From Fibrobacter sp. UWH6 (GTDB taxonomy: Bacteria; Fibrobacterota; Fibrobacteria; Fibrobacterales; Fibrobacteraceae): 64,000 bases of DNA. Made by a program: the position numbers and the translations under genes. This document shows positions 1 to 64,000 of this stretch, one piece after another (the stretch's first letter is position 1; every line of letters starts with the position of its first letter). Location of the stretch: positions 124,001 to 188,000 of the forward strand of contig NZ_FRAX01000005.1 of NCBI RefSeq assembly GCF_900142465.1. Reading direction: 5' to 3'. The notes below the pieces were generated by a model that ran no database searches, was not told where the DNA came from, and was given only the letters and a program-made list of their open reading frames with translations.

Positions 1-1059
1 GGTATTTGTCTTGTGGGGACTTTCGATATGGAATACAACTTTTATGTTGTTCGAAATCTCCTTGACAGCCCGGGAACCTGCGGCCAGATATTTCGCCGTA
101 TTGGCGATTCCTGTTGCATTGCTCATGACACCGCTAACGGCCCCATCGGCCGCCTGAACGTTATTGCCCCAGCAACCCGTATTGCTCTTGGGAATTTCGC
201 GGAGCATGCCGTTGGTAATTTCGTTACCCACCTGCACCATTTCGGGCAAGGCACCTGCAGCCTGCAAAGCCAACAGAACATCCTTGGTGTAAGCATAAAC
301 GGAATCGGCCATGGCGTCAGAAGTTCTTACACCACGCCAACGTTCCGGAATAATCTGCTTGCCCGGATCGGCCCAGTTGTCGCTATAATGGAAATCCAGC
401 AGCAGCTTGAAACCCGCCGCCTTGGCCCGCTTTGCGTAAGCCACCACATGATCCTTGTCGCCAAACGCTTCCACATTTTGGGGGAATTCACCAGTCCCCT
501 GATTGCAACCCGGAGCGGCATAGCCATACCTGGCGCTGGGGCCCACAAAAGTCTTTAGGCGGATATAATTGAAACCGTGATCCCAGAGCAAATCAAAAAT
601 ATCCTTGGGCGTTCCATCCACATCCAAAACACGGATACCCTTGGCTTCATATTCCTGCATCTGGGAAACATCGGCACCAAGGATTTTGGAATACTCGGGA
701 TGAGAACGCAAACTGGAAGAAGAACCGGGAAGCGGTTCGTCCAAAGAACTGCTGGTAGGTTCATCCAAAGAACTGCTGATAGGTTCGTCTGCGGAACTGC
801 AGATGGGTCCGTCTGAAGAACTGCTTACAGAAGGTTCATCCGAGTAACTCAGAGGAATTTCGTCGGCAGAACTGCTGACGGACACGTCAACAAAACTACT
901 GGTCAAAAAATCGTCAGCTGAACTTTCTGGAAGAACCTCAAAAGAACTTTCCGGCAAAGGTTCATTGCCCAATTCATCAGGCAACGCCTCAGTGGAACTG
1001 CCGCCGCACCCGATCAAAGCCAGTGCAGCAAACCCAATAATACCCTTAATCTTTCCCAT
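1..1059 (-). CDS. GH53 arabinogalactan endo-beta-1,4-galactanase lipoprotein (C-terminus outside window)
   Basis: The first 353 codons of a secreted glycoside hydrolase family 53 enzyme, which in this family cleaves beta-1,4-galactan side chains of pectin. The signal peptide ends in a lipobox (LIGC, Cys18). A linker follows to about residue 125, made of repeated 'SSSxDEP' units typical of Fibrobacter secreted enzymes. The catalytic domain starts near residue 127 with GADVSQM, followed by the family motif LDFHYSDNWADPGKQ. The acid/base Glu is at about residue 280 in VGNEI. The second catalytic Glu would lie beyond base 1. The start is an ATG followed by a basic residue and a hydrophobic stretch. 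The gene stands alone; the next gene upstream on the same strand ends at 1130. Family assignment is confident; substrate preference is inferred from the family. Confidence 0.9.
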   Translation of the reverse strand, partial: MGKIKGIIGFAALALIGCGGSSTEALPDELGNEPLPESSFEVLPESSADDFLTSSFVDVSVSSSADEIPLSYSDEPSVSSSSDGPICSSADEPISSSLDEPTSSSLDEPLPGSSSSLRSHPEYSKILGADVSQMQEYEAKGIRVLDVDGTPKDIFDLLWDHGFNYIRLKTFVGPSARYGYAAPGCNQGTGEFPQNVEAFGDKDHVVAYAKRAKAAGFKLLLDFHYSDNWADPGKQIIPERWRGVRTSDAMADSVYAYTKDVLLALQAAGALPEMVQVGNEITNGMLREIPKSNTGCWGNNVQAADGAVSGVMSNATGIANTAKYLAAGSRAVKEISNNIKVVFHIESPHKTNT

Positions 1060-1129
1060 ACAGTTAAATTTACCCTTTTTACGGGGCAACATTCGTTAAC
1101 TGTTGGTAAAAAGTCAGCAGTTTATCGTT

Positions 1130-1768
1130 TTACAGAACCACTTTCAACGTCATGGCGCAAAACACAATCGTCGAAACGTAGTTAAGGACCTTCTTGAGAT
1201 AAACAAGATCCCTGGGCGCACGGAGGGAACCATCCTTGTAGTATACCTTGCCATGGAGCAACCAGAACATCTTTGCCTGAGATACCAAGGAAGGGCTGCC
1301 CAAGATAGACGTGTTTTCCATGACCGTGTACATGGCATTCCAATGTTTGCGCAGGATTGTACTGTTCAAAAGCATTCTGGGATTCTTATACAAGCCCAAT
1401 CGGATAAACTGTACGGAATCGGCCCGATCGGTATCCGTTCTTGCAGGGTAAAGCCTTACGTCTACAGATCCGTTATCAAGCTGCATATATCTTAGGCTGG
1501 CGCCACTTTCCGACAAAGTAACACACGTCGGAGCAACCAGGTTTCCATCGATATCCCTAGAGACAACGCCCATATCGTAAGGGCGAGATCCCCAGAAAGC
1601 ATCAAAGCGATACCGACTGGAACCTCCATCGCGCCCCTGGGGGGCAACGACGGCTTTGTATTGATCATTAAACCTGTTAGCCTTATCTTGTTTAAAGAAT
1701 CGGTTAAAGGTGAACTGGCCGAAAAACTGAAAAGCATCAAATGCTTTCATTTTCTCATGTACATTCAT
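1130..1768 (-). CDS. Hypothetical protein, about 212 aa
   Basis: An uninterrupted reading frame with no family I recognise. The ATG at 1768 is preferred over a longer frame that begins at 1801 because an AGGTAAG ribosome-binding site lies about 7 nt upstream. The protein has a basic/aromatic N-terminal third, a middle rich in Arg-Tyr-Asp, and a hydrophobic C-terminal 20 residues ending MTLKVVL, which could be a membrane anchor or a buried strand. There is no signal peptide and no obvious catalytic motif. It lies between the galactanase gene and a divergent methyltransferase, with about 220 nt of AT-rich spacer upstream. Coding status rests on frame length, RBS and a plausible composition. Confidence 0.6.
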   Translation of the reverse strand: MNVHEKMKAFDAFQFFGQFTFNRFFKQDKANRFNDQYKAVVAPQGRDGGSSRYRFDAFWGSRPYDMGVVSRDIDGNLVAPTCVTLSESGASLRYMQLDNGSVDVRLYPARTDTDRADSVQFIRLGLYKNPRMLLNSTILRKHWNAMYTVMENTSILGSPSLVSQAKMFWLLHGKVYYKDGSLRAPRDLVYLKKVLNYVSTIVFCAMTLKVVL

Positions 1769-1992
1769 ACACTTACCTAAGATTGGGAATCCAACTACCA
1801 AAACAATAAATTTGACTCACCAATCCCACTGAATCAAATCTGGCGACAAAGATAAAAAATCTTAACATTCGTTGCGAGGGTGTCAACGATTACTTTTTTA
1901 CTACATATCAACAACTTTTCAATACTTTTAGATTACTTTTAAAAACATTTTTCTAGCACAAATCCCTTTCAACAAAAGCTAAATTTGCAACA

Positions 1993-3336
1993 ATGCTTTA
2001 TTCCGACCTGCTCATATCCCCTGCCGTACAAGAATTCATCCTCAGCGCCATCAAGAAGAAGATGGATGCCCTGCAAATTTCTACAGCACTGAACAAGGCC
2101 GGATACAGCAATGAAGAACGGGCCGCCATCATGGACTACATGATGTTGGTCCCCAAATTTCGTGAAAAGTTTTTTGGCGAAGCCGGCAAGAAATCAGGCA
2201 ACGACGCCTTTTTGCTATGCGACCGCCTAGCTTTGGAACAGAGTACCGCCCAGGATATCGGCCGTTACAAGGCAAACCTGTGGCAAGCGGGAGCCGAAAA
2301 CATTGGCGAAAGCCCGCGGGTACACGACCTCTGCTGCGGCATGGGCGGCGACAGTTTCTTTATCCCCCAGAATTTCAAAGTGACTGGCGTAGACCTGGAC
2401 CCCGACCGTCTGCAGATGTACGCCTACAACACAGAAAATTTCCGCGGCGAATCCAGTTCGACGATCTCCGGGGACGTTCGAGAAATCGCCCGCAAAAATG
2501 GCGACTCCCCCGCACAAGAAAAAGCAGACTTCTTTACCATCGACCCTGCCCGTCGTGCCGTAGAAGGCGAAAACCAGCGTGACCTCCGCAATCTCACCCC
2601 CACCTTCGAAGAGGTTCTTGAAATTTCAAGGCACTACAAGGGCGGCATGGCAAAACTTCCTCCCGGCTACCCCACCAACGAAATTCCCCAGGATGCAGAA
2701 CTGGTTTACCTAGGAAGCCACGCCGACTGCCGCGAATTGCTGGTGCTGTTTGGCGCATTGGCAAAGAACCCCGGAAAAGTTCGGGCCATCATGGTGGATA
2801 AAAATGGCGAGGTTGTAAAAGCCGCAGATGGTACGGATGCAATCTGGCAGGGAACGCTAACCGAGATACAGGCAGCCTCCAACAAGGACGCCGAACACGA
2901 TCTGCCCGGCTGCGAAAGAAGTTTCCGCAACGCCACCAGCGAAAGCGACTTGCCCGTCGGCGAAGTTTCGGAATACCTGGCAGAACCGACGGCACTGCTG
3001 ATCCGCAGCCACCTTTTTGGAAGCGTGGCCCAGGCCGCAAACTCAGACGCCCACCTGATTTCAGAAGGCATCGCCTACGTGGCAAGCGAAAGTCCGCTCC
3101 CCTCCCCCGCCTTTGCCAACTTCAAGATTCTTGACAACTGCGAAATCGCCACCAGCGCCGTCCGCGATATGCTCAAGCGACATAACATCGGCAAGCTGAC
3201 CCTAAAGCTTCGCGGTGTAAAGGTAGACCCCACCGAAGAAATCAAGAGGCTAAAGCCCAAGGGCAAGAAAGAAGCCATACTTTTCTACACCCGTCACAAA
3301 GGCGAGAAAATCGCAATCCTGGCAGAACGAGTTTAA
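1993..3336 (+). CDS. Class I SAM-dependent methyltransferase with THUMP-like C-terminal domain
   Basis: A 447-residue protein of the FCB-group family that pairs a Rossmann methyltransferase with a C-terminal THUMP-like domain, a module usually found in RNA-modifying enzymes. The SAM-binding motif I is DLCCGMGGDS (about residue 112), followed by the acidic loop VTGVDLDPDR. A DPAR motif (about residue 182) sits where N-methyltransferases have DPPR or DPPY. The last 100 residues (DNCEIATSAVRDML, then LKLRGVKVDPTEEIKRL) match the THUMP-like region. An RNA substrate is inferred from the domain; the target is unknown. It is a single gene followed by a strong terminator at 3341. Confidence 0.82.
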   Translation: MLYSDLLISPAVQEFILSAIKKKMDALQISTALNKAGYSNEERAAIMDYMMLVPKFREKFFGEAGKKSGNDAFLLCDRLALEQSTAQDIGRYKANLWQAGAENIGESPRVHDLCCGMGGDSFFIPQNFKVTGVDLDPDRLQMYAYNTENFRGESSSTISGDVREIARKNGDSPAQEKADFFTIDPARRAVEGENQRDLRNLTPTFEEVLEISRHYKGGMAKLPPGYPTNEIPQDAELVYLGSHADCRELLVLFGALAKNPGKVRAIMVDKNGEVVKAADGTDAIWQGTLTEIQAASNKDAEHDLPGCERSFRNATSESDLPVGEVSEYLAEPTALLIRSHLFGSVAQAANSDAHLISEGIAYVASESPLPSPAFANFKILDNCEIATSAVRDMLKRHNIGKLTLKLRGVKVDPTEEIKRLKPKGKKEAILFYTRHKGEKIAILAERV

Positions 3337-3340
3337 AAAA

Positions 3341-3377
3341 GACCTCCGGAGTTTTGAACTTCGGAGGCTTATTTTTT
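3341..3377 (+). terminator. Rho-independent terminator of the methyltransferase gene
   Basis: A stem of CCTCCGGAGT pairing with ACTTCGGAGG around a TTTGA loop is followed a few bases later by a run of six T. It starts 5 nt after the stop codon. Confidence 0.85.
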
Positions 3378-3525
3378 AGCGAATCGCCATTCCCCGTGAA
3401 AATGGTTCCATAACTTTTATAGAAACCCGTCGGATAGGCCGAAAAGCCATATTTAATTATCAATGGTCACAAAAAAAACTCCGATTTTACATTTTATACA
3501 AAACATTTCCATGTTTTCATGGCTA

Positions 3526-3560
3526 GGTATCAGATACAAGATATGAGATACCAGATATGA
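3526..3560. repeat. Degenerate heptamer array (GATAYSA-type), five units
   Basis: Five consecutive 7-mers in perfect register: GGTATCA, GATACAA, GATATGA, GATACCA, GATATGA. It belongs to the family of heptamer islands found in at least seven other spacers of this window. Confidence 0.75.
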
Positions 3561-3592
3561 GTTTTTATTATCGCGCCGATGACGCCTAATGT
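3559..3592 (+). repeat. 34-nt segment repeated at 5153-5185
   Basis: GAGTTTTT, 2-3 spacer bases, then ATCGYGCCRAYGACGCC and TAAYGT. The second copy lies in the same orientation downstream of ung and differs by four transitions and a small indel in the T run. The two copies bracket the CAP gene and ung. Confidence 0.65.
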
Positions 3593-3630
3593 CACCCAGA
3601 GGGAGCACAGGGTCTCGTGCGACCATGGGA

Positions 3631-3649
3631 TTCTGAAACAAGTTCAGAA
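3631..3649. repeat. REP-like palindrome
   Basis: TTCTGAA ACAAG TTCAGAA is a perfect 7-bp stem with a 5-nt loop. The context (GGGATTCTGAAACAAG, then GAACGACCC) resembles the interspersed palindromic elements of the form 'CTGAAACAAGTTCAG' seen in many bacterial genomes. Only this one copy is in the window. Confidence 0.55.
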
Positions 3650-3709
3650 CGACCCACGGCGAGAAGGTTTGTTGTGACATTCCGGCGTTCTTATATTATT
3701 TTTTCTTGT

Positions 3710-4447
3710 ATGTTCAAGCTTTTCCCTATCTTTACAGTTTCTGCAGCATTGATGTTCGTTGCCTGCGGTGACGATTCCTCCAGCGTTTCCGTCCAAGACG
3801 AAACCTCATCCTGTTCTAATTATCAGTCTGCGGAAACATCCTCCAGTTCCCCAAAAGAAGACGGAAATATTAGCGCAAGCAGTTCATCCAACAACGGATC
3901 TTCCGCAACCCCGGCAAGCAGCGAGTCAACGACCGTTCCGGCAAGCAGCGAATCCTTGACAAGCAATTCCTCCAGCAGCCAGGCTTCCACGCCGGCAAGC
4001 AGTGAAACTGCAGAAGCATCGGATTGGCGCAGTTACTGCCTAGACGTAATTAACAAGTACCGCACCTCAGAAGGTCTGACGTCCCTAGTTCTTGCCCCCG
4101 AAGCAAAGCAGACTTGTGTCGAAGAACAGGCCGCAGCCGACCTTAAGGCAAACTCGGCCCATGGTCATTTCGGGGACTGCGGTGAATTTGCCCAGAACTC
4201 CGGCCCCAACATCTCACTTTCCTGGATGGGAACCGAAGAGAAAATCGTGGACTACTACCTAGAAATGATGTGGAACGAAAAGAAGTTGGTGGAAAGCGGC
4301 CAGCGCGACCCCAACAAATCGGAAGACTACTCCTACATCGGTCATTATCTCAACATGAGCAGTACCAAGTACAGTTCCGTCGCCTGCGGCATCGCAAAAT
4401 CCTCAGACGGAAAGACCGGCTGGTTTAACGTTAATTTCCACAAGTAG
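3710..4447 (+). CDS. CAP/SCP-domain lipoprotein
   Basis: A 246-residue secreted protein of the CAP superfamily (cysteine-rich secretory / SCP-like). The start at 3710 is chosen over an upstream in-frame ATG because it gives a clean lipoprotein signal, MFKLFPIFTVSAALMFVAC, with the lipidated Cys at residue 19. Residues 25-105 are a Ser/Ala/Thr linker containing repeats of TPASSE. The CAP domain follows: INKYRTSEGL helix, AHGHFGDCGEFAQN (metal-site His and partner), MMWNEK and GHYLNM. Bacterial CAP proteins are of uncertain function; a cell-surface role is inferred. Only 2 nt separate its stop from ung, so the two are probably co-transcribed. Confidence 0.82.
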   Translation: MFKLFPIFTVSAALMFVACGDDSSSVSVQDETSSCSNYQSAETSSSSPKEDGNISASSSSNNGSSATPASSESTTVPASSESLTSNSSSSQASTPASSETAEASDWRSYCLDVINKYRTSEGLTSLVLAPEAKQTCVEEQAAADLKANSAHGHFGDCGEFAQNSGPNISLSWMGTEEKIVDYYLEMMWNEKKLVESGQRDPNKSEDYSYIGHYLNMSSTKYSSVACGIAKSSDGKTGWFNVNFHK

Positions 4448-4449
4448 TT

Positions 4450-5127
4450 ATGGCTGTAAAACTCGAAGAATCCTGGCTGAACCTGCTCAGCGACCAATTT
4501 GAGCAGGATTATTTCAAACAAATTAAGAATACGCTTTTAGACGAACGCGCCAAACAGCATGTGGTGTATCCGCCGGCCTCTAAAATTTTCGCAGCGCTGG
4601 ACTTCTGCCCTGTAGACAAGGTCAAGGCCGTTATCATCGGACAGGACCCGTACCACAACCCGGGTCAGGCCCATGGCCTCTGCTTTTCTGTACCCATGGG
4701 AATCGAGCCGCCCCCTTCGCTGATCAACATTTTCAAGGAACTGCACGACGACCTGGGAATCAACCCGCCGCCCCATGGCAATCTGGAATCCTGGGCTCAG
4801 CAGGGGATCTTGCTTTTGAATGCATCCCTGACAGTTCGCGCCCACCAGGCCGCAAGCCACGCGGGAATCGGTTGGCAGCAATTTACTGACACCATCATCA
4901 AGAGGCTTTCGGCCACCCGCGAAAACCTGGTGTTCCTTTTGTGGGGCAGTTTCGCCATCAAGAAGCAGGAGTTGGTGGCTCCCGGCCGCGGGCATCTGAT
5001 CTTGACCGCACCCCACCCCAGCCCCCTTTCGGCCTACCGCGGTTTCTTTGGTTGTAAGCACTTCAGCAAGGCAAACGCCTACCTGCAAAGTAAAGGGCTG
5101 GAGCCCATTGACTGGTCGATTGGGTAG
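4450..5127 (+). CDS. ung: Uracil-DNA glycosylase (family 1)
   Basis: Removes uracil from DNA to start base-excision repair. The 225-residue length is normal. The water-activating loop GQDPYHNPGQAHGLCFSVP sits near residue 64, and the minor-groove loop HPSPLSAYRGFFGCKHF near residue 188 carries the catalytic His. A heptamer array begins at its stop codon. Confidence 0.97.
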   Translation: MAVKLEESWLNLLSDQFEQDYFKQIKNTLLDERAKQHVVYPPASKIFAALDFCPVDKVKAVIIGQDPYHNPGQAHGLCFSVPMGIEPPPSLINIFKELHDDLGINPPPHGNLESWAQQGILLLNASLTVRAHQAASHAGIGWQQFTDTIIKRLSATRENLVFLLWGSFAIKKQELVAPGRGHLILTAPHPSPLSAYRGFFGCKHFSKANAYLQSKGLEPIDWSIG

Positions 5128-5240
5128 TAGGAAGTAGACAGTAGGTAGATGGGAGTTTTTTTATCGTGCCAACGACGCCTAACGTTATATCATATTTTGT
5201 AATTCGTAATTATTCACTGTTCACTCTTCATTGTTCGCTG
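5124..5240. repeat. Two heptamer arrays plus shared segment downstream of ung
   Basis: First array 5124-5151: GTAGTAG, GAAGTAG, ACAGTAG, GTAGATG. It includes the ung stop codon (5125-5127). The 33-nt segment 5153-5185 is the second copy of the repeat at 3559. Second array 5199-5240: GTAATTC, GTAATTA, TTCACTG, TTCACTC, TTCATTG, TTCGCTG. Each array is in strict 7-nt register, with a different theme. Confidence 0.75.
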
Positions 5241-5274
5241 CCCTTATCTCTCCCCTTTTTTTATATTTGAACTC

Positions 5275-5598
5275 ATGAGTCATAAGAATACATTTGCACG
5301 TCTCGTGCTTTTTATTGTACTGGGCTTGATTATCGGCGGTGTCCTGGGAGAATGCCTGGGAGTGCTGTTCGGTCAACTCGGTGAATTGATGAATGCGGGT
5401 GGTTACAACAATATCGTTCACAACGTGTTTGTTACAGCTTTTCCCTTTAATATCGGTTTTCCCGACAAGCCGGAACCCGTGGTTCTTGACTTGTACATGA
5501 TCAAGATTGCCTTTGGCGTTGGCTTCAAGATTAACTTCGCCAGCATCATCGGCATGGTTGTCGGCATCTACATTATGAAATGGTCCGGAGAAAGGTAA
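5275..5598 (+). CDS. DUF4321-type small membrane protein
   Basis: A 107-residue protein with two hydrophobic segments: residues 8-30 (LVLFIVLGLIIGGVLGECLG), and a C-terminal segment around residues 80-102 (NFASIIGMVVGIYIMKW). The arrangement of an N-terminal helix, a soluble loop and a second helix matches DUF4321, a family of unknown function. The stop codon overlaps the gatA start by one base (TAATG), so the two are translationally coupled. A link to tRNA amidation is not implied by the sequence. Confidence 0.7.
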   Translation: MSHKNTFARLVLFIVLGLIIGGVLGECLGVLFGQLGELMNAGGYNNIVHNVFVTAFPFNIGFPDKPEPVVLDLYMIKIAFGVGFKINFASIIGMVVGIYIMKWSGER

Positions 5599-7016
5599 TG
5601 ATTACTATTGAAGAATTGCAAGCTCAATTGGCTAGCGGCGCCACAACTTCTGTGAAGCTCACTGAAGAAGCTCTGGCTAAGGTCGAAGCTACTAAGAATT
5701 TGAACGCCTACATTTCCGTTCTCAACGAACGTGCTTTGGAAAAGGCTGCTGAATCCGACAAGCGTCGCGCCGAAGGCAAGACCCTGGGTGCTCTTGACGG
5801 CATCCCCGTCGCCATCAAGGACAATATGTGCCTGGTCGGAACCCGCACCACCGCCGCTTCCAAAATTCTTGAAAATTTCGTGGCCCCCTACACCGCTACC
5901 GCTGTCGAAAAGCTGGAAGCTGCAGGCGCCATCATCATCGGTAAGACCAACATGGACGAATTCGCCATGGGTTCTTCCAATGAAACCTCTTATTTCGGTC
6001 CTGTTAAGAACCCTCTGGATGAAACCCGCGTTCCGGGTGGTTCCTCCGGTGGTTCTGCCGTAGCTGTTGCCAGCGGTACCGTCGCCTGCGCACTTGGTTC
6101 CGACACTGGTGGATCTATCCGTCAGCCCGCCGCCTGCACTGGCGTCGTGGGTCTGAAGCCCACCTACGGCCGCGTTTCCCGTTACGGTCTGTTGGCCTAC
6201 GCCAGCTCCCTGGACCAGATCGGCCCCTTCGGTTCTACCGTCAAGGACGCAGCAATCTTGATGAACGCTATTGTTGGCGTTGACCCCCATGACAACACCA
6301 CCAGCACCCGCCCCGCAGAAGACTTTACTGCAAAGCTGGACGCTGGCGTGAAAGGCAAGGTCATTGGCGTTCCTAAGGAATACTTCGCCGAAGGTCTTGA
6401 TCCTGAATGCAAGGCAGCCATCGAAGCCATGCTGAAGAAGCTGGAAGCCGAAGGTGCCACCATCAAGGAAGTAAGCCTCCCCAACATCGGCAACGCAGTT
6501 TCCAGTTACTACATCATTGCAACTGCAGAAGCTAGCTCCAACCTTTCCCGCTACGACGGCGTTCGCTACGGTTACCGCAGCAAGGATGCCCGCAAGCTGA
6601 TCGACCTGTACTCCATGAGCCGCAGCGAAGCTTTCGGTAAGGAAGTGCAGCGCCGTATCCTCCTGGGTAGCTATGTGCTTTCCGCAGGCTTCTACGATGC
6701 CTACTACGTTCAGGCTCAGAAGGTCCGTCGCCTCATTACCGACGACTTCAACAAGGCTTTCGAAGAATGCGACGTAATCGCCAGCCCCACCATGCCGGGT
6801 CTCCCGCTGAAATGTGGCATGAACGAAAGCGACCCCATGGCCGTTTACTTGAGCGACATCTACACCGTTAGCCTGAACCTGGCCGGTCTCCCCGGCGTAA
6901 GCGTTCCTTGCGGTATGGCTGGCGGCCTGCCCGTTGGCCTGCAGTGGATCGGCAAGCCCTTCCAGGAAGCCGACCTGCTCAGCGTCGCTGCTGCAACTGA
7001 GAAGCTTGCAAAGTGA
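5598..7016 (+). CDS. gatA: Asp-tRNA(Asn)/Glu-tRNA(Gln) amidotransferase subunit A
   Basis: The glutaminase subunit of GatCAB, which releases ammonia from glutamine to convert Glu-tRNA(Gln) and/or Asp-tRNA(Asn) to the correct amide. The amidase signature is intact: Lys in AIKDN (about residue 74), the Ser/cis-Ser loop PGGSSGGSAVAVASG (about residue 148) and GSDTGGSIRQPAAC (about residue 167). The start at 5598 overlaps the upstream stop; a frame extension 18 nt upstream lies inside the previous gene. gatB and gatC are not in the window. The last five codons are duplicated 80 nt downstream. Confidence 0.96.
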   Translation: MITIEELQAQLASGATTSVKLTEEALAKVEATKNLNAYISVLNERALEKAAESDKRRAEGKTLGALDGIPVAIKDNMCLVGTRTTAASKILENFVAPYTATAVEKLEAAGAIIIGKTNMDEFAMGSSNETSYFGPVKNPLDETRVPGGSSGGSAVAVASGTVACALGSDTGGSIRQPAACTGVVGLKPTYGRVSRYGLLAYASSLDQIGPFGSTVKDAAILMNAIVGVDPHDNTTSTRPAEDFTAKLDAGVKGKVIGVPKEYFAEGLDPECKAAIEAMLKKLEAEGATIKEVSLPNIGNAVSSYYIIATAEASSNLSRYDGVRYGYRSKDARKLIDLYSMSRSEAFGKEVQRRILLGSYVLSAGFYDAYYVQAQKVRRLITDDFNKAFEECDVIASPTMPGLPLKCGMNESDPMAVYLSDIYTVSLNLAGLPGVSVPCGMAGGLPVGLQWIGKPFQEADLLSVAAATEKLAK

Positions 7017-7097
7017 GGGTTGCGCCGACAAGCAAATTTGTCGGCATGACCGAACGCAGCAGCGGACGCCAAAGGCGTCAAAAGCTTGCAAAGTGAG
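7002..7097. repeat. 16-bp direct repeat of the gatA 3' end flanking a 64-bp palindromic insert
   Basis: AAGCTTGCAAAGTGAG occurs at 7002-7017 (last gatA codons, stop and one base) and again at 7082-7097, exactly 80 bp apart. The 64 bp between hold two perfect palindromes: GCCGACA...TGTCGGC (7024-7045) and GACGCC AAA GGCGTC (7065-7079). This is the layout of a small insertion that duplicated its target, or of an excision/recombination scar. Confidence 0.7.
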
Positions 7098-7227
7098 CCT
7101 GCACGAGGAAGCGCCGCGATTAATGCCGCAGACCTTCGCAAGCAGCTCGCCTCACCTGCATGTTTACGCGGGACAAAGAGCCTGCATGGGTCGCCCCCTC
7201 TAAAAAGCGCAGTACACATAATTTATT

Positions 7228-7257
7228 AAGGATTCGCCCCTCGGGGTGGATCCTTTT
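7228..7257 (+). terminator. Rho-independent terminator downstream of gatA
   Basis: AAGGAT-TCG-CCCC loop TC GGGG-TGG-ATCCTT, followed by T residues. It lies 212 nt after gatA, beyond the direct-repeat scar, and would end the DUF4321-gatA transcript. Confidence 0.8.
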
Positions 7258-7307
7258 TTGTTTCAGGAGGTTCTCTACAACGAAAAAAAGATACTAAACA
7301 GAATTTA

Positions 7308-7526
7308 TACCCATAAAAAATGATCCTTTTCAATTCTTATAGGTAAAATTATAAACAAACTAACACAAAATTTAACCAAATCAGGAAAAAAAGCCCTACA
7401 CTACCTATAACAAAACCAGTATTCAAGTCTGTTATAGGTAATTCAAAAAAAAACATCTTTACAAATAACCAGGTTCCGACCCAAATTATACCCATAATAC
7501 ACCAAATACATTCCAATTTATAGGTA
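7308..7526. promoter_or_regulatory. Three spaced inverted repeats upstream of the PD-(D/E)XK gene
   Basis: Three copies of an inverted repeat with arms TACCYATAA and TTATAGGTA. Copy 1: 7308-7316 / 7337-7345. Copy 2: 7402-7410 / 7432-7440, where the arms are perfect and extend one more base pair. Copy 3: 7489-7497 / 7518-7526. The arm-to-arm gap is 20, 21 and 20 nt. The gap sequences are unrelated while the arms are kept, which argues for a binding site or RNA structure rather than a recent duplication. The right arm of copy 3 contains the AGG of the ribosome-binding site, 4 nt before the ATG at 7531. The surrounding 270 nt are AT-rich with no gene. An operator for autoregulation is an inference. 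Confidence 0.65.
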
Positions 7527-7530
7527 AAAA

Positions 7531-8442
7531 ATGCAAAATCATCTTGTCAAAACACCAATTACCCAAATTCGCAACATCCTGGAAGATGTCGTTGTTCAAC
7601 TATCCGCTCTTTCTCAGCGAATTTTCCGAAGCAAGGCCAAAAAACAGCAAGGATCCTTACGCATCGCCATCAACAAGGGCACTCCTCAATACTATCACAT
7701 AACAACGAAAGGAGATACTAACGGAAAATACATTCCAAAGTCTGACTCCAAGCTGATTTCATCACTTGCGCAAAAAGAGTACCTCGAAAAATGCAACCGT
7801 ATTATTGAAAGGCAACAAAAGGCGCTAGCCCGATTCCTAAAGGATTTTCATCCCGAAGACATCATTGCGGTTCATACAAACCTTACGGAAGCCAAAAGGA
7901 GATTCGTAACGCCTTTGCTCCTAACCGACGAGGAATTTGCAGCGCAATGGCAAGCCAAGCCATACAGTGGAAAATTTTTCGCAAAGGATACTCCAGAACA
8001 TTTCACTAATAGCGGATTACGGGTCCGTTCCAAATCTGAGGTGATTATCGCCGAATGCCTCGCCCGCCACAACATTCCGTTTCGTTACGAAGCCCCGCTG
8101 GAATTAATCATCGGGGATACGTCAAGCATAACCGCCGAAACACCGACGAACAACATTCGCCGACGCACCCTCAATCAAGACGCCGACCTCATGCAAAGCA
8201 AGGCAGTCACATTCTATCCCGACTTCACCTGCTTAAACAAGCGCACCCGTCAGGAATTCATCTGGGAACATTTTGGCATGATGGACAATCCCAATTACGC
8301 CAGAAACGCTATAGAAAAACAACGAAGCTACGCTGCCGCTGGCTACATTCCAGGAATAAACTTTATCGCCACCACCGAGACGACGGATCTTCCCCTGAAC
8401 ATCCCTTACATAGAGCAAATGACAAAATCATTGCTAATGTAA
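7531..8442 (+). CDS. Stand-alone PD-(D/E)XK-type nuclease family protein, function unknown
   Basis: A 303-residue soluble protein. The N-terminal half is helical and basic; it contains TPQYYHITTKGDTNGKYIP, then a long charged helix (80-115). The C-terminal half has a nuclease-like arrangement: SKSE with Glu170 on a helix, FYPDF with Asp231, and FIWEHFG with Glu246-His247, followed by a helix (YARNAIEKQRSYAAAGYIPG) and a final strand. This ordering (Glu helix, beta-Asp, beta-Glu-x-x) is that of the PD-(D/E)XK fold, with His/Phe where Lys is usual. I recall similar unnamed proteins from gut Firmicutes; relative to those, residues 195-225 look like an insert. The gene stands alone behind a triple inverted repeat. 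Fold assignment is an inference from motif order. Confidence 0.6.
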   Translation: MQNHLVKTPITQIRNILEDVVVQLSALSQRIFRSKAKKQQGSLRIAINKGTPQYYHITTKGDTNGKYIPKSDSKLISSLAQKEYLEKCNRIIERQQKALARFLKDFHPEDIIAVHTNLTEAKRRFVTPLLLTDEEFAAQWQAKPYSGKFFAKDTPEHFTNSGLRVRSKSEVIIAECLARHNIPFRYEAPLELIIGDTSSITAETPTNNIRRRTLNQDADLMQSKAVTFYPDFTCLNKRTRQEFIWEHFGMMDNPNYARNAIEKQRSYAAAGYIPGINFIATTETTDLPLNIPYIEQMTKSLLM

Positions 8443-8523
8443 ATCTGTCCCAACCTTCACATGCATAAGCATTTACTACCTTTCTCGCCGCTCATGTGAG
8501 CTTCATTTTTAAGGGTTAAGAAG

Positions 8524-9171
8524 ATGAACTTAAAGATTTTACTGGGTGCAGCCATAGCTGCATTTTTATTCGTTGGCTGTTCCAGCCCCCGTTTTTTTGT
8601 TGATTCCCAATGGACCAATAAACCGGCAAAAGCAAAATTTATTTTTTCTACCGGAGTTGTAGAAAATCAAGAGGATCTAGATGATGTCCTTGTGGAAGAT
8701 GAAAACTTCACGGTATGGTTTGCAAGGCAGCTCGAAGAAAATGTGAAGTTCTATTCCAACCATGTTGACTTCACTGCCGAAAGAATTTCTAAGGAAGAAA
8801 TGCTAGAAGAAAAAGTGACCTTAGGGAAAAATCCCGTCACGGTCGGCAAGCCCAAGACATTTAACAGCGACGCCGAAATCTACGTCGTTCTGAACAATCT
8901 CTGGTTTGGACGAACTCAAAGGACCTCGTACTATACCCATAATATAGCGGCGGGCACCCCAACAACATCGTCCACCAATTACTTCATATCCATGTCAGGC
9001 CGATACGCCTTCTACGACACGAGAACCCAAAAGATTCTTGGCTACGGCGAATTCAACACCAACGAAGAATATGTCCGCAACTTAGGGCGCGACAGCTGGA
9101 AACGATTAATCCAGACTTCTATAGAAGAAATCCTTGAAAACACGCCGCTAACTTATCCCGCCGCAAAGTAA
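8524..9171 (+). CDS. Lipoprotein of a two-member local paralogous family
   Basis: A 215-residue protein with a lipobox (FVGC, Cys19) and the mature start SSPRFFVDSQWTNKPAKAKF. It shares an alignable plan with the lipoprotein encoded convergently at 9247-9933: FFVDxxWTxKP after the lipid Cys, VENQxD near residue 45, a W-F motif in the middle (VWFARQLEEN versus AWFKAELTKD), a central VVLNN/LVFSN strand, and a C-terminal FxxxRxxWxxxxxxxxxxxLxxTP. The start is supported by AAGGG upstream. No domain is recognised; an envelope role is inferred from lipidation alone. Confidence 0.72.
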   Translation: MNLKILLGAAIAAFLFVGCSSPRFFVDSQWTNKPAKAKFIFSTGVVENQEDLDDVLVEDENFTVWFARQLEENVKFYSNHVDFTAERISKEEMLEEKVTLGKNPVTVGKPKTFNSDAEIYVVLNNLWFGRTQRTSYYTHNIAAGTPTTSSTNYFISMSGRYAFYDTRTQKILGYGEFNTNEEYVRNLGRDSWKRLIQTSIEEILENTPLTYPAAK

Positions 9172-9173
9172 GG

Positions 9174-9206
9174 AAAAGACTTGTTCAATACAGAACAAGT
9201 CTTTTT
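9174..9206. terminator. Bidirectional terminator between convergent paralogues
   Basis: AAAAGACTTGTTC pairs perfectly with GAACAAGTCTTTT around a 6-nt loop, with T-rich flanks in both directions. It lies between two converging lipoprotein genes. Confidence 0.85.
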
Positions 9207-9246
9207 CAATAACACGTGCAGTACTAAAACTGCGCCGCAAATTCTA

Positions 9247-9933
9247 TTACTTCTTCAGCACCGGAGTTCTTGCAAGAGTCTTTTTCACGAGAGCCAACAC
9301 GCATTTTTCCCAATCACCCCTGGTCATGGCGTAGGCAAACTTGCTCTTGATATTCCAATGTCCAAAGGCGACACGGTTACCAGTCTTGGCGCTATAATAA
9401 GCGTAGTCAGCGTAAAGCCACAGACCGTTATCCGCGATGGTGGGGCCTGCGGTTGCCATGCTGTTGTTAGCAGGAGCACCGTAACCATTTTGAGAGACAT
9501 TCTGGATGTATGCCCAGTTTTCGTAGGAATCTTCGCGACGGCTGAAGTTCACATTGGAGAAAACCAGATAGTAGCCGTCACCATCCATGGCCATGGGCTT
9601 CATCATGTTGAATTCCACAGTCTGGATGCTATCCTTTTCGTGGACCAGGTCACTTGCATTCACTTCAACAACGTCGAAAGCCACGGAATTCTTGGTGACC
9701 AGATTCAAGTCCTTGGTCAATTCAGCCTTGAACCAGGCGCTGAAATTGTCGGCGTATTCTTCCAGGTCGTCCTTCACGTCATCCTGATTTTCGACCATGG
9801 GCTTGGTGAATTCAACGGTTACGGATGTGGGCTTTTCGGTCCATTCCGGATCAACGAAGAATGTGGGTTTCTTGGCACAGCCTGTAAATGCCATGGCCAC
9901 AGCGGCCATGCAGCAGAACAATTTGATTTTCAT
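9247..9933 (-). CDS. Lipoprotein, paralogue of the gene at 8524
   Basis: A 228-residue lipoprotein with signal MKIKLFCCMAAVAMAFTGC and mature start AKKPTFFVDPEWTEKPTSV, clearly related to the protein encoded at 8524-9171 (shared FFVDxxWTxKP, VENQDD, W-F core and C-terminal W...L...L.RTP pattern). Overall identity is low by eye, so the pair is old. Both lack a recognisable catalytic motif. The start has GGGG about 8 nt upstream. Convergent arrangement of two diverged copies suggests an inverted duplication. Confidence 0.75.
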   Translation of the reverse strand: MKIKLFCCMAAVAMAFTGCAKKPTFFVDPEWTEKPTSVTVEFTKPMVENQDDVKDDLEEYADNFSAWFKAELTKDLNLVTKNSVAFDVVEVNASDLVHEKDSIQTVEFNMMKPMAMDGDGYYLVFSNVNFSRREDSYENWAYIQNVSQNGYGAPANNSMATAGPTIADNGLWLYADYAYYSAKTGNRVAFGHWNIKSKFAYAMTRGDWEKCVLALVKKTLARTPVLKK

Positions 9934-10106
9934 ATTTTAACCCCTATATTTTGGTTGACGCAAATATAAAAAATCAAACCAGAAAAAAGGAACCCACCGG
10001 CCGGTGGTTCTTCATAGACGGGCAAAGCCCTATGTTACGGCACGCGCTAACACGCGTACGCAGTCTGCCACCTGCGATGGTCCTTACCCGGCTACCCGTA
10101 AACGGG

Positions 10107-10229
10107 TTATTTCTTTCCGAATAGGCCTAACTGTTCCCCGTAGAAAACCTTCCTTCTAAATTTTGGGGCAAACACAATGTGATATTTGCAATTCCACGTT
10201 GTATGTGCAGTTGTATTTCTATTATTCAT
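10107..10229 (-). pseudogene. tnpA: Truncated IS200/IS605 transposase (TnpA) fragment
   Basis: A 40-codon frame beginning MNNRNTTAHTTW and running through YHIVFAPKFRRKVFYGEQ, the N-terminus of IS200-type Y1 transposases. It ends at a stop right after GLFGKK. The HUH pair and the catalytic Tyr, normally further downstream, are missing, so the product cannot be active. Confidence 0.82.
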
Positions 10230-10232
10230 ATT

Positions 10233-10293
10233 AATCCTTTGGTTTTATTGTGATGCAGTTGGCAGACCGCACCATCAATTTAGCCAAAGGATT
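10233..10293 (-). repeat. IS200-type hairpin sequestering the tnpA ribosome-binding site
   Basis: AATCCTTTGG (10233-10242) pairs perfectly with CCAAAGGATT (10284-10293), and an inner TGATG/CATCA stem extends it. On the tnpA strand the AAGG that would serve as RBS is in the 3' arm, 3 nt before the ATG, the layout described for translational repression in IS200. Confidence 0.7.
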
Positions 10294-10330
10294 TCTTTTT
10301 TCATGATCGCCAGAAGGCTTTACTTGAACA

Positions 10331-10353
10331 CCCCAGCATAGCTGGGGTTTTCA
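10331..10353 (+). terminator. Orphan terminator-like hairpin
   Basis: CCCCAGC ATA GCTGGGG followed by TTTTCATTTT. No intact gene precedes it on the plus strand; it may belong to a gene displaced by the IS element, or act with the converging gene at 10447. Confidence 0.55.
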
Positions 10354-10446
10354 TTTTATACAGAAACGTGACGAAATTTTATAATTTCGCCAGCCTCAAT
10401 CACCCCTCCACAAACAAATACTTATGGATTTTTTGACAAAAAACAG

Positions 10447-11850
10447 TTATTCCATTATGCAGCGGACACTGGCTTCATACAGGTCATCTGCAAACGGATC
10501 CAAATTCACGTCCTTGTTTTGATTGCTCAGATACAGGCCAACGTGGGCACTGGTCTCTCCGTCGTCGGCAACAGAATTCGTAGAACCCCAGAACAGGGCA
10601 TAATCCGTCTTACTGAAAATGTCGTGCCTACGGAACCCAGCGGGTATGGCGTTAAAGCCGTAGAAATCACGGGCATTCAGACGTCCCCACTTGCCAACAG
10701 CCATCAAACCCTCGCCTACCCCGAAATCGCCAGCATGAGCCTTGACGGTATCGAGAAGAGATTCAAAATCCATTTTCTCGGGAAGACGCCAGCCTGTCGG
10801 GCAGGCTTTCTGGGCAGCATTCCAGCTATATAGACGACCATACACGAGGCAAGAATCAAGGTTGAAATCACGGCAGTAGCTTTCCCCATCGGGATCTTCG
10901 TAATTCAGATTCTCGGCCATCCAAGTTTGACTTCCTATCTTTACGGTCTTATATATGGTGCTGTCTCGTTCGTCTAACATTTGCCCCATCCGCATATCAT
11001 TCTTAATGCAACGAACCGGCATCCTAATATCCTTGGTCCGGTAAAGCATGGCTTCAACCGTATTTTCGATGGTATAGATCCAGACATCCATATCATCTAA
11101 ATCGTAGGTCCCAACAGCCGAAGATGTCCAAAAATGAGCTTTCATACCCATCGGGGAACCCCAATCATCAGCCATCCCCAACGGGAGAGCGGCAAATCCC
11201 AGGGAATTATATACGTCGGCCTGCCGTTTCAAAGACCACAACGTATCACTCTTCAGGGCGTCATCATAATAGATTGAACCTTTCTTCGCCTTGGCATAAT
11301 TCACCAAAAGTTCCCACTGCCCCAAAGTAGGCACATCCCACCCTTCCGGGCATACCTTATAAATTTGTACAGAAGTTGTCCAATAGTAAGCCCCATAAAT
11401 ATCGCAATTTGACGGTTTATCATCACGGCACTCGTGCTCCACCCCGGTATACCTTAAATTTTCGGCCATCCACTCTTGGTCGCCAATAGAAACGGTCCTA
11501 TAAACCTTGTCGTCTCGAGAATCCACCATGACTCCATAGGAGCCCTTGAACCCAGAAACGAAACTGGAGGACGAAGGTATGGAAATACTAGAAGAGGAAC
11601 TTACGGATGACTCCTGAGAATACCTCCAGGAGGAACTGCTGTACCAGGAAGAACTGCTCGCTCCAGAGCTATACCTGTAGCTGGAACTGGAACTACTGTA
11701 CCCCTCGGCCACAAAGCTTTTTTTATCGAAGCTAGAGGACGACTCGTTTTCCAGGTGGCCGTACAAATCTTCATAATCACCCACATAATCCGTGCAGGCG
11801 ACAAAAGGCAAAACAAGTAGGCAGCACAAAACAAAAAATTTAACGTTCAT
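10447..11850 (-). CDS. Lipoprotein with two FISUMP domains
   Basis: A 467-residue lipoprotein (lipobox VAC, Cys19). Residues 35-105 form a serine-rich linker (SSSSSYRYSSG and similar). Two copies of the Fibrobacter succinogenes major paralogous domain follow. Domain 1 (about 115-295) has VYRTVSIGDQEWMAENLRY, IYGAYYWTTS, CPEGWDVPT and MPVRCIK. Domain 2 (about 300-467) has IYKTVKIGSQTWMAENLNY, VYGRLYSWNAA, CPTGWRLP and ASVRCIME. FISUMP proteins are abundant secreted proteins of Fibrobacter with unknown function. The gene is 9 nt downstream of, and probably co-transcribed with, the exported protein gene at 11860-12804. Confidence 0.92.
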   Translation of the reverse strand: MNVKFFVLCCLLVLPFVACTDYVGDYEDLYGHLENESSSSFDKKSFVAEGYSSSSSSYRYSSGASSSSWYSSSSWRYSQESSVSSSSSISIPSSSSFVSGFKGSYGVMVDSRDDKVYRTVSIGDQEWMAENLRYTGVEHECRDDKPSNCDIYGAYYWTTSVQIYKVCPEGWDVPTLGQWELLVNYAKAKKGSIYYDDALKSDTLWSLKRQADVYNSLGFAALPLGMADDWGSPMGMKAHFWTSSAVGTYDLDDMDVWIYTIENTVEAMLYRTKDIRMPVRCIKNDMRMGQMLDERDSTIYKTVKIGSQTWMAENLNYEDPDGESYCRDFNLDSCLVYGRLYSWNAAQKACPTGWRLPEKMDFESLLDTVKAHAGDFGVGEGLMAVGKWGRLNARDFYGFNAIPAGFRRHDIFSKTDYALFWGSTNSVADDGETSAHVGLYLSNQNKDVNLDPFADDLYEASVRCIME

Positions 11851-11859
11851 CTTTACCGC

Positions 11860-12804
11860 CTAAAAGAAAATACTGAAACCCAAGCCAACAGCGCCAACGG
11901 CACCCATGATGATTCCCACCGTACGCAGGTTCTGTGCCAGACGGATGTCGTTCAAGTTGTCTCGATATTGGTACTTGTTATCGGGAATCTTGTCGTAAGC
12001 ATCGGCAGCGTAATAGTCGGCAAAAAATGCCCCCACGACACCAATCACGGTGGTTACCGCCGAAACGACAATCAAGGTGGTTCGCACATTGGATTCAGCC
12101 ATGGCAGGTGCCACCTTCCTTGCGGCACTAGCCTTTTCCTGAGCGGCCTTCTGGGCCACCATGGAGGAATCCTCGGCATAAGTGTACAGACGGGGAACGA
12201 GAATCTTGGGTTCGGAATCCTCAACCGATTCGGGTGCGGAATCCGGGGGCGCTATATTAGTGGATTCATCGACGGGTTTAGGGGATTCGTCGACGGGTGC
12301 GTCTAACGGATAAGGAGATGGTTCATTACCACGGCAAATCAAAAAAAATTCGTGGGCTCGAGACTCTACAATTCCAAGCAGTTCCTCGGCATCGACACCG
12401 CGGCCAGTAAAGCTGGAAACCAGTTTACTAGAAATCGTTTCGTACAATTCAACTGTCAGGGTGAACTTTTCACCATAGAGACCTACGCGAGCCTGAGCTA
12501 CATAGTCGGCAGAAATGTTGCGCCCCGTTTCAACCAGACAGCTACCCTCGCAATCCTCGATAGACATATCGGGAGGCAACATGGCATTGATATTATCCCG
12601 GGTCATAATGGTAAATCCGAAATCCGCAGGCAAGGCCTTAACAGCCCCGGCACGCAACACGTTAGTGATGAACTGCCTTTCTTGAAAGGGCATGACCGTG
12701 GAGTCATTGCAGACAGTCTCAAGCACCGCCACATACTTGGCTGAAGCCAGACAAGGCAACCCGATTATCAATAAGCAAAAAAGAACGAATCTCACTAACC
12801 TCAT
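11860..12804 (-). CDS. Exported protein with a TolB-N/CsgG-like N-terminal domain and C-terminal membrane helices
   Basis: A 314-residue protein. The start at 12804 gives a signal peptide MRLVRFVLFCLLIIGLPCLASA. The mature part begins KYVAVLETVCND and contains FGFTIMTRDNINAMLPP, an acidic two-Cys segment (EDCEGSCLVETGRNISADYVAQARV) and FTLTVELYETISSKLVSSFTGRG. That is the pattern of the TolB-N/CsgG-like domain that Fibrobacter and myxobacteria attach to varied tails. Residues about 185-240 are a Pro/Glu/Ser linker. Two hydrophobic segments close the protein (TTLIVVSAVTTVIGVVGAFFA and VGIIMGAVGAVGLGFSIFF). The domain assignment is by pattern only. Operon with the FISUMP gene. Confidence 0.65.
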   Translation of the reverse strand: MRLVRFVLFCLLIIGLPCLASAKYVAVLETVCNDSTVMPFQERQFITNVLRAGAVKALPADFGFTIMTRDNINAMLPPDMSIEDCEGSCLVETGRNISADYVAQARVGLYGEKFTLTVELYETISSKLVSSFTGRGVDAEELLGIVESRAHEFFLICRGNEPSPYPLDAPVDESPKPVDESTNIAPPDSAPESVEDSEPKILVPRLYTYAEDSSMVAQKAAQEKASAARKVAPAMAESNVRTTLIVVSAVTTVIGVVGAFFADYYAADAYDKIPDNKYQYRDNLNDIRLAQNLRTVGIIMGAVGAVGLGFSIFF

Positions 12805-12855
12805 GAATTCAAAGATAGCACAAACATTCAATTTATTTATCTTTCGCACCATAAA

Positions 12856-13317
12856 ATGAAATTCGAAAAAGACACTTTATACGTCTGGGTAGGCGGCAGC
12901 TGCGATTACGGCCACAAGGAACGGGCCGGCGGCGGGGCCTACATTGCCGAAACCTTCGCCACCGATTCCAAGGATGGCGTTGGCGGGAAAATCGTGGATA
13001 CCTACACTACGTCGGACTTTAACACCAAGGAATTTCAGATGATTTACAGGGCCATGGACCACGTCCTGGAGAAGTTCGGTACGTCAGAATGTCGCGCGAG
13101 CTCTAAAAATCGCGCGAGCTCTGAAAACCGCGCGGGCACCTTCGAAAAAATCGTATTCCTCTCCAACGTCCAGTATATTCAAAACTACCCCAAGCCGGAG
13201 AACGTGGAAATCGGAATTCTCCCCTACCACAAGTTCCCTCGCCAAAAGGAAGTTCATGACATGGCAAGCCAGGCCATGCGAGATTTGCGCAGTTCCGGAG
13301 AAGGCGTCAACACCTAG
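12856..13317 (+). CDS. RNase H-fold-like protein with apparently lost catalytic residues
   Basis: A 153-residue protein. Its pattern follows RNase HI: strand LYVWVGGSC where the enzyme has YTDGSC, then a Gly-rich turn and strand GGGAYIAE, then NTKEFQMIYRAMDHVLEKF where the enzyme has xxMELxAAIxAL, then IVFLSNVQYIQNY where the enzyme has LYTDSQYV. The first catalytic Asp is Gly here and the third is Asn, so hydrolysis is unlikely. An 18-bp tandem repeat (13093-13140) adds Arg-Ala-Ser-Ser units between the helix and the following strand. The fold is inferred. It is divergent from the gene at 12804 with 51 nt between. Confidence 0.6.
   Translation: MKFEKDTLYVWVGGSCDYGHKERAGGGAYIAETFATDSKDGVGGKIVDTYTTSDFNTKEFQMIYRAMDHVLEKFGTSECRASSKNRASSENRAGTFEKIVFLSNVQYIQNYPKPENVEIGILPYHKFPRQKEVHDMASQAMRDLRSSGEGVNT
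13093..13140 (+). repeat. 18-bp in-frame tandem repeat inside the RNase H-like gene
   Basis: CGCGCGAGCTCTRAAAAY occurs at 13093-13110 and 13111-13128, with a partial third unit to 13140. It encodes repeats of CRASSKN / RASSEN / RAG, with a GC-rich composition unlike the flanking codons. It is likely a recent slippage expansion in a surface loop. Confidence 0.8.
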
Positions 13318-13342
13318 GAACAGCCGACAAAATCAACCTATA

Positions 13343-13377
13343 AAAAAAGCCTGCCACGAAGACTCGTGCAGGCTAAT
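13343..13377 (-). terminator. Terminator of the DUF4832 lipoprotein gene
   Basis: AGCCTGCACGA and TCGTGGCAGGCT pair around a short loop. A run of seven T follows on the minus strand. It also faces the converging gene at 12856. Confidence 0.82.
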
Positions 13378-13392
13378 TTCATCTCGTCAAAA

Positions 13393-14940
13393 TTACGGTT
13401 TCAGCAACAGCTTATTGTTTGCCTGCAGGCCGTCGTTATCGAAACGTACGGTAGGATTCTTTCCGCTTTTGAAAGCTTCTTCACTTTCGTAGATAGAGAG
13501 CGCCACAGAAACTCCCGGCAGCGCCGCCACATTGGTCAGCCTTGCAGGAACTGAGTTAGCAAAAGTAAAATCACGAACCATTTCGTCCTTGAAAGTACCC
13601 TTGGAAACCTTGATGGTTTTACCCAGCTGTTCAAGAACTTCGCCTTCGCCGTTGACCAATTCTGCCACCATATAAATATCAAAGAAGCAGGGAGCAATGC
13701 CCGTGTTCTTTACGGTGATATTCAATGTATTTGTAGTTTCCTTGTCACCCGTAACCGTCAGAAGTTCAGCCTGCTGCACCATGAAATTGTAACCGATCAC
13801 ATGGGTCAGGGAATCTGCCAAGTCCTTGTGTTCACTGTAGATTTTAAATCCGCAATCGCTTTCCTGTTCCAGCACATAGTAGGTCAAATGAGCTGTGGTA
13901 ATTTCGTGAACCCAACGTTCCGGAGTCCACTTTTTGTACTCACGATCGTCAAAGGTCAGCATTCTTTCGTAGCTGCCAATATTTTCTGCAATAGTCGGAA
14001 GCCCTGCCTCGTAGGCACGCACCAAGGAATCTGCAGTACCGGGAATTCCAATAAAGCCGTCGTCACGCTTGGTAATCCCAAGGCTTAACGCATAGGTGTA
14101 AATTTCGCCATAGGCATCAGAAGGCAAGGCAAGCAGAGTCTTCTTGAATACAGAAGCGTAATGGTCCAGCAATTCCTTCTGAACCTTTAAGGGCGGCATA
14201 TCGCTACCATCCAGATGGGAAACGTGCCATTCGCCCCATTCACCAAAGGTACGGACATCAATGTATTCAAGGCGGGGATCCCCATCATACTTTTCTGCCA
14301 TAGCCGTAGCGAAATCCTTGGCGGCCTTCAGGTAGACAGGATCATCCCATCTGGGAACTTGGGCGCGGGCACCATTATCCTGAAAGATGGCGTAATCCTT
14401 CTTGGCTCCCTCTTCGTAAACCCAGTCAGGAGTCCAGTCGTATTCACTTGTGGGCGTATCGTTACCCGTGATGTACCAGGGAGAGTAAGGGAACACTCGC
14501 AAAGCGTAACCCAGACCATGTTCCTGAAGTACGTTCAGCAAATCTTCAAGTTCGGACCAATCGTAAACTCCCTTGCCGGGATTCAACTTGTCCCAACGCT
14601 GATATCCGGAACCGTAGGTAATCAAATCCCATGCGCCATTTTTATCGGGACCGTACCTGAATTCGGGAACGAAATTCCAGGCACCTTCGGTAAGGAGCGT
14701 AAAGCCCTTATGAGGATTGGGCAGCGGACCTTTAAAGGGTTTGAGAGTGTAAGCAATCTTTGTAGTGTTACCGCTTGCGGAACCACTGGTGATTTCGTCT
14801 GAGGAACTTGATTCCAAAATAATAGATTCCGAGGAACTAGACACTTCATTAGCTGCGTTTGTGCTGTTTCCATCATCACCACATGCGACTAACCCTAAGG
14901 CAAAACAAGCCGCAATACCAAACAAAGAAATTCTTTTCAC
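13393..14940 (-). CDS. DUF4832-type lipoprotein, putative glycoside hydrolase-like
   Basis: A 515-residue lipoprotein. The GTG at 14940 is chosen because GAGG lies 7 nt upstream and the product starts with a clean signal (KRISLFGIAACFALGLVAC). The longer frame from 15051 would run through the upstream terminator. A Ser/Thr/Asn linker leads to a TIM-barrel-like part that opens with NPHKGF and includes YGSGYQRWDKLNPGKGVYDW, then RTFGEWGEWH (a Glu-rich loop like a hydrolase active site), TIAENIGSYE, and a C-terminal beta domain (NTLNITVKNTGIAPCFFDIY). That is the layout of DUF4832 proteins, often placed near glycosidases. Activity is unproven. Confidence 0.75.
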   Translation of the reverse strand: MKRISLFGIAACFALGLVACGDDGNSTNAANEVSSSSESIILESSSSDEITSGSASGNTTKIAYTLKPFKGPLPNPHKGFTLLTEGAWNFVPEFRYGPDKNGAWDLITYGSGYQRWDKLNPGKGVYDWSELEDLLNVLQEHGLGYALRVFPYSPWYITGNDTPTSEYDWTPDWVYEEGAKKDYAIFQDNGARAQVPRWDDPVYLKAAKDFATAMAEKYDGDPRLEYIDVRTFGEWGEWHVSHLDGSDMPPLKVQKELLDHYASVFKKTLLALPSDAYGEIYTYALSLGITKRDDGFIGIPGTADSLVRAYEAGLPTIAENIGSYERMLTFDDREYKKWTPERWVHEITTAHLTYYVLEQESDCGFKIYSEHKDLADSLTHVIGYNFMVQQAELLTVTGDKETTNTLNITVKNTGIAPCFFDIYMVAELVNGEGEVLEQLGKTIKVSKGTFKDEMVRDFTFANSVPARLTNVAALPGVSVALSIYESEEAFKSGKNPTVRFDNDGLQANNKLLLKP

Positions 14941-15010
14941 CCAATCCTCATACGTTATTCTGAATATAATAAAAAAATTTCCCATCAAACAAAACAGAGT
15001 CTTTCTAAAC

Positions 15011-15048
15011 AAAAATCCCGCTGCAGCTAAAAACTGCAACGGGATTTT
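15011..15048 (-). terminator. guaB terminator
   Basis: AAAATCCCGTTGCAG pairs with CTGCAGCGGGATTTTT (one mismatch), with a T run on the minus strand. It lies about 37 nt beyond the guaB stop. Confidence 0.87.
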
Positions 15049-15084
15049 CAAATGGTTAGCGAGCGGCCAAAGTCCGCGGCCAAA

Positions 15085-16551
<1,467 letters not shown>

Positions 16552-16571
16552 TCATTCTATTTTGCAAAGAT

Positions 16572-16600
16572 AAGATAGAAAAAACCGAGCGACACGTCAA
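16572..16600 (-). promoter_or_regulatory. Sigma-70-type promoter for guaB
   Basis: On the minus strand TTGACG (16600-16595), 17-nt spacer, TATCTT (16577-16572), followed 30 nt later by the guaB ATG with an AT-rich leader and GAGG RBS. It matches 5/6 and 4/6 of the consensus hexamers. Confidence 0.55.
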
Positions 16601-16606
16601 AAGGAA

Positions 16607-17158
16607 TTACTTGCCGTTATAGCGTTCCATGCACTTTTCAATGCCGAACTTGAAGTAGCATTCCACCAGAGGTTTGACTTTTTCGAGAGCCTCGTCGAAA
16701 GCGGGGCGGTCTTCGGGCGGGAACTTCGCCAAGACCCAGTTGGAAAGGTCAAACTTGGGAGGGCACTTACCCACACCAAAGCGGATGCGGGGGAACTTGT
16801 CACCAATTTTCTCGATGATATTACGAAGGCCATTCTGACCGCCATGACTGCCGTTGGCACGGCAACGGATGCGACCCACATCGAGATTAATATCATCACT
16901 AAAAACAAGTAGCTGTTCCGGCTTGATTTTATACCAAGTCATAAGAGCCTGAACGGACTCGCCAGACAAATTCATATAGGTCTGAGGTTTGGCCAGCAGA
17001 CATTCCTGCCCACCGACAACCACCTTCTGGGTCAGTGCCTTGTGTTCAGATTTCCAGTCACCGGAAGTAGCCAATTTTTCGACAGCCATAAAACCGGCAT
17101 TGTGGTGGGTGTTAGAATACTGAGTTCCAGGATTTCCGAGACCGACAATCAGATACAT
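16607..17158 (-). CDS. pth: Peptidyl-tRNA hydrolase
   Basis: Releases tRNA from prematurely dropped peptidyl-tRNA. A 183-residue protein with GLGNPGTQYSNTHHNAGF: Asn and His20 of the active site, and the conserved Asp in FSDDINLDVGRIRCR. The basic C-terminus is usual. GAGGTTAAC precedes the ATG. It lies 20 nt after the thioredoxin-like gene on the same strand. rplY and ispE are close upstream, a neighbourhood common in bacteria. Confidence 0.95.
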   Translation of the reverse strand: MYLIVGLGNPGTQYSNTHHNAGFMAVEKLATSGDWKSEHKALTQKVVVGGQECLLAKPQTYMNLSGESVQALMTWYKIKPEQLLVFSDDINLDVGRIRCRANGSHGGQNGLRNIIEKIGDKFPRIRFGVGKCPPKFDLSNWVLAKFPPEDRPAFDEALEKVKPLVECYFKFGIEKCMERYNGK

Positions 17159-17178
17159 GTTAACCTCAAACTTTTAAT

Positions 17179-17793
17179 TTACTTTGTCCAAAGGACCTGG
17201 GGCCAGTCGCCGCCTTCCTTGCCAATGAGTTTCACCGGTTTGACCTTGGAATCCACCACCAGAGTCTTGGGCAAAGACATCTCTTCACCGGAACGGGTGA
17301 TGCCGAAATTCTCGGTCATACGTTTGAAGGGGTCCACAACGACCTTAAATCGACTAGCACCCAACTTTTCGACCCAACGTGCAATAGCCTTTTCATCAGT
17401 TTCACCGATATTCACAAGAACAACTTCGGTCTTGTTCTGGGTCAACAGGGCATCGGCGGCGGCCAGATTTTTGACTCCCACGCGGCAGGGAATACACCAG
17501 GTGGCAAAGTAGACCAGGGCCACACGGTCGTTATTCTGGGCGAGCTTAGTCAGGTGCATCTTGGTAAAAGGAGTATTGGCGACACTCACTTCGCGTACAG
17601 CAAACCAGGGCAAGGAATCTGCAATGGCCGAAGGAATCTTCAGCCTTACCGATGGCGGTACATCAGGCTCTTCCACATATTCATCGTCTGGGGCATATTT
17701 GGCAGAGGGATTCGCAGAGGGCTGGGGAGCGAACTTGGCAAAAGCCAAAGACACGATGCACAAAGCTAAAATCAATGATTTTTTTAATTTCAC
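17179..17793 (-). CDS. Exported TlpA/thioredoxin-like protein
   Basis: A 204-residue protein with a GTG start at 17793: GGAG lies 8 nt upstream, and the start overlaps the previous stop as GTGA. The signal peptide KLKKSLILALCIVSLAFA is followed by a Pro/Ala/Ser linker (PQPSANPSAKY) and a thioredoxin-fold domain with YFATWCIPCR (Cys100 and Cys103), VVLVNIGE, and SLPKTLVVD, whose Pro would be the cis-Pro. It is probably a periplasmic disulfide reductase or oxidoreductase; the partner is unknown. Translational coupling to the lipoprotein at 17790-18926 suggests a joint function. Confidence 0.82.
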   Translation of the reverse strand: MKLKKSLILALCIVSLAFAKFAPQPSANPSAKYAPDDEYVEEPDVPPSVRLKIPSAIADSLPWFAVREVSVANTPFTKMHLTKLAQNNDRVALVYFATWCIPCRVGVKNLAAADALLTQNKTEVVLVNIGETDEKAIARWVEKLGASRFKVVVDPFKRMTENFGITRSGEEMSLPKTLVVDSKVKPVKLIGKEGGDWPQVLWTK

Positions 17794-18926
17794 TTCATTC
17801 TCCAGCGGTTCAGTTCGCGACGCCAATCCGCAAACCATTCAGCCTTGCCGATATTCTTGTTCAGGCGATCCATGGCCTCGGCTTCATCGTACTTGCCGGT
17901 ACCGGCAGCACTGGCATGCAGTTCAAAATAACGTTCACCTTCACAAGAAGAACCGGTAAGGGTCAAAGTCGCAGAGCACTTGATACCCAAGCTACCTTCC
18001 TTACAATTCTGGTCAAGAACGCCAGCCTTCAGGACAAGGCCGCCCTTGCACTGTCCACTGACCACGCTAAAGTTCTGCGAAACCACCGAGAAAATGGAAC
18101 GTTCCACATCGTTCTCGGGAGCCTCAAAGTACATGGCATAGGTGGAAAGGAATTGGGAAAAATCATTGTGCATGTAGGCGTAATCGGCATCGGTGGCAGC
18201 AGAGGATGCTTCGTCAACCATCCCGAAACTACGGAGGATTTCCCGATTGGCTACATAACGGATATACACCTGACGGCCCAACTTGTAAGTCTTGTTTTTC
18301 TGAAGGGGATGCGATGCCCCCTCATAAGTCTTGGCATACAAGTGGAGGGAATCCTGAAGAACGCCGGCCTTGAAGCGGAAGGGTTTCATGGCATCGTTTC
18401 GGGACATGCAGGCAACGACCTTCACCTTACCATTGTGCGGCTGCTTCAAGACAACCTTGGCATCCTGGGCATTTTCAAGATGAGCCAGGACCTTGGTCTC
18501 CATATCAAAACTGGACTTGATGATTTCGTGACCATCAGCATCTTCAGTAGAAGACACCTTGGTGTGAGTTGCGGCAGATACTGTCGACTGGATCTGGGCG
18601 GCAATGGCCTTCTGAGCCAAAACCACAGCCTGATTGTAATCGGCGTCAATTCCCTCGCCACGAAGGTCCGTGTCATCAGGGCACGTTCCAGATGACTGTG
18701 CGTTTATTGCGGCCTGCCCCTGATCTGCAGACGGATTCGCAGACGGATTCGCAGACGGATTCGCAGTTTGGGCCGAAGGCTGCCCCGACGTCTGACCTAA
18801 ATCGGAGTAGGCGGCATTTGCGGAATTTCGGACCGCGGAAACATCCGAGGCAGAAGTCTTTGCGTCAGACGAAAGGGAACAGGAGACAAGCCACAGGGCC
18901 AGCGGCAAAAGCAGGATTTGCTTCAT
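17790..18926 (-). CDS. Large LPP20-like lipoprotein
   Basis: A 378-residue lipoprotein (signal ending WLVSC, Cys16). The mature N-terminus has RNSANAAYSDLGQ, a motif also seen in the micro-lipoprotein 2 nt upstream, then three tandem NPSA units. The region from about residue 85 (DYNQAVVLAQKAIAAQIQSTVSA) to VVACMSRNDA resembles LPP20-type lipoproteins. The remaining part with four Cys in the last third is not recognised. Its stop overlaps the thioredoxin-like gene (GTGA); the paired Cys in its C-terminal part could be a substrate for that protein, which is an inference. Confidence 0.68.
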   Translation of the reverse strand: MKQILLLPLALWLVSCSLSSDAKTSASDVSAVRNSANAAYSDLGQTSGQPSAQTANPSANPSANPSADQGQAAINAQSSGTCPDDTDLRGEGIDADYNQAVVLAQKAIAAQIQSTVSAATHTKVSSTEDADGHEIIKSSFDMETKVLAHLENAQDAKVVLKQPHNGKVKVVACMSRNDAMKPFRFKAGVLQDSLHLYAKTYEGASHPLQKNKTYKLGRQVYIRYVANREILRSFGMVDEASSAATDADYAYMHNDFSQFLSTYAMYFEAPENDVERSIFSVVSQNFSVVSGQCKGGLVLKAGVLDQNCKEGSLGIKCSATLTLTGSSCEGERYFELHASAAGTGKYDEAEAMDRLNKNIGKAEWFADWRRELNRWRMK

Positions 18927-18928
18927 AA

Positions 18929-19075
18929 TTATTCAGCGTCGTTATCCAATTCCTGATATGCAGACTGAGCGTTAGCACGGGTAGAATCATAATCAGGCTT
19001 GGATTCGCTGCTTGCGCAGGCACAAATCATAAGTGCAGAGGCTACAGTAGCCAGAACAGCAAAAAACTTTTTCAT
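18929..19075 (-). CDS. 48-aa micro-lipoprotein
   Basis: Encodes 48 residues: signal MKKFFAVLATVASALMIC followed by ACASSESKPD, then TRANAQSAYQELDNDAE. The lipid Cys is 18 or 20. The RBS is GGAG, 8 nt before the ATG, in a GGAGAATGAA context identical to that of the thioredoxin-like gene. The stop is 2 nt before the start of the large lipoprotein. The mature tail matches the N-terminus of that downstream protein (xNAxxAYxxL). It is the first gene of a three-gene operon. Gene status rests on the RBS, lipobox and spacing. Confidence 0.75.
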   Translation of the reverse strand: MKKFFAVLATVASALMICACASSESKPDYDSTRANAQSAYQELDNDAE

Positions 19076-19155
19076 TTCATTCTCCTTTCTTAAAAGTCAG
19101 ACTTTTTATATCCGACTCAAATATAAAAATAAGGCCAGGAAGTTTTCACCTGATT

Positions 19156-19197
19156 AAAAAAAAACGCCCAAGGAACCGAAGTTCACTTGAGCGTCTT
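19156..19197 (-). terminator. rplY terminator with UUCG tetraloop
   Basis: On the minus strand ACGCTCAAGTGAAC TTCG GTTCCTTGGGCGT, then a run of eight T. A UUCG tetraloop stem directly after rplY. Confidence 0.88.
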
Positions 19198-19229
19198 TAA
19201 TCTCGGTAAAGAACCGTAGAAACTTGGGA

Positions 19230-19814
19230 TTAGCCCTGAGCTTCTTCAGTCTTTGCGCCACGCTTAGCGGTGATGTTGAAAATCACGACGCGCGGAGTGC
19301 AAGCCAGTTCCACACCTTCAGTCAGCGGAAGATCCTTGGCGTAGAAGGTAGTGGGAGCCGGATAGTTGGAGATATCCATTTCGATCAGAGTGGGGATCTT
19401 GGTGGGAACAGCAGCCAGCTGGATGTAGCGATTCTGCTGAGCAAAGGTACCACCCTGGGTCTTAACACCAACCGGAAGGCCGTTCAGCTTAACGGGAACG
19501 CGAACCTTAACCTTGGTGGTTTCGTCGATCTTCAGGAAGTCGATGTGGATGATTTCCTGAGTCAGAGGATCCTTCTGATAGTTGTAAACTACAGCGGCGT
19601 TGCCTTCCTTGCCATCAATGACGAGGTCGAGAAGCGTATAACGCTTACCCGGGGCGAGGACCTTGCGAACGTCGATAGCGCTAACGCTAACATTCACTGC
19701 TTCCTGACCCTTACCATAATAGACAGCCGGAATCTGACCGGCCTTGCGGAGACGCTTGCTATCAGCGCTCTTGCCCTGTACTCTCGAGGTTGCTACGAGC
19801 TTAGTGAGTTCCAT
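19230..19814 (-). CDS. rplY: 50S ribosomal protein L25 (Ctc type)
   Basis: A 194-residue long-form L25 that binds 5S rRNA. N-terminal L25 domain: RLRKAGQIPAVYYGKGQEAV, LLDLVIDGKEGNAAVV, and KDPLTQEIIHIDFLKID. The C-terminal TL5/Ctc beta domain runs from about residue 100 with VPVKLNGLPVGVKTQGGTF. The RBS is GGAG. It sits just downstream of tRNA-Gln, which itself follows ispE; this order is common in bacteria. Confidence 0.94.
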   Translation of the reverse strand: MELTKLVATSRVQGKSADSKRLRKAGQIPAVYYGKGQEAVNVSVSAIDVRKVLAPGKRYTLLDLVIDGKEGNAAVVYNYQKDPLTQEIIHIDFLKIDETTKVKVRVPVKLNGLPVGVKTQGGTFAQQNRYIQLAAVPTKIPTLIEMDISNYPAPTTFYAKDLPLTEGVELACTPRVVIFNITAKRGAKTEEAQG

Positions 19815-19850
19815 AATTTACTCCATTCGAGTTTATGATTAAAAAAAACA

Positions 19851-19922
19851 TTGGGATAGCTGGACTCGAACCAGCGAATAACGGAATCAAAATCCGTTGT
19901 CTTACCACTTGACGATATCCCA
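19851..19922 (-). tRNA. tRNA-Gln (anticodon UUG)
   Basis: 72 nt fold into a full cloverleaf: acceptor TGGGATA/TATCCCA, D arm GTC...GAC, anticodon stem ACGGA/TCCGT with loop TTTTGAT, T arm GCTGG TTCGAGT CCAGC, discriminator A. The anticodon TTG reads CAA (and CAG by wobble). CCA is not encoded; a T run follows. The first pair is U1-A72, the identity element for GatCAB transamidation in bacteria. Confidence 0.96.
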
Positions 19923-19956
19923 ATGGTGGCGCAAATATAGTATTAATGACAACTTT

Positions 19957-20865
19957 TTAAAGGGTCGGCACCCAAAAGCGAGTCACTTTTTGATATCTAG
20001 AGATGGATTTCATGGCGCCCGCAGCGGTTTCAGCCAGTTCCTTTGAGGCAAAAACGCCAAAAACAGAGGCTCCGGAACCAGACATGAGTGTCGTTTTGGC
20101 CCCCAGACGGCTAAATTCAGCCTTCATTTCGGCAACCAGGGGATGCAGAGGGAACACGGATCCTTCAAATGCGTTGAACGAGATGAAAGAGGAAAGACGG
20201 GAGACGAGAGTCTTATCGTCAGCGGCAGACTGGAATTCGGCCTTGTAAGAATCCCAACGAGCCGGACCAGACTTTGCCACCCCGGCGTAAGCATCCTTGG
20301 TAGGGACAGCATCCAGGGGCGTGCAGATCAACAGGTATTCCCCTTCGGAAAGTTGCAGCGGGTTGATAAAAGTCAACTTTTCACCAATGCCTTCGGCAAA
20401 GGCGGTTCCACCCCGAACCAGGAAAGGCACATCGGCACCAAGTTTTGCACCGATTCCTTCAAGAACTTCGGCTGCATAGTTCAGATTCCACAGGCGATTC
20501 AGCACACGAAGGGCCGCAGCCGCATCGGCACTACCACCGCCAAGGCCAGCCCCAAGGGGCATCACCTTTTCTAGATAAAGGTCGGCGCCCAGGGATTCTG
20601 CGGCAGCCTTTGCAGAGGTTTCGGCCTGTTCCACCGCATAGGCTTTAAGAGCGACGGCAGCCCTGAATACCAAGTCGGACTGAACCGGATATTCCTGGGG
20701 TTTGTTGTAGGTCAGGACAATCTCGCCATCGTTGCGAAGTTCGGCGTTCAATGTATCGCCGGCATCGACAGTCTGAAAAATGGTACCTAGATCATGGTAG
20801 CCATCTTCGCGTTTGCGGATGACATCCAGAAACAAATTGATTTTTGAAGGAGCATATTCACGCAT
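19957..20865 (-). CDS. ispE: 4-diphosphocytidyl-2-C-methyl-D-erythritol kinase
   Basis: A GHMP kinase that phosphorylates CDP-ME in the MEP isoprenoid pathway. A 302-residue protein with PSKINLFLDV at the N-terminus, the ATP loop PLGAGLGGGSADAAAALR (about residue 100) and the C-terminal GHMP motif LMSGSGASVFGVF. There is no clear RBS; a heptamer array begins 3 nt upstream of the ATG, so the array occupies the normal RBS position. Confidence 0.94.
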   Translation of the reverse strand: MREYAPSKINLFLDVIRKREDGYHDLGTIFQTVDAGDTLNAELRNDGEIVLTYNKPQEYPVQSDLVFRAAVALKAYAVEQAETSAKAAAESLGADLYLEKVMPLGAGLGGGSADAAAALRVLNRLWNLNYAAEVLEGIGAKLGADVPFLVRGGTAFAEGIGEKLTFINPLQLSEGEYLLICTPLDAVPTKDAYAGVAKSGPARWDSYKAEFQSAADDKTLVSRLSSFISFNAFEGSVFPLHPLVAEMKAEFSRLGAKTTLMSGSGASVFGVFASKELAETAAGAMKSISRYQKVTRFWVPTL

Positions 20866-20867
20866 AA

Positions 20868-20971
20868 TTATGAGGTTCGAGGTATGAGGTTCGAGGTATG
20901 AATTATGAGTTACGAATTACGAGATTTTTTTCGCGGCTTTGCCGCCCTCTTATTTTGCGAGCAAAGCTCGC
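20868..20971. repeat. Eight-unit heptamer array and two micro-palindromes upstream of ispE
   Basis: Units at 20868-20923: TTATGAG, GTTCGAG, GTATGAG, GTTCGAG, GTATGAA, TTATGAG, TTACGAA, TTACGAG (consensus KTWYGAR) in strict register. They are followed by palindromes GCGGC TTT GCCGC (20933-20945) and GCGAGC AAA GCTCGC (20957-20971). The island fills the ftsK-ispE spacer. Confidence 0.85.
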
Positions 20972-21013
20972 CATTTGTCTTCTCGTAATTCATAAATCGT
21001 ACTTTGTAACTAT

Positions 21014-23986
21014 TTATCTAAAGGTTCCTGAGCGTTCCATTTGCATTAGTTCGTCCATACCGACCAGCATCGCACGGGGTTTGGAGTTTCCCTTGCTGGG
21101 GCCGCAAACGCCAAGGCCATAAAGCTGATCTACAATTTTACCGGCACGGCTGTAGCCAACACTAAAGTGTCGCTGCACCGCAGAAGTGGAAAGACCGCTC
21201 ACTTCAATAGCCCAGCATGCAACGTCAAAGAGCAACGGGTCAAGTTTGCCAAGTTGCTTGCCGCCTTCCCCATCATCGTCTCCATCGACGCCTTCAGAAA
21301 CGTCAAAGGATTCCACCTGCGGGAAGAACACATTCTGGTTAGAGCAGGCATCCGCCAGCTTTTCGGCTTCCTCGTCACTCAGGAAGGCGCCATGAACGCG
21401 AACGGGATCCGGATCATTCACAGCTTTAAACAGCATATCACCGCGGCCCAGAAGTTTTTCGGCGCCGGCGTGATCCATTACGGTACGGGCGTCAATCTGG
21501 GATGCCACCTTAAAGCTAATTCGGGTAGGCAAGTTCGCCTTGATAATACCCGTAATCACCTTCACGGAAGGACGCTGGGTTGCGAGCACCAGGTGGATAC
21601 CCACGGCACGGGCCTTTGCAGCCAAACGGGCTACAGACTTTTCGATTTCCTTACCAGCCACCATCATAAGGTCTGCCATTTCATCGATAATAACGACAAT
21701 GAATGGCATACGATGACCCTTGTCCTGTTCAGGAATATCATCGGGCAGCTCACCCGCTTCGTACTTGGCATTGAAGCCGCCAATGTTACGAACCTTGGCT
21801 GTCGCAAGAACTTCGGTGCGACGGTCCATTTCATAGCACAGCCACTGCAATGCCTGAATGGCGATTTCGGGCTTGGTAATCACCGGAGCCAGCAAATGGG
21901 GAATGCTTTCGTACATCTTCAATTCCACCGCCTTCGGGTCCACAAGAATCATGCGGAGTTCGTCGGGAGTCTTACTGAAGAGCATACTGGCCATAAGGGC
22001 GTTAATGCAGACAGACTTACCGGAACCGGTCTGACCGGCAATCAGCAAATGAGGAGCCTTGGCCAAATCCATGGTAAAGGCCTCGCCAGTAATATCCTTA
22101 CCCAAGGCCACCAAAATCTTTTCGGGGGACGGCTTGAATTTTTCGCTTTCAAAGACATCCTTACTGAAAACAGTCTGGAACTTGCGATTGGGAATTTCAA
22201 TACCCACTGCAGCCTTACCGGGGATGGGAGCGAGAATACGAACAGAAGTCACTCGCAGGGGCATGGCCAAATCTTCCTGCAACGCAGTAAAGCGGCTTAC
22301 CTTTACACCCGGCCCAGGTTCCACTTCAAAACGAGTGATCATGGGGCCCGTTTCGCAACCGATAACATGTCCCTTCACCTTGAAGTTTTCCAGTTTTTCT
22401 TCCAGCATCTTACCAATGGCATTCAACTCTTCTTCGGTATAATCCGCAGTCTGAGCCTCGTGATCATTAAGAATATCGCCAATGGAAGGAACCTTATATT
22501 CGTCATAAACTTCTGTGGGATCCGGCTGCGGAATAGGGGCAGCCTTACAACCGTTCAATGTTCCACCCAAAGAGTCTTCAGACGCAACAAAGCCCTCGCC
22601 ATCGTCTTCGGCGCCATCGTCAGCACCATAAACTACAGGGGCACAGGTTTCATCACGTCCACCATCACCACCAAGCAGCGATTCCGGATCAAAAGACGGA
22701 GTCAAAGTTTTTTCAGCAGCATCATCCGCTTCGGCAGCAACGCCCGCCACTCTTGTCGGTTCGGGATCAGCAACAGGAACATCCACAATAGCTTCTGTAG
22801 CCATGGAAGGCTTTCCGTCTTCACGACGGACATCACCCTTTACCTGCATGCGGCCGCGATGTTCCTTTTCCCAGGCAATCACTTCGCGGGCCCTGCGCAG
22901 AGCGGCAATACGGTCCTTCACCTCTACGATTTCAAGGGCGTTCATATTGCGTCCATTGACACGCAGATATTCCTCAAGTCGGCGAATTTCAGGATCTTCG
23001 TCCATATTGTATTCACCAGCCACATTCATGGTCGGTTCTGGCAGAGGTTCCGGAGCAATTTCCACCGGATTACGAACAACAGGATTTTCCTGGGTGGGCG
23101 TTGCGGGCACGGGAGCCACGCCGTCCATCGTTCCCAGCCAGTTGTTGCGGCCGCTAAAGGGAACAACCTTCCCCTTCCTGCGAATCTTAAATTCATCGGG
23201 TTGCAGCATAACCGTGTTGTCGTCCATATAGGCGCCCTTGGGCAAAACCCCGGCATCTACGGCGCGGTCCAAATCAGCGCCCCTCGACCTTTTCATGGAA
23301 ATGTTGCTCTGGGTACCTGACGCATCCACCACCTCACCTTCCAGCGGTTCCTTTTTCCTGAAAGTATTCTGGATCCATTTCGTACCCTGCACAATGAAAT
23401 AAAAATGCCTCGGGCGAAGTCCAAAAGAAAGCACAAGGATCAGCAAGAACGTTACAGCCAGAATAATCAAGGGCGCAATGCAGGACTCAGCACCAAAAAC
23501 CGGAATGGCGATATTCTGGGTAAAAAATTGTCCAAGTATGCCACCGCTCAAGGCGAGCACGTCTTCGGAAACCTGGGCAAGGCCATAGTTTTTAAGAGCA
23601 AGCAGGAACGACAGATCCAGGGAAATCAATGTCAGGCCAAGTCCATAGCGAATCAAACGGCCCCGAATTCCCGAAAAGGCAAGACCAAGCCCCCACAGAA
23701 TCAGGGACACCGTAAAGAAAAGCACAGAGACCTTGCCAAACAGCAAAGTCACCCCATCCGGAATCATCTTGCCTAGATAAGGGCCCAACCAGTTACCGTG
23801 TGTTCCGCTATAGACAGAACTTACGCAACCCAAAAGAAGCAGAACGCCTATGGCAAAAAGAAACCAACCGCCAAGAACTAGGCCAAAGCCCTGACCATCA
23901 TCGACCGGATTAGTCGAACTAGACTTTCCCTTTTTATTCCCCTTGGAACCCCTCTTAGAGCCAGAAGTTTTTCTTTGTGTAGCCAA
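21014..23986 (-). CDS. ftsK: DNA translocase FtsK
   Basis: Septum-anchored hexameric motor that pumps chromosome termini and activates dif recombination. About 990 residues: a basic N-terminus (MATQRKTSGSKRG), four to five membrane helices (to about 190), an acidic/Pro-rich linker, then the alpha-beta motor with LIAGQTGSGKSVCI (about residue 645) and Walker B FIVVIIDEMADLMM, and the gamma winged helix (VACWAIEVSGLSTSAVQRHF). The TTG at 23986 is preferred over an in-frame ATG at 24031 because a strong GGAGG lies 5 nt upstream of it and the ATG falls inside a palindrome that looks like part of the promoter region. Confidence 0.92.
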   Translation of the reverse strand: MATQRKTSGSKRGSKGNKKGKSSSTNPVDDGQGFGLVLGGWFLFAIGVLLLLGCVSSVYSGTHGNWLGPYLGKMIPDGVTLLFGKVSVLFFTVSLILWGLGLAFSGIRGRLIRYGLGLTLISLDLSFLLALKNYGLAQVSEDVLALSGGILGQFFTQNIAIPVFGAESCIAPLIILAVTFLLILVLSFGLRPRHFYFIVQGTKWIQNTFRKKEPLEGEVVDASGTQSNISMKRSRGADLDRAVDAGVLPKGAYMDDNTVMLQPDEFKIRRKGKVVPFSGRNNWLGTMDGVAPVPATPTQENPVVRNPVEIAPEPLPEPTMNVAGEYNMDEDPEIRRLEEYLRVNGRNMNALEIVEVKDRIAALRRAREVIAWEKEHRGRMQVKGDVRREDGKPSMATEAIVDVPVADPEPTRVAGVAAEADDAAEKTLTPSFDPESLLGGDGGRDETCAPVVYGADDGAEDDGEGFVASEDSLGGTLNGCKAAPIPQPDPTEVYDEYKVPSIGDILNDHEAQTADYTEEELNAIGKMLEEKLENFKVKGHVIGCETGPMITRFEVEPGPGVKVSRFTALQEDLAMPLRVTSVRILAPIPGKAAVGIEIPNRKFQTVFSKDVFESEKFKPSPEKILVALGKDITGEAFTMDLAKAPHLLIAGQTGSGKSVCINALMASMLFSKTPDELRMILVDPKAVELKMYESIPHLLAPVITKPEIAIQALQWLCYEMDRRTEVLATAKVRNIGGFNAKYEAGELPDDIPEQDKGHRMPFIVVIIDEMADLMMVAGKEIEKSVARLAAKARAVGIHLVLATQRPSVKVITGIIKANLPTRISFKVASQIDARTVMDHAGAEKLLGRGDMLFKAVNDPDPVRVHGAFLSDEEAEKLADACSNQNVFFPQVESFDVSEGVDGDDDGEGGKQLGKLDPLLFDVACWAIEVSGLSTSAVQRHFSVGYSRAGKIVDQLYGLGVCGPSKGNSKPRAMLVGMDELMQMERSGTFR

Positions 23987-24030
23987 AAATGCCTCCGCAA
24001 ATTTTACCGCTAAAATATACTCACTTTTCA

Positions 24031-24046
24031 TGACACAAAAGTGTCA
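24031..24046. promoter_or_regulatory. Palindrome in the ftsK/cyclase divergent spacer
   Basis: TGACAC AAAA GTGTCA is a perfect 6-bp inverted repeat in the 89-bp spacer between the ftsK TTG start and the cyclase ATG. It could be an operator shared by both genes; on the minus strand it contains TTGACA, a -35-like hexamer for ftsK, with TATATT 22 nt on. Confidence 0.45.
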
Positions 24047-24075
24047 ATCCTTTCCATCTTATTATCTTTATTTCT

Positions 24076-27000
24076 ATGGAAGAGAAAAATTCAAGGAACG
24101 AACAAAAACAAATCAAGATTTCCAAGAGAATCAAGAAGGTCGCCTCGGGCCTTTTGATATCGGCCTTCTTTGTTTTTATCATTCTTATTTTCGGAAGCAC
24201 CCAGAACGACATTACGGGCATGACCCGCAACGGTGCAGAATCCCTTGAAAATATTTTTTACGATTTATTCTTCAAGGGCGTTACAAATACCAAGGACGAA
24301 GAAGATGAACAGGTAGACGACAAGATTTCCCTGGAAAACAATTCCGACCCCAACATCATCATCGTAGATATCGACGAACCCTCCCTGGCAAAGCTTGGCC
24401 CTTATAACGAATGGGACCGTTCCATCCACGCCAACGTGGTCCGCCACCTGAACGAAGGCGGCGCTTCGGCCATCGGCTTTGATATCTTGCTAAAAAGTGC
24501 AGACTTTGGATCCAAGAAGGCAGGACAGGTAAACACCCTCCTATCAAACATTAGCCCCAAAAGCAACTGGGATTCCCTAAAGCCTAGCATCAGGGCTTTC
24601 TTCAACTACGATTCCATGCTGGTCGCAGCCATCAAGGCTGGCGGCAACTCCATCGTATGCGACATGTTCGATGACGCCAAATCCTACAAGCACGAATCCC
24701 AGTGGCGCCCCCTCAGTTCCAAGGAACGTGCCGACGAAGTTGGATATAGTTCGGTATTCCGCAACGACCAGATTGACAAAATTGACCAGGTAGAACCCAA
24801 GGAACTGCTAGACAATATTTTCCCGGAACTGGCCCAGGCAGGAACCAAGCTAGGATCCGTGAACGCCTATCCGGACCTTGATGGCGTTGTTCGCCGAGTC
24901 TCCATGCTGTACCGCTTCCCCAGTCCGGAACTCTATCCCGACGACACCAGCATGGTTTACTCCACCATGTCGCTGATGACCATCCTCCATCTATTCGGTC
25001 AAAAACCCGAAAACGTCCAGATCAAGATGGGGCAATACATCGACCTAGGCAAGCCCTTTGGCATCTACCGCGATTCTGCAGGTATATACCACACCACCTA
25101 CCCCAACTTCAGCTACCCCATGTTCCTGGCGTTGCACAGCGCCCTAGCCGATGCAGATTTCCAGAAAAAGGCTGCCAAGGACTTTATCGACATTTCGTCC
25201 AAGATTGTGGCCCGCAAGGATAGCCAGGGCCAGCTGACCTTCGAAATTTTTGAGGGCCAGTACCTGAACGAAAGACTTTCCCAGGAACTGCTGAACATCT
25301 CAGAAGAAACCTTGGCCATGGTCAAGGAAGACGCCCCCGTAAACCTGAACTACGGCATGACCCTGAGTTTCGACGACGAAGACAATTCCGGAAATCGATT
25401 CATTTTAAACGACCCCGAAGAAGGCGACGACATTATCATCAACCGATACATCGTCAAGACAATCCAGTACTTCCAGGACTCCATTCAGCGGATTCCCGCA
25501 AACAGGTCCATTCACCTTTCCATGGATATGGACATCCGATATGACAGGTCTACCAAAAAGTGGAAATCCAATCAGCTAATCCTGTCCGACGAAGTCATCC
25601 GCGACATCAAGCTTACAGAAAATCTGGCCATCAAGAACCTCGCCCCCGGCGAAGAAATGCGTTTCGGCCCCGTCAAGCGAGTTCCAATCGACAAATTCGG
25701 CCGTTACCAGGTCAACTACAAAGGCCATTACAAAACAACAGTGGGCCAGAGGACCTTCCAGCACCTTTCCTATTATGACGTATCCAACGGCCGTGTCGAC
25801 CCCTCACTTTACCAGGGAAAAATTTTCATCCTGGGTTCTGCCGCGGCGGCCCTATTCGACTTTGTGTCCGGCCCCCACGAAGAAAACTATCCCGCCGTGC
25901 TGATCCATGCCACCATCATCAAGAACATTCTGGATGGGGACTACGTCACTACCCTCAGCGAACACAAGCAGCAGATTATCGTCTTGCTTCTTGCCGTATT
26001 CAGCCTGTTAATCGGCCTTTGCTTCAAGAGCAACATTTCTGTGCCGATTTCCTTGCTGTCAATGATTATCTACACCTACGTCGCCTACAATTTCTTTGAC
26101 CACGGGCTTTACATCGGTGTATCGAGACCTCTATCGACCATGCTGCTCATCAACATTACCACGCTGGTGGTGCAGTTCTATTTCGAAAACAAGGAAAAAC
26201 GATTCATCAACGATGCGTTCAAGCAGTACATCTCTCCGGCACTGATCGACGCCATGGTGAACAACGAAATTATGCCCACCCTCGGTGGTGAAAAGTCTAA
26301 CATTACCGCCTACTTTACCGACATCGCCAGCTTCTCCACCTTCTCCGAAAAGATTGGCGACCCGCGAAAACTAGTTGATTTGCTGAACGAATACCTGACC
26401 GCCATGACCGACACGCTCCTTCAGAACGAAGGCACTCTGGACAAGTATGAAGGTGACGCCATTATCGCATTCTTCGGAGCGCCCATGCCTCTAGAAAACC
26501 ACGCCCAGAGCGCCTGCGATACAGCCGTGGACATGCAGCGCAAACTGAAGATGCTCCGTAAGAAATGGGCCAGCGAAGGAAACAAGTGGCCAAAGATCGT
26601 CCATGACATGCACATGAGAATCGGTATCAATTCCGGCGACATCGTTACCGGCAATATGGGTTCTACCATGCGTAAGAACTACACCATGATGGGTGACGCC
26701 GTGAACCTGGCCGCCCGTCTAGAAAGTGCAGCCAAGCAGTACGGAGCCTACATTCAAATCAGCGAAGATACCGAACAGCAGCTGGACAAGTCCAGATTCA
26801 TCTACCGTTCGCTGGATACAATCCGCGTTGTGGGTAAGAGTCAGCCTGTAAAGACTTTCGAACTGCTGGAACACGTCGGTTGCGAAAACGAAAGCCAACT
26901 GCAGCAATTGGTAAAGCTCTGGGAAGAAGCCCGCCAATATTACCTAGCCATGAAATGGGACACCGCCCTGCAGATGTTCAATATGTGTCTAGAACTGGAG

Positions 27001-27141
27001 CCCCACCACCCAGACCGCGACCCGGGAAGCAAGACCACCCCCTCCCACGTGTACATCGAACGTTGCATTGCCTACAAGCAGCACCCCCCTGTCACCGAAG
27101 GCGAAGAATGGGACGGCGTATTTACAGCAACAGAGAAGTAA
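24076..27141 (+). CDS. CHASE2-domain class III adenylate cyclase
   Basis: A 1021-residue membrane protein that should make cAMP in response to an extracytoplasmic signal. An N-terminal helix (about 25-45) is followed by a large CHASE2 sensor (about 60-625; DPNIIIVDIDEPSLAKLGP, GASAIGFDILL, YQGKIFILGSAAAALFDFV). Three membrane helices follow (about 635-705), then the cyclase domain (about 737-930). Metal-binding Asp residues are in YFTDIASFS and YEGDAIIAFFG. The Lys in LDKYEGD and Asp in MMGDAVNLAARLE indicate ATP rather than GTP. The transition-state Asn and Arg are present, so it is predicted active. The last 85 residues look like a short helical repeat. Confidence 0.9.
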   Translation: MEEKNSRNEQKQIKISKRIKKVASGLLISAFFVFIILIFGSTQNDITGMTRNGAESLENIFYDLFFKGVTNTKDEEDEQVDDKISLENNSDPNIIIVDIDEPSLAKLGPYNEWDRSIHANVVRHLNEGGASAIGFDILLKSADFGSKKAGQVNTLLSNISPKSNWDSLKPSIRAFFNYDSMLVAAIKAGGNSIVCDMFDDAKSYKHESQWRPLSSKERADEVGYSSVFRNDQIDKIDQVEPKELLDNIFPELAQAGTKLGSVNAYPDLDGVVRRVSMLYRFPSPELYPDDTSMVYSTMSLMTILHLFGQKPENVQIKMGQYIDLGKPFGIYRDSAGIYHTTYPNFSYPMFLALHSALADADFQKKAAKDFIDISSKIVARKDSQGQLTFEIFEGQYLNERLSQELLNISEETLAMVKEDAPVNLNYGMTLSFDDEDNSGNRFILNDPEEGDDIIINRYIVKTIQYFQDSIQRIPANRSIHLSMDMDIRYDRSTKKWKSNQLILSDEVIRDIKLTENLAIKNLAPGEEMRFGPVKRVPIDKFGRYQVNYKGHYKTTVGQRTFQHLSYYDVSNGRVDPSLYQGKIFILGSAAAALFDFVSGPHEENYPAVLIHATIIKNILDGDYVTTLSEHKQQIIVLLLAVFSLLIGLCFKSNISVPISLLSMIIYTYVAYNFFDHGLYIGVSRPLSTMLLINITTLVVQFYFENKEKRFINDAFKQYISPALIDAMVNNEIMPTLGGEKSNITAYFTDIASFSTFSEKIGDPRKLVDLLNEYLTAMTDTLLQNEGTLDKYEGDAIIAFFGAPMPLENHAQSACDTAVDMQRKLKMLRKKWASEGNKWPKIVHDMHMRIGINSGDIVTGNMGSTMRKNYTMMGDAVNLAARLESAAKQYGAYIQISEDTEQQLDKSRFIYRSLDTIRVVGKSQPVKTFELLEHVGCENESQLQQLVKLWEEARQYYLAMKWDTALQMFNMCLELEPHHPDRDPGSKTTPSHVYIERCIAYKQHPPVTEGEEWDGVFTATEK

Positions 27142-27173
27142 ACGTCTAGGCTTAGTGCATTCCCATTATGCAT

Positions 27174-27209
27174 AAAAAGACCCCGGTTAAAACCGAGGTC
27201 TTTTTTTTG
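27174..27209 (+). terminator. Terminator of the cyclase gene
   Basis: AAAAGACCCCGGTT AA AACCGAGGTCTTTT followed by more T, between the cyclase and the converging panC. It can work in both directions. Confidence 0.87.
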
Positions 27210-27243
27210 AAAGTTTGAGTTACCGGCGCAGCCGGATTCCTGA

Positions 27244-28098
27244 CTAATTCAATTCAATATTATCAATGAGGCGGGTCTTGCCGAAGAAGGCAGCAACCAG
27301 GATGACAACCTTATCTTCGGGAGCCAGCATTCCTGCAGAGAACTTCTGCAGAGTCTTCTGGTTCACCACTTCTACGAACTGCACGGTACCGCGAGCGGCC
27401 AAGATGGACTTCAGGACAAAGTCACGAAGCTTAGCAACGCTACGTTCACCAGCATCGAAAGCGTCCTTAGCCTGCTTCAAGCCACCGCTAATACCCAGTG
27501 CGCGAGCCTTTTCTTCTTCGCTCAGGTATTCGTTACGGCTAGAAAGAGCCAAGCCGGATTCTTCACGGACAATCTTCACGCGGTGAATCTGGATATCGAA
27601 GTTCAGATCCTTCACCATGCGTTCAATCAGGAACACCTGCTGATAATCCTTTTCGCCAAAGTAGGCGTGATGGGCACCGGAAATCAGGAACAGCTTGGAA
27701 ACCACGGTGAGCACGCCACGGAAATGGCCCGGACGGTAGGCACCGCAATACATGCTTTCCAAAGTTTCGTCGCGGACCATGGTCAAAGGATCGCCATCCG
27801 GATACATTTCTGCAACGGAGGGTGCGAACACATAGTCGGCACCGATAGATTCGGCCAGCTTGGCGTCAGCTTCGAGACGCTTGGGATACTTGTCCAAGTC
27901 CTCGTTCTTGCCAAACTGGATGGGATTCAAAAATACACTGACAACCGTTACGTCGCAATCCTTGACCGAAGCCTTGATCAAGGCTCCGTGACCGTCGTGC
28001 AGAGCGCCCATGGTGGGCACAAGACCAATAGTCTTGCCCTGCTGAGCCAACGGCTTCAGGGTTTTACGTAGAACATCGATTGAAGTGATGACTTGCAT
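27244..28098 (-). CDS. panC: Pantothenate synthetase
   Basis: Joins pantoate and beta-alanine with ATP to give pantothenate. A 284-residue protein with VPTMGALHDGHGALI, which includes the His of the HIGH-like motif, then FLNPIQFGKNEDLDKYP, FGEKDYQQ and SSRNEYLSEEE (KMSKS equivalent). It overlaps the kinase stop by one base (TAATG). Last gene of the folK-dNK-panC operon. Confidence 0.96.
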   Translation of the reverse strand: MQVITSIDVLRKTLKPLAQQGKTIGLVPTMGALHDGHGALIKASVKDCDVTVVSVFLNPIQFGKNEDLDKYPKRLEADAKLAESIGADYVFAPSVAEMYPDGDPLTMVRDETLESMYCGAYRPGHFRGVLTVVSKLFLISGAHHAYFGEKDYQQVFLIERMVKDLNFDIQIHRVKIVREESGLALSSRNEYLSEEEKARALGISGGLKQAKDAFDAGERSVAKLRDFVLKSILAARGTVQFVEVVNQKTLQKFSAGMLAPEDKVVILVAAFFGKTRLIDNIELN

Positions 28099-28748
28099 TA
28101 TTTACCTTCTGGAACAAAATAAGTCGTTTGCCTGGGGCATTCTGCGATAGCATTCAGCACCAGCTGTAGGTGGGATTCGTTATGTACAAAATCGATATTG
28201 TCGGTATTGATGATCAACACCGGAGCATAGGGATAATTCCAAAAGAACTGATCATACCGGTCCATCAGGGACTGGAGGTATGACCCCTCGATGGTCTTTT
28301 CCATGGGGCGACCACGACCCTTAATTCGGTTTAGCAAGGTAGGTACGCTGGCCTGCAGGTAGACCACCAGGTCAGGGCGGGGAATGTCCCTATTCAAGGC
28401 CATGGCCACCTGTTCGTACATGGTAAACTCGCTATCCGTCAAATTCTGCGCAGCAAAAATCGGATCCTTTTCGTAAGTGTAGTCACTGACCCGCAGTTCA
28501 TGGAACATGTCGCTCTGCATGGCGCTATTCTGCAATTGCTTGTGACGTTCCAGCAAGAAGAACAATTGTGTCTGGAAGGCGTAAGCCGACTTGTTCTGGT
28601 AGAACTTTTCCAAAAACGGGTTTTCGGCAAAATTTTCCTCGATGAACATGGCATTCCACCTCTCCGAAATAATCTTCGCGAGAGTAGACTTTCCCACACC
28701 GATAACGCCTTCGATGGCCAGGAAATGCACACCTTTTTCTACTAGCAT
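28098..28748 (-). CDS. Deoxynucleoside kinase family protein
   Basis: A 216-residue P-loop kinase of the dCK/dGK type used in nucleoside salvage: Walker A AIEGVIGVGKSTLAKI, the substrate pocket EENFAENPFLEKFYQNK, and QTQLFFLLERHKQ. A DRS-like sensor is replaced by the segment around VSDYTYEKDPIFA, and the lid is RIKGRGRPMEKTI. The exact base preference cannot be read. Between folK and panC, 1 nt from folK and overlapping panC by one base. Confidence 0.88.
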   Translation of the reverse strand: MLVEKGVHFLAIEGVIGVGKSTLAKIISERWNAMFIEENFAENPFLEKFYQNKSAYAFQTQLFFLLERHKQLQNSAMQSDMFHELRVSDYTYEKDPIFAAQNLTDSEFTMYEQVAMALNRDIPRPDLVVYLQASVPTLLNRIKGRGRPMEKTIEGSYLQSLMDRYDQFFWNYPYAPVLIINTDNIDFVHNESHLQLVLNAIAECPRQTTYFVPEGK

Positions 28749-28749
28749 A

Positions 28750-29259
28750 TTACGCTTCCTCCGAGGTGACTACGCGGAAAGGAATTTTCTCCTCTTTCAG
28801 GAGAAGTCTCGTCAGAAGGTCAGAAACCTTGGAATCCATCTGGGGATCCACCCACTCCGGGGCAATATCATTCAAGGGAACCAACACGAACTGGCGGTTA
28901 ACAATCTGCGGGTGAGGCAATGTAGGAATTCCCCGGCTCACCTCGTTTCCAAAGTAGAGCAAGTCAAGGTCAATTTCCCTGGAATTCCAGTGCCCACGGT
29001 ACTTACGTCCCAAAATGAACTCTGAACCTTTCAGATAATTCAGCAAACGTTCCGACGTTCCCGAATACCAGAACGAGACAACCTGATTCAGGTAGGGACC
29101 CTGCCCCTCCGGACCAACCGGCGGAGTTTCATAAATCGGGCTTTCTTTCCAGCCACCCTTAGACACCTTGCGGAGCATATCGCGCCCCTCACTCAGGTGA
29201 GCGGAACGATTGGGCAAATTGGACCCCAGGGCAACAAATACACGTTCTAGTGAATTCAC
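28750..29259 (-). CDS. folK: 2-amino-4-hydroxy-6-hydroxymethyldihydropteridine pyrophosphokinase
   Basis: Transfers pyrophosphate from ATP to the pterin in folate synthesis. A 169-residue protein with VALGSNLPNRSAHL at the N-terminus, ESPIYETPPVGPEGQGPYLN, RKYRGHWNSREIDLDLLYFG (both catalytic Asp) and LPHPQIVNRQFVLVPL. First gene of the operon. Confidence 0.95.
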   Translation of the reverse strand: MNSLERVFVALGSNLPNRSAHLSEGRDMLRKVSKGGWKESPIYETPPVGPEGQGPYLNQVVSFWYSGTSERLLNYLKGSEFILGRKYRGHWNSREIDLDLLYFGNEVSRGIPTLPHPQIVNRQFVLVPLNDIAPEWVDPQMDSKVSDLLTRLLLKEEKIPFRVVTSEEA

Positions 29260-29353
29260 GCTGGTAAATATAACTATTCAAATTGTCACTAAGTTGACAC
29301 CCCCATTTTTTCGGCACCCCCAAAAAGTTTTTTTATAAAATCTGACCTTTTTT

Positions 29354-29382
29354 ATGACAATCCCCATATAATTAATTATAAT
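29354..29382 (+). promoter_or_regulatory. Sigma-70-type promoter for rho
   Basis: ATGACA (29354-29359), 17-nt spacer, TATAAT (29377-29382): five and six matches to consensus. It predicts a leader of about 150 nt before the rho GTG, with a GACRTTCGGYC direct repeat near its start. Long leaders are a common site of rho autoregulation; that is an inference here. Confidence 0.6.
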
Positions 29383-29538
29383 TAGCGACGTTCGGTCGAC
29401 ATTCGGCCGCATTCATATTTTTTTTCAAATTTTTCATATCGAAAATTATTCATCCGTCCATTTTGGGAATAATCCAAATACTGCAGATGAATAAAGTCGC
29501 ATTTTAATACGTCAATTCTTATTTAATAGGACACAATC

Positions 29539-31548
29539 GTGGCTCCCATCAAAAAAACGACTAAAAGTACCCACTTGGCCGACCAAGAATCCACAGGCAT
29601 GGAAGTTCCTGCCGAACTCCGCGAAGGCATTGAACTCCCCGTCCAGGCAGAACCGGCTCCCGAAGGAAAACCCGCAAAGCGGGCTCCTCGAGCAAAGGCT
29701 GCAAAGAATGACGATGAGAAAAAAGCAAACAGGAAAGTCGAACGGATAAAGGAAAAGAACAACGTTCAGGAAGTTTCCGCCGAAAAGCAGGCCGACACAG
29801 CACCCGTTGAAACAGCGAAGGCCGAAAAAGAACCGGCAGCCGTTCCCGCAGAAATTAGCGCAGTTCCCGCAGCAGAAACCGCTCCCGCAACGGATTCCGC
29901 ACAGAATGCAGATGGTCAGCAGGCAGAAACTCAGGCCACCGCAGATCCTAGCGCAGCCCAGGACGGCACCTCCGAAAACGCATCTGCAGACGGTCAGCAG
30001 AGACCCCAGCAGAAAGAACGCTTCAACAAGTACGACAAGAAGAACAAGTTTAACAAGTTCGACAAGAACAACCGCAACAACAATAACAACAACCGCCCCC
30101 AGCAGCAGGAAGAACAGGAAGACACCGTGCCGATGCCGGATCCGGATTCCGAAGCCTGGTGCAAGGCTCGCGATTGCTGGGCCAAGTACCGCAAGATGAC
30201 CATGAGCGACTTGCAGGAACTGGCAAGCCAGAAAGAAAATCTGGACTTCCGCCGTTACCGCAAGCAGTCCCTGGGCCTTCTGCTCCAGAGCCTGGAAAAC
30301 GAAAACAACATCGTTTACGCCGAAGGCCTTTTGGAAGTCACCCCGCAGGGTCACGGTTTCCTCCGCAATACCGAATTCAACTACCAGCAGGGTCCCGATG
30401 ACGTTTATGTGAGCCAGAACCTGATTCGCCGTTTCGGCCTGAAGGTTGGCGACACCGTTGCAGGTCTTGCACGCCCCCCCCGCGATGGCGACAAGTTCTA
30501 TGCCCTCCGCCGCGTAGACAAGGTCAACTTTGACGATCCCGAAAAGATCAAGCGCCGCGTAGCATTTGAATACCTGACTCCCATCCATCCTAACGAAAAG
30601 ATCAACCTGGAATGGGACCAGGACGAATTGACCACCCGCGTCATGGATTTGTTCAGCCCCATCGGTAAGGGTCAGCGTTCCATTATCCTGGCTCCTCCCC
30701 GTACCGGTAAGACAATCCTCCTGCAGAACATGACCCGCGCCATTGCAGCAAACCATCCTGAATGCATCATCATGGTGTTGCTCATTGACGAACGTCCCGA
30801 AGAAGTGACGGAAATGCGCGAAATCGTAGGCAAGCTGGTAGAAAAGAACCCCGCCCTGAAGGCAGAAGTCGTTGCATCCACTTTCGACGAACCTCCTGAC
30901 CATCACGCCCGCGTGGCCACCATGGTCCTGGAAAAGGCCAAGCGCCTGGTGGAACAGCAGAAGGATGTGGTTGTGCTTCTGGACTCCATTACCCGCTTTG
31001 CACGCGCCAACAACGTAGTGATTCCCCACTCCGGCAAGATTCTTTCTGGCGGTGTGGACGCCATGGCCATGCAGTTCCCCAAGAAGTTCTTTGGTGCAGC
31101 CCGTAAGATTGCCGACAAGCTTGGCGATTTCCAGAAGGACACCAACGGTCAGATGATTTACACCTCCGCAGGTGAACCCGTTCGTGAAGTCATCCAGAAG
31201 AACGGCTCCCTTACCATTATCGGAACCGCCCTGATCGAAACCGGCAGCCGCATGGACGAAGTGATCTTTGAAGAATTCAAGGGCACAGGTAACATGGAAC
31301 TGGTTCTGGACCGTCGCCTTGCCGAAAAGCGCACCTGGCCCGCAATCGATATCTTTAAGTCCGGCACCCGTAAGGAAGACCGTCTGCTTTCTCTGTACGA
31401 ACAGAACATCCTCTGGAGCGTTCGTCAAAGCATGCAGAACGATACCGAAAACGGCATCATGGACAAGCTAATCAAGTGGATGAAGCAGTATAAGAGCAAT
31501 GCCGATCTGCTGGAATTCCTCCGCAAGGCCAAGGACAGCGTCAGGTAA
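29539..31548 (+). CDS. rho: Transcription termination factor Rho with long disordered N-terminus
   Basis: Hexameric RNA helicase that terminates transcription. A 669-residue protein, about 250 longer than E. coli Rho. Residues 1-200 are low-complexity: Ala/Glu/Pro-rich, then a Lys/Asn/Gln stretch ([15 protein letters not shown], a run of six Asn, RPQQQEEQE). The usual domains follow: the RNA-binding cold-shock fold ([13 protein letters not shown]), Walker [13 protein letters not shown] (about residue 386), Walker [15 protein letters not shown], and the Q and R loops to the end. Start is GTG with AGGA 8 nt upstream. The stop codon lies within a long hairpin. Confidence 0.96.
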
Positions 31549-31573
31549 AAATCAACGAAGTTGATTTTTACCT
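31543..31573 (+). terminator. Perfect 14-bp hairpin containing the rho stop codon
   Basis: AGGTAAAAATCAAC GAA GTTGATTTTTACCT. The 3' half is an exact inverted copy of the rho gene end, including its stop (31546-31548). It may act as a terminator, but the U tract is inside the stem, so that role is uncertain. Confidence 0.6.
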
Positions 31574-31575
31574 AA

Positions 31576-31626
31576 TTATGAATTACGATTTATGAATTAC
31601 GAGAATAAGAAAGGCGGCTACGCCGC
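31576..31626. repeat. Heptamer array and micro-palindrome between rho and proC
   Basis: TTATGAA, TTACGAT, TTATGAA, TTACGAG (31576-31603), the same theme as the array upstream of ispE, then the palindrome GCGGC TAC GCCGC (31614-31626). A further AT-rich stretch (CTCATAA, TTCATAA units) runs to proC. Confidence 0.75.
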
Positions 31627-31698
31627 GATTATTCGTCTCATAATTTAAAATTCATAAATTATAACTGAAAATTTTCACTTTTTTAAAAACAACGAACT

Positions 31699-32505
31699 AT
31701 GGTTAATAAAATTTTCTTCGCTGGCACCGGCAACATGGGCGGTGCAATTCTCCGCGGCCTCCTGCAGGCTGGTAACGACCCCAAGTCTATTTTCTTCTTC
31801 GATCCCAGCGACAAGGCTGCCGCAGAAGTTTCTGCACTGGGTTGCGTCCGCGTAGCAAGCTTCGCAGAAGGCGTCAACAACGCCGATGTCACCTTCCTTT
31901 GCGTAAAGCCCCAGATCTTTAAGTTGGTCAGCGCCGAATGGAAGGCTGCAGCCGACGCCATCGCAAACGAAAAGACCTTCATCAGCATTATGGCTGGCGT
32001 TACCCGCGCCGCCCTGACCGACGTTCTTGGCGCAAAGAACCAGGTTCTCCGCGTCATGCCCAACCTGCCCCTCACTGTGGGCAAGGGTTCCGTAGGTCTC
32101 GCTACCGACGGCGTTACCGAGGCCACCCTCGCTACCGCAGAAAAGATTTTCGGCAACATCGGCGTTACCTGCCGCGTGGCAGAAAGCCTGATGGACGCAG
32201 TGACCGGTCTTTCCGGCAGTGCTCCCGCATACGTCTTCGAATTCATTGAAGCATTGACCCGCGGTGGCGTAAAGGCCGGCCTTACCCGCGATGTCGCCTT
32301 GAAGCTGGCCCTCGGCACCATCGAAGGCAGCGTCGAACTGGTGAAGCAGTCCGGCAAGAGCCCCAGCGACTTGTGCGCCATGGTCTGCTCTCCCGCAGGC
32401 ACCACCATCGCAGGCATCAACGCCCTGGAAGAAGGCGCATTCCGCAGCACCGTCATGAAGGCTGTGGTTGCAGGCACCGAACGCAGCAAGGAACTGGGCA
32501 AGTAA
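31699..32505 (+). CDS. proC: Pyrroline-5-carboxylate reductase
   Basis: Last step of proline synthesis. A 268-residue protein with the NAD(P) loop FFAGTGNMGGAILRGLL, FLCVKPQ, the substrate region RVMPNLPLTVGKGSVGL, and the C-terminal helical signature DAVTGLSGSAPAYVFEFIEAL with SPAGTTIAGINALEEGAF. proB, the first enzyme of the pathway, is at 57461 in this window; proA is absent here. Confidence 0.96.
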   Translation: MVNKIFFAGTGNMGGAILRGLLQAGNDPKSIFFFDPSDKAAAEVSALGCVRVASFAEGVNNADVTFLCVKPQIFKLVSAEWKAAADAIANEKTFISIMAGVTRAALTDVLGAKNQVLRVMPNLPLTVGKGSVGLATDGVTEATLATAEKIFGNIGVTCRVAESLMDAVTGLSGSAPAYVFEFIEALTRGGVKAGLTRDVALKLALGTIEGSVELVKQSGKSPSDLCAMVCSPAGTTIAGINALEEGAFRSTVMKAVVAGTERSKELGK

Positions 32506-32506
32506 A

Positions 32507-32581
32507 GTTTAAAGGATAAAGGATAAAGGTAAGAGTTTAAAGCGAGTTTCTTTCTACTTTAAGCTCTACGCTTTACGCTAA
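32507..32581. repeat. Heptamer arrays between proC and the sigma-54 activator
   Basis: GTTTAAA, GGATAAA, GGATAAA, GGTAAGA, GTTTAAA (32507-32541), then CTACTTT, AAGCTCT, ACGCTTT, ACGCTAA (32554-32581), ending 3 nt before the next ATG. The second theme recurs after mutS (54058). Confidence 0.75.
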
Positions 32582-32584
32582 ATC

Positions 32585-33916
32585 ATGCTCATCGATTTTT
32601 TCACCCAGGAGACTCCGACGTCCTCGTTCATCCAGGACGTTTTCTCCACGGTGAATTACGATGTCAACCTGCACATTACCGACACCTACGCGGGTGCGGA
32701 TTTTCTTTTAAAGTCCGTCGACAAATTAAGCCCCCTCGTCATCTGGGATCTGGATTCCTTTAGCGACAACTTACAGGCACTGACCCAAATTCGCGAAAAG
32801 AATCCGGACACATTGATTCTTGTTTATGGGGAATCGCTGGACAGGTACAGCGAACTTTCCAATAAACTGTATGATATCATCCTATCTGTCGAAGCCATAA
32901 AGCTTCATCTGATGAGCAAGATTTCCAAACTAAAGGAAATCTACAACGCCCGCAAAGTCTTTAGCGAACGCATGAGCCATCTGGTAGGAAACAGCGATGC
33001 CATGCAAAAGCTGCGCAAATCCGTAGAACGCGCCATTATCCACACCGGCCCCGTACTGATCCAGGGAGAAACCGGCGTCGGTAAGGAACTGATTGCCCGA
33101 GCCGTCTCCTGCGTCTACGACAAGTTCGTAACGGTCAACTGCAGCGCCATTCCCGACAACCTTTTTGAAAGCGAACTGTTCGGCCACACCCGCGGAGCCT
33201 TTACCGGCGCCCAGAACGAACGCATCGGCCTTTTCGAAGCCGCCGATGGAGGCGCCATCTTCCTAGACGAAATTGGCGATATGCCGTTGCACACCCAGGT
33301 CAAACTGCTGCGAGTGCTGCAGAACAAGGAAATCCGCCCCATCGGAGCCAACAAGACAAAGCATATCGACGTGCGATTCATCGCGGCAACCAATCGCGAC
33401 CTAAAGGAAGCCGTCCGCAACAAGACTTTCCGCGAAGACCTTTACTACCGTCTCAGCGTCATCCCCCTCAAGATATCACCCCTCCGCGAACGCCGCGAAG
33501 ATATCGAGGATCTGGCCAACTATTTCATCCAGCAGTATCAGGCCCCCGGCGAGCAGTTCACCCTTTCCAGGGCCGCCCTGGAAAAACTGCAAAAACACCC
33601 CTGGCCCGGCAACATCCGCGAACTGGAAAACGTCATCCAGCGAGCCCTCTGTTTCGCAACGTCCACCCTCATTTCTCCCGAAGATTTACAGTTGGACGAA
33701 CCCCAGGATTCCCCCAAGATCCAGGACATTCCCGCAGCCGAAACCTACGACGAATTCCGCGAAATGCAACTGGACCAGGAACGGGAATTCCTTAGGAACA
33801 AGATCCGCGAAAACAACGGTTCTGTACGCGCCACCGCCGAACAGCTGGGCCTATTGCGCACCGCCCTCTACAACCGTCTGAGCCACCTCGGCATCGATGT
33901 GAAAGATTTAAAATAA
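32585..33916 (+). CDS. Sigma-54-dependent activator with degenerate receiver domain
   Basis: A 443-residue NtrC-family enhancer-binding protein. Residues 1-125 resemble a response-regulator receiver: VIWDLDSF has an Asp at the phospho-site position, but the acidic pair near the N-terminus and the final conserved Lys are not apparent, so phosphorylation is doubtful. The AAA+ domain (about 133-365) has GETGVGKELIAR, the sigma-54 contact loop GAFTGAQ, and Walker B GGAIFLDEIGD. The C-terminal Fis-type helix-turn-helix includes RATAEQLGLLRTALYNRL. It lacks an RBS; a heptamer array precedes the ATG. rpoN is not in the window. Confidence 0.92.
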   Translation: MLIDFFTQETPTSSFIQDVFSTVNYDVNLHITDTYAGADFLLKSVDKLSPLVIWDLDSFSDNLQALTQIREKNPDTLILVYGESLDRYSELSNKLYDIILSVEAIKLHLMSKISKLKEIYNARKVFSERMSHLVGNSDAMQKLRKSVERAIIHTGPVLIQGETGVGKELIARAVSCVYDKFVTVNCSAIPDNLFESELFGHTRGAFTGAQNERIGLFEAADGGAIFLDEIGDMPLHTQVKLLRVLQNKEIRPIGANKTKHIDVRFIAATNRDLKEAVRNKTFREDLYYRLSVIPLKISPLRERREDIEDLANYFIQQYQAPGEQFTLSRAALEKLQKHPWPGNIRELENVIQRALCFATSTLISPEDLQLDEPQDSPKIQDIPAAETYDEFREMQLDQEREFLRNKIRENNGSVRATAEQLGLLRTALYNRLSHLGIDVKDLK

Positions 33917-34951
33917 TTAGAATCGCTGGATTCTAAAGCCCTTACGGCGAAGCAGTTCTATCACGTTGTCTTCATCCAAGGCCAAGTGGGCAGCCCCGAT
34001 TACCACAAATACATTTCTGTCTTCTTCTAGGAACTGCGCAATGGAGCCTGCCATCTTGGCATTGCGACTGGTATAAATTCGTTCTTCCAAGTCCGCCTTC
34101 ATTTTCTTTTCGGACTCGGAATCACCTTCGCAATTACCGGATTTTTCGTCGCAGAATTCAGCATTCATTACAACACGAAGCAAAGAATCATTGCCAGTCT
34201 TCCAGGCACGCATCATTTGCGCCACCATAGAATCCAGCCCCGCAATTTCACGCAGGGTTGTCTTCAGATAGTAAACGCCCGCGGAATCCGACTGCGATTC
34301 ATCGGAATCTTTCCCCGTTCCAGAAAGGGCACTCACCTGATCCTCGGCAGTTTCCAAGCCCACAATGGCCTTCCCATCGGTAGCGGCACGGTCCATCAGA
34401 ACGACGTCAATTCCGTATTCCGCCTGGATGCCAGCCCGCTGAATGGCAACGGCGCTTAAAGTCGTGGCCGCAAACCAGGGGCGCAAACGCTGCAAGGCCA
34501 TCACAGGAAAGTTCCAGGCCGCGCACAGGCTGTCCAGGGAATTCCAGACATTACGGGGCAGCACAGAATTCAAGGTCACCCCCGCAGGCAGCAAGCCGTC
34601 CTGCATCATCTTCGACGAAACTTCGTTGCTGGTGGAATCGTCATTCAGATTAATTTCTACCGCCAGTTCCTCTGAAGCGACAAAGGCCGTTTCAATCACG
34701 GAATCCAGCGGATAAAAAGTCGAGTCCGCAAAATGAACGCTACCCAAAACCCACACGCTGGAATTTTCGTCGGAAACTTTCCAGAAGAAATGCTTCTCCC
34801 CGGCAGGCTCCTCAATTCCCTTTAGAGCCGGCGAAACGGAACTTTCTGCAGGAACTTCAGCGGACACCTCTGGGGCCTTGTTCCCGGCGCACCCCGCCAG
34901 AATAAATAAGCAGCCCAGAATAACGCACTTCAAAAAATTTGCATTCCCCAT
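33917..34951 (-). CDS. TraB/GumN-family lipoprotein
   Basis: A 344-residue lipoprotein (FILAGC, Cys21) of the TraB/GumN (Tiki-like) family, suspected metalloproteases of uncertain role. The first signature is VWVLGSVHFADSTFYPL with a GxxH site, then SEELAVEINLND. The closing signature is FVVIGAAHLALDEDNVIELLRRKGF with the second GxxH. An acidic insert rich in Asp/Ser lies in the middle. The start is 3 nt after the ABC ATPase stop, so it is the last gene of that operon. Its stop abuts that of the converging activator gene with no gap. Confidence 0.82.
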   Translation of the reverse strand: MGNANFLKCVILGCLFILAGCAGNKAPEVSAEVPAESSVSPALKGIEEPAGEKHFFWKVSDENSSVWVLGSVHFADSTFYPLDSVIETAFVASEELAVEINLNDDSTSNEVSSKMMQDGLLPAGVTLNSVLPRNVWNSLDSLCAAWNFPVMALQRLRPWFAATTLSAVAIQRAGIQAEYGIDVVLMDRAATDGKAIVGLETAEDQVSALSGTGKDSDESQSDSAGVYYLKTTLREIAGLDSMVAQMMRAWKTGNDSLLRVVMNAEFCDEKSGNCEGDSESEKKMKADLEERIYTSRNAKMAGSIAQFLEEDRNVFVVIGAAHLALDEDNVIELLRRKGFRIQRF

Positions 34952-34954
34952 AAG

Positions 34955-35674
34955 CTATTCCCCCTTTGTCCAGTCCAGCAAGCCCCCGGCTCGCGCCCCT
35001 TCCCAATTTTCTACAGAAACGCTACGGTCCCCAACGACCATCACGCGCTGGCAATATTTTTCTGCAAAATCCAGGGAATGGGTCGACACCAAAATTCCCA
35101 CGCCACGTTCTGCCGCAATAGTGCGCAGAGTCCTAAAAAGCTGATGGCTCCAGGGAATATCCAAAAACGCGTTAGGCTCATCCAACAACAAGACCTTCAC
35201 CTGTTGGGCCAGGGCCATAGCCAAATACACGCGGCTCCGTTCGCCATCGCTCAGTTCGCAAACATAGCGGTTCCCAAAACCGGAAAGTTCCAAAAGTTCC
35301 AGGGATTCATCCACAATCTTCACGTCCTCGGCAGTACGGCCATCCAGAAAACCGCTGTAAGGCATGCGGCCGAGCCCCACGAATTCACGGACGGTCATCC
35401 GATCCGGAGCGGCCTTGCTAATGGAAATATAGGCGATCAGCTTTGCAAGATCCATAGTTTTTAGGGACTTCAGACAGGTCCCGCAAACCTTTATAGTTCC
35501 GCCCAGGGCGGGAATCCGACCGCACAAAGTTTTCAGCAAGGTACTCTTGCCGGAACCGTTGCGGCCCATCAGGGCCACCACTTCGCCAGGCTGCAGTTCA
35601 AAATTCAGGGGTGCCGCAAAACCAGAACCGCCATACCCAAAGCAAAGATTTTCACACTTCAGCAATTCCGCCAT
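34955..35674 (-). CDS. FecE/BtuD-type ABC importer ATPase
   Basis: A 239-residue ATPase subunit for a metal-chelate or cobalamin importer. The start at 35674 overlaps the permease stop (TGATG); a longer in-frame extension lies inside the permease gene. Walker A is ALMGRNGSGKSTLLKTL, the signature LSDGERSRVYLAMAL has Asp in place of the usual Gly, Walker B is VLLLDEPNAFLD, and the switch His is in VSTHSLDFA. The Q-loop Gln is not obvious: IAYISISKAAP stands where IAYxPQ is usual. The substrate cannot be read from the sequence. Confidence 0.9.
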   Translation of the reverse strand: MAELLKCENLCFGYGGSGFAAPLNFELQPGEVVALMGRNGSGKSTLLKTLCGRIPALGGTIKVCGTCLKSLKTMDLAKLIAYISISKAAPDRMTVREFVGLGRMPYSGFLDGRTAEDVKIVDESLELLELSGFGNRYVCELSDGERSRVYLAMALAQQVKVLLLDEPNAFLDIPWSHQLFRTLRTIAAERGVGILVSTHSLDFAEKYCQRVMVVGDRSVSVENWEGARAGGLLDWTKGE

Positions 35675-36657
35675 CAGCGCCCCCTCCCACCACGGATAAT
35701 CACCCACAGCACCACGGGAACGCCCACCAGGCTAAGAACCGCATTCAAGGGCAAAGTCATGAAGAGGCTTGCGGCCAGGCAAAGCACAGCACCGCACAAG
35801 GCCGCCCCAGGAATCAGCACGCGATGGTTGCTGATTTTGAACAACATAAAAGCCAGGTGAGGAACCGCGATTCCAACGAAAGCCACCGGGCCGCAAAAAG
35901 CCGTGGCCGATGCCGCCAGGATGGAAGTTCCCAGCAGAACAAGACCGCGGCCCAAACGTACATTCACACCCAGACCTCGGGCAAAATCATCCCCCAGGCG
36001 CACGGCATTCAAGTACCGCATGGCACACACCACCAGCCCAAGTCCAACCGCCACCGCAGCCGCAAAAATCCAGACCCCGTCATAAGTTAGACGTCCAAAA
36101 CTTCCCATGCCCCAGCTCACGTAAACCCGCAAGGATTCCGCATCGCTATTCACGATCAAGAGGCTAATCACGGCGTCGATGAAGTACCCTACCAGCAGCC
36201 CCACCACAAGGAGCACCGTGGAATTTCTAAAGCGGGTAGACACCGCCATCACCAGGAACGTCACACCGAGAGCGCCCACCGCCGCAGCCCCCAGCACGCC
36301 AAAGTGTCCAAAGCTAAGACCCGCCAACAGTGAAAGGGCAACACCCAGACTAGCCCCGCTGCTAATACCCAGCACAAAAGGTCCCGCCAGCGGGTTACGG
36401 AATAAGGTCTGCAAAGCCAGGCCCGAAACCGCCAACGCCACACCAGACAGAACCGCCGCCACCAGTCGAGGGAAGCGGATTTCCCAGAAAATCTGGGCAG
36501 CCATATTCTGGTAGGGAACGTTCCTGAACCCCAGGTCCGACCAGCTGATGGAAGTTGAACCGGCGGTCAAGGTCAGGGCCGCAAAAAACAGAAAGAGCAG
36601 TGTTAGCACTACAAAGCCAACAACTGCTCTAGAAATTTTCGAAGAATTTCGGCTCAT
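35674..36657 (-). CDS. FecCD-family ABC importer permease
   Basis: A 327-residue inner-membrane protein with about ten helices. The family landmarks are FWEIRFPRLVAAVLSGVALAVSGLALQTLFRNPLAGPFVLGISSGAS (about 45-90) and GPVAFVGIAVPHLAFML near the C-terminus. The ATG at 36657 is chosen; a TTG 15 nt upstream is possible. It pairs with the ATPase that overlaps it. No periplasmic substrate-binding protein gene is adjacent, which is unusual for this importer class. Confidence 0.92.
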   Translation of the reverse strand: MSRNSSKISRAVVGFVVLTLLFLFFAALTLTAGSTSISWSDLGFRNVPYQNMAAQIFWEIRFPRLVAAVLSGVALAVSGLALQTLFRNPLAGPFVLGISSGASLGVALSLLAGLSFGHFGVLGAAAVGALGVTFLVMAVSTRFRNSTVLLVVGLLVGYFIDAVISLLIVNSDAESLRVYVSWGMGSFGRLTYDGVWIFAAAVAVGLGLVVCAMRYLNAVRLGDDFARGLGVNVRLGRGLVLLGTSILAASATAFCGPVAFVGIAVPHLAFMLFKISNHRVLIPGAALCGAVLCLAASLFMTLPLNAVLSLVGVPVVLWVIIRGGRGR

Positions 36658-36679
36658 GGCGCTTGGCCCCAAACCGCAA

Positions 36680-37447
36680 TTACTTTTTCTTCTTGCTGTT
36701 TTCGTATTCGCGCTTCATTTCGGCAGAGCCCTTTTCGTCGCGATTATAAACTTCGGGAGGAACGTTATCAAAGCCCTGCAGAGCGTTGAGCCAGTTATCG
36801 TTCAGGTCACGGAATTCCAGCTTGTTCAGGTTGTATTCAAGAGCACCATCGGTAATATCGAAGGTGATAAAGTCCCAACGGACCACCTTACGGTCGCTGA
36901 ACACTTCGCGGCTGACCAGAGAACGGTCAGAATCAAAGCGGTAGCGGGCCTTGAACACATATTCACCAGTCATCTGATAACGACCGGAATCGGAATAAGT
37001 ACGGGTAACACCGATCAAGGTATCGTTCATGCAGAAACGGAGTTCAGCATCGCGGAAGGCATGACCGTGAGCCACAATGGGAGTGCGCCACACGCCCACC
37101 AGCTTTTCCTTCATGGACTTCTGGAGAACGGTATCGATGTTCCAGTGGTCGAAGTTCTTTTTGTCGTACTTGGCGCGCTGGACGTACTTGCCTTCCTTGA
37201 TCAGTCTGCGAACGCTATCGGCCTGAACCTTAGCGAGGCTATCAGAGTTACGGGGACCGACGGAGGGAACAGCATGATTCATGGAATCCAGTTTTGCCTG
37301 GATCATTTCATCAAGAGTCGAAGCGCCACGGGGAGCCGCCACCACCTGGGATTCAACCTTGGAGGGAACGGACTGAGCCATTGCCACTCCGGCAAAAGCC
37401 AGAGCCAACAGCGAAATAACAACGTGCTTATAAGAAGAAAATCTCAT
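36680..37447 (-). CDS. Secreted protein of unknown function upstream of the FecCD permease
   Basis: A 255-residue protein with a Sec signal (residues 1-25, ending AGVAMAQS). The mature part is a charged helical region (DEMIQAKLDSMNHA; RRLIKEGKYVQRAKYDKKNFD) followed by a beta-rich domain: LVGVWRTPIVAHGHAFRDAELRFCMNDTL, RYQMTGEYVFKARYRFD, and VVRWDFITFDI, which reads like a lipocalin-type barrel. It ends KKKK. It lacks the features of a siderophore-binding protein. It is 23 nt upstream of the permease on the same strand, so it is probably in the operon. Confidence 0.68.
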   Translation of the reverse strand: MRFSSYKHVVISLLALAFAGVAMAQSVPSKVESQVVAAPRGASTLDEMIQAKLDSMNHAVPSVGPRNSDSLAKVQADSVRRLIKEGKYVQRAKYDKKNFDHWNIDTVLQKSMKEKLVGVWRTPIVAHGHAFRDAELRFCMNDTLIGVTRTYSDSGRYQMTGEYVFKARYRFDSDRSLVSREVFSDRKVVRWDFITFDITDGALEYNLNKLEFRDLNDNWLNALQGFDNVPPEVYNRDEKGSAEMKREYENSKKKK

Positions 37448-37518
37448 CACCGTTAAATGTAGTTAAAGCATAAGCAAAAAAGTTTAAAAAGGTGTAAAAA
37501 AAGGCTATCTTTGGCCCT

Positions 37519-38646
37519 ATGCTAGACTATTCTCAAGTTCCATCCCCCTGTTTTGTCCTCGATGAGGCCCGTCTCCGCCGAAATATGGAAATTTTGGACG
37601 ATATCCAGAAGAAAACCGGCGTAAAAATCATCTGCGCCCTGAAAGGTTATAGCTTTTGGCGTTCCTTCCCCCTGATCGGCGAATATCTAGCCGGGGCCAC
37701 CGCCAGCAGCCTAAACGAGGCTAAACTGGCCAAGGAAGAAATGGGAAAGGAAGTCCACGTCTTCGCACCGGTGTATGACGACGACGAAATCGACGAAATT
37801 TTGAGCTGTGCAGGCCACATTACCTTTAACAGCTTCAGCCAGTGGCAACGATTCAAGGAAAAGACCCTGAAGGCAGGCGTTTCTGCAGGCATCCGCGTCA
37901 ATCCCCAGTATTCCACCGTAGAAACCGACCTTTATAACCCCTGCGGCAAGTTCAGCCGCCTTGGAGTCACCGAAGCCGAGTTCAAACCGGAACTTCTGGA
38001 CGGAATCGAAGGTCTCCATTTCCACGCCCTCTGCGAACAGGATGCAGACGCCCTGGAAGGCGTACTGAAGGCATTCGAACAGCACTTCGGCAAGTATCTG
38101 AACCAGATGAAATGGGTCAACTTCGGTGGTGGCCACCACATCACCCGCAAGGATTACCACCGCGATGAGCTGGTCCGCATCCTGAAGGACTTCATGGGAC
38201 GTTACCCCCATCTGACTGTCATCATGGAACCAGGCGAAGCGGTCGGCTGGCAAACCGGCGAACTGGTAGCCACAGTCGGCGACATCGTCCACAACGAAAT
38301 GGACATCGCCGTACTGAACGTCTCCATTAGCGCCCATATGCCCGACTGTCTGGAAATGCCCTACCGCCCTGCCGTTACCGGTTCCGCATTCCCCGGCGAA
38401 AAGCCCTACACCTATAAGCTGACCGGAAATTCCTGCCTGGCCGGCGACCAGTTGGGCGACTTCTCCTTCGACAAACCCCTGCAGGTCGGCGACCGAATCA
38501 TCTTCGAAGACATGATCCACTATACCATGGTGAAGACCACATTCTTCAACGGTGTGCGCCACCCCAGCATAGGCAAGTTTGACGAACAAGGTAAGTTCCA
38601 CCTGCTCCATAAGTTCACCTACCAGCAGTTCAAGGACAAGCTGTAG
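37519..38646 (+). CDS. nspC: Carboxynorspermidine decarboxylase
   Basis: PLP enzyme that makes norspermidine or spermidine by the carboxyaminopropyl route. A 375-residue fold-III decarboxylase: PSPCFVLDEARLRRN at the start, the PLP Lys in ICALKGYSFW (about residue 41), GLHFHALCEQ, VNFGGGHHITRKDY, the PLP-phosphate site MEPGEAVGW, and the Cys-containing C-terminal site LTGNSCLAGDQLGDF. The companion carboxynorspermidine dehydrogenase is not in the window. Confidence 0.94.
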   Translation: MLDYSQVPSPCFVLDEARLRRNMEILDDIQKKTGVKIICALKGYSFWRSFPLIGEYLAGATASSLNEAKLAKEEMGKEVHVFAPVYDDDEIDEILSCAGHITFNSFSQWQRFKEKTLKAGVSAGIRVNPQYSTVETDLYNPCGKFSRLGVTEAEFKPELLDGIEGLHFHALCEQDADALEGVLKAFEQHFGKYLNQMKWVNFGGGHHITRKDYHRDELVRILKDFMGRYPHLTVIMEPGEAVGWQTGELVATVGDIVHNEMDIAVLNVSISAHMPDCLEMPYRPAVTGSAFPGEKPYTYKLTGNSCLAGDQLGDFSFDKPLQVGDRIIFEDMIHYTMVKTTFFNGVRHPSIGKFDEQGKFHLLHKFTYQQFKDKL

Positions 38647-38940
38647 CAGGTATCAGGTCGCTCGCAAAGCTCGCTTTCAGGTTCGAGGTATGAGGGCGGG
38701 GCCTGCGGCTCCTTTTAGAAAGTAGACAGTAGGCAGTAAGCATTTTTTGTCAGCGGCTCTTCCTACTTCCTACTAACTTCTAATAACCGTGCCAAAGGCG
38801 CCTTGTTCAGCCATGAGTATTCAGCTTTGAGCCATGAGTTATCATAACTGCGCCAAAGGCGCCTGGCTTATTAACTCACAGCTCAAAACTCATAACTCAC
38901 TGCTCATCGCTCAAAACTATTCACTCTTCACTGTTCACTA
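38647..38940. repeat. 294-nt island of heptamer arrays and micro-palindromes
   Basis: The whole nspC-tsaE spacer. Clear arrays: AGAAAGT, AGACAGT, AGGCAGT (38717-38737); TCCTACT, TCCTACT, AACTTCT (38761-38781); and ten units at 38871-38940 (TTAACTC, ACAGCTC, AAAACTC, ATAACTC, ACTGCTC, ATCGCTC, AAAACTA, TTCACTC, TTCACTG, TTCACTA) ending 2 nt before the tsaE ATG. The triplet-centred palindrome GCGCC AAA GGCGC is at 38850-38862, with a similar one at 38790. No gene or conventional RBS. Confidence 0.85.
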
Positions 38941-38942
38941 TT

Positions 38943-39350
38943 ATGAAGTTTACGTCAGAAGAAACCACTTATGCTTGGGCCGTGGAATTCGGCAAGTCCC
39001 TGAAACCAGGCGACAAGGTGGCCCTGTTCGGCAACCTGGGTGCAGGCAAGACGGTTATTAGCCGCGGAGTCTGCAAGGGTCTCGGATTCGAGGGCGCCGT
39101 ATGCTCCCCCACCTACACCATCCTCCACGAATACCCCAACAATCCGCCCATTTTCCATTTCGATCTTTACCGACTGGAAGGTGGCGCCGACCTGAACGAA
39201 GTGGGTCTGGATCCCGACTACCTGGAACAAGGTGTCAGCCTGATTGAATGGCCGGAACGTCTCGAAGAGAATGACCCGGGCATCACCCACGTGATCCGCA
39301 TCGACATTCTCAACGAAACCGAACGGGAAATACACTTGGAAAAACGTTGA
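38943..39350 (+). CDS. tsaE: tRNA threonylcarbamoyladenosine biosynthesis ATPase TsaE
   Basis: Subunit of the t6A37 machinery with TsaB and TsaD. A 135-residue protein with the P-loop LFGNLGAGKTVISRG (about residue 34), the switch SPTYTILHEY, FHFDLYRL and LIEWPERL. The first codons follow directly on a ten-unit heptamer array, so the usual RBS is missing. Confidence 0.95.
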   Translation: MKFTSEETTYAWAVEFGKSLKPGDKVALFGNLGAGKTVISRGVCKGLGFEGAVCSPTYTILHEYPNNPPIFHFDLYRLEGGADLNEVGLDPDYLEQGVSLIEWPERLEENDPGITHVIRIDILNETEREIHLEKR

Positions 39351-39394
39351 GGCAAAACCTCAAATAGACGGTCCTAAAAAATATTGTGGACATC

Positions 39395-39426
39395 AAAAAA
39401 CACCGCATTTCATTGCGGTGTTTTTC
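39395..39426 (+). terminator. tsaE terminator
   Basis: AAAACACCGCA TTTCAT TGCGGTGTTTTT; also serves the converging gene at 39452. Confidence 0.87.
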
Positions 39427-39451
39427 AGTTCAGCAAACCTTTTGACAAGAA

Positions 39452-40048
39452 TTACTTCTGAGCATCAGCTGCAGGTTCAGCAGCCTTTTCTGCGGCGGGT
39501 TCTGCAACCTTTTCGGCAGCAGGAGCGGCAGTCGCAAACTTTGCGATTTCATCCCATTCAGACTGGTCGCCCGTGTACAGAAGCATAGCACCCTTGTATT
39601 CGGTCACGATCTTGACTGCGGCGGCGGTATCGCCCTTGTCGAAAGCGGCATTGGCGCTAGCCAGCAAATCCTTCTGGGCAGTACGCATATCTTCCACTTC
39701 GCCCAGGCGGTTCTGGCGAACCACTTCCAGAGTATCGCTTACAAAACCCAGATCCCAGGTAGCCTCATAGCACTTTTCCATTTCGACATACTTGGACGCA
39801 TCGGTCTGAGCTGCAGTATAAAGAGTTTCGCAGGTAGCGAAGGCTTCTGCACTGGTGCGCTTGGCATACTGATAGTACTGGTAGCCACCAACAACCAGGG
39901 CAATAATCACCAGGAGGGTAACACCATCCTGCCAACCCATGACAGGAGCCACAGGCATCTTAGGCTTGCCGTTAACGGTTTCGCCAGCTTCCAGGCGTTC
40001 TTCAGCCTCGTCAAAGGGGCTCTTTCCATTCAAGAAACTAAAAGACAT
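39452..40048 (-). CDS. Single-pass membrane protein of unknown function
   Basis: A 198-residue protein. An acidic cytoplasmic N-terminus (about 40 residues) precedes one membrane helix (DGVTLLVIIALVVGGYQYY, about 41-60). A helical extracytoplasmic domain with two Cys (FATCETLY, MEKCYEATW) follows, ending in an Ala/Pro/Glu tail (repeats of EKAAEPAA). No family recognised. It is 36 nt downstream of sufE on the same strand, without a functional link visible. Confidence 0.65.
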   Translation of the reverse strand: MSFSFLNGKSPFDEAEERLEAGETVNGKPKMPVAPVMGWQDGVTLLVIIALVVGGYQYYQYAKRTSAEAFATCETLYTAAQTDASKYVEMEKCYEATWDLGFVSDTLEVVRQNRLGEVEDMRTAQKDLLASANAAFDKGDTAAAVKIVTEYKGAMLLYTGDQSEWDEIAKFATAAPAAEKVAEPAAEKAAEPAADAQK

Positions 40049-40084
40049 TTTCCTTTATCCTTTACTTTTATAAATCGCGTTCTT

Positions 40085-40531
40085 CTACTTCTTGGCCAGA
40101 GCAGCAAAGACTCGGGCGTACAAATAAATCTGCTTTACAAGGCTCGCAAAACCGTTAGACCTTGTAGGTGAAAGTCCAACGTTTAGACCAATGTCCTGAA
40201 AGAACTTCGGGTCCACCGCCAGAATGTCAGCCGGAGCGGTATCATTATAAATCTTGAGGGCCAGGGCTCCCAGACCACGGCTGATCAGGGGATTCGTAGT
40301 GCCGCCTTCCACATCCATTTCAAAATGGAGCAGGTTTCCGTCAAAATTAGGAACCAGGTACATGGTGGATGCGCAACCAGAAATAATGAACTTTTCTGCC
40401 TTAAGAGCGGCGTCCATCCCCTTGTGGGCCTTAGCCAGATCAAGGATGAACTTCCACTTGTCATCGGGATCGGTGAAGCCAGCGAACTTGGTTCGAACTT
40501 CCTCGAGACGTTTTTCGATAATTTCAGACAT
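40085..40531 (-). CDS. sufE: SufE-family cysteine desulfuration protein
   Basis: Accepts persulfide sulfur from a SufS-type desulfurase for Fe-S cluster assembly. A 148-residue protein with the acceptor Cys53 in IISGCASTMYLV and the helix GLGALALKIYNDTAPADIL. sufS and sufBCD are absent from the window. The ATG is 6 nt after the stop of the FAD oxidoreductase gene, so the two are probably an operon. Confidence 0.92.
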   Translation of the reverse strand: MSEIIEKRLEEVRTKFAGFTDPDDKWKFILDLAKAHKGMDAALKAEKFIISGCASTMYLVPNFDGNLLHFEMDVEGGTTNPLISRGLGALALKIYNDTAPADILAVDPKFFQDIGLNVGLSPTRSNGFASLVKQIYLYARVFAALAKK

Positions 40532-40537
40532 ACTAGA

Positions 40538-41746
40538 CTACCAGTGGAGGAATGACCTGAGTTTCCAGACTAAGGACGGACTTGCCCACAGGACGTTAAA
40601 GAATATGCGGAACAGAGTCTGCTTCTCTTTAGGCAACTTGGACAGACGCAAGGCAGCCTTGTCGAACTGCTCGTCGGTAATCTTGTTGAAGCCAGGCTTT
40701 CCGCGGGCAATCTGCATATGGGACTTGCCCATTTCCTGCATCCAGCGCTGGTGGGCGCGGGCCTCGATCGCTTCACGGTTTTCGCCAGAATCCTGCAACC
40801 ATTCCATGGCAGCCTCGGCCACAATCTTACCGCAAAGGAGGGATTCCGTAATGCCGGAACGGCTAATGGGATTGACGCAGCTGGCAGAATCGCCGGCCTT
40901 AAAGAGACCGCACTTGGCGATCGGCTTATGGGACTGTCCGCAGGCAATCATGCCCCCGTAGACAGCCTTGACCGTAGAGCCAGGATAGTCGCGAGCGATA
41001 AAATCAAGAAGTTTCTGGCGGAGGGAACCCTCGTTACGAACGTCCTTCCCCAGCACAAAACCAATATTTACTTCCTTGCCGTCACGGGGGAAGATCCAGC
41101 CGTAGCCGTCCTTAAATTCACTACCGAAGAACAATTCAATATGTTCACGGCTATGAGGAATGCCCTCGGCCACCGCAAAGACTGCAGGTTCAAGATCAGT
41201 GGCACCGTCTTCCATGCCCTCGAGGCAGGGGATTCCACGGGTCAGCTTGGCACCGGGGCCAGAGCAGTCTATAATAAGGGTAGAACTTAGGGTTTCTTCG
41301 ACACCCTTGGAAGATACCACCACATTCCAACCGTTTTCGGTGCGATCCAGCTTCTTGACCACGGAGTCAAAATGACATTCCACACCAGCCTTGACGCATT
41401 CGTCGGCAATATTCTTGTGCAGAGCGGAGCGATTCAGCTGATAACCGCAATCCTTACTATAAAACTCGGCGCGGTAACGTTTGGGAGAGGTAAAATAAAT
41501 CCCGGACAGGTTTCCGCGAACAAAGGAGGGATCCACAGGCCAAAGGGCCTTCAGACGCCGAGAAGATACCGCTTCGGCACAGAAAATAGGCTCTTTCCAA
41601 GGTTCCTTTTTATCTAGAAGCAAGACCCGTCTAGCACAGGAAGTCTCCTTTTGAACCAGACGTCCAAGGGTGCAGGCAGCCATCAAGCCTGCAGGACCGG
41701 CCCCACAGACCACCACATCGTACTGTTTTGACGAAAAATTGCTCAT
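40538..41746 (-). CDS. Geranylgeranyl-reductase-like FAD oxidoreductase
   Basis: A 402-residue flavoprotein. The dinucleotide loop VVVCGAGPAGLMAACTLGR is near the N-terminus, a second FAD motif is in IIDCSGPGAKLTRG, and the third is GLFKAGDSASCVNPISRSGITESLLCGK. The internal YGWIFPRDGKEVNIGF is the pattern of the geranylgeranyl reductase/ChlP-like group that saturates isoprenoid chains. The substrate is unknown. It precedes sufE by 6 nt. Confidence 0.85.
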   Translation of the reverse strand: MSNFSSKQYDVVVCGAGPAGLMAACTLGRLVQKETSCARRVLLLDKKEPWKEPIFCAEAVSSRRLKALWPVDPSFVRGNLSGIYFTSPKRYRAEFYSKDCGYQLNRSALHKNIADECVKAGVECHFDSVVKKLDRTENGWNVVVSSKGVEETLSSTLIIDCSGPGAKLTRGIPCLEGMEDGATDLEPAVFAVAEGIPHSREHIELFFGSEFKDGYGWIFPRDGKEVNIGFVLGKDVRNEGSLRQKLLDFIARDYPGSTVKAVYGGMIACGQSHKPIAKCGLFKAGDSASCVNPISRSGITESLLCGKIVAEAAMEWLQDSGENREAIEARAHQRWMQEMGKSHMQIARGKPGFNKITDEQFDKAALRLSKLPKEKQTLFRIFFNVLWASPSLVWKLRSFLHW

Positions 41747-41866
41747 TTCGCCCTACAAGTTAGCTTTTATTTATAGAGTTTTTTTAAAAGTCTTGCAGTT
41801 TTGCAAATTATTTAGTTATTTTAGGGCTATCCGTTATCTGGTTTATCCTCAAAGGGAATGTTATAT

Positions 41867-43279
41867 ATGAATATGAAGAGAGTTTCAAAGTTTGGCCTTT
41901 GCCTTGTTAGTGCACTTGCACTGAACGTATTCGCACAGGACAACTGGGCAGGCAAGGATCTGAACGTTTCTTTCAGTAACAAGCGTATCGATGGCTTCAA
42001 CTTCAGCAAGGCTAAGGCAGTCAAGAACACCACCGACTTCCGCCGTGCTACTGGCGAAGGCCCCAACTTTACAAAGGCAAGCCTCCAGGAAGTTTCTTTC
42101 CAGAACGCTGTGATTAGCGACGCTAGCTTCGAAGACGCCAACCTCGAAAAGGTCGTCATCAGCGGCGCAGACATTCGTAACTCCTCTTTCGAAGGTGCAA
42201 ACCTTGAAGGCGCAAACCTCTACCGTGCAACCCTCCTGGGTAGCCAGTTCCCCCAGACCAACATGAAGAATGCCCGTCTGGACGCTATGAAGGTAGACGA
42301 AAACACCAATTTCGAAAAGTCTGACCTCACTCAGGCTTCTGTCATGGACGTTGACCTTACCGGTGCAAACTTCTACAAGGCCAACCTGACCAACACCAAC
42401 TTCTCTCGTTCCTTGATGGCTGGTGCAGACCTCCGCAAGACCACCATGGTCAAGACCGACTTTACCGCCTGTAACCTGATTGCAGCAAACTTCAAGGGCG
42501 TGGACCTGGTTGACGTTAACTTCGCCAAGGCCGGTCTTTCCCAGGCTGAATTCAGCGGTGCAGACTTCAAGAACGTCAATCTGCAGGACGCAGACCTTTC
42601 TCTGACCACCTTTAACGATGTTGACCTTTCTAAGGCCCAGCTCCAGAAGGCCAAGTTCGCTCAGTCCACCGTCAAGAACATGAAGTTCAGCGGCCAGGAC
42701 CTGACCGGTGTTGTATTCGACAAGGGCTCCGTTTCCAAGAGCGAATTCAACAAGTCCAAGATGAGCAAGACCTCTTTCTTCGACACCGAAGTTAGCAAGA
42801 ACGACTTTAAGGAAGCTGAACTCCTGAAGGCTGTCTTCGACGGTGCTTACGTCCGTAAGAACATTTTCGACAAGGCTGACCTGACCAAGGCCAACTTCGC
42901 CAACTCCACCATCGAACGTTCCGACTTCATCCTCGCTCAGATGGGCGGCGTAAGCTTCGCCGGCGCTAAGCTGGAAATGGTTAACTTCACCAATGCCAAC
43001 ATGCAGGGCATCAAGATCGACGCCGACACCAAGATGAACGACGTTGACTTCTCCGGTGCAAACCTGGATGGCGCTAAGATCGAAAAGTTCACCGCCAAGA
43101 AGGTGATCTACGATAACAAGACCGTCTTCCCCTCCGGTTTCGATCCTCGTCAGTACGGCTTCACCAAGCGCGGCGAAAAGGCTGCTGACATCAAGGTCGA
43201 AGGCAAGAAGTCTTCTGTAGCAGACGACGCAATGCCCAAGAAGAAAAAGAAGAAGAGAAAATCCGACGACGAAGACTAA
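41867..43279 (+). CDS. Exported pentapeptide-repeat protein
   Basis: A 470-residue protein with signal peptide MNMKRVSKFGLCLVSALALNVFAQ. About residues 30-410 are near-continuous pentapeptide repeats A(D/N)(L/F)xx, for example FEDANLEKVVISGADIRNSS and FYKANLTNTNFSRS, which fold into a quadrilateral beta helix. The C-terminus is highly basic (KKKKKKRKSDDED). Start 41867 is chosen because GGGA lies 9 nt upstream; two other in-frame ATGs are within 9 nt. A role as an envelope scaffold is only a guess. Confidence 0.88.
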   Translation: MNMKRVSKFGLCLVSALALNVFAQDNWAGKDLNVSFSNKRIDGFNFSKAKAVKNTTDFRRATGEGPNFTKASLQEVSFQNAVISDASFEDANLEKVVISGADIRNSSFEGANLEGANLYRATLLGSQFPQTNMKNARLDAMKVDENTNFEKSDLTQASVMDVDLTGANFYKANLTNTNFSRSLMAGADLRKTTMVKTDFTACNLIAANFKGVDLVDVNFAKAGLSQAEFSGADFKNVNLQDADLSLTTFNDVDLSKAQLQKAKFAQSTVKNMKFSGQDLTGVVFDKGSVSKSEFNKSKMSKTSFFDTEVSKNDFKEAELLKAVFDGAYVRKNIFDKADLTKANFANSTIERSDFILAQMGGVSFAGAKLEMVNFTNANMQGIKIDADTKMNDVDFSGANLDGAKIEKFTAKKVIYDNKTVFPSGFDPRQYGFTKRGEKAADIKVEGKKSSVADDAMPKKKKKKRKSDDED

Positions 43280-43323
43280 TTTCTTCTTTGCTTCTTAAAA
43301 CCAAAGCGGATTTTATAGAACTT

Positions 43324-43355
43324 AAAAACACCCTGCATCGCAGGGTGTTTTTTTG
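43324..43355 (+). terminator. Terminator of the pentapeptide-repeat gene
   Basis: AAAACACCCTGC ATC GCAGGGTGTTTTTTT; converging radA lies beyond it. Confidence 0.88.
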
Positions 43356-43390
43356 ATGTTCACAGTCAAAGCAGCATTGGCTTTTTACAT

Positions 43391-44788
43391 CTACTTTTTA
43401 TCCATCAGCCAGGCTATGGCCTCACCCAAGGTCTTTACGCGGACCACCTTAAGGGAGCGACCACCCTCGCGGGACGGATCCGCTCCAGACGCAGGAACGA
43501 TCGCTTCGGACATTCCCAGTCGACCGGCCTCTTTAAGACGCTGATCCAGCAGACTTACGCTGCGGATTTCGCCAGACAGACCTAGTTCACCGATGGCAAT
43601 AGTCTGACGGGATAACGGAATTCCCAAGTGGTTGCTGGCTATAGCTAGAGCCAAGGCCAAATCCGACGAAGTATCGTTCACCTTCATGCCCCCGGCAATG
43701 CTTGCAAATACATCGGACGCCCCGATTGTGATACCGCCAAACTTTTCAAGCAGGGCCAGTATGATAGTGAGCCTCTTGGCATCGATACCCGCCGCCACCC
43801 GCTGAGGAACCGCAAAGGTAGTCTGATTCACAAGGGCCTGAGTTTCAAAGAGCAGCGCCCTTGACCCTTCCATGGTACAGCACACGACACTCCCCGGAGT
43901 AGGCGGAACGCCTTCCTGCAAGAACACCTTGCTAGGATTTGGGACGGAAGCCAGCCCGTGGCTCGTCATTTCAAAGACGCCGATTTCGTCGGTAGCGCCA
44001 AAACGATTCTTTATGGTTCGAAGAAGACGGTATTGATGATTCCGGTCGCCTTCGAAATAGACCACGGTATCCACCATATGTTCCAGAATACGGGGGCCAG
44101 CAATCTGGCCGTCCTTGGTAACATGGCCAATCAAGATGGTAATGCAGCCTGAGTTTTTCGCCCAGACCATCAAGTCCAGAGTACATTCACGAAGTTGCGC
44201 CGCGGACCCGGGCGTTCCTGAAAGATCGCCCTTATACACAGTCTGAATGGAGTCGATTACCAATATTTGCGGTTTGATTTCGTTTGCCTGCTGAATAATC
44301 TTTTCGAGGCTGGTCTCACAGAGCAGTAGCATATCGGAGCCAGCCACGTTCAGACGTTCGCTACGGAGTTTAACCTGACAGGCGCTTTCTTCGCCACTGA
44401 CGTACAGCGCCTTGACGCCAGCCGCATTCATGGTAGCGAGAGTCGTCAACACAAGAGTCGATTTACCAATTCCGGGATCGCCACCAATCAGAACAAGACT
44501 GCCTGGAGCAAAGCCGCCTCCAAGGACCCGGTCGAATTCCGTGTTTGCAGTACTCAGACGTTTCGTATCTTCCGTGGCCACATCTCGCAGGGCCACCACC
44601 TTATGCACGGGGCCTCCCAAACCGCGGCCACCTCGACCGGCAGCCACATCCAGCTTTTCTATAGCATGTTCCTTGAGGGTGCTCCAGGCACCACAGAACG
44701 GGCACTTTCCGGCCCACTTCGGCGTAGTATTGCCGCATTCCGTACAGAGGAACTCAATTTCTTTCTTAGACTTACTTACTGCTACCAT
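43391..44788 (-). CDS. radA: DNA repair protein RadA
   Basis: Branch-migration helicase that helps RecA in recombination. 465 residues from the ATG at 44788; a longer frame would start inside the upstream terminator. The four-Cys zinc finger FLCTECGNTTPKWAGKCPFCGAW is followed by the RecA-like core with Walker A GGDPGIGKSTLVL, Walker B ILVIDSIQTVY, the RadA-specific IKNRFGATDEIGVFEM, and a C-terminal Lon-like domain (SLLDQRLKEAGRLG). Confidence 0.95.
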   Translation of the reverse strand: MVAVSKSKKEIEFLCTECGNTTPKWAGKCPFCGAWSTLKEHAIEKLDVAAGRGGRGLGGPVHKVVALRDVATEDTKRLSTANTEFDRVLGGGFAPGSLVLIGGDPGIGKSTLVLTTLATMNAAGVKALYVSGEESACQVKLRSERLNVAGSDMLLLCETSLEKIIQQANEIKPQILVIDSIQTVYKGDLSGTPGSAAQLRECTLDLMVWAKNSGCITILIGHVTKDGQIAGPRILEHMVDTVVYFEGDRNHQYRLLRTIKNRFGATDEIGVFEMTSHGLASVPNPSKVFLQEGVPPTPGSVVCCTMEGSRALLFETQALVNQTTFAVPQRVAAGIDAKRLTIILALLEKFGGITIGASDVFASIAGGMKVNDTSSDLALALAIASNHLGIPLSRQTIAIGELGLSGEIRSVSLLDQRLKEAGRLGMSEAIVPASGADPSREGGRSLKVVRVKTLGEAIAWLMDKK

Positions 44789-44803
44789 GTGCACCAATAT
44801 AAC

Positions 44804-44840
44804 AAAAGTCCATTGACATTTTCTGTCAACGGACTTTTTT
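44804..44840 (-). terminator. Terminator downstream of the outer-membrane protein gene
   Basis: AAAGTCC-TTGACA loop TGTCAA-GGACTTT with T runs on both sides. On the minus strand it lies between the remnant frame at 44849 and the radA start. Confidence 0.82.
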
Positions 44841-44848
44841 CTTAACAA

Positions 44849-45009
44849 TTAGCGGAACTTTGCCCGACTCTCCCCCATTAACCTCGGGTGAGACGCAGGA
44901 ATTTCAACCTGGAAACCTGAACCAAATCCAGCCCTGCTATTATCATCCAACGACATGACGGCAGTGGCGACATAGCCTACGGAACCGCCAACACAGAAAA
45001 CTTGTTCAC
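44849..45009 (-). pseudogene. Possible 3' remnant of a secreted-protein gene
   Basis: An open frame without a start codon (an in-frame TGA overlaps the end of the gene at 45012). It reads ...NGEQVFCVGGSVGYVATA, then SRAGFGSGFQVEI, ending ESRAKFR and stop, 9 nt before a strong terminator. Codon use looks coding and the strand pattern is barrel-like. It could be the tail of a frameshifted or truncated gene. Confidence 0.35.
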
Positions 45010-45011
45010 CA

Positions 45012-45890
45012 TTACTTTCTCATGATAGTGAGAGCGAACCCAACGGTATACATGGAAGATTCTTCCCTGCGATAATCGCTATCGTTATCATCAACAGCGT
45101 CATCAATACTCAGGGACCATGTGAAACCAATATTGAAGTGATCCGCCATTCTCCACACATATCCTGTTTCAAACTTGATTCCGACGGCCACGTCATCAAT
45201 GCCCCCCACATCCTCAACGTCATCCCAGGAAATGTGCTTCTGGGCAGCAGACAAAACGAAACCGAAATCCAGCCCCAGGAAAACGCCGCTTGAAGCAGAC
45301 TGCGGGTCATTGCTAAGGAAACATGTCACACCACCACCAATGAAAAATCTAAAGGCGCTGGTCTTGGCCTTACGATACTCGTTCTCATCGGAATCATAGT
45401 ATTCTTCTTCTGTTTCACCATAAGATCTGCCAAATTCCATTACAAAATGAGGTGCAGCCCAGCCACGAATGTTGCCACCAATTTTCAAACCAAGTATCGG
45501 ACCCAAACCAGAGTATTCCCGCTCCATCTGATCACGATTATAGTAATCATCGTAATAGCTGGCATAGCTACGATACACCGTTTCACGACTGTAACTATTC
45601 CACATAATACCCAAGGTAAGGTCAAGGAAGAAGGCGCTTCTGGCAGGAGCCGTCTGCACCTGGGCTACAGGTTGACCGGATGCCGTGTTGGATTCAGCGG
45701 TGTTTGCACACGGAGAATAAACCGAGCACTTGGAAGGGGATGACGCAGATGCAGGTTCCGCATACGTTGACGGAGCCGGTGCAGAAACAGACGCACTGTT
45801 TTCGTCTGCGAAATCCAGGGCATCCGAATCATCTTGCTGCGCAAAAACAGTCGCTGCACAGAATAAAGAAAGAAGAAATAACTTCCTCAT
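45012..45890 (-). CDS. Predicted outer-membrane beta-barrel protein
   Basis: A 292-residue protein. The start at 45890 has GAGG 8 nt upstream and yields a signal peptide MRKLFLLSLFCAATVFAQ; a frame extension upstream would run into the dCMP deaminase gene. An acidic Ser/Ala linker (about 20-75) with one Cys pair (KCSVYSPCA) precedes a region of alternating strands (ARSAFFLDLTLGIMWNSYS; ILGLKIGGNIRGWAAPHFVMEFG; VFLGLDFGFVLS; MYTVGFALTIMRK). The final strand fits an outer-membrane barrel. Asp/Tyr-rich loops alternate with the strands. Function unknown. Confidence 0.75.
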   Translation of the reverse strand: MRKLFLLSLFCAATVFAQQDDSDALDFADENSASVSAPAPSTYAEPASASSPSKCSVYSPCANTAESNTASGQPVAQVQTAPARSAFFLDLTLGIMWNSYSRETVYRSYASYYDDYYNRDQMEREYSGLGPILGLKIGGNIRGWAAPHFVMEFGRSYGETEEEYYDSDENEYRKAKTSAFRFFIGGGVTCFLSNDPQSASSGVFLGLDFGFVLSAAQKHISWDDVEDVGGIDDVAVGIKFETGYVWRMADHFNIGFTWSLSIDDAVDDNDSDYRREESSMYTVGFALTIMRK

Positions 45891-45918
45891 GACTAACCTC
45901 CAAAAAAAAGAAAATTTT

Positions 45919-46482
45919 TTACGCCTTCGCAGGCTTTGAAACAACAGGGCGAATACGTTTACCGCACAGAGTCACAACAATGTGTGCCTGGGCGAACATG
46001 TAGTAGGCGGTGTCGCGACTGTTGTTCAAGGTGGACTTAGGATCGTAATCGTCCTTCGTGACAAAGACTTCAGAAACACCGGAAAGGCTTACATCCAGAG
46101 CACACCTTTCACAGGGGAATCCAATCACGTACAGCTTGGAACCTGCAGGTACCTTACCGCGGGCATAATGCAGGGCATTGATTTCGGCATGTACCATGAA
46201 GGGATACTTATTAGCCTCGAACTCGTGATGGCTCAGGAGTTCACCGGAATCAGCATCCAGCAGGTCGTAGGCCAACAACTGCTTTTCGCGAGTGTAGGGG
46301 ACTGTTTCGTCGTCAAAACCGGCAGGAGCACCATTGTAACCAGTGCTGATGACGCGCCCCTCGGGAGATACCAGGATGGCTCCCATCTGAGTGTTCTGAT
46401 CCTTGGAAAGACGAGCCTGGGCCACCATCATCTGGGTGTAGACTTCGTCGCGAAGCTGTGTACGGGAAGGTTCCTTGTTCAT
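45919..46482 (-). CDS. Deoxycytidylate deaminase family protein
   Basis: A 187-residue zinc-dependent deaminase. The active-site HAEINALHYA (zinc His and catalytic Glu) and FPCERCALDV (two zinc Cys) are both present, with the dCMP-deaminase style N-terminal motif GAILVSPEGRVISTGYNGAP. dCMP to dUMP is the expected reaction, supplying thymidylate synthesis; the substrate is inferred. Confidence 0.9.
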   Translation of the reverse strand: MNKEPSRTQLRDEVYTQMMVAQARLSKDQNTQMGAILVSPEGRVISTGYNGAPAGFDDETVPYTREKQLLAYDLLDADSGELLSHHEFEANKYPFMVHAEINALHYARGKVPAGSKLYVIGFPCERCALDVSLSGVSEVFVTKDDYDPKSTLNNSRDTAYYMFAQAHIVVTLCGKRIRPVVSKPAKA

Positions 46483-46584
46483 GGCGCTAAATATATAATA
46501 AAAGTTTTACTGGATCCTTCGCTAACGCACAGGATGACAACAAAAACGCATTTATCAACACCTTGCGAAACTCAGGAAGACAAT

Positions 46585-46623
46585 AAAAAACTGGTGGCAG
46601 CCGAAGCCACCACCAGCTTTTTT
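46585..46623 (-). terminator. Terminator of the SDR gene
   Basis: CTGGTGG...CCACCAG stem with a T run on the minus strand (AAAAAA at 46585-46590), 19 nt beyond the SDR stop. Confidence 0.8.
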
Positions 46624-46641
46624 GGGGGTTAGGAGGAACTT

Positions 46642-47376
46642 TTATTGAACGTCTGCACCTTTTTTCACGGCGTCTTCAAGAGACATGCCGGTAAATTCCT
46701 GTGCGCTAAACCAGCGACCGCTCTTCTTGTCGTCCAGGAGGACACCCACCATGGAGCCGGGGATAACCGTTTCGGGAGCGTTGGGAGCTGCGGGGCCACC
46801 CAGGTCGGTACGGAGCCAACCCGGATCCATGACGTTCATCATGACGTCGGTTCCGTTCAGCTTGACAGCGAAATCCTTGACGAACTTGGTCAGGGCGGCC
46901 TTTGCGCAGGCATAACCCATCAATTCCGGTTCATTGGCGATACCGCTGGTAGTGAGCTGCATACGGCCAAAACCACGCTTGATCATACCCGGCAAGAAAT
47001 GATAGGCAATCTTGATGGGAGCGTAGAAGTTCACAGCCATGGCGTGGTGGAAATCTTCCATGGTATTGGACAGATAATCCTGGAAATAATGGCTCATAAG
47101 ACCGGCATTATTGAAAACCAGGTCTACCTGAACGCCCCAGGAGTCGATTTCAGCAAGGGTAGCGTCAATTTCTGACTCAGATTCAAGATTGCAGCCAACA
47201 GCGCGGACTTCAACACCATAGGGTTTCAGTTCTTCGATAACCTTGTCGGCATTAGCCTTGCAACGACCCTGAAGAATGATATTTGCGCCCAACTTGGCCA
47301 TTTCAATGGCAGTTAGACGTCCTACACCGCGGCAACCGCCAGTAATCAAGGTCCATTTACCCTTAACGTCAATCAT
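46642..47376 (-). CDS. Short-chain dehydrogenase/reductase
   Basis: A 244-residue classical SDR: cofactor loop ITGGCRGVGRLTA (TGxxxGxG), NNAGLMSH, catalytic Ser in LTTSGIANE, and YxxxK as YACAKAAL. An Arg after the second beta strand (ILQGRCKAN) favours NADPH. Substrate unknown. A monocistronic unit with its own terminator. Confidence 0.88.
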   Translation of the reverse strand: MIDVKGKWTLITGGCRGVGRLTAIEMAKLGANIILQGRCKANADKVIEELKPYGVEVRAVGCNLESESEIDATLAEIDSWGVQVDLVFNNAGLMSHYFQDYLSNTMEDFHHAMAVNFYAPIKIAYHFLPGMIKRGFGRMQLTTSGIANEPELMGYACAKAALTKFVKDFAVKLNGTDVMMNVMDPGWLRTDLGGPAAPNAPETVIPGSMVGVLLDDKKSGRWFSAQEFTGMSLEDAVKKGADVQ

Positions 47377-47604
47377 TTGTCCAATCCCTTTTTTAAAAAG
47401 CCAGTCTTTTTTGTCAAACAGGTCTTGTATGCTCGAAAAATATTCAAAAAATCATAGAAATCGGGAATATTTTACGCAAATCTTGTATACACTTGTAAAA
47501 GGGGCAATATTTCACTACAAAAACGCATACATAGCTATTACCTAAATGTGACAAGAGGCACATTTTTCTAGATTGAACCCCAAATTTATTTAGGGACATA
47601 TACG

Positions 47605-49278
47605 ATGAACAATTCTAGAGACAACTGGGGCTCAAAGATTGGCGTTATTCTCGCCGTTGCCGGTTCTGCCGTTGGTTTAGGAAACTTTTTACGATTCCCC
47701 GTTCAGGCTGCAACAAATGGCGGCGGCTCCTTTATCATCCCTTACCTGATAGCATTCCTGCTTTTGGGAATTCCTCTGTCCTGGATGGAATGGACTCTGG
47801 GCCGCGCTGCCGGCGGTAGGCGTCATGGTACGGCTCCGGGCGGTTTCCACTATATTCTAGGTCAGAAACCCTGGGCAAAGCACTTGGGCTCCCTCTGCAT
47901 TCTGCCTCCGCTGTTCATTACCTTCTATTATATGTTCATCCAGTCCTGGATTCTGGCATTCACCTATTATTCTGCAACCGGAATCTTGATGGATGTGGTT
48001 AAGGGTGGATATGGCCCCATGAAGGAATTCTTCGGCAACTATATTATGCTGAACACCCAGCTGGGTCCCTTCCCTGCCGCCATCGTTTTCTTCCTGATTA
48101 CTTTCGCCTGCAACATGGCACTGCTTTCCTTCGGTGTGCGCAAGGGTATCGAACGAGTCAACAAGATTACCATGCCAATTTTGCTGATTATGGGTTTGAT
48201 TCTGGTGGGACGCGTTCTGACAATTGACGGCATCGGTAAGGGTCTCGCCTTTGTGTGGAATCCGAACCTGTCTGAAATTACCAACCCCACGGTATGGCTC
48301 GCCGCTTCTGGTCAGGTGTTCTTTACCATGAGTCTGGGCATGGGTATCGTTTTCTGCTACGCCAGCTACCTCAGACCCAAGGAAGACCTGGTTCTCTCGT
48401 CTCTTACCGCAGGCGCCACCAACGGTTTTGCAGAAATCATCCTGGGCGGCACCATCGTGATTCCCATGGCAGTTCTTATTGCAGGCAACAACATCGAAGA
48501 ATGCGCAAAGCTCGGAACCTTCGGCCTGGGCTTCCAGACCATGCCTTTCGTATTCGGTCAGCTGCCCTTTGGCGGATTCTTCCAGACTCTGTGGTTCGCC
48601 ATGCTGTTCATTGCCGGCGTCACTAGCGCCATCTCCATTATCCAGCCCCTGATCAGTTTCTGCGAAGACGACTTGAAGCAGACCCGCAAGGGCGCAATCA
48701 CATCTGTCAGTATCGTAACCTTCCTGGGCGGTCTCGTAGGCATCTTCGGTCTTGCAGCCGGTGCCGTAGATGAATTCGATTTCTGGGGAGGCAGCTTCCT
48801 GCTGGTATTTATCGGCACCATCCAGGCAATCGTCTTCTCCATTGTCTTGGGCAGACGCAAGTCCGCAACCGTCAAGGACGAAAACGGCAATCCGGAGAGC
48901 GAGGCCTTCGCCCTGATGAACGAAGGTGCCACCATCAAGCTTCCCAAGTTCTTCAGATTCATTATCCGATTTGTATGCCCGATCTACTTGGCCGTAGTGC
49001 TGGTCGCCTGGCTGATCCACGACGGTTGGGCCGTAGTCAGCCTGCAGAACGTACCTGCAGACGCCATGGTCACTTTCCTGGGTTGCGAAATGAGTCAGAT
49101 TTCCTTTACCTGGGGCATCCGTATTTTCTTGCTGGTCCTGACCATTCTCTTGAACGTGCTCATCTACTTTGCTTGGCGCAAGGGTGATCCCGCAGACCAG
49201 CCCCCCAAGAACCACCACAAACAGAACATGTCTGTGGGAAATTCCGACACTGAACGTTCGTCAAACATGGAGGTCTAA
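47605..49278 (+). CDS. Sodium-dependent NSS-family transporter (MetP-like)
   Basis: A 557-residue inner-membrane protein with twelve predicted helices of the neurotransmitter:sodium symporter family. The first helix has the sodium/substrate signature GVILAVAGSAVGLGNFLRFP. GGSFIIPYLIAFLLLGIPLSWMEW follows in helix 2, and QVFFTMSLGMGI in helix 6. A small single-helix gene starts 2 nt after its stop, as in the MetPS methionine/alanine transporters, so an amino-acid substrate is likely but not certain. Confidence 0.9.
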   Translation: MNNSRDNWGSKIGVILAVAGSAVGLGNFLRFPVQAATNGGGSFIIPYLIAFLLLGIPLSWMEWTLGRAAGGRRHGTAPGGFHYILGQKPWAKHLGSLCILPPLFITFYYMFIQSWILAFTYYSATGILMDVVKGGYGPMKEFFGNYIMLNTQLGPFPAAIVFFLITFACNMALLSFGVRKGIERVNKITMPILLIMGLILVGRVLTIDGIGKGLAFVWNPNLSEITNPTVWLAASGQVFFTMSLGMGIVFCYASYLRPKEDLVLSSLTAGATNGFAEIILGGTIVIPMAVLIAGNNIEECAKLGTFGLGFQTMPFVFGQLPFGGFFQTLWFAMLFIAGVTSAISIIQPLISFCEDDLKQTRKGAITSVSIVTFLGGLVGIFGLAAGAVDEFDFWGGSFLLVFIGTIQAIVFSIVLGRRKSATVKDENGNPESEAFALMNEGATIKLPKFFRFIIRFVCPIYLAVVLVAWLIHDGWAVVSLQNVPADAMVTFLGCEMSQISFTWGIRIFLLVLTILLNVLIYFAWRKGDPADQPPKNHHKQNMSVGNSDTERSSNMEV

Positions 49279-49280
49279 CA

Positions 49281-49382
49281 ATGGAACTCACTACCGGCGG
49301 TCTCATTTTCATGATTGGCTCCTGGACAGCCATCATAGCCCTCTGCGCGTTCTGTTTCGCCAAGGTCTTCAAAAAGAAATAA
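49281..49382 (+). CDS. MetS-type small subunit of NSS transporter, 33 aa
   Basis: A 33-residue single-helix protein: MELTTGGLIFMIGSWTAI, then IALCAFCFAKVF and KKK. GGAGG lies 8 nt upstream of the ATG, overlapping the end of the transporter gene. Length, the Gly-rich helix and basic C-terminus match the MetS family, which accompanies NSS transporters. Confidence 0.85.
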   Translation: MELTTGGLIFMIGSWTAIIALCAFCFAKVFKKK

Positions 49383-49401
49383 ACACCCACCTCGAGTTTT
49401 T

Positions 49402-52400
49402 ATGAAACTGTATAAATACCACGGAGCTATTCCTTTCTTCTTCGCCGTATTCTTCGGCGCATTTACCCAGATGGGAATCTTCGTTCACTTCCAGGCCTGG
49501 CTCAGTGCCAATTACCAGGATACTGCGTTCCTCTGGAGAAGTCTGCTTTTGCAGGTGGGGATGTTCGTGCCCAGCATTTTCATGATGCCCATTGCAAGCT
49601 ACTTTGTGAGCAAGCAATCCGAGAGCAGAGCCATGGGTTGGTCCAGCATCATTGCAGCAGCAGCCCTTATCGCCATTTCGGTCTGCTACGTTACGGATTG
49701 CAACTGGGTTGCATTTGGCTTAGTTGGAGTCTACGGCATCGGCTATGCGCTCCATGTGCCAGCCCGACTCAGCGCCATGCAGAAAGTCTTTGACGGAAGC
49801 GATCTTGTAAAGGCAAACGCCTGGTTCATGATTTACTACGTACTGGGAGTTGCACTGGCCGCCTACCTCGGTTTTATCGGTTTCAATCAGATTCTCTTTA
49901 TCTACCTGGGCGCCTCCGTCGCCACAACCATTTTCAGTTTCTTTGTCCGCGTGGGACGCCGCGACGAGTCCATCAAGTATCGTTCCGCAAGTCGCGTCTT
50001 TACCGCCACCTGGAAGATTCCCAGCGCCCGCCTGGCCATTCTCGGTCTTTCTGCCTTCTGGGGTGTCATCCAGATTCTGATGCTTCTGGCACAGCACATG
50101 TCCAGCGGCAGCGCAAACAACGCTTTCAGCCTGACCCTGGCAGGATTTGTATTTACAGTAACGCTGACTGCAGCAGGTATTATCGTCGGCGCCGTCATGG
50201 CAAGTCGTTCATCCAAGGGGTTCGTAGAAACAGGCATCATTCCCTTTGCCGCAATCGCATCGGCTCTGGTCATGTTCCTGATTCCCTTCGTTCATATTGA
50301 CTGGCTGCAGGGCATCCTCTACAGCATTCTTGGAATCAGCACTGGTGCCGCCTTTGTCATTCTTAGAACAACAACCCAGAATCTGGCCAAGACCAACACG
50401 GCAGGACGAATTCATTCTGTATCCAACATGATCCAGATGATTGTTCTTACAGTACTCACTGGCGGTCAGACACTGCTCCTCATCTTTACCGACTGTCAGG
50501 TTTACCACTGCTTCCTGATTCTGTCTGTAATGTTCATCATCACCTTCATCCTAACATTGCGGAGTAATCCCATGACACTTCTGCGAGCTGGCCTCCGCTT
50601 TGCTTTCAGCTATGTTTTCCGTTACCGTATCATGGTAAAGGGAAGCGTGAACATTCCCGAAAGTGGCCCCGCCCTTCTAGTCGGCCCCCACTTCAGCTAC
50701 ATCGACTGGGCAGTACTCCAGATGGCAAGCCCGCGCCCCCTCCGCATCGCAAGCAACAGAAATACCTTTGCGGACTGGTACCAGCGCTGGCTGTTCCACG
50801 GCAAGTTCCTGATTCCCATTAACCGCCGCGATCCCAAGCCCGCCATGGAAGAAATCCGTCAGGCCTTGCTCAATGGAGAAGTGGTGGTAATCTTCCCCGA
50901 AGGTGAAGTTTCCAAGTCGCCGTTTATTTCAAAGTTTACTCTTGATTATTCCGCCGCCGTCAAAGATACCGGCGCACAGATCATTCCCTTCTATATTCAG
51001 GGTCTCTGGGGCAGCCGCTACAGCCACGCCTCGGAATGCGTCAACCGCCCCCAATATTACAACCGCATCGTTAGCGTAGGCTTCTCCAAGGCTCTGACCG
51101 AAACGGCAACCGAAGAACAGATCCGCGCCGACTTGCAGGCACTGAGCGCCGACGTGTGGAACGTAGCCATGGATCACTCCAAGCCCATCGTTCCGCTGTG
51201 GTTCAGGGCCATGCGCAAACGCCGCAACCGTCCCATTCTCATCGACCCTGCAGGCAAACACGTTTCCGGCCACGGCATGCTCCGCCTCTGCCACCGTTTC
51301 GGCGGCAAAATCCGTTCCGTTTCCAAGGGAGAACGCCACATCGGCTTTATGCTCCCCACCAGCCGTGACGCCGCCCTAGGCATCATGTCTATTCTCGGCA
51401 CTGGCAAGACCTCCGTCAACCTGAACTATACCGCCCCCGTAGACACTGTGTTGGGTTGTATCGAAAAGGCCGAAATTTCTACGGTGGTCACCACCCGCGC
51501 CTTCTTGACCAAGCTTTCCAGCAAGAACCCCGCTTTCGAAGAAATCGCCAACCGTTGCAAGATGATCTATCTTGACGACGAAGAAGAAAAGTTGGGTTCC
51601 ATCGGAAGAATACTCGATGCCGCAAAGATCAAGTTCCTCCCCGCCAAGTGGCTCAAGTTCCTGTGGTTTACTTCTGCAAAGCCTAACGACGATGCCTTGA
51701 TCCTCTTCAGTTCGGGTTCCGAAGGTACCCCCAAGGGCGTTCAGCTGACCCACAAGAACATCGTCTCCAACGCCCAGCAGATGGACTACATCATCAAGAT
51801 GCATCGTGGCGATGTCATGACCTGCCTCTTGCCGCTGTTCCACTCCTTCGGCTTTACCATGACCTTCATGGCACCCATGCTGAACGGTGTTCCCATGGTG
51901 CTCTGCCCCGATCCCACCGACATCAAGACTTTGGCTCGCGTCTGTGCCCAGTACAAGACTACCATCCTGATGGGTACCCCCACCTTCCTGCGCGCCATCG
52001 TTATCAACCGCTGGGTCCACCCCATGTGTCTGGACTCCCTGCGTTACATCGTGGCCGGAGCCGAAAAGCTCCGCCCCGAAATGCGCGAAGCCTTCAAGCT
52101 GAAATTCGGCAAGGACATCTACGAAGCTTACGGTTGTACCGAGCTCTCCCCCTTGGCCACCCTGAACGCACCCAACGTGTTGCTGGATGACTTCCTGACC
52201 ATGGGCAAGTGCAACGATACCTCCAGTATCGGCCTCGGCATCCCGGGTTCCATCACCGCCATTATCGATCCCGAAACCAACGAATTCCTGGAACCCACCG
52301 CAGAGGGCATGATCGTGGTCAGCGGTCCCCAGGTCATGAAGGGTTACCTGAAGGATCCCGAAAAGACCGCAAGCGTGGTCTTCGAAAAGGATGGCCGCCG

Positions 52401-52794
52401 CTGGTACAAGACCGGCGACAAGGGCACCCACACTCCCGACGGATTCGTACAGATTCTCGGTCGCTACAGCCGCTTTGCCAAGCTGGGCGGTGAAATGATT
52501 TCCCTGACCGCCGTGGAATTGCGCCTCGCCGAAACCAAGCTCCTGGAAGGCATGGAATTCGCAGTCACCGCAGTTCCTGACTCCGTGAAGGGCGAACGAA
52601 TCGTGCTGCTGGTAAACGGCCAGTTCGACGTCGAAGAACTATCCCGCAACATCCGTAAGTCCGGCATCCCGCCCCTTATGATCCCCGGATCCGTATTCAA
52701 GGTGGACAGCATCCCCAAGCTGGGTTCCGGCAAGTGGGACTTCACCAACATGAAGAAGTTGGCCATCGAACTGATGGAAGGCACCAAGAAGTAA
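49402..52794 (+). CDS. aas: Trifunctional MFS / lysophospholipid acyltransferase / acyl-ACP synthetase
   Basis: An 1130-residue fusion that should flip lysophospholipid and re-acylate it. Residues 1-395 are an LplT-like MFS transporter with about twelve helices. Residues about 405-600 are a PlsC domain with the HX4D motif GPHFSYIDWAVL (about residue 429) and FPEGEVSKS. Residues about 640-1130 are an AMP-forming acyl-ACP synthetase: P-loop LFSSGSEGTPKGV (about 769), YGCTELSP, YKTGDKG, and the C-terminal Lys in GSGKWDF (about 1110). In E. coli the same activities are split between LplT and Aas. It starts 20 nt after the small transporter subunit. Confidence 0.92.
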   Translation: MKLYKYHGAIPFFFAVFFGAFTQMGIFVHFQAWLSANYQDTAFLWRSLLLQVGMFVPSIFMMPIASYFVSKQSESRAMGWSSIIAAAALIAISVCYVTDCNWVAFGLVGVYGIGYALHVPARLSAMQKVFDGSDLVKANAWFMIYYVLGVALAAYLGFIGFNQILFIYLGASVATTIFSFFVRVGRRDESIKYRSASRVFTATWKIPSARLAILGLSAFWGVIQILMLLAQHMSSGSANNAFSLTLAGFVFTVTLTAAGIIVGAVMASRSSKGFVETGIIPFAAIASALVMFLIPFVHIDWLQGILYSILGISTGAAFVILRTTTQNLAKTNTAGRIHSVSNMIQMIVLTVLTGGQTLLLIFTDCQVYHCFLILSVMFIITFILTLRSNPMTLLRAGLRFAFSYVFRYRIMVKGSVNIPESGPALLVGPHFSYIDWAVLQMASPRPLRIASNRNTFADWYQRWLFHGKFLIPINRRDPKPAMEEIRQALLNGEVVVIFPEGEVSKSPFISKFTLDYSAAVKDTGAQIIPFYIQGLWGSRYSHASECVNRPQYYNRIVSVGFSKALTETATEEQIRADLQALSADVWNVAMDHSKPIVPLWFRAMRKRRNRPILIDPAGKHVSGHGMLRLCHRFGGKIRSVSKGERHIGFMLPTSRDAALGIMSILGTGKTSVNLNYTAPVDTVLGCIEKAEISTVVTTRAFLTKLSSKNPAFEEIANRCKMIYLDDEEEKLGSIGRILDAAKIKFLPAKWLKFLWFTSAKPNDDALILFSSGSEGTPKGVQLTHKNIVSNAQQMDYIIKMHRGDVMTCLLPLFHSFGFTMTFMAPMLNGVPMVLCPDPTDIKTLARVCAQYKTTILMGTPTFLRAIVINRWVHPMCLDSLRYIVAGAEKLRPEMREAFKLKFGKDIYEAYGCTELSPLATLNAPNVLLDDFLTMGKCNDTSSIGLGIPGSITAIIDPETNEFLEPTAEGMIVVSGPQVMKGYLKDPEKTASVVFEKDGRRWYKTGDKGTHTPDGFVQILGRYSRFAKLGGEMISLTAVELRLAETKLLEGMEFAVTAVPDSVKGERIVLLVNGQFDVEELSRNIRKSGIPPLMIPGSVFKVDSIPKLGSGKWDFTNMKKLAIELMEGTKK

Positions 52795-52826
52795 ATCTTC
52801 TGGGTGTTCCTACAACAAGAGCTATA

Positions 52827-52857
52827 GAAAAGGCGGATCGAAAGATTCGCCTTTTTC
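52827..52857 (+). terminator. Terminator of the aas gene
   Basis: GAAAAGGCGGATC GAAA GATTCGCCTTTTTC with a GNRA-type loop and T run. Confidence 0.86.
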
Positions 52858-52970
52858 TATGAGTTTTTTATGGGGAACCGCAAATAAAAAAAGCAAACTT
52901 TATAAAGAAAAAGAAAAACTCAGAAAAGGAAAGTTTGTATTATTTAGAGGTAAAAGTCAAGGAGATCCTT

Positions 52971-53477
52971 ATGCAGAACATCGTTAAGAAAGTCGAAGAA
53001 CTGGGTTTGACCCTTCCCGCCGTTGCAGCCCCTCTGGCCGCATACGTACCCGCCACTCGTGCAGGCGATGTGATTTTCGTGTCGGGCCAGCTGCCCTCCG
53101 TGAACGGTGATTTTTCTGCATACACCGGCATTGTGCCCGACGCCCTTTCTCCGGAAAAGGCCAAGGAAGGCGCAGCCATCTGCCTGCTGAACAACCTTGC
53201 CGCCGCCATGAGCTTACTGCAGGACGGCGAAACCTTGAAGCTGGTTCAGCTCCAGGGCTTTGTGCAGTCTAACCCGGAATTCAAGGAACAGCCCGCAATT
53301 TTGAACGGAGCCAGCGAACTGGCCGTACAGATTCTGGGTGATAACGGCAAGCACGCCCGCACCGCAGTAGGTGTGGCCGCCCTGCCCAAGAACGCCGGCG
53401 TAGAAGTCAGCTGTACCTTCCAGGTGATCAAGAGCGAAACCAAGTTCGAAGGTCGCTACGGCTGGATCGAAAAGTAA
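52971..53477 (+). CDS. RidA-family protein (YjgF/YER057c/UK114)
   Basis: A 168-residue RidA-like protein; the family hydrolyses reactive enamine/imine intermediates. The start at 52971 has AAGGAG 8 nt upstream; an in-frame ATG 36 nt earlier lacks an RBS. Motifs: AGDVIFVSGQLPSVNG, NLAAAMSLLQDGETLKLVQLQGFV and VGVAALPKNAGVEVSCTF. The RidA-defining catalytic Arg before the last Glu motif is not clear (KHARTAVGVAAL contains Arg at a matching place), so deaminase activity is likely but not certain. Confidence 0.88.
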   Translation: MQNIVKKVEELGLTLPAVAAPLAAYVPATRAGDVIFVSGQLPSVNGDFSAYTGIVPDALSPEKAKEGAAICLLNNLAAAMSLLQDGETLKLVQLQGFVQSNPEFKEQPAILNGASELAVQILGDNGKHARTAVGVAALPKNAGVEVSCTFQVIKSETKFEGRYGWIEK

Positions 53478-53981
53478 CTAGAATTCAAATCGAAGCAACC
53501 AATCTCGCATTTTTTGCGTCGGAACGTTTTCCTTGCGGGATTTGGTTGCAATAAGGGCGCCCGCCGAGGTCGCCATTTTTTGTGGATCCAAAAGAAAATC
53601 TACGCGGCCCAAATCCAGACGGTCGGCATCGTAGCAAGTATCAATCGTCGGGTCACCGCTACTACGTTCCGTAGTATGGTGCTTGCAGGCGTGATACAGT
53701 TTTTCAAACTGTTCGTCCGTAATTTCGAACAGTTTTTCTTCGCGACATTTTAGAGCAAATTCAGCCCCGCGGCCGCCATGCTTGCTATCGTAGCCGTCAC
53801 TTTCCCGCTTGGAATCATGAAAGAGCGCAAACAGACGAACCACAGTGACATCGGCCTTGGTCTTTTTAGCTAACAAAAGTCCGTTAAACTCCACCTGGCG
53901 CCAATGGGCCAATCCGTGGATATTGGAATCGTAAACCCGATCCTCGTAAACGTAGTCCTGTAATGCAGCGAAATCGATCAT
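53478..53981 (-). CDS. HD-domain protein
   Basis: A 167-residue predicted metal-dependent phosphohydrolase. The HD residues can be followed: HGLAHWRQVE, FALFHDSKRES (the HD doublet), HACKHHTTE, and YDADRLDLGRV. The ATG at 53981 is preferred over an earlier GTG. Substrate unknown. Its stop abuts the RidA-like gene that converges on it. Confidence 0.8.
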   Translation of the reverse strand: MIDFAALQDYVYEDRVYDSNIHGLAHWRQVEFNGLLLAKKTKADVTVVRLFALFHDSKRESDGYDSKHGGRGAEFALKCREEKLFEITDEQFEKLYHACKHHTTERSSGDPTIDTCYDADRLDLGRVDFLLDPQKMATSAGALIATKSRKENVPTQKMRDWLLRFEF

Positions 53982-54030
53982 ACAACAACTAATAGCAATT
54001 TTTTCAGTTGCCACACATTCTTTGTAAAAG

Positions 54031-54064
54031 AAAAGGTGTTTGCAAGATATGCAAAAACCTTTTC
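54031..54064 (-). terminator. mutS terminator
   Basis: AAAAGGTTTTTGCA TATCT TGCAAACACCTTTT on the minus strand (one mismatch), followed by CTTTTAC. It lies 23 nt beyond the mutS stop. Confidence 0.78.
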
Positions 54065-54085
54065 CCTTTAACCTTTACGCTCTAC
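54058..54085. repeat. Heptamer array at the mutS 3' end
   Basis: CCTTTTC, CCTTTAA, CCTTTAC, GCTCTAC, with the phase continuing into the mutS stop codon (54087). GCTCTACGCT also occurs before the sigma-54 activator gene (32563). Confidence 0.65.
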
Positions 54086-54086
54086 G

Positions 54087-56738
54087 CTATTTCCCGTAGT
54101 GGTCCTTCATGTCCATCAGGTATTGGAGCGCCTGCATGGGGGTCATTTCTTCGGGGCGGAGGCGGCGGATTTCTTCCTTCAGAAGCTGGGCGGATTCGTC
54201 TACAGGGGTTGCAAACAGGTCCACCTGGGGCTTTTCCTTCAGTTTCTTGTTGGCGGCTTCGTCGCTGGGGTCGATCTTGTGCTTTTCTAGGCGGAGCAAG
54301 ATCTTGCGGGCACGGCGCAGCACGTTATTGGGAAGGCCTGCCATTTCTGCCACATGGATACCGTAGCTAGAGTCGCAAGCCCCTTCGAGAATCTTATGGA
54401 GGAACAAGAGTTTATCGCCCTTTTCCTGAACGGCCACCTGGTAGTTGCCAGCATGTTCAAGGTCTTCCACCAGGCCAGTCAATTCGTGGTAGTGAGTTGC
54501 AAAGAGCGTCAGGGCAGCGCGGGCCGGCTCGTCGTGCAAAGTCTCCACGATGGCCCAGGCAATGGAGAGGCCGTCGAAGGTACTGGTACCGCGGCCGATT
54601 TCGTCCAGAAGCACCAGGCTGTGGGCGGTAGCGTTACGCAGAATGTTTGCAGTTTCAATCATTTCCACCATGAAGGTAGAAAGGCCTCGGCTCAGGCGGT
54701 CGCTGGCACCTACGCGGGTAAAGATACGGTCCACAACGCCAATGCGGGCACTTTCCGCAGGCACAAAGCAACCGATCTGAGCCATCAGGACAATCAAGCC
54801 GGTCTGACGCAGGTACGTAGATTTACCAGCCATGTTGGGGCCGGTAATAAGCATCAGTCGGGTCGCCTCGGGAGAAAGCGTTACATCGTTGCTGATGAAA
54901 TCCAGGTCAGGATTTACCGCAACGATCACCGGATGGAAACCACCCTTGATTTCGATGCCGGAACCTTCAAAGACTTCAGGGCAAACATAGTTGTACTTGC
55001 GGGCGGCGCGGGCAAAACTGTAAAGCGTATCCACGCGGGCAATGGCGTTGGCGATTTCCTGAAGTTCTGCACGCCAGGAGTTGACGCAGTCGCGGAGTTC
55101 GCAGAAAATCTTGTATTCCAGAGCGTGAATGTTCACTTCGGCATTGCTGATGATGGATTCGCATTCCTTCATTTCCGGAGTGATGTAACGTTCGGCATTC
55201 ACCGTAGTCTGCTTACGGATATATTCGTCGGGAATAGGATTGGTGGCCTTGGCCATGGCGGCGCGGGTCACTTCGATGTAGTAACCGAAAACCTTGTTGT
55301 AGCCCACCTTAAGACTGGGAATTCCAAGACGTTCCTTTTCGCGAGTTTCAAGGGACGCAATCCACTGACGTCTATCCTTAATGTCAGCATTCATGGCGTC
55401 CAGTTCTGCGTTGGCTCCTTCACGGATCATGCCGCCTTCGCGAACGGTCAAGGGCAAGTCTTCGTTAAACTGGTTGAGAAGTTTCTCTCCCCTGCCCTGG
55501 GCGCGGATCAAAGCCTCACGCATGGGTTCGAAAATGGGAGAACGCAAACCTTCCAGAACATCGGCCACCTTGGCGGCCTGAGAAAGGGAGCGACCCATAC
55601 CCGCAAGGTCACGGGCATTGGCACGGCCAGAGCCTACGCGGCCCATCAGGCGTTCCATATCCAGAATAGAAGTGAGGGATTCCCTCAACTCGTCAAGGGC
55701 TACCGGATTGTTCACCAGTTCATCGACGGCTTCTTCGCGAGCCTTGATGCGGTCTACAGAAATCAGCGGATGGCTCACCCAGTCCTTCAAAGTTCTACCA
55801 CCCATGGCAGTAACGGTAAAGTCCAGCACATAGCAAAGGGTGCTGCTCATGTCATCGGCGTTCAGCGGGCGCACCAGTTCCAGGTTACGCAAGGTGGACG
55901 GATCCAATGTCATGTAGTCATCCAGATTCAAAATTTCCAGAGCCGTAAAATGAGACAGCTCAGACTTTTTCTGGAACATCAAATACTGGAGCATGGCCCC
56001 AGTCACAGAAGTTTCTTCGGGGCGGCCATCAAGACCAAGGCCATCCAGAGCTTCCACCTTGAAATGGCTAAACAGCGTATCGCGGGCAGCCTCTTCACCG
56101 AACTGGAAAGCGGGCAGTTCAGTCACCAGAATATTTTCGGACTTTACCAAATCCATGACACCATCGGGAATCACGGTTCCTTCGGGAACAACGATTTCCT
56201 TGGGCATGCGGCGGCAGAATTCACATTCAAAAGCCTGAATGGAACTTTTACTTGTGGCCAAATAACCGGTAGTCACATCGGCGATGGCAAAGGCGGCCAA
56301 GTCGGCACACTTTCCGTCGACGGTTTCCGCAACGGCAGCCTTCGCAGGGATGTAGGCGCAAAGGTAATTTGCTTCCTTAGCATCCAGGTTAGCTTCGTTC
56401 ATAGCGGTACCGGCACTGATGATTTCAACAATGTCGCGCTTGACGATACCCTTGGCCAGTTTAGGATCTTCGACCTGTTCACAGATAGCCACTCGATAGC
56501 CTGCGGCCACCATCTTGGGAACGTAACGTTCAGCGGCGTGGTGAGGGAATCCGCAAAGGGGTGTGGCTCCAGATGCACCGTTATTGCGGCTGGTCAAGGT
56601 AATGCCTAAAATCTTGGAGGCGATAACAGCGTCTTCTTCAAAAAGTTCAAAGAAGTCACCCATTCTAAAGAACAGAATACAGCCCGGATTCTGGGCCTTG
56701 ATATCGTAATACTGTTGCATTAAAGGAGTGCAGGCCAT
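54087..56738 (-). CDS. mutS: DNA mismatch repair protein MutS
   Basis: Mismatch recognition ATPase. An 883-residue protein. The mismatch-reading FFRMGDFFELF is at about residue 23. Middle connector, lever and clamp domains follow, then the ATPase with GPNMAGKSTYLRQTG (about residue 633), STFMVEMIETANILRNAT, LDEIGRGTSTFDG and FATHYHEL. The MutS-beta helix is retained at the C-terminus (PMQALQYLMDMKDHYGK). It overlaps scpB by one base. Confidence 0.97.
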   Translation of the reverse strand: MACTPLMQQYYDIKAQNPGCILFFRMGDFFELFEEDAVIASKILGITLTSRNNGASGATPLCGFPHHAAERYVPKMVAAGYRVAICEQVEDPKLAKGIVKRDIVEIISAGTAMNEANLDAKEANYLCAYIPAKAAVAETVDGKCADLAAFAIADVTTGYLATSKSSIQAFECEFCRRMPKEIVVPEGTVIPDGVMDLVKSENILVTELPAFQFGEEAARDTLFSHFKVEALDGLGLDGRPEETSVTGAMLQYLMFQKKSELSHFTALEILNLDDYMTLDPSTLRNLELVRPLNADDMSSTLCYVLDFTVTAMGGRTLKDWVSHPLISVDRIKAREEAVDELVNNPVALDELRESLTSILDMERLMGRVGSGRANARDLAGMGRSLSQAAKVADVLEGLRSPIFEPMREALIRAQGRGEKLLNQFNEDLPLTVREGGMIREGANAELDAMNADIKDRRQWIASLETREKERLGIPSLKVGYNKVFGYYIEVTRAAMAKATNPIPDEYIRKQTTVNAERYITPEMKECESIISNAEVNIHALEYKIFCELRDCVNSWRAELQEIANAIARVDTLYSFARAARKYNYVCPEVFEGSGIEIKGGFHPVIVAVNPDLDFISNDVTLSPEATRLMLITGPNMAGKSTYLRQTGLIVLMAQIGCFVPAESARIGVVDRIFTRVGASDRLSRGLSTFMVEMIETANILRNATAHSLVLLDEIGRGTSTFDGLSIAWAIVETLHDEPARAALTLFATHYHELTGLVEDLEHAGNYQVAVQEKGDKLLFLHKILEGACDSSYGIHVAEMAGLPNNVLRRARKILLRLEKHKIDPSDEAANKKLKEKPQVDLFATPVDESAQLLKEEIRRLRPEEMTPMQALQYLMDMKDHYGK

Positions 56739-57445
56739 TACAGATCTCCCATAGAAAGTTCAACCTGATCCGGATTATCCTCAGGTTCCTGAGGTTCATC
56801 GTTGGCAATGGATTCAGGCTTGGCGTATTGAGGCACCAGGGCGCCGGCTTCCAGAAGTTCGCTAAATTCGCGGAGGCGGGGCAAGTCTTCGGGAATGCGG
56901 TTGATTCCGAAGTACTTCATAAATTCCTGGGTGGTCACGTAGGTGTAAGGGTTACCCACAGTTTCGGCGCGGGAACCCAGGGCGATGAAACCCTTATCCA
57001 GCAAGTTACGGATCGGGCCATCTACAGAAGACACGCCACGAACCTGTTCAATGGCCGCCTTGGTAATGGGCTGCTGGTAAGCAATCACAGCGAGAGTTTC
57101 AAGTGCAGCCTGGCTTAAGCGGCGGGCATTTGCTTCGGGGAACAACTTGCGGACCCAAGGATAATACTTGGCGCGCGTACGGAAGCGATAACCACCGGCC
57201 TGTTCCACAATTTCAAAAGGTGAATTGATCTTGTTCAGGGAATCGTTGGCAGCAATAAGTGCGTCAGACACTAGGCGAGCATCCAGGAAGTCGCCCAGGA
57301 TTTCACGAAGCTTCTTCAAAGTCACCACATCAGTAGAGGCAAAAACCAATGCCTGGATAATGCGAGCCAGATCTTCCTGACTTTCAACTTTCGGGAGTTC
57401 CGCCGATTCTTCGGCCAATTCGTCTAAGTTCTGATCTTCTGCCAT
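56738..57445 (-). CDS. scpB: Segregation and condensation protein B
   Basis: Accessory subunit of the SMC-ScpAB condensin. A 235-residue protein with the twin winged helices: LARIIQALVFASTDVVTLKKLREIL, GGYRFRTRAKYYPWVRKLF, SQAALETLAVIAYQQPITKAAIEQVRGVSS, LLDKGFIALGSRAETVGNPYTYVTT. scpA is not adjacent. Sits between proB (15-nt gap) and mutS (1-nt overlap). Confidence 0.94.
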   Translation of the reverse strand: MAEDQNLDELAEESAELPKVESQEDLARIIQALVFASTDVVTLKKLREILGDFLDARLVSDALIAANDSLNKINSPFEIVEQAGGYRFRTRAKYYPWVRKLFPEANARRLSQAALETLAVIAYQQPITKAAIEQVRGVSSVDGPIRNLLDKGFIALGSRAETVGNPYTYVTTQEFMKYFGINRIPEDLPRLREFSELLEAGALVPQYAKPESIANDEPQEPEDNPDQVELSMGDL

Positions 57446-57460
57446 AATTCAACTCTCTTA

Positions 57461-58600
57461 TTAAAACACCACCAGGTCGTTCTTGTGAACCAGTTCGTCG
57501 GCAACGTCCTTACCCAGCAAGGCATGGATTTCGGAAGTCTTCTTGTGGAGTACAAGCTTCAAAGTTTCACTATCGAACTTAGCGACACCGCGGGCCACAG
57601 CTTCGCCAGATTCGCTCAGGACTTCAATAAGGTCGCCCTTGTCAAAATGTTTCTTCACAGCGACAACACCAACGGGCAGCAGGCTGGAATGCTTTTCGCG
57701 CAAGGCCTTTACGCCACCTTCGTCCACCACGACACTTCCGCGGGGAGTGGTAATAAAGCTGAGCCAACGCTGACGGCTGTTCAACTTTTTCTTGGAGCCT
57801 ACAAATAAAGTACCTTCAGCCTGTTCGAGAATCACTTCGTGGGGAAGCACGCGCATACCGCAAGCCAGGAACGCATTGCAGCCGCTCTTGGTTACATTAC
57901 GGATTGCCTCAAGCTTACTGCGCATACCGCCGGTACTTACAGCAGAACCGGCTTCGCCGGGCTTACCAGCCAGAGCGAGAACAGCGGGAGTAATTTCGGG
58001 AACGAAACGCAGCAGGCGGGCATTGGGATTCTTCTTGGGATTATCGTCAAAGAGACCGTCTTCGTCCGTAAAGATCAGCAGCAAGTCTGCATCCAGGAAC
58101 AGGGCCACGTCAGAAGACAGCTTATCGTTATCGCCCACCTTGATTTCAGCCACAGCCAGAGAGTCGTTCTCGTTGATGATAGGAACGATCTTACGGGCGA
58201 GCATGGCCTTGATGGTGTTCTGCAGATTCTTGTAACGGCCGCGATCGCGGAAGTCATCTGCAGACAAAAGAATCTGGCCCACAGAAAGCTGGCACCAGCG
58301 GAACATTTCGCGGTAGGCGTACATCAAGTCGATCTGACCCACAGCGGCGCAGGCCTGCTTTTCAGCAATGACCGTAGGCTTTTCCTTATAGCCCAGCTGA
58401 CTCATGCCGGTACCCACAGCACCGGAAGTCACGATGACCACTTCCTTTCCAGCTTCCATAAGGCGGGCAACGGAATCAGCCAGCTTCTGGATATAGCGGG
58501 TACGGACGCCACCCTTTTCGGAATCCACCAGAATGCGGGAACCAATCTTTACCACAATGCGGTGGGCTTCATTCAAAATGTTCTTTCTTAATTCACTCAT
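57461..58600 (-). CDS. proB: Glutamate 5-kinase with PUA domain
   Basis: First enzyme of proline synthesis, feedback-inhibited by proline in this family. A 379-residue protein: RIVVKIGSRILVD, IVTSGAVGTGMSQLGY, QILLSADDFRDRGRYKN, IINENDSLAVAEIKVGDNDKLSSDVALFLDADLLL, TGGMRSKLEA; a C-terminal PUA domain from about residue 275. Operon proB-scpB-mutS. Confidence 0.96.
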   Translation of the reverse strand: MSELRKNILNEAHRIVVKIGSRILVDSEKGGVRTRYIQKLADSVARLMEAGKEVVIVTSGAVGTGMSQLGYKEKPTVIAEKQACAAVGQIDLMYAYREMFRWCQLSVGQILLSADDFRDRGRYKNLQNTIKAMLARKIVPIINENDSLAVAEIKVGDNDKLSSDVALFLDADLLLIFTDEDGLFDDNPKKNPNARLLRFVPEITPAVLALAGKPGEAGSAVSTGGMRSKLEAIRNVTKSGCNAFLACGMRVLPHEVILEQAEGTLFVGSKKKLNSRQRWLSFITTPRGSVVVDEGGVKALREKHSSLLPVGVVAVKKHFDKGDLIEVLSESGEAVARGVAKFDSETLKLVLHKKTSEIHALLGKDVADELVHKNDLVVF

Positions 58601-58786
58601 ATTCAGGTCGCACCTTTGGTGCTTTCAGTTTTCAGGTCGCTCACTACGTTCGCTTTGAGGTATCAGGTCGCTCGCGTCGCTCGCTTTCAGGTTAAATTAC
58701 AAATCTCTTTACATCTCTCAAAATTCTTTCCCGGTTGACCTCATACCTCAGAGGGCCGCAAGGACCGACCTCATTCCTCATACCTA
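58601..58786. repeat. 186-nt island with heptamers and micro-palindromes between rapA and proB
   Basis: Contains the palindrome GCACC TTT GGTGC (58610-58622), repeated CAGGTCGCTC words, and heptamers GACCTCA, TACCTCA (58737-58750) and GACCTCA, TTCCTCA, TACCTAT (58767-58787), which run into the rapA stop. No gene seen. Confidence 0.7.
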
Positions 58787-61774
58787 TTATCTGCAGACCA
58801 GAAGGCGGATGGCATCCAGGCGGAGCTGCGGGTTAGAAATAATCTTCTTCCATTCCTGGGCATTCTTGCGGAGCTGCTTCAACTGTTCGTTGTTGCCAGC
58901 CTTGCCACGCATAATCAGCAAGTGGTTCATGCGCTGGTATTCCTGTTCGGCACGAGCTTCCACAGCTTCTGCAGCCTGTTCGGCAAGTTCCTTAGCCTTG
59001 GCAGTCACCTCACGACGGGCAATAGCCAAGCCTTCCTTACCAAAGTACTTCAGAGTCATGTTCACAGCCGGATTTCCCTGAGGCACGGCCACATCCTTAA
59101 AGGTAGCCTTGGCAAGATCTTCAAGCTTGCTAGACAAGTCTTCGCCATTGGGGTTCACCAGAACGCTAATGTACTTGGGACCCGCAATGTCAGACACGCC
59201 CCATTCTTCAGAAATGGAGAAGTCTACAGCAAAGTTGTACTGCATGAGCAGGCCGCGCATACCGGAGTTCTGCCACATATTGCAAGACACAGCGCCATTG
59301 TCCAAAGTAGTTTCAAAGTCAATCACACCCTGAGACAGCGGATGTTCCAAGCTAACGAAATCCACTTCGTCATGGATCATGGCTACATTACGGTCAAAGG
59401 TAACGGTCAGGCTGGAGGCATCGGAGTAACGAGCATCTTCGTCACCGCCACCACCTTCAGAGAAGTCGCCCACATTCTGGACCACACGTCCGCCACCGCC
59501 ACTGCTACCAGGCACACCGCCCACAGATTCGGGCATCCCCGGCACAGAACCGGCTTCCACCTGAGTTCCCATGGTCACCACATAGCAACCCGGAATCTTG
59601 CTCTTTTCAATTTCAAGTCCGCGGTTCATCAACGAAGAGAACACCAAAGTTTCAAGTTCAGGTTCAGCATCCACGCGCTGGATTTCGTCGGTAATTTCCT
59701 TTGCCTTCGCCGGATTGCGGGAGTTGAATTCCAGCAAGCGGTCACGCCCCTTCTCGATGTTCTTGCGCATGGTGTCGCAATCCTTCTTCACCTGGGGAAT
59801 GACATTGTCCATGAAGTGCTGCAGGAATTCCTGGGGTTCTGCCAAGGCGGCAATCAACTCGTCGGTGTACTTCAGGAACAGTTCGCCACCGCTCATCATG
59901 GGAGTGCCGAAAGCATTCAAGCCGTTGTGGTACCAGCGGAACATGACTTCCTGACCGGAACCCTTTACATAAGGCACATGGATGATAATGTTTTCAGTCT
60001 GGCCAATGCGGTCCAGTCGACCGATACGCTGTTCCACCAAGGAAGCGTCCAGCGGCAAGTCAAACAAGATCAAGTGATGGGCAAACTGGAAGTTACGGCC
60101 TTCGGAACCTATTTCAGAAGCGATCAGAAGGTTAGCGCCGTTTTCACGGCTAAAGTTTGCGGCGGCCTTATCGCGGGCCATGATGGTCATATTTTCATGG
60201 AACATGGAGAAGGCGCCTTCGCCCATGTATTCCGTCAGCAAGGTCTCAAGAGCAAGAACCACCTGAATGGATTCGCAAATCAGCAGGACCTTGTCGTCCT
60301 TATGTTCCTTCAGGAATTGCTTCAACCACACATAGCGTTCGTCCATGCACCAGGCATCGGAGTAGCTGGTGCAAAGCAAACCGTTTTCCTGAATGTCCGT
60401 AGACATATCCAGGTCGTTCTCGGCAGCCACGTTCACCATTTCGCGATAACGTTCGTTAGGTTCCAACGGGATTTCGTCCAACACGCGCTTGGGGAATCCG
60501 CCCACGCCCTTACGGGTATTGCGGAACACCACGGAGCCAGTCCCCACGGCATCCACGATACGGCGGATCCATTCATCGGCAGACATGGACTTGGCGCTTT
60601 CCTGTTCAAGCCAGGGGCGGATCATGGACTTCTTGGGAACAATTTCGTTCAGGTCGTCCCAGCTCATCTGCTGACCAGGATCGGTAGGCAACTTGTTCAG
60701 TTCATTCACCAGTTTGCGGTACGCATCCTGATCCTTGATAAAATTATTGTAATCCGCAAAGCGGACCGGGTCCAACATCTTCAGTCGGTTAAACTGGGAT
60801 TCCGGATGGAACTGCAGCGGAGTACCGGTCAAGAGCAACACACCCTTGGAGCGCTGGATCACCGCATTGGCCAGCAAGTATTCGTGGCTGGTAAATCCAT
60901 CTTCGCAAACCAGGTGGTGAGCTTCATCGATAATGGTCATGTCCCACTTGACCTTCAGCAAGTCTTCGATCAGGGCCGGCTGCTTGATCAAGAAGTCGAT
61001 GGAACAGATGATGTCGTTGGCCTGGGAGAACGGATTGGGCTTATCGTCTTCGTCAGCCACAAACAAGCCCTTCAGGTAGCCTTCGTCCACCAGGGTAAAC
61101 AGATGGTTGAAGCGGCGCTTCATTTCCACCAGCCACTGATGCTTCAGAGTTTCGGGAACAATCACCAAGGTACGGGTCACGCGTCCGCGGGCCTTCAGGG
61201 CATGCCAGATCATGCCGGCTTCGATAGTCTTACCCAGGCCCACTTCGTCAGAAAGCATCAGACGGGGCAGAGCGGAGCTGGAACAGGCGCGCTGGCACAG
61301 ATAGTACTGGTGGGGAATCTGGCTTACACGGGGGCCAATCATACCGCGTACCGGCGAAGACTGCCACTTGCAATACAGCTTCATGGACTGTTCGCGGCGG
61401 AGGAACTGGTCGCTATCGGAAATGCGGTTTTCCTGCAGGGCACGGAACAAGTCGGCGGGCCTAGCAATGGAAATCTTGCCATTCAGTTCGGATTCCTTCA
61501 TGGAACGACCGGCGCGACCTTCATAGACCACCAGCCCATCCACTTCCACCACATTTTCCACCGTAAAGGAAACACCCTTTTCGCTCTTCGCAGTTTCACC
61601 CACGGCAAGCAGGAAACGGTCCACCGGGGCACCCATGGAACGGTAAAGACGAACATCATTCACAGCAGGGAAAGAAATCTTCACAATACGGTCCTGAACT
61701 TCCGTGACTATGCCGAGTCCCAGAGCAGGTTCCGATTGACTTACGTAGCGTTGGCCAACCTTAAAATTCATCAT
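58787..61774 (-). CDS. rapA: RapA/HepA-type SWI2/SNF2 ATPase (RNA polymerase recycling factor)
   Basis: A 995-residue Snf2-family translocase; RapA frees stalled RNA polymerase. The N-terminal Tudor-like part (FKVGQRYVSQSEPALGLGIVTEV) is followed by motor lobe 1 with LSDEVGLGKTIEAGMIWH (about residue 178) and the DEAHH box (about 283). Lobe 2 ends LIASEIGSEGRNFQFAHHLILFDLPLD and QRIGRLDRIGQTENI. A Gly/Ser/Asp-rich insert (around residues 750-790) precedes the C-terminal domain, a feature not usual for the family. Start ATG 61774 has GGGGG upstream. Confidence 0.92.
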   Translation of the reverse strand: MMNFKVGQRYVSQSEPALGLGIVTEVQDRIVKISFPAVNDVRLYRSMGAPVDRFLLAVGETAKSEKGVSFTVENVVEVDGLVVYEGRAGRSMKESELNGKISIARPADLFRALQENRISDSDQFLRREQSMKLYCKWQSSPVRGMIGPRVSQIPHQYYLCQRACSSSALPRLMLSDEVGLGKTIEAGMIWHALKARGRVTRTLVIVPETLKHQWLVEMKRRFNHLFTLVDEGYLKGLFVADEDDKPNPFSQANDIICSIDFLIKQPALIEDLLKVKWDMTIIDEAHHLVCEDGFTSHEYLLANAVIQRSKGVLLLTGTPLQFHPESQFNRLKMLDPVRFADYNNFIKDQDAYRKLVNELNKLPTDPGQQMSWDDLNEIVPKKSMIRPWLEQESAKSMSADEWIRRIVDAVGTGSVVFRNTRKGVGGFPKRVLDEIPLEPNERYREMVNVAAENDLDMSTDIQENGLLCTSYSDAWCMDERYVWLKQFLKEHKDDKVLLICESIQVVLALETLLTEYMGEGAFSMFHENMTIMARDKAAANFSRENGANLLIASEIGSEGRNFQFAHHLILFDLPLDASLVEQRIGRLDRIGQTENIIIHVPYVKGSGQEVMFRWYHNGLNAFGTPMMSGGELFLKYTDELIAALAEPQEFLQHFMDNVIPQVKKDCDTMRKNIEKGRDRLLEFNSRNPAKAKEITDEIQRVDAEPELETLVFSSLMNRGLEIEKSKIPGCYVVTMGTQVEAGSVPGMPESVGGVPGSSGGGGRVVQNVGDFSEGGGGDEDARYSDASSLTVTFDRNVAMIHDEVDFVSLEHPLSQGVIDFETTLDNGAVSCNMWQNSGMRGLLMQYNFAVDFSISEEWGVSDIAGPKYISVLVNPNGEDLSSKLEDLAKATFKDVAVPQGNPAVNMTLKYFGKEGLAIARREVTAKAKELAEQAAEAVEARAEQEYQRMNHLLIMRGKAGNNEQLKQLRKNAQEWKKIISNPQLRLDAIRLLVCR

Positions 61775-61860
61775 AAGCCCCCAATTTAGTTTTTTTTCAA
61801 AATTTCGGCTTCCCTACTACGCCCGACAATATCCGCTTTTTTTGCTACATTGTACCCAGT

Positions 61861-62697
61861 ATGATTTGGTATTATATTGATGAAAGCATAACCGACGGAG
61901 ACAGGCGCAAGGGTCCTTATTCTATCGATGAATTAATGGATCTTGTCAAATCCGAAACGGTAAAGCCCCAGACTCTGGTATGGCACTCAGGTATGAAGGA
62001 CTGGGTCCGCTGGGAAGATACGGAAGAAGCAAAGAACAATGCTAACCTTTTTGAAAAGGGGGAATCCGCAGAAGGTTCCGCCCTTTCCGACGAAGAGCAA
62101 ATCAAGGCAGCCCTAGAAGCCATCCTGGCAGAACATAAGGCCTCCAAGCGCTACGCCGGATTCTTCGTCCGCGCCGCCGCCTATTTCGTCGACAACCTCA
62201 TCCTTTCTGCATTCGGAATCGTCATCCTCATGGTCCTGAGCGCAATGCAGCTGGCCGACCTGAACGCCATTTCCGAAGCAATGAACGCCTACATCGCAGA
62301 CCCCACCGCCGAAGACGCCATGAGCAAGATCCTGGAAGCCCCCGGCACCCATCTGTTCCTATCCATCTGGGGTATCGTGCAGGGCATTTACTTCATCGTC
62401 TTTACCGCAATAAAGTCCGCCACCCCCGGCAAGAAGTTGTTCAAGATCCATGTGGAACCCGCCTACAGCATCAGTACCGTCAGCGGAATCGCAAAGGTTA
62501 GCTGGGTTCTCAGCACATTGCGTTATGTGGCAAGCCTTTTCACCCAGTTCACCTTGATGTTCTACGGCATCGGCTATCTGGTGGTCATGATTGACCCCAA
62601 GCGCAGATCCCTTCATGACTGGATTGCAAGAACCTACGTGGTTCACGACACAAGTGTTAAAATCAAAGTTCGTCCCGACGACGATCAGGAGAAATAG
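61861..62697 (+). CDS. GYF_2- and RDD-domain membrane protein
   Basis: A 278-residue protein. N-terminal GYF_2 domain (WYYIDESITDGDRRKGPYSIDELMDLV, WHSGMKDWVRWED; 1-55) is followed by an acidic linker and an RDD membrane domain (from about residue 97: RYAGFFVRAAAYFVDNLIL, with helices near 105-130, 160-185 and 225-250; SATPGKKLFKIHV). The defining Arg-Asp-Asp is relaxed to R/A-Y-F-V-D. Function unknown. It precedes murA by 5 nt, so they are co-transcribed. Confidence 0.85.
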   Translation: MIWYYIDESITDGDRRKGPYSIDELMDLVKSETVKPQTLVWHSGMKDWVRWEDTEEAKNNANLFEKGESAEGSALSDEEQIKAALEAILAEHKASKRYAGFFVRAAAYFVDNLILSAFGIVILMVLSAMQLADLNAISEAMNAYIADPTAEDAMSKILEAPGTHLFLSIWGIVQGIYFIVFTAIKSATPGKKLFKIHVEPAYSISTVSGIAKVSWVLSTLRYVASLFTQFTLMFYGIGYLVVMIDPKRRSLHDWIARTYVVHDTSVKIKVRPDDDQEK

Positions 62698-62702
62698 TTT
62701 AT

Positions 62703-63986
62703 ATGTATCGTTTTGAAGTTCACCAGGCGGTAAAACCTCTCGAAGGTGAAGTCGAAATTTCCGGCGCAAAGAATGCCGTGCTTGCCGTGATGGCAGCCGC
62801 TCTCCTGGCCGACGGCGTTTCCGAAATTACAAACGTCCCCCACCTGAAAGACATGAAGACCATGTCTGACGTGCTCCGCGTTATCGGTTGCCGTATCAGC
62901 GGTGAATCCCACCAGCTTAAAATCGACACCCGCGGTGCCGACCATCTGGAAGCCCCCTACGAACTGGTAAAGACCATGCGCGCCAGCTTCTATGTGTTGG
63001 GACCTCTGGTGGCCCGCTTCGGACGTTGCCGCGTTTCTCTCCCCGGTGGATGCGCCTGGGGCCCCCGCCCCGTGGACTTGCATTTGAAGGGTCTTGAAGC
63101 CCTAGGTGCAAAAATCACATTGACCCGCGGTTATGTAGAAGCAACCTGTGAAGGACGTCTCCCCGGCGGTAACTTCAACTTCCCCATTTCTTCTGTAGGC
63201 GCCACCGTCAACGTGTTGATGGCAGCCACTCTCGCCAAGGGCACCAGCGTTCTTCAGAATGCCGCCCTTGAACCCGAAATTGACAACCTGGTGGACTTCC
63301 TCAACTCCATGGGTGCCAAGATCCAGGGCCGCGGAACCCGCACCCTTACCGTGCAGGGCGTGGAAGCTCTCCGTCCGGGCAAGTGCTTTACCATTCCCGA
63401 CCGTATCGAAGCAGGCACCTTCCTTTGCGCAGCCGCCATCACCCGCGGATGCATCAAGGTCACCAAGGTCTTTCCCGAACATATCGCCAGCACCCTGGAC
63501 GCCTTCCGCGATATGGGCTGCAAGGTGGAAGTGGGCAACGACTGGGCTCAGGTTGACGCCCGCGGCGTAGAACTGAAGCCTATCAACGTCACCACCCTCC
63601 CCTACCCCGGCTACCCCACCGACATGCAGGCTCCGCTGATGGCAACTCTCGTTTCCATCCCGGGCAACAGCACCATCCAGGATACAGTCTACAACGACCG
63701 CTTCAAGCACGTGGCAGAACTGCAGCGTCTTGGCGCAGACATCCAGGTGAACGGCAACACCGCCATCATCAAGGGCGGCACCAAGCTGGAAGGTACCGAT
63801 ATCATGGGTAGCGACCTGCGTGCAACAGCCGCACTGGTTCTGGCCGCATTCATTTCCGAAGGCGAAAGTACCGTCAGCCGCGTGTACCATCTGGACCGCG
63901 GTTACGAAGACTTCGAAAATAAAGTCGCTAAGATCGGCGGCGTAGTGATCCGTCACTCCGACGACGAAGAAGAAGATAATTTCTGA
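62703..63986 (+). CDS. murA: UDP-N-acetylglucosamine 1-carboxyvinyltransferase
   Basis: First committed step of peptidoglycan synthesis. A 427-residue protein with EVEISGAKNAVLAVMAAALL at the N-terminus, the fosfomycin-target Cys117 in LPGGCAWGPRPVDLHLKG (Trp in place of the usual Ile/Val), GATVNVLMAATLAKG, DRIEAGTF, PYPGYPTDMQAPLMA, and YHLDRGYEDFENKV near the end. The family Cys is present, so fosfomycin could react with it. The RBS is AGGAG, 11 nt upstream. Confidence 0.97.
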   Translation: MYRFEVHQAVKPLEGEVEISGAKNAVLAVMAAALLADGVSEITNVPHLKDMKTMSDVLRVIGCRISGESHQLKIDTRGADHLEAPYELVKTMRASFYVLGPLVARFGRCRVSLPGGCAWGPRPVDLHLKGLEALGAKITLTRGYVEATCEGRLPGGNFNFPISSVGATVNVLMAATLAKGTSVLQNAALEPEIDNLVDFLNSMGAKIQGRGTRTLTVQGVEALRPGKCFTIPDRIEAGTFLCAAAITRGCIKVTKVFPEHIASTLDAFRDMGCKVEVGNDWAQVDARGVELKPINVTTLPYPGYPTDMQAPLMATLVSIPGNSTIQDTVYNDRFKHVAELQRLGADIQVNGNTAIIKGGTKLEGTDIMGSDLRATAALVLAAFISEGESTVSRVYHLDRGYEDFENKVAKIGGVVIRHSDDEEEDNF

Positions 63987-64000
63987 TAATGATGCAAGGG

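Follow-up and report, generated by a model that had tools for sequence, protein, structure and literature searches.

The window, i.e., the whole stretch of 64,000 nucleotides analyzed here, belongs to a genome of 3.92 Mb in 50 contigs (G000) whose closest relatives by name are Fibrobacter. Downstream of gatA it carries three paired inverted arms followed by the gene of a predicted nuclease. The features on which the analysis rests are the following:

7228-7255, plus strand: terminator-like hairpin 3′ of gatA, from a consensus scan only.
7308-7345, no strand assigned: element 1, TACCCATAA-N20-TTATAGGTA, by exact pattern search.
7402-7440, no strand assigned: element 2, TACCTATAA-N21-TTATAGGTA, whose arms form a perfect palindrome, by exact pattern search.
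7489-7526, no strand assigned: element 3, TACCCATAA-N20-TTATAGGTA, whose right arm overlaps the RBS of the nuclease gene, by exact pattern search.
7531-8442, plus strand: cognate gene of 303 aa, predicted PD-(D/E)XK-type nuclease, for which neither Pfam nor NCBIfam has a family above cut-off.
7654-7701, plus strand: codons 42-57, N-terminal beta-hairpin, putative reader of the half-site (AlphaFold2 model and residue-motif association).
7666-7668 and 7672-7677, plus strand: codons of the candidate specificity positions 46, 48 and 49 (residue-motif association).
8032-8376, plus strand: codons 168-282, predicted nuclease core (alignment A1, the model and a weak match to the C-terminus of PADLOC PDC-S68).

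As the hairpin at 7228-7255 closes the upstream gatA, the array and the nuclease gene look like a separate unit. A consensus scan found no sigma-70 promoter within the array. Just 5′ of it there is a perfect 16-bp direct repeat (7002-7017 and 7082-7097), the 3′ end of gatA appearing again 80 bp downstream, which suggests a partial duplication.

A preliminary description of this DNA had reported three TACCYATAA/TTATAGGTA pairs at 7308-7526 with gaps of 20, 21 and 20 nt. All of them are recovered, and 100 shuffles of the window gave no match. Placement in the genome is also far from random: the pattern occurs at one other place in the 3.92 Mb, and nowhere in the reversed-pattern control. This second array consists of two elements (G000:C13:111202-111239 and 111370-111407) with an ilvE-like gene on one side and a broken YhcG/DUF1016-like gene on the other, names that were read from the translations. 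The latter gene (L043:5422-6262), which adjoins the array, seems truncated, its nuclease region partly missing and its frame shifted. Other early claims held in part. The arm centers are indeed 29-30 bp apart, but this spacing corresponds to about 2.75 helical turns rather than to three; the helical phase is precise between elements, which in the window array lie 94 and 87 bp apart. Likewise, the gaps are unrelated in sequence as had been stated, but they are not free, their G+C content following a 10.5-bp period. The RBS of the gene at 7531 (TTATAGGTAAAAAATG) does lie inside the last arm, but this is a peculiarity of the window: in homologues the first ATG is found 4-357 nt from the array, and most arrays stop well short of it, commonly by about 120-180 nt.

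Regarding the protein, no model of Pfam, NCBIfam or PHROGs reaches its cut-off (Pfam offers just a sub-threshold DUF4364), and a sequence search against solved structures returned nothing significant for the family. The residues that are invariant in alignment A1 (K168-S-E170, E187, D231, E242, E246-H247 and K263, including the KSE and PDF motifs) suggest a PD-(D/E)XK-type core, so that a nuclease is predicted. The AlphaFold2 model has a mean pLDDT of 87.6 (90.6 for the N-terminal domain alone), with a high-confidence core. Weak fold matches were obtained to phage nucleases of PD-(D/E)XK type (E ~1e-3 to 1e-2) and, by Foldseek, to MunI, FAN1 and cap-snatching nucleases (E 0.09 or worse). Furthermore, PADLOC finds a likeness between the C-terminal region and the C-terminal end of its PDC-S68 models (E ~1e-22).

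The N-terminal domain has no similar counterpart among solved structures. Its assignment to a known DNA-binding fold was discarded, the topology being only weakly chromodomain-like. The bbb-alpha order had suggested the arm-binding domains of integrases as a possible parallel, for which no confirmation was obtained. Profile positions 45-118 of alignment A1 match VANC21, a plant transposon protein known for reading short motifs that change rapidly, at chance level (E = 0.99), a lead and not evidence. A phage origin was also rejected: 2.9 million viral contigs contain no family member, and the TACC pattern is present in 25 of them as one isolated element each, as by chance. In many Fibrobacter genomes there are several nuclease paralogues, which differ in motif; the window genome itself has six loci (L033-L042).

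If the arms belong to the enzyme, homologues should have them too. The family was sampled at 96 distinct nuclease loci of Fibrobacter, Treponema and Clostridia, and about 550 bp upstream of each were searched for inverted pairs of any motif, without a preset sequence. At least two pairs were found at 81 of the 96 loci and at least three at 66, counts that are not independent since many loci are orthologous; first-order Markov sequences gave two or more pairs in none of 288 cases. Thus, paired arms precede most homologues, and a detectable array is absent upstream of 15. The closest homologue retrieved (L006, 56% identical) likewise carries three elements, whose gaps are unrelated.

The half-sites come in about 30 different sequences across these loci. 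Beside TACCYATAA, a second homologue type has GGCRTATAA pairs, a third has TACATACTA pairs, and there are GGCATATAA arrays as well. Nearly all types share one geometry, with the half-site spanning the stretch 21-9 bp away from the dyad and an A-run at its inward end. The half-site logo reads K-TACCYATAA-A. Arrays are almost always located upstream, with cognate elements downstream of the gene in only 4 of 80 loci. At L157 and L166, three cognate elements lie downstream of the nuclease gene as well as upstream.

Distances between element centers are multiples of 10.5-10.6 bp, both for TACC (n = 71, R = 0.926) and GGCR arrays (n = 43, R = 0.936), as well as for the other Fibrobacter motifs (n = 103, R = 0.95) and those of Treponema and Firmicutes (n = 35, R = 0.94). 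In addition, the G+C content of gaps and linkers rises and falls between about 0.22 and 0.5 every 10.5 bp. Up to 75 bp from the dyad this oscillation keeps a fixed phase relative to it, in all three independent motif groups and beyond every random-phase control. Phased AT-rich stretches are a known signature of curved or wrapped DNA. From these regularities, the arrays appear to be curved DNA on which every site faces the same side, and we consider it probable that they form a wrapped multimer with the nuclease.

That the arms are under selection, as had been proposed, is borne out by orthologous arrays, in which substitutions affect 8.8% of arm positions versus 24.5% of those in gaps and linkers (p = 3e-11). 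Two near-identical arrays, L176 of G036 and L106:4386-4581 of G011, differ at two arm positions and hardly at others; small as the numbers are, it is as if G036 were selectively losing its arms.

Which protein reads the arms? In a protein tree (n = 92, quick search) the motif tracks the clade, and TACCTATAA recurs in separate clades. All alignment columns were then scanned for association with motif class over 12 phylogenetic units with recurring motifs, drawn by hand from the tree. Residues 46, 48 and 49 track the motif with scores of 0.81, 0.77 and 0.89, the 95% permutation maximum being 0.64. At position 49, R goes with TACCTATAA, K with GGCRTATAA and H with TTACATACTAA. In the AlphaFold2 model, these residues are found where beta-strand 42-48 ends and where the turn leading to strand 51-57 begins. 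The clade of the window has a very similar half-site with other residues at these positions, and the code is therefore not universal.

Moreover, two natural exchanges were found. Between L089 and L085 the DNA is 93% identical in the C-part of the gene and 87% downstream, against 65% in the N-part and 68% upstream, and the motifs differ. Between L077 and L080 the corresponding values are 84 and 81% versus 58 and 61%, with the motifs swapped likewise. These swaps constitute the strongest indication that the nuclease itself would read the arms. The suggestion that the arms are recognition sites of the encoded protein thus gains strong support from co-diversification, from the residue-motif code and from the two swaps, and it is very probable that the nuclease binds them.

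The arrays are not restricted to the vicinity of the gene. In a genus-wide search, the TACC pattern was detected in 18 of 80 genomes with up to 47 copies, GGCRTATAA pairs in 20 of 80 and TACATACTA pairs in 18 of 80, the reversed-pattern controls being zero throughout. At least ten elements of one type occur in 16 of the 48 genomes with a family member versus none of the 32 without (p = 1e-4). A few nuclease-free genomes still keep arrays, with one to nine elements (five in G059, nine in G051, two each in G014, G042 and G073). In Treponema genomes of the TACGGATAA type there is an array at the gene and few other elements at most. When 22 dispersed TACC arrays were classed by a simple ORF rule, 11 lay between convergent, seven between tandem and four between divergent genes, with none inside a long ORF; dispersed arrays are therefore not operators in general.

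Presence also varies at a given site. One array between fusA and mazG is present in G011 and G036 and absent from G000, G035 and G032, and a second one at an orthologous site is present in the same two genomes and absent from G035, G032 and G034. Neither target-site duplications nor clean insertion boundaries could be defined in these filled/empty comparisons, the related genomes being too diverged. Within most genomes TACC arrays have almost nothing in common beyond the arms, which implies that copying there is old or that arrays arise in another way too. In G021, four TACATACTA-type arrays are 80-85% identical over approximately 245-420 bp within unrelated flanks, with only approximate unit ends, and one of them lacks the fourth element through a clean deletion between two arms. 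Arrays of G018 show about 60-72% identity over 190-290 bp. Taken together, both genomes indicate that arrays can multiply by copying. The four G021 copies also have GAGC-containing heptad repeats (L218:914-954, L219, L220:910-934 and L221:940-961) on the same side, by the outer element; these heptads are rare in the other loci read, and either the mobile unit may include them or they may mark its target. That the arrays are mobile units seems to us quite probable. Whether this nuclease moves them is the least certain step, for which we would give slightly less than an even chance.

What would be the function of such a system? Sequence comparison yields cognate pairing of enzyme and array, a common geometry, phasing, purifying selection on the arms, a residue code, module swaps, and dispersal and copying of the arrays. 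The best explanation of all this is likely a two-part unit, in which a PD-(D/E)XK-type nuclease is combined with an array of sites that it binds itself. Its N-terminal beta-hairpin would read a half-site of about 11 bp (K-TACCYATAA-A). Each of the two inverted half-sites of an element would be occupied by one subunit, and the two subunits would face each other over a bent gap of 20 bp whose sequence is free. With elements spaced by whole helical turns on curvature-programmed DNA, the bound subunits would be aligned on one face and the array would fold into a compact, probably wrapped, nucleoprotein complex. Beside the gene, this complex would probably also lower the expression of the nuclease. 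The array would in addition act as a mobile unit, non-coding and about 200-400 bp long, spread to intergenic sites in genomes with the matching nuclease, as REPs are with RAYT, and specificity would change through the joint exchange of array and N-terminal domain as one module. For self-repression as one role of the complex, most plausible in the window where the RBS is covered, we see balanced chances. A further step, tentative and with the chances somewhat against it, would be to recognize a new class of mobile repeats, in which a nuclease with an N-terminal beta-hairpin domain wraps self-encoded curved arrays on one face of the DNA and propagates them by cutting and copying, with a few exchangeable hairpin residues setting the specificity.

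The preliminary description had proposed, as one of two options, a multi-site operator for tight self-repression of the nuclease. At the window locus this is possible, the last arm covering the RBS, and the almost constant upstream position of the arrays (downstream cognate elements in 4 of 80 loci) agrees with it. As the only function of the array, with dispersed copies as decoys or relics of lost genes, it appears unlikely. Indeed, sites are not confined to promoter or leader, as those of a classical autorepressor would be: the distance to the start ranges over 4-357 nt, half of the 22 classified arrays are found between convergent genes, no long ORF contains any of them, and arrays of three motif types occur dispersed over intergenic DNA, which bears against an operator as the general function. 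Furthermore, some genomes have many more arrays than genes (47, 38 and 35 TACC elements), and, unlike relics, old dispersed arrays keep perfect arms amid unrelated linkers. This same conservation, i.e., purifying selection on the arms at dispersed loci, is what could be expected if the bound nuclease were useful to the chromosome (for its organization, recombination, topology sensing or defense) and the arrays were not selfish. The curved design would fit this alternative, as would arrays of G002 and G038, which are conserved at orthologous sites with matching gap sequences. Nevertheless, array presence is patchy among related species, the family, the arrays or both are missing from many genomes of the genus, specificity changes rapidly, and the link to known defense systems is a weak domain match, so that we regard such a host-serving role as rather unlikely.

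The two other alternatives concern the nature of the arms themselves. Given that nuclease binding is deduced, another DNA-binding protein could recognize the arrays, the nuclease being a passenger. This is very improbable, because half-site types sort with the nuclease phylogeny and with three hairpin residues of the N-terminal domain, the swaps involved that domain and the array jointly, and in the loci read no further gene was seen alongside the arrays. The arms might also be stems of a structured leader RNA, whose fold is slightly better than that of shuffled sequences (z = -2.2). This reading was dropped as extremely improbable: the fold is weak, there is no match in Rfam, two of the three stems have a C-A mismatch on the mRNA strand, half of the classified dispersed arrays lie between convergent genes, and both the 10.5-bp phasing and the G+C periodicity characterize a DNA double helix.

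The open-access papers searched contain no earlier description, and the work of relevance among them was limited to REP/RAYT systems; as preprints and most subscription journals fell outside this search, the novelty of the nuclease/array system, apparently undescribed, is provisional. It has the appearance of a novel type of DNA, selfish or regulatory, whose recognition code evolves, and defines an unnamed nuclease family together with its putative DNA targets. It offers about 30 natural specificities in a fixed geometry, a three-residue recognition code and natural domain swaps. If the mobile-repeat reading is true, the hairpin residues could be reprogrammed. Besides, an array design with curvature and helical phasing implies that a nucleoprotein wrap is formed, whose structure could be solved.

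Several known systems share some of these traits. The sites of TnsB in Tn7 and the ends of Mu comprise several phased protein sites on bent DNA, and TnsA of Tn7 is a PD-(D/E)XK nuclease. The likeness lies in the phased multiple sites, the bent DNA and, for Tn7, the nuclease type. The difference is that here the array alone is the repeated unit: by eye, neither a DDE transposase nor a second end was evident around the window array or the dispersed arrays and loci read. Restriction-type nucleases and FokI-style pairs also have inverted half-sites around a free spacer, a PD-(D/E)XK core and fast-diverging specificity; unlike them, the present system places multi-element arrays in its own chromosome, and no partner methyltransferase was seen beside the nuclease gene. 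The candidate defense protein PDC-S68 is similar in the C-terminal nuclease region, but its models have about 1200 residues and the match is limited to the last 80-115. Nor does the array resemble those of CRISPR-like or guide-RNA systems: its repeats are inverted and phased, and the gaps of orthologous arrays drift by substitution.

The closest system is REP/RAYT, in which transposases of the IS200/IS605 tyrosine (HUH) type (Pfam01797) are accompanied on both sides, in inverted orientation, by REPs, which are compact palindromes (PMC2817692). In both cases a dedicated DNA-cleaving enzyme, predicted as such here, lies beside cognate inverted repeats (PMC2817692), the repeats are dispersed in intergenic DNA and abundant only with the enzyme, and enzyme and repeats coevolve. 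The nuclease/array system is not a member, however, because it differs in the enzyme family (conserved residues of PD-(D/E)XK type and an N-terminal beta-hairpin domain instead of an HUH enzyme) and in the repeats, which are one-sided, with downstream elements in only 4 of 80 loci. Moreover, 20 bp of free sequence separate its half-sites, and its elements are phased on what appears to be curved double-stranded DNA. It would thus constitute a second, mechanistically unrelated case of the question that REP/RAYT poses, i.e., why genomes keep an enzyme together with its own dispersed intergenic repeats.
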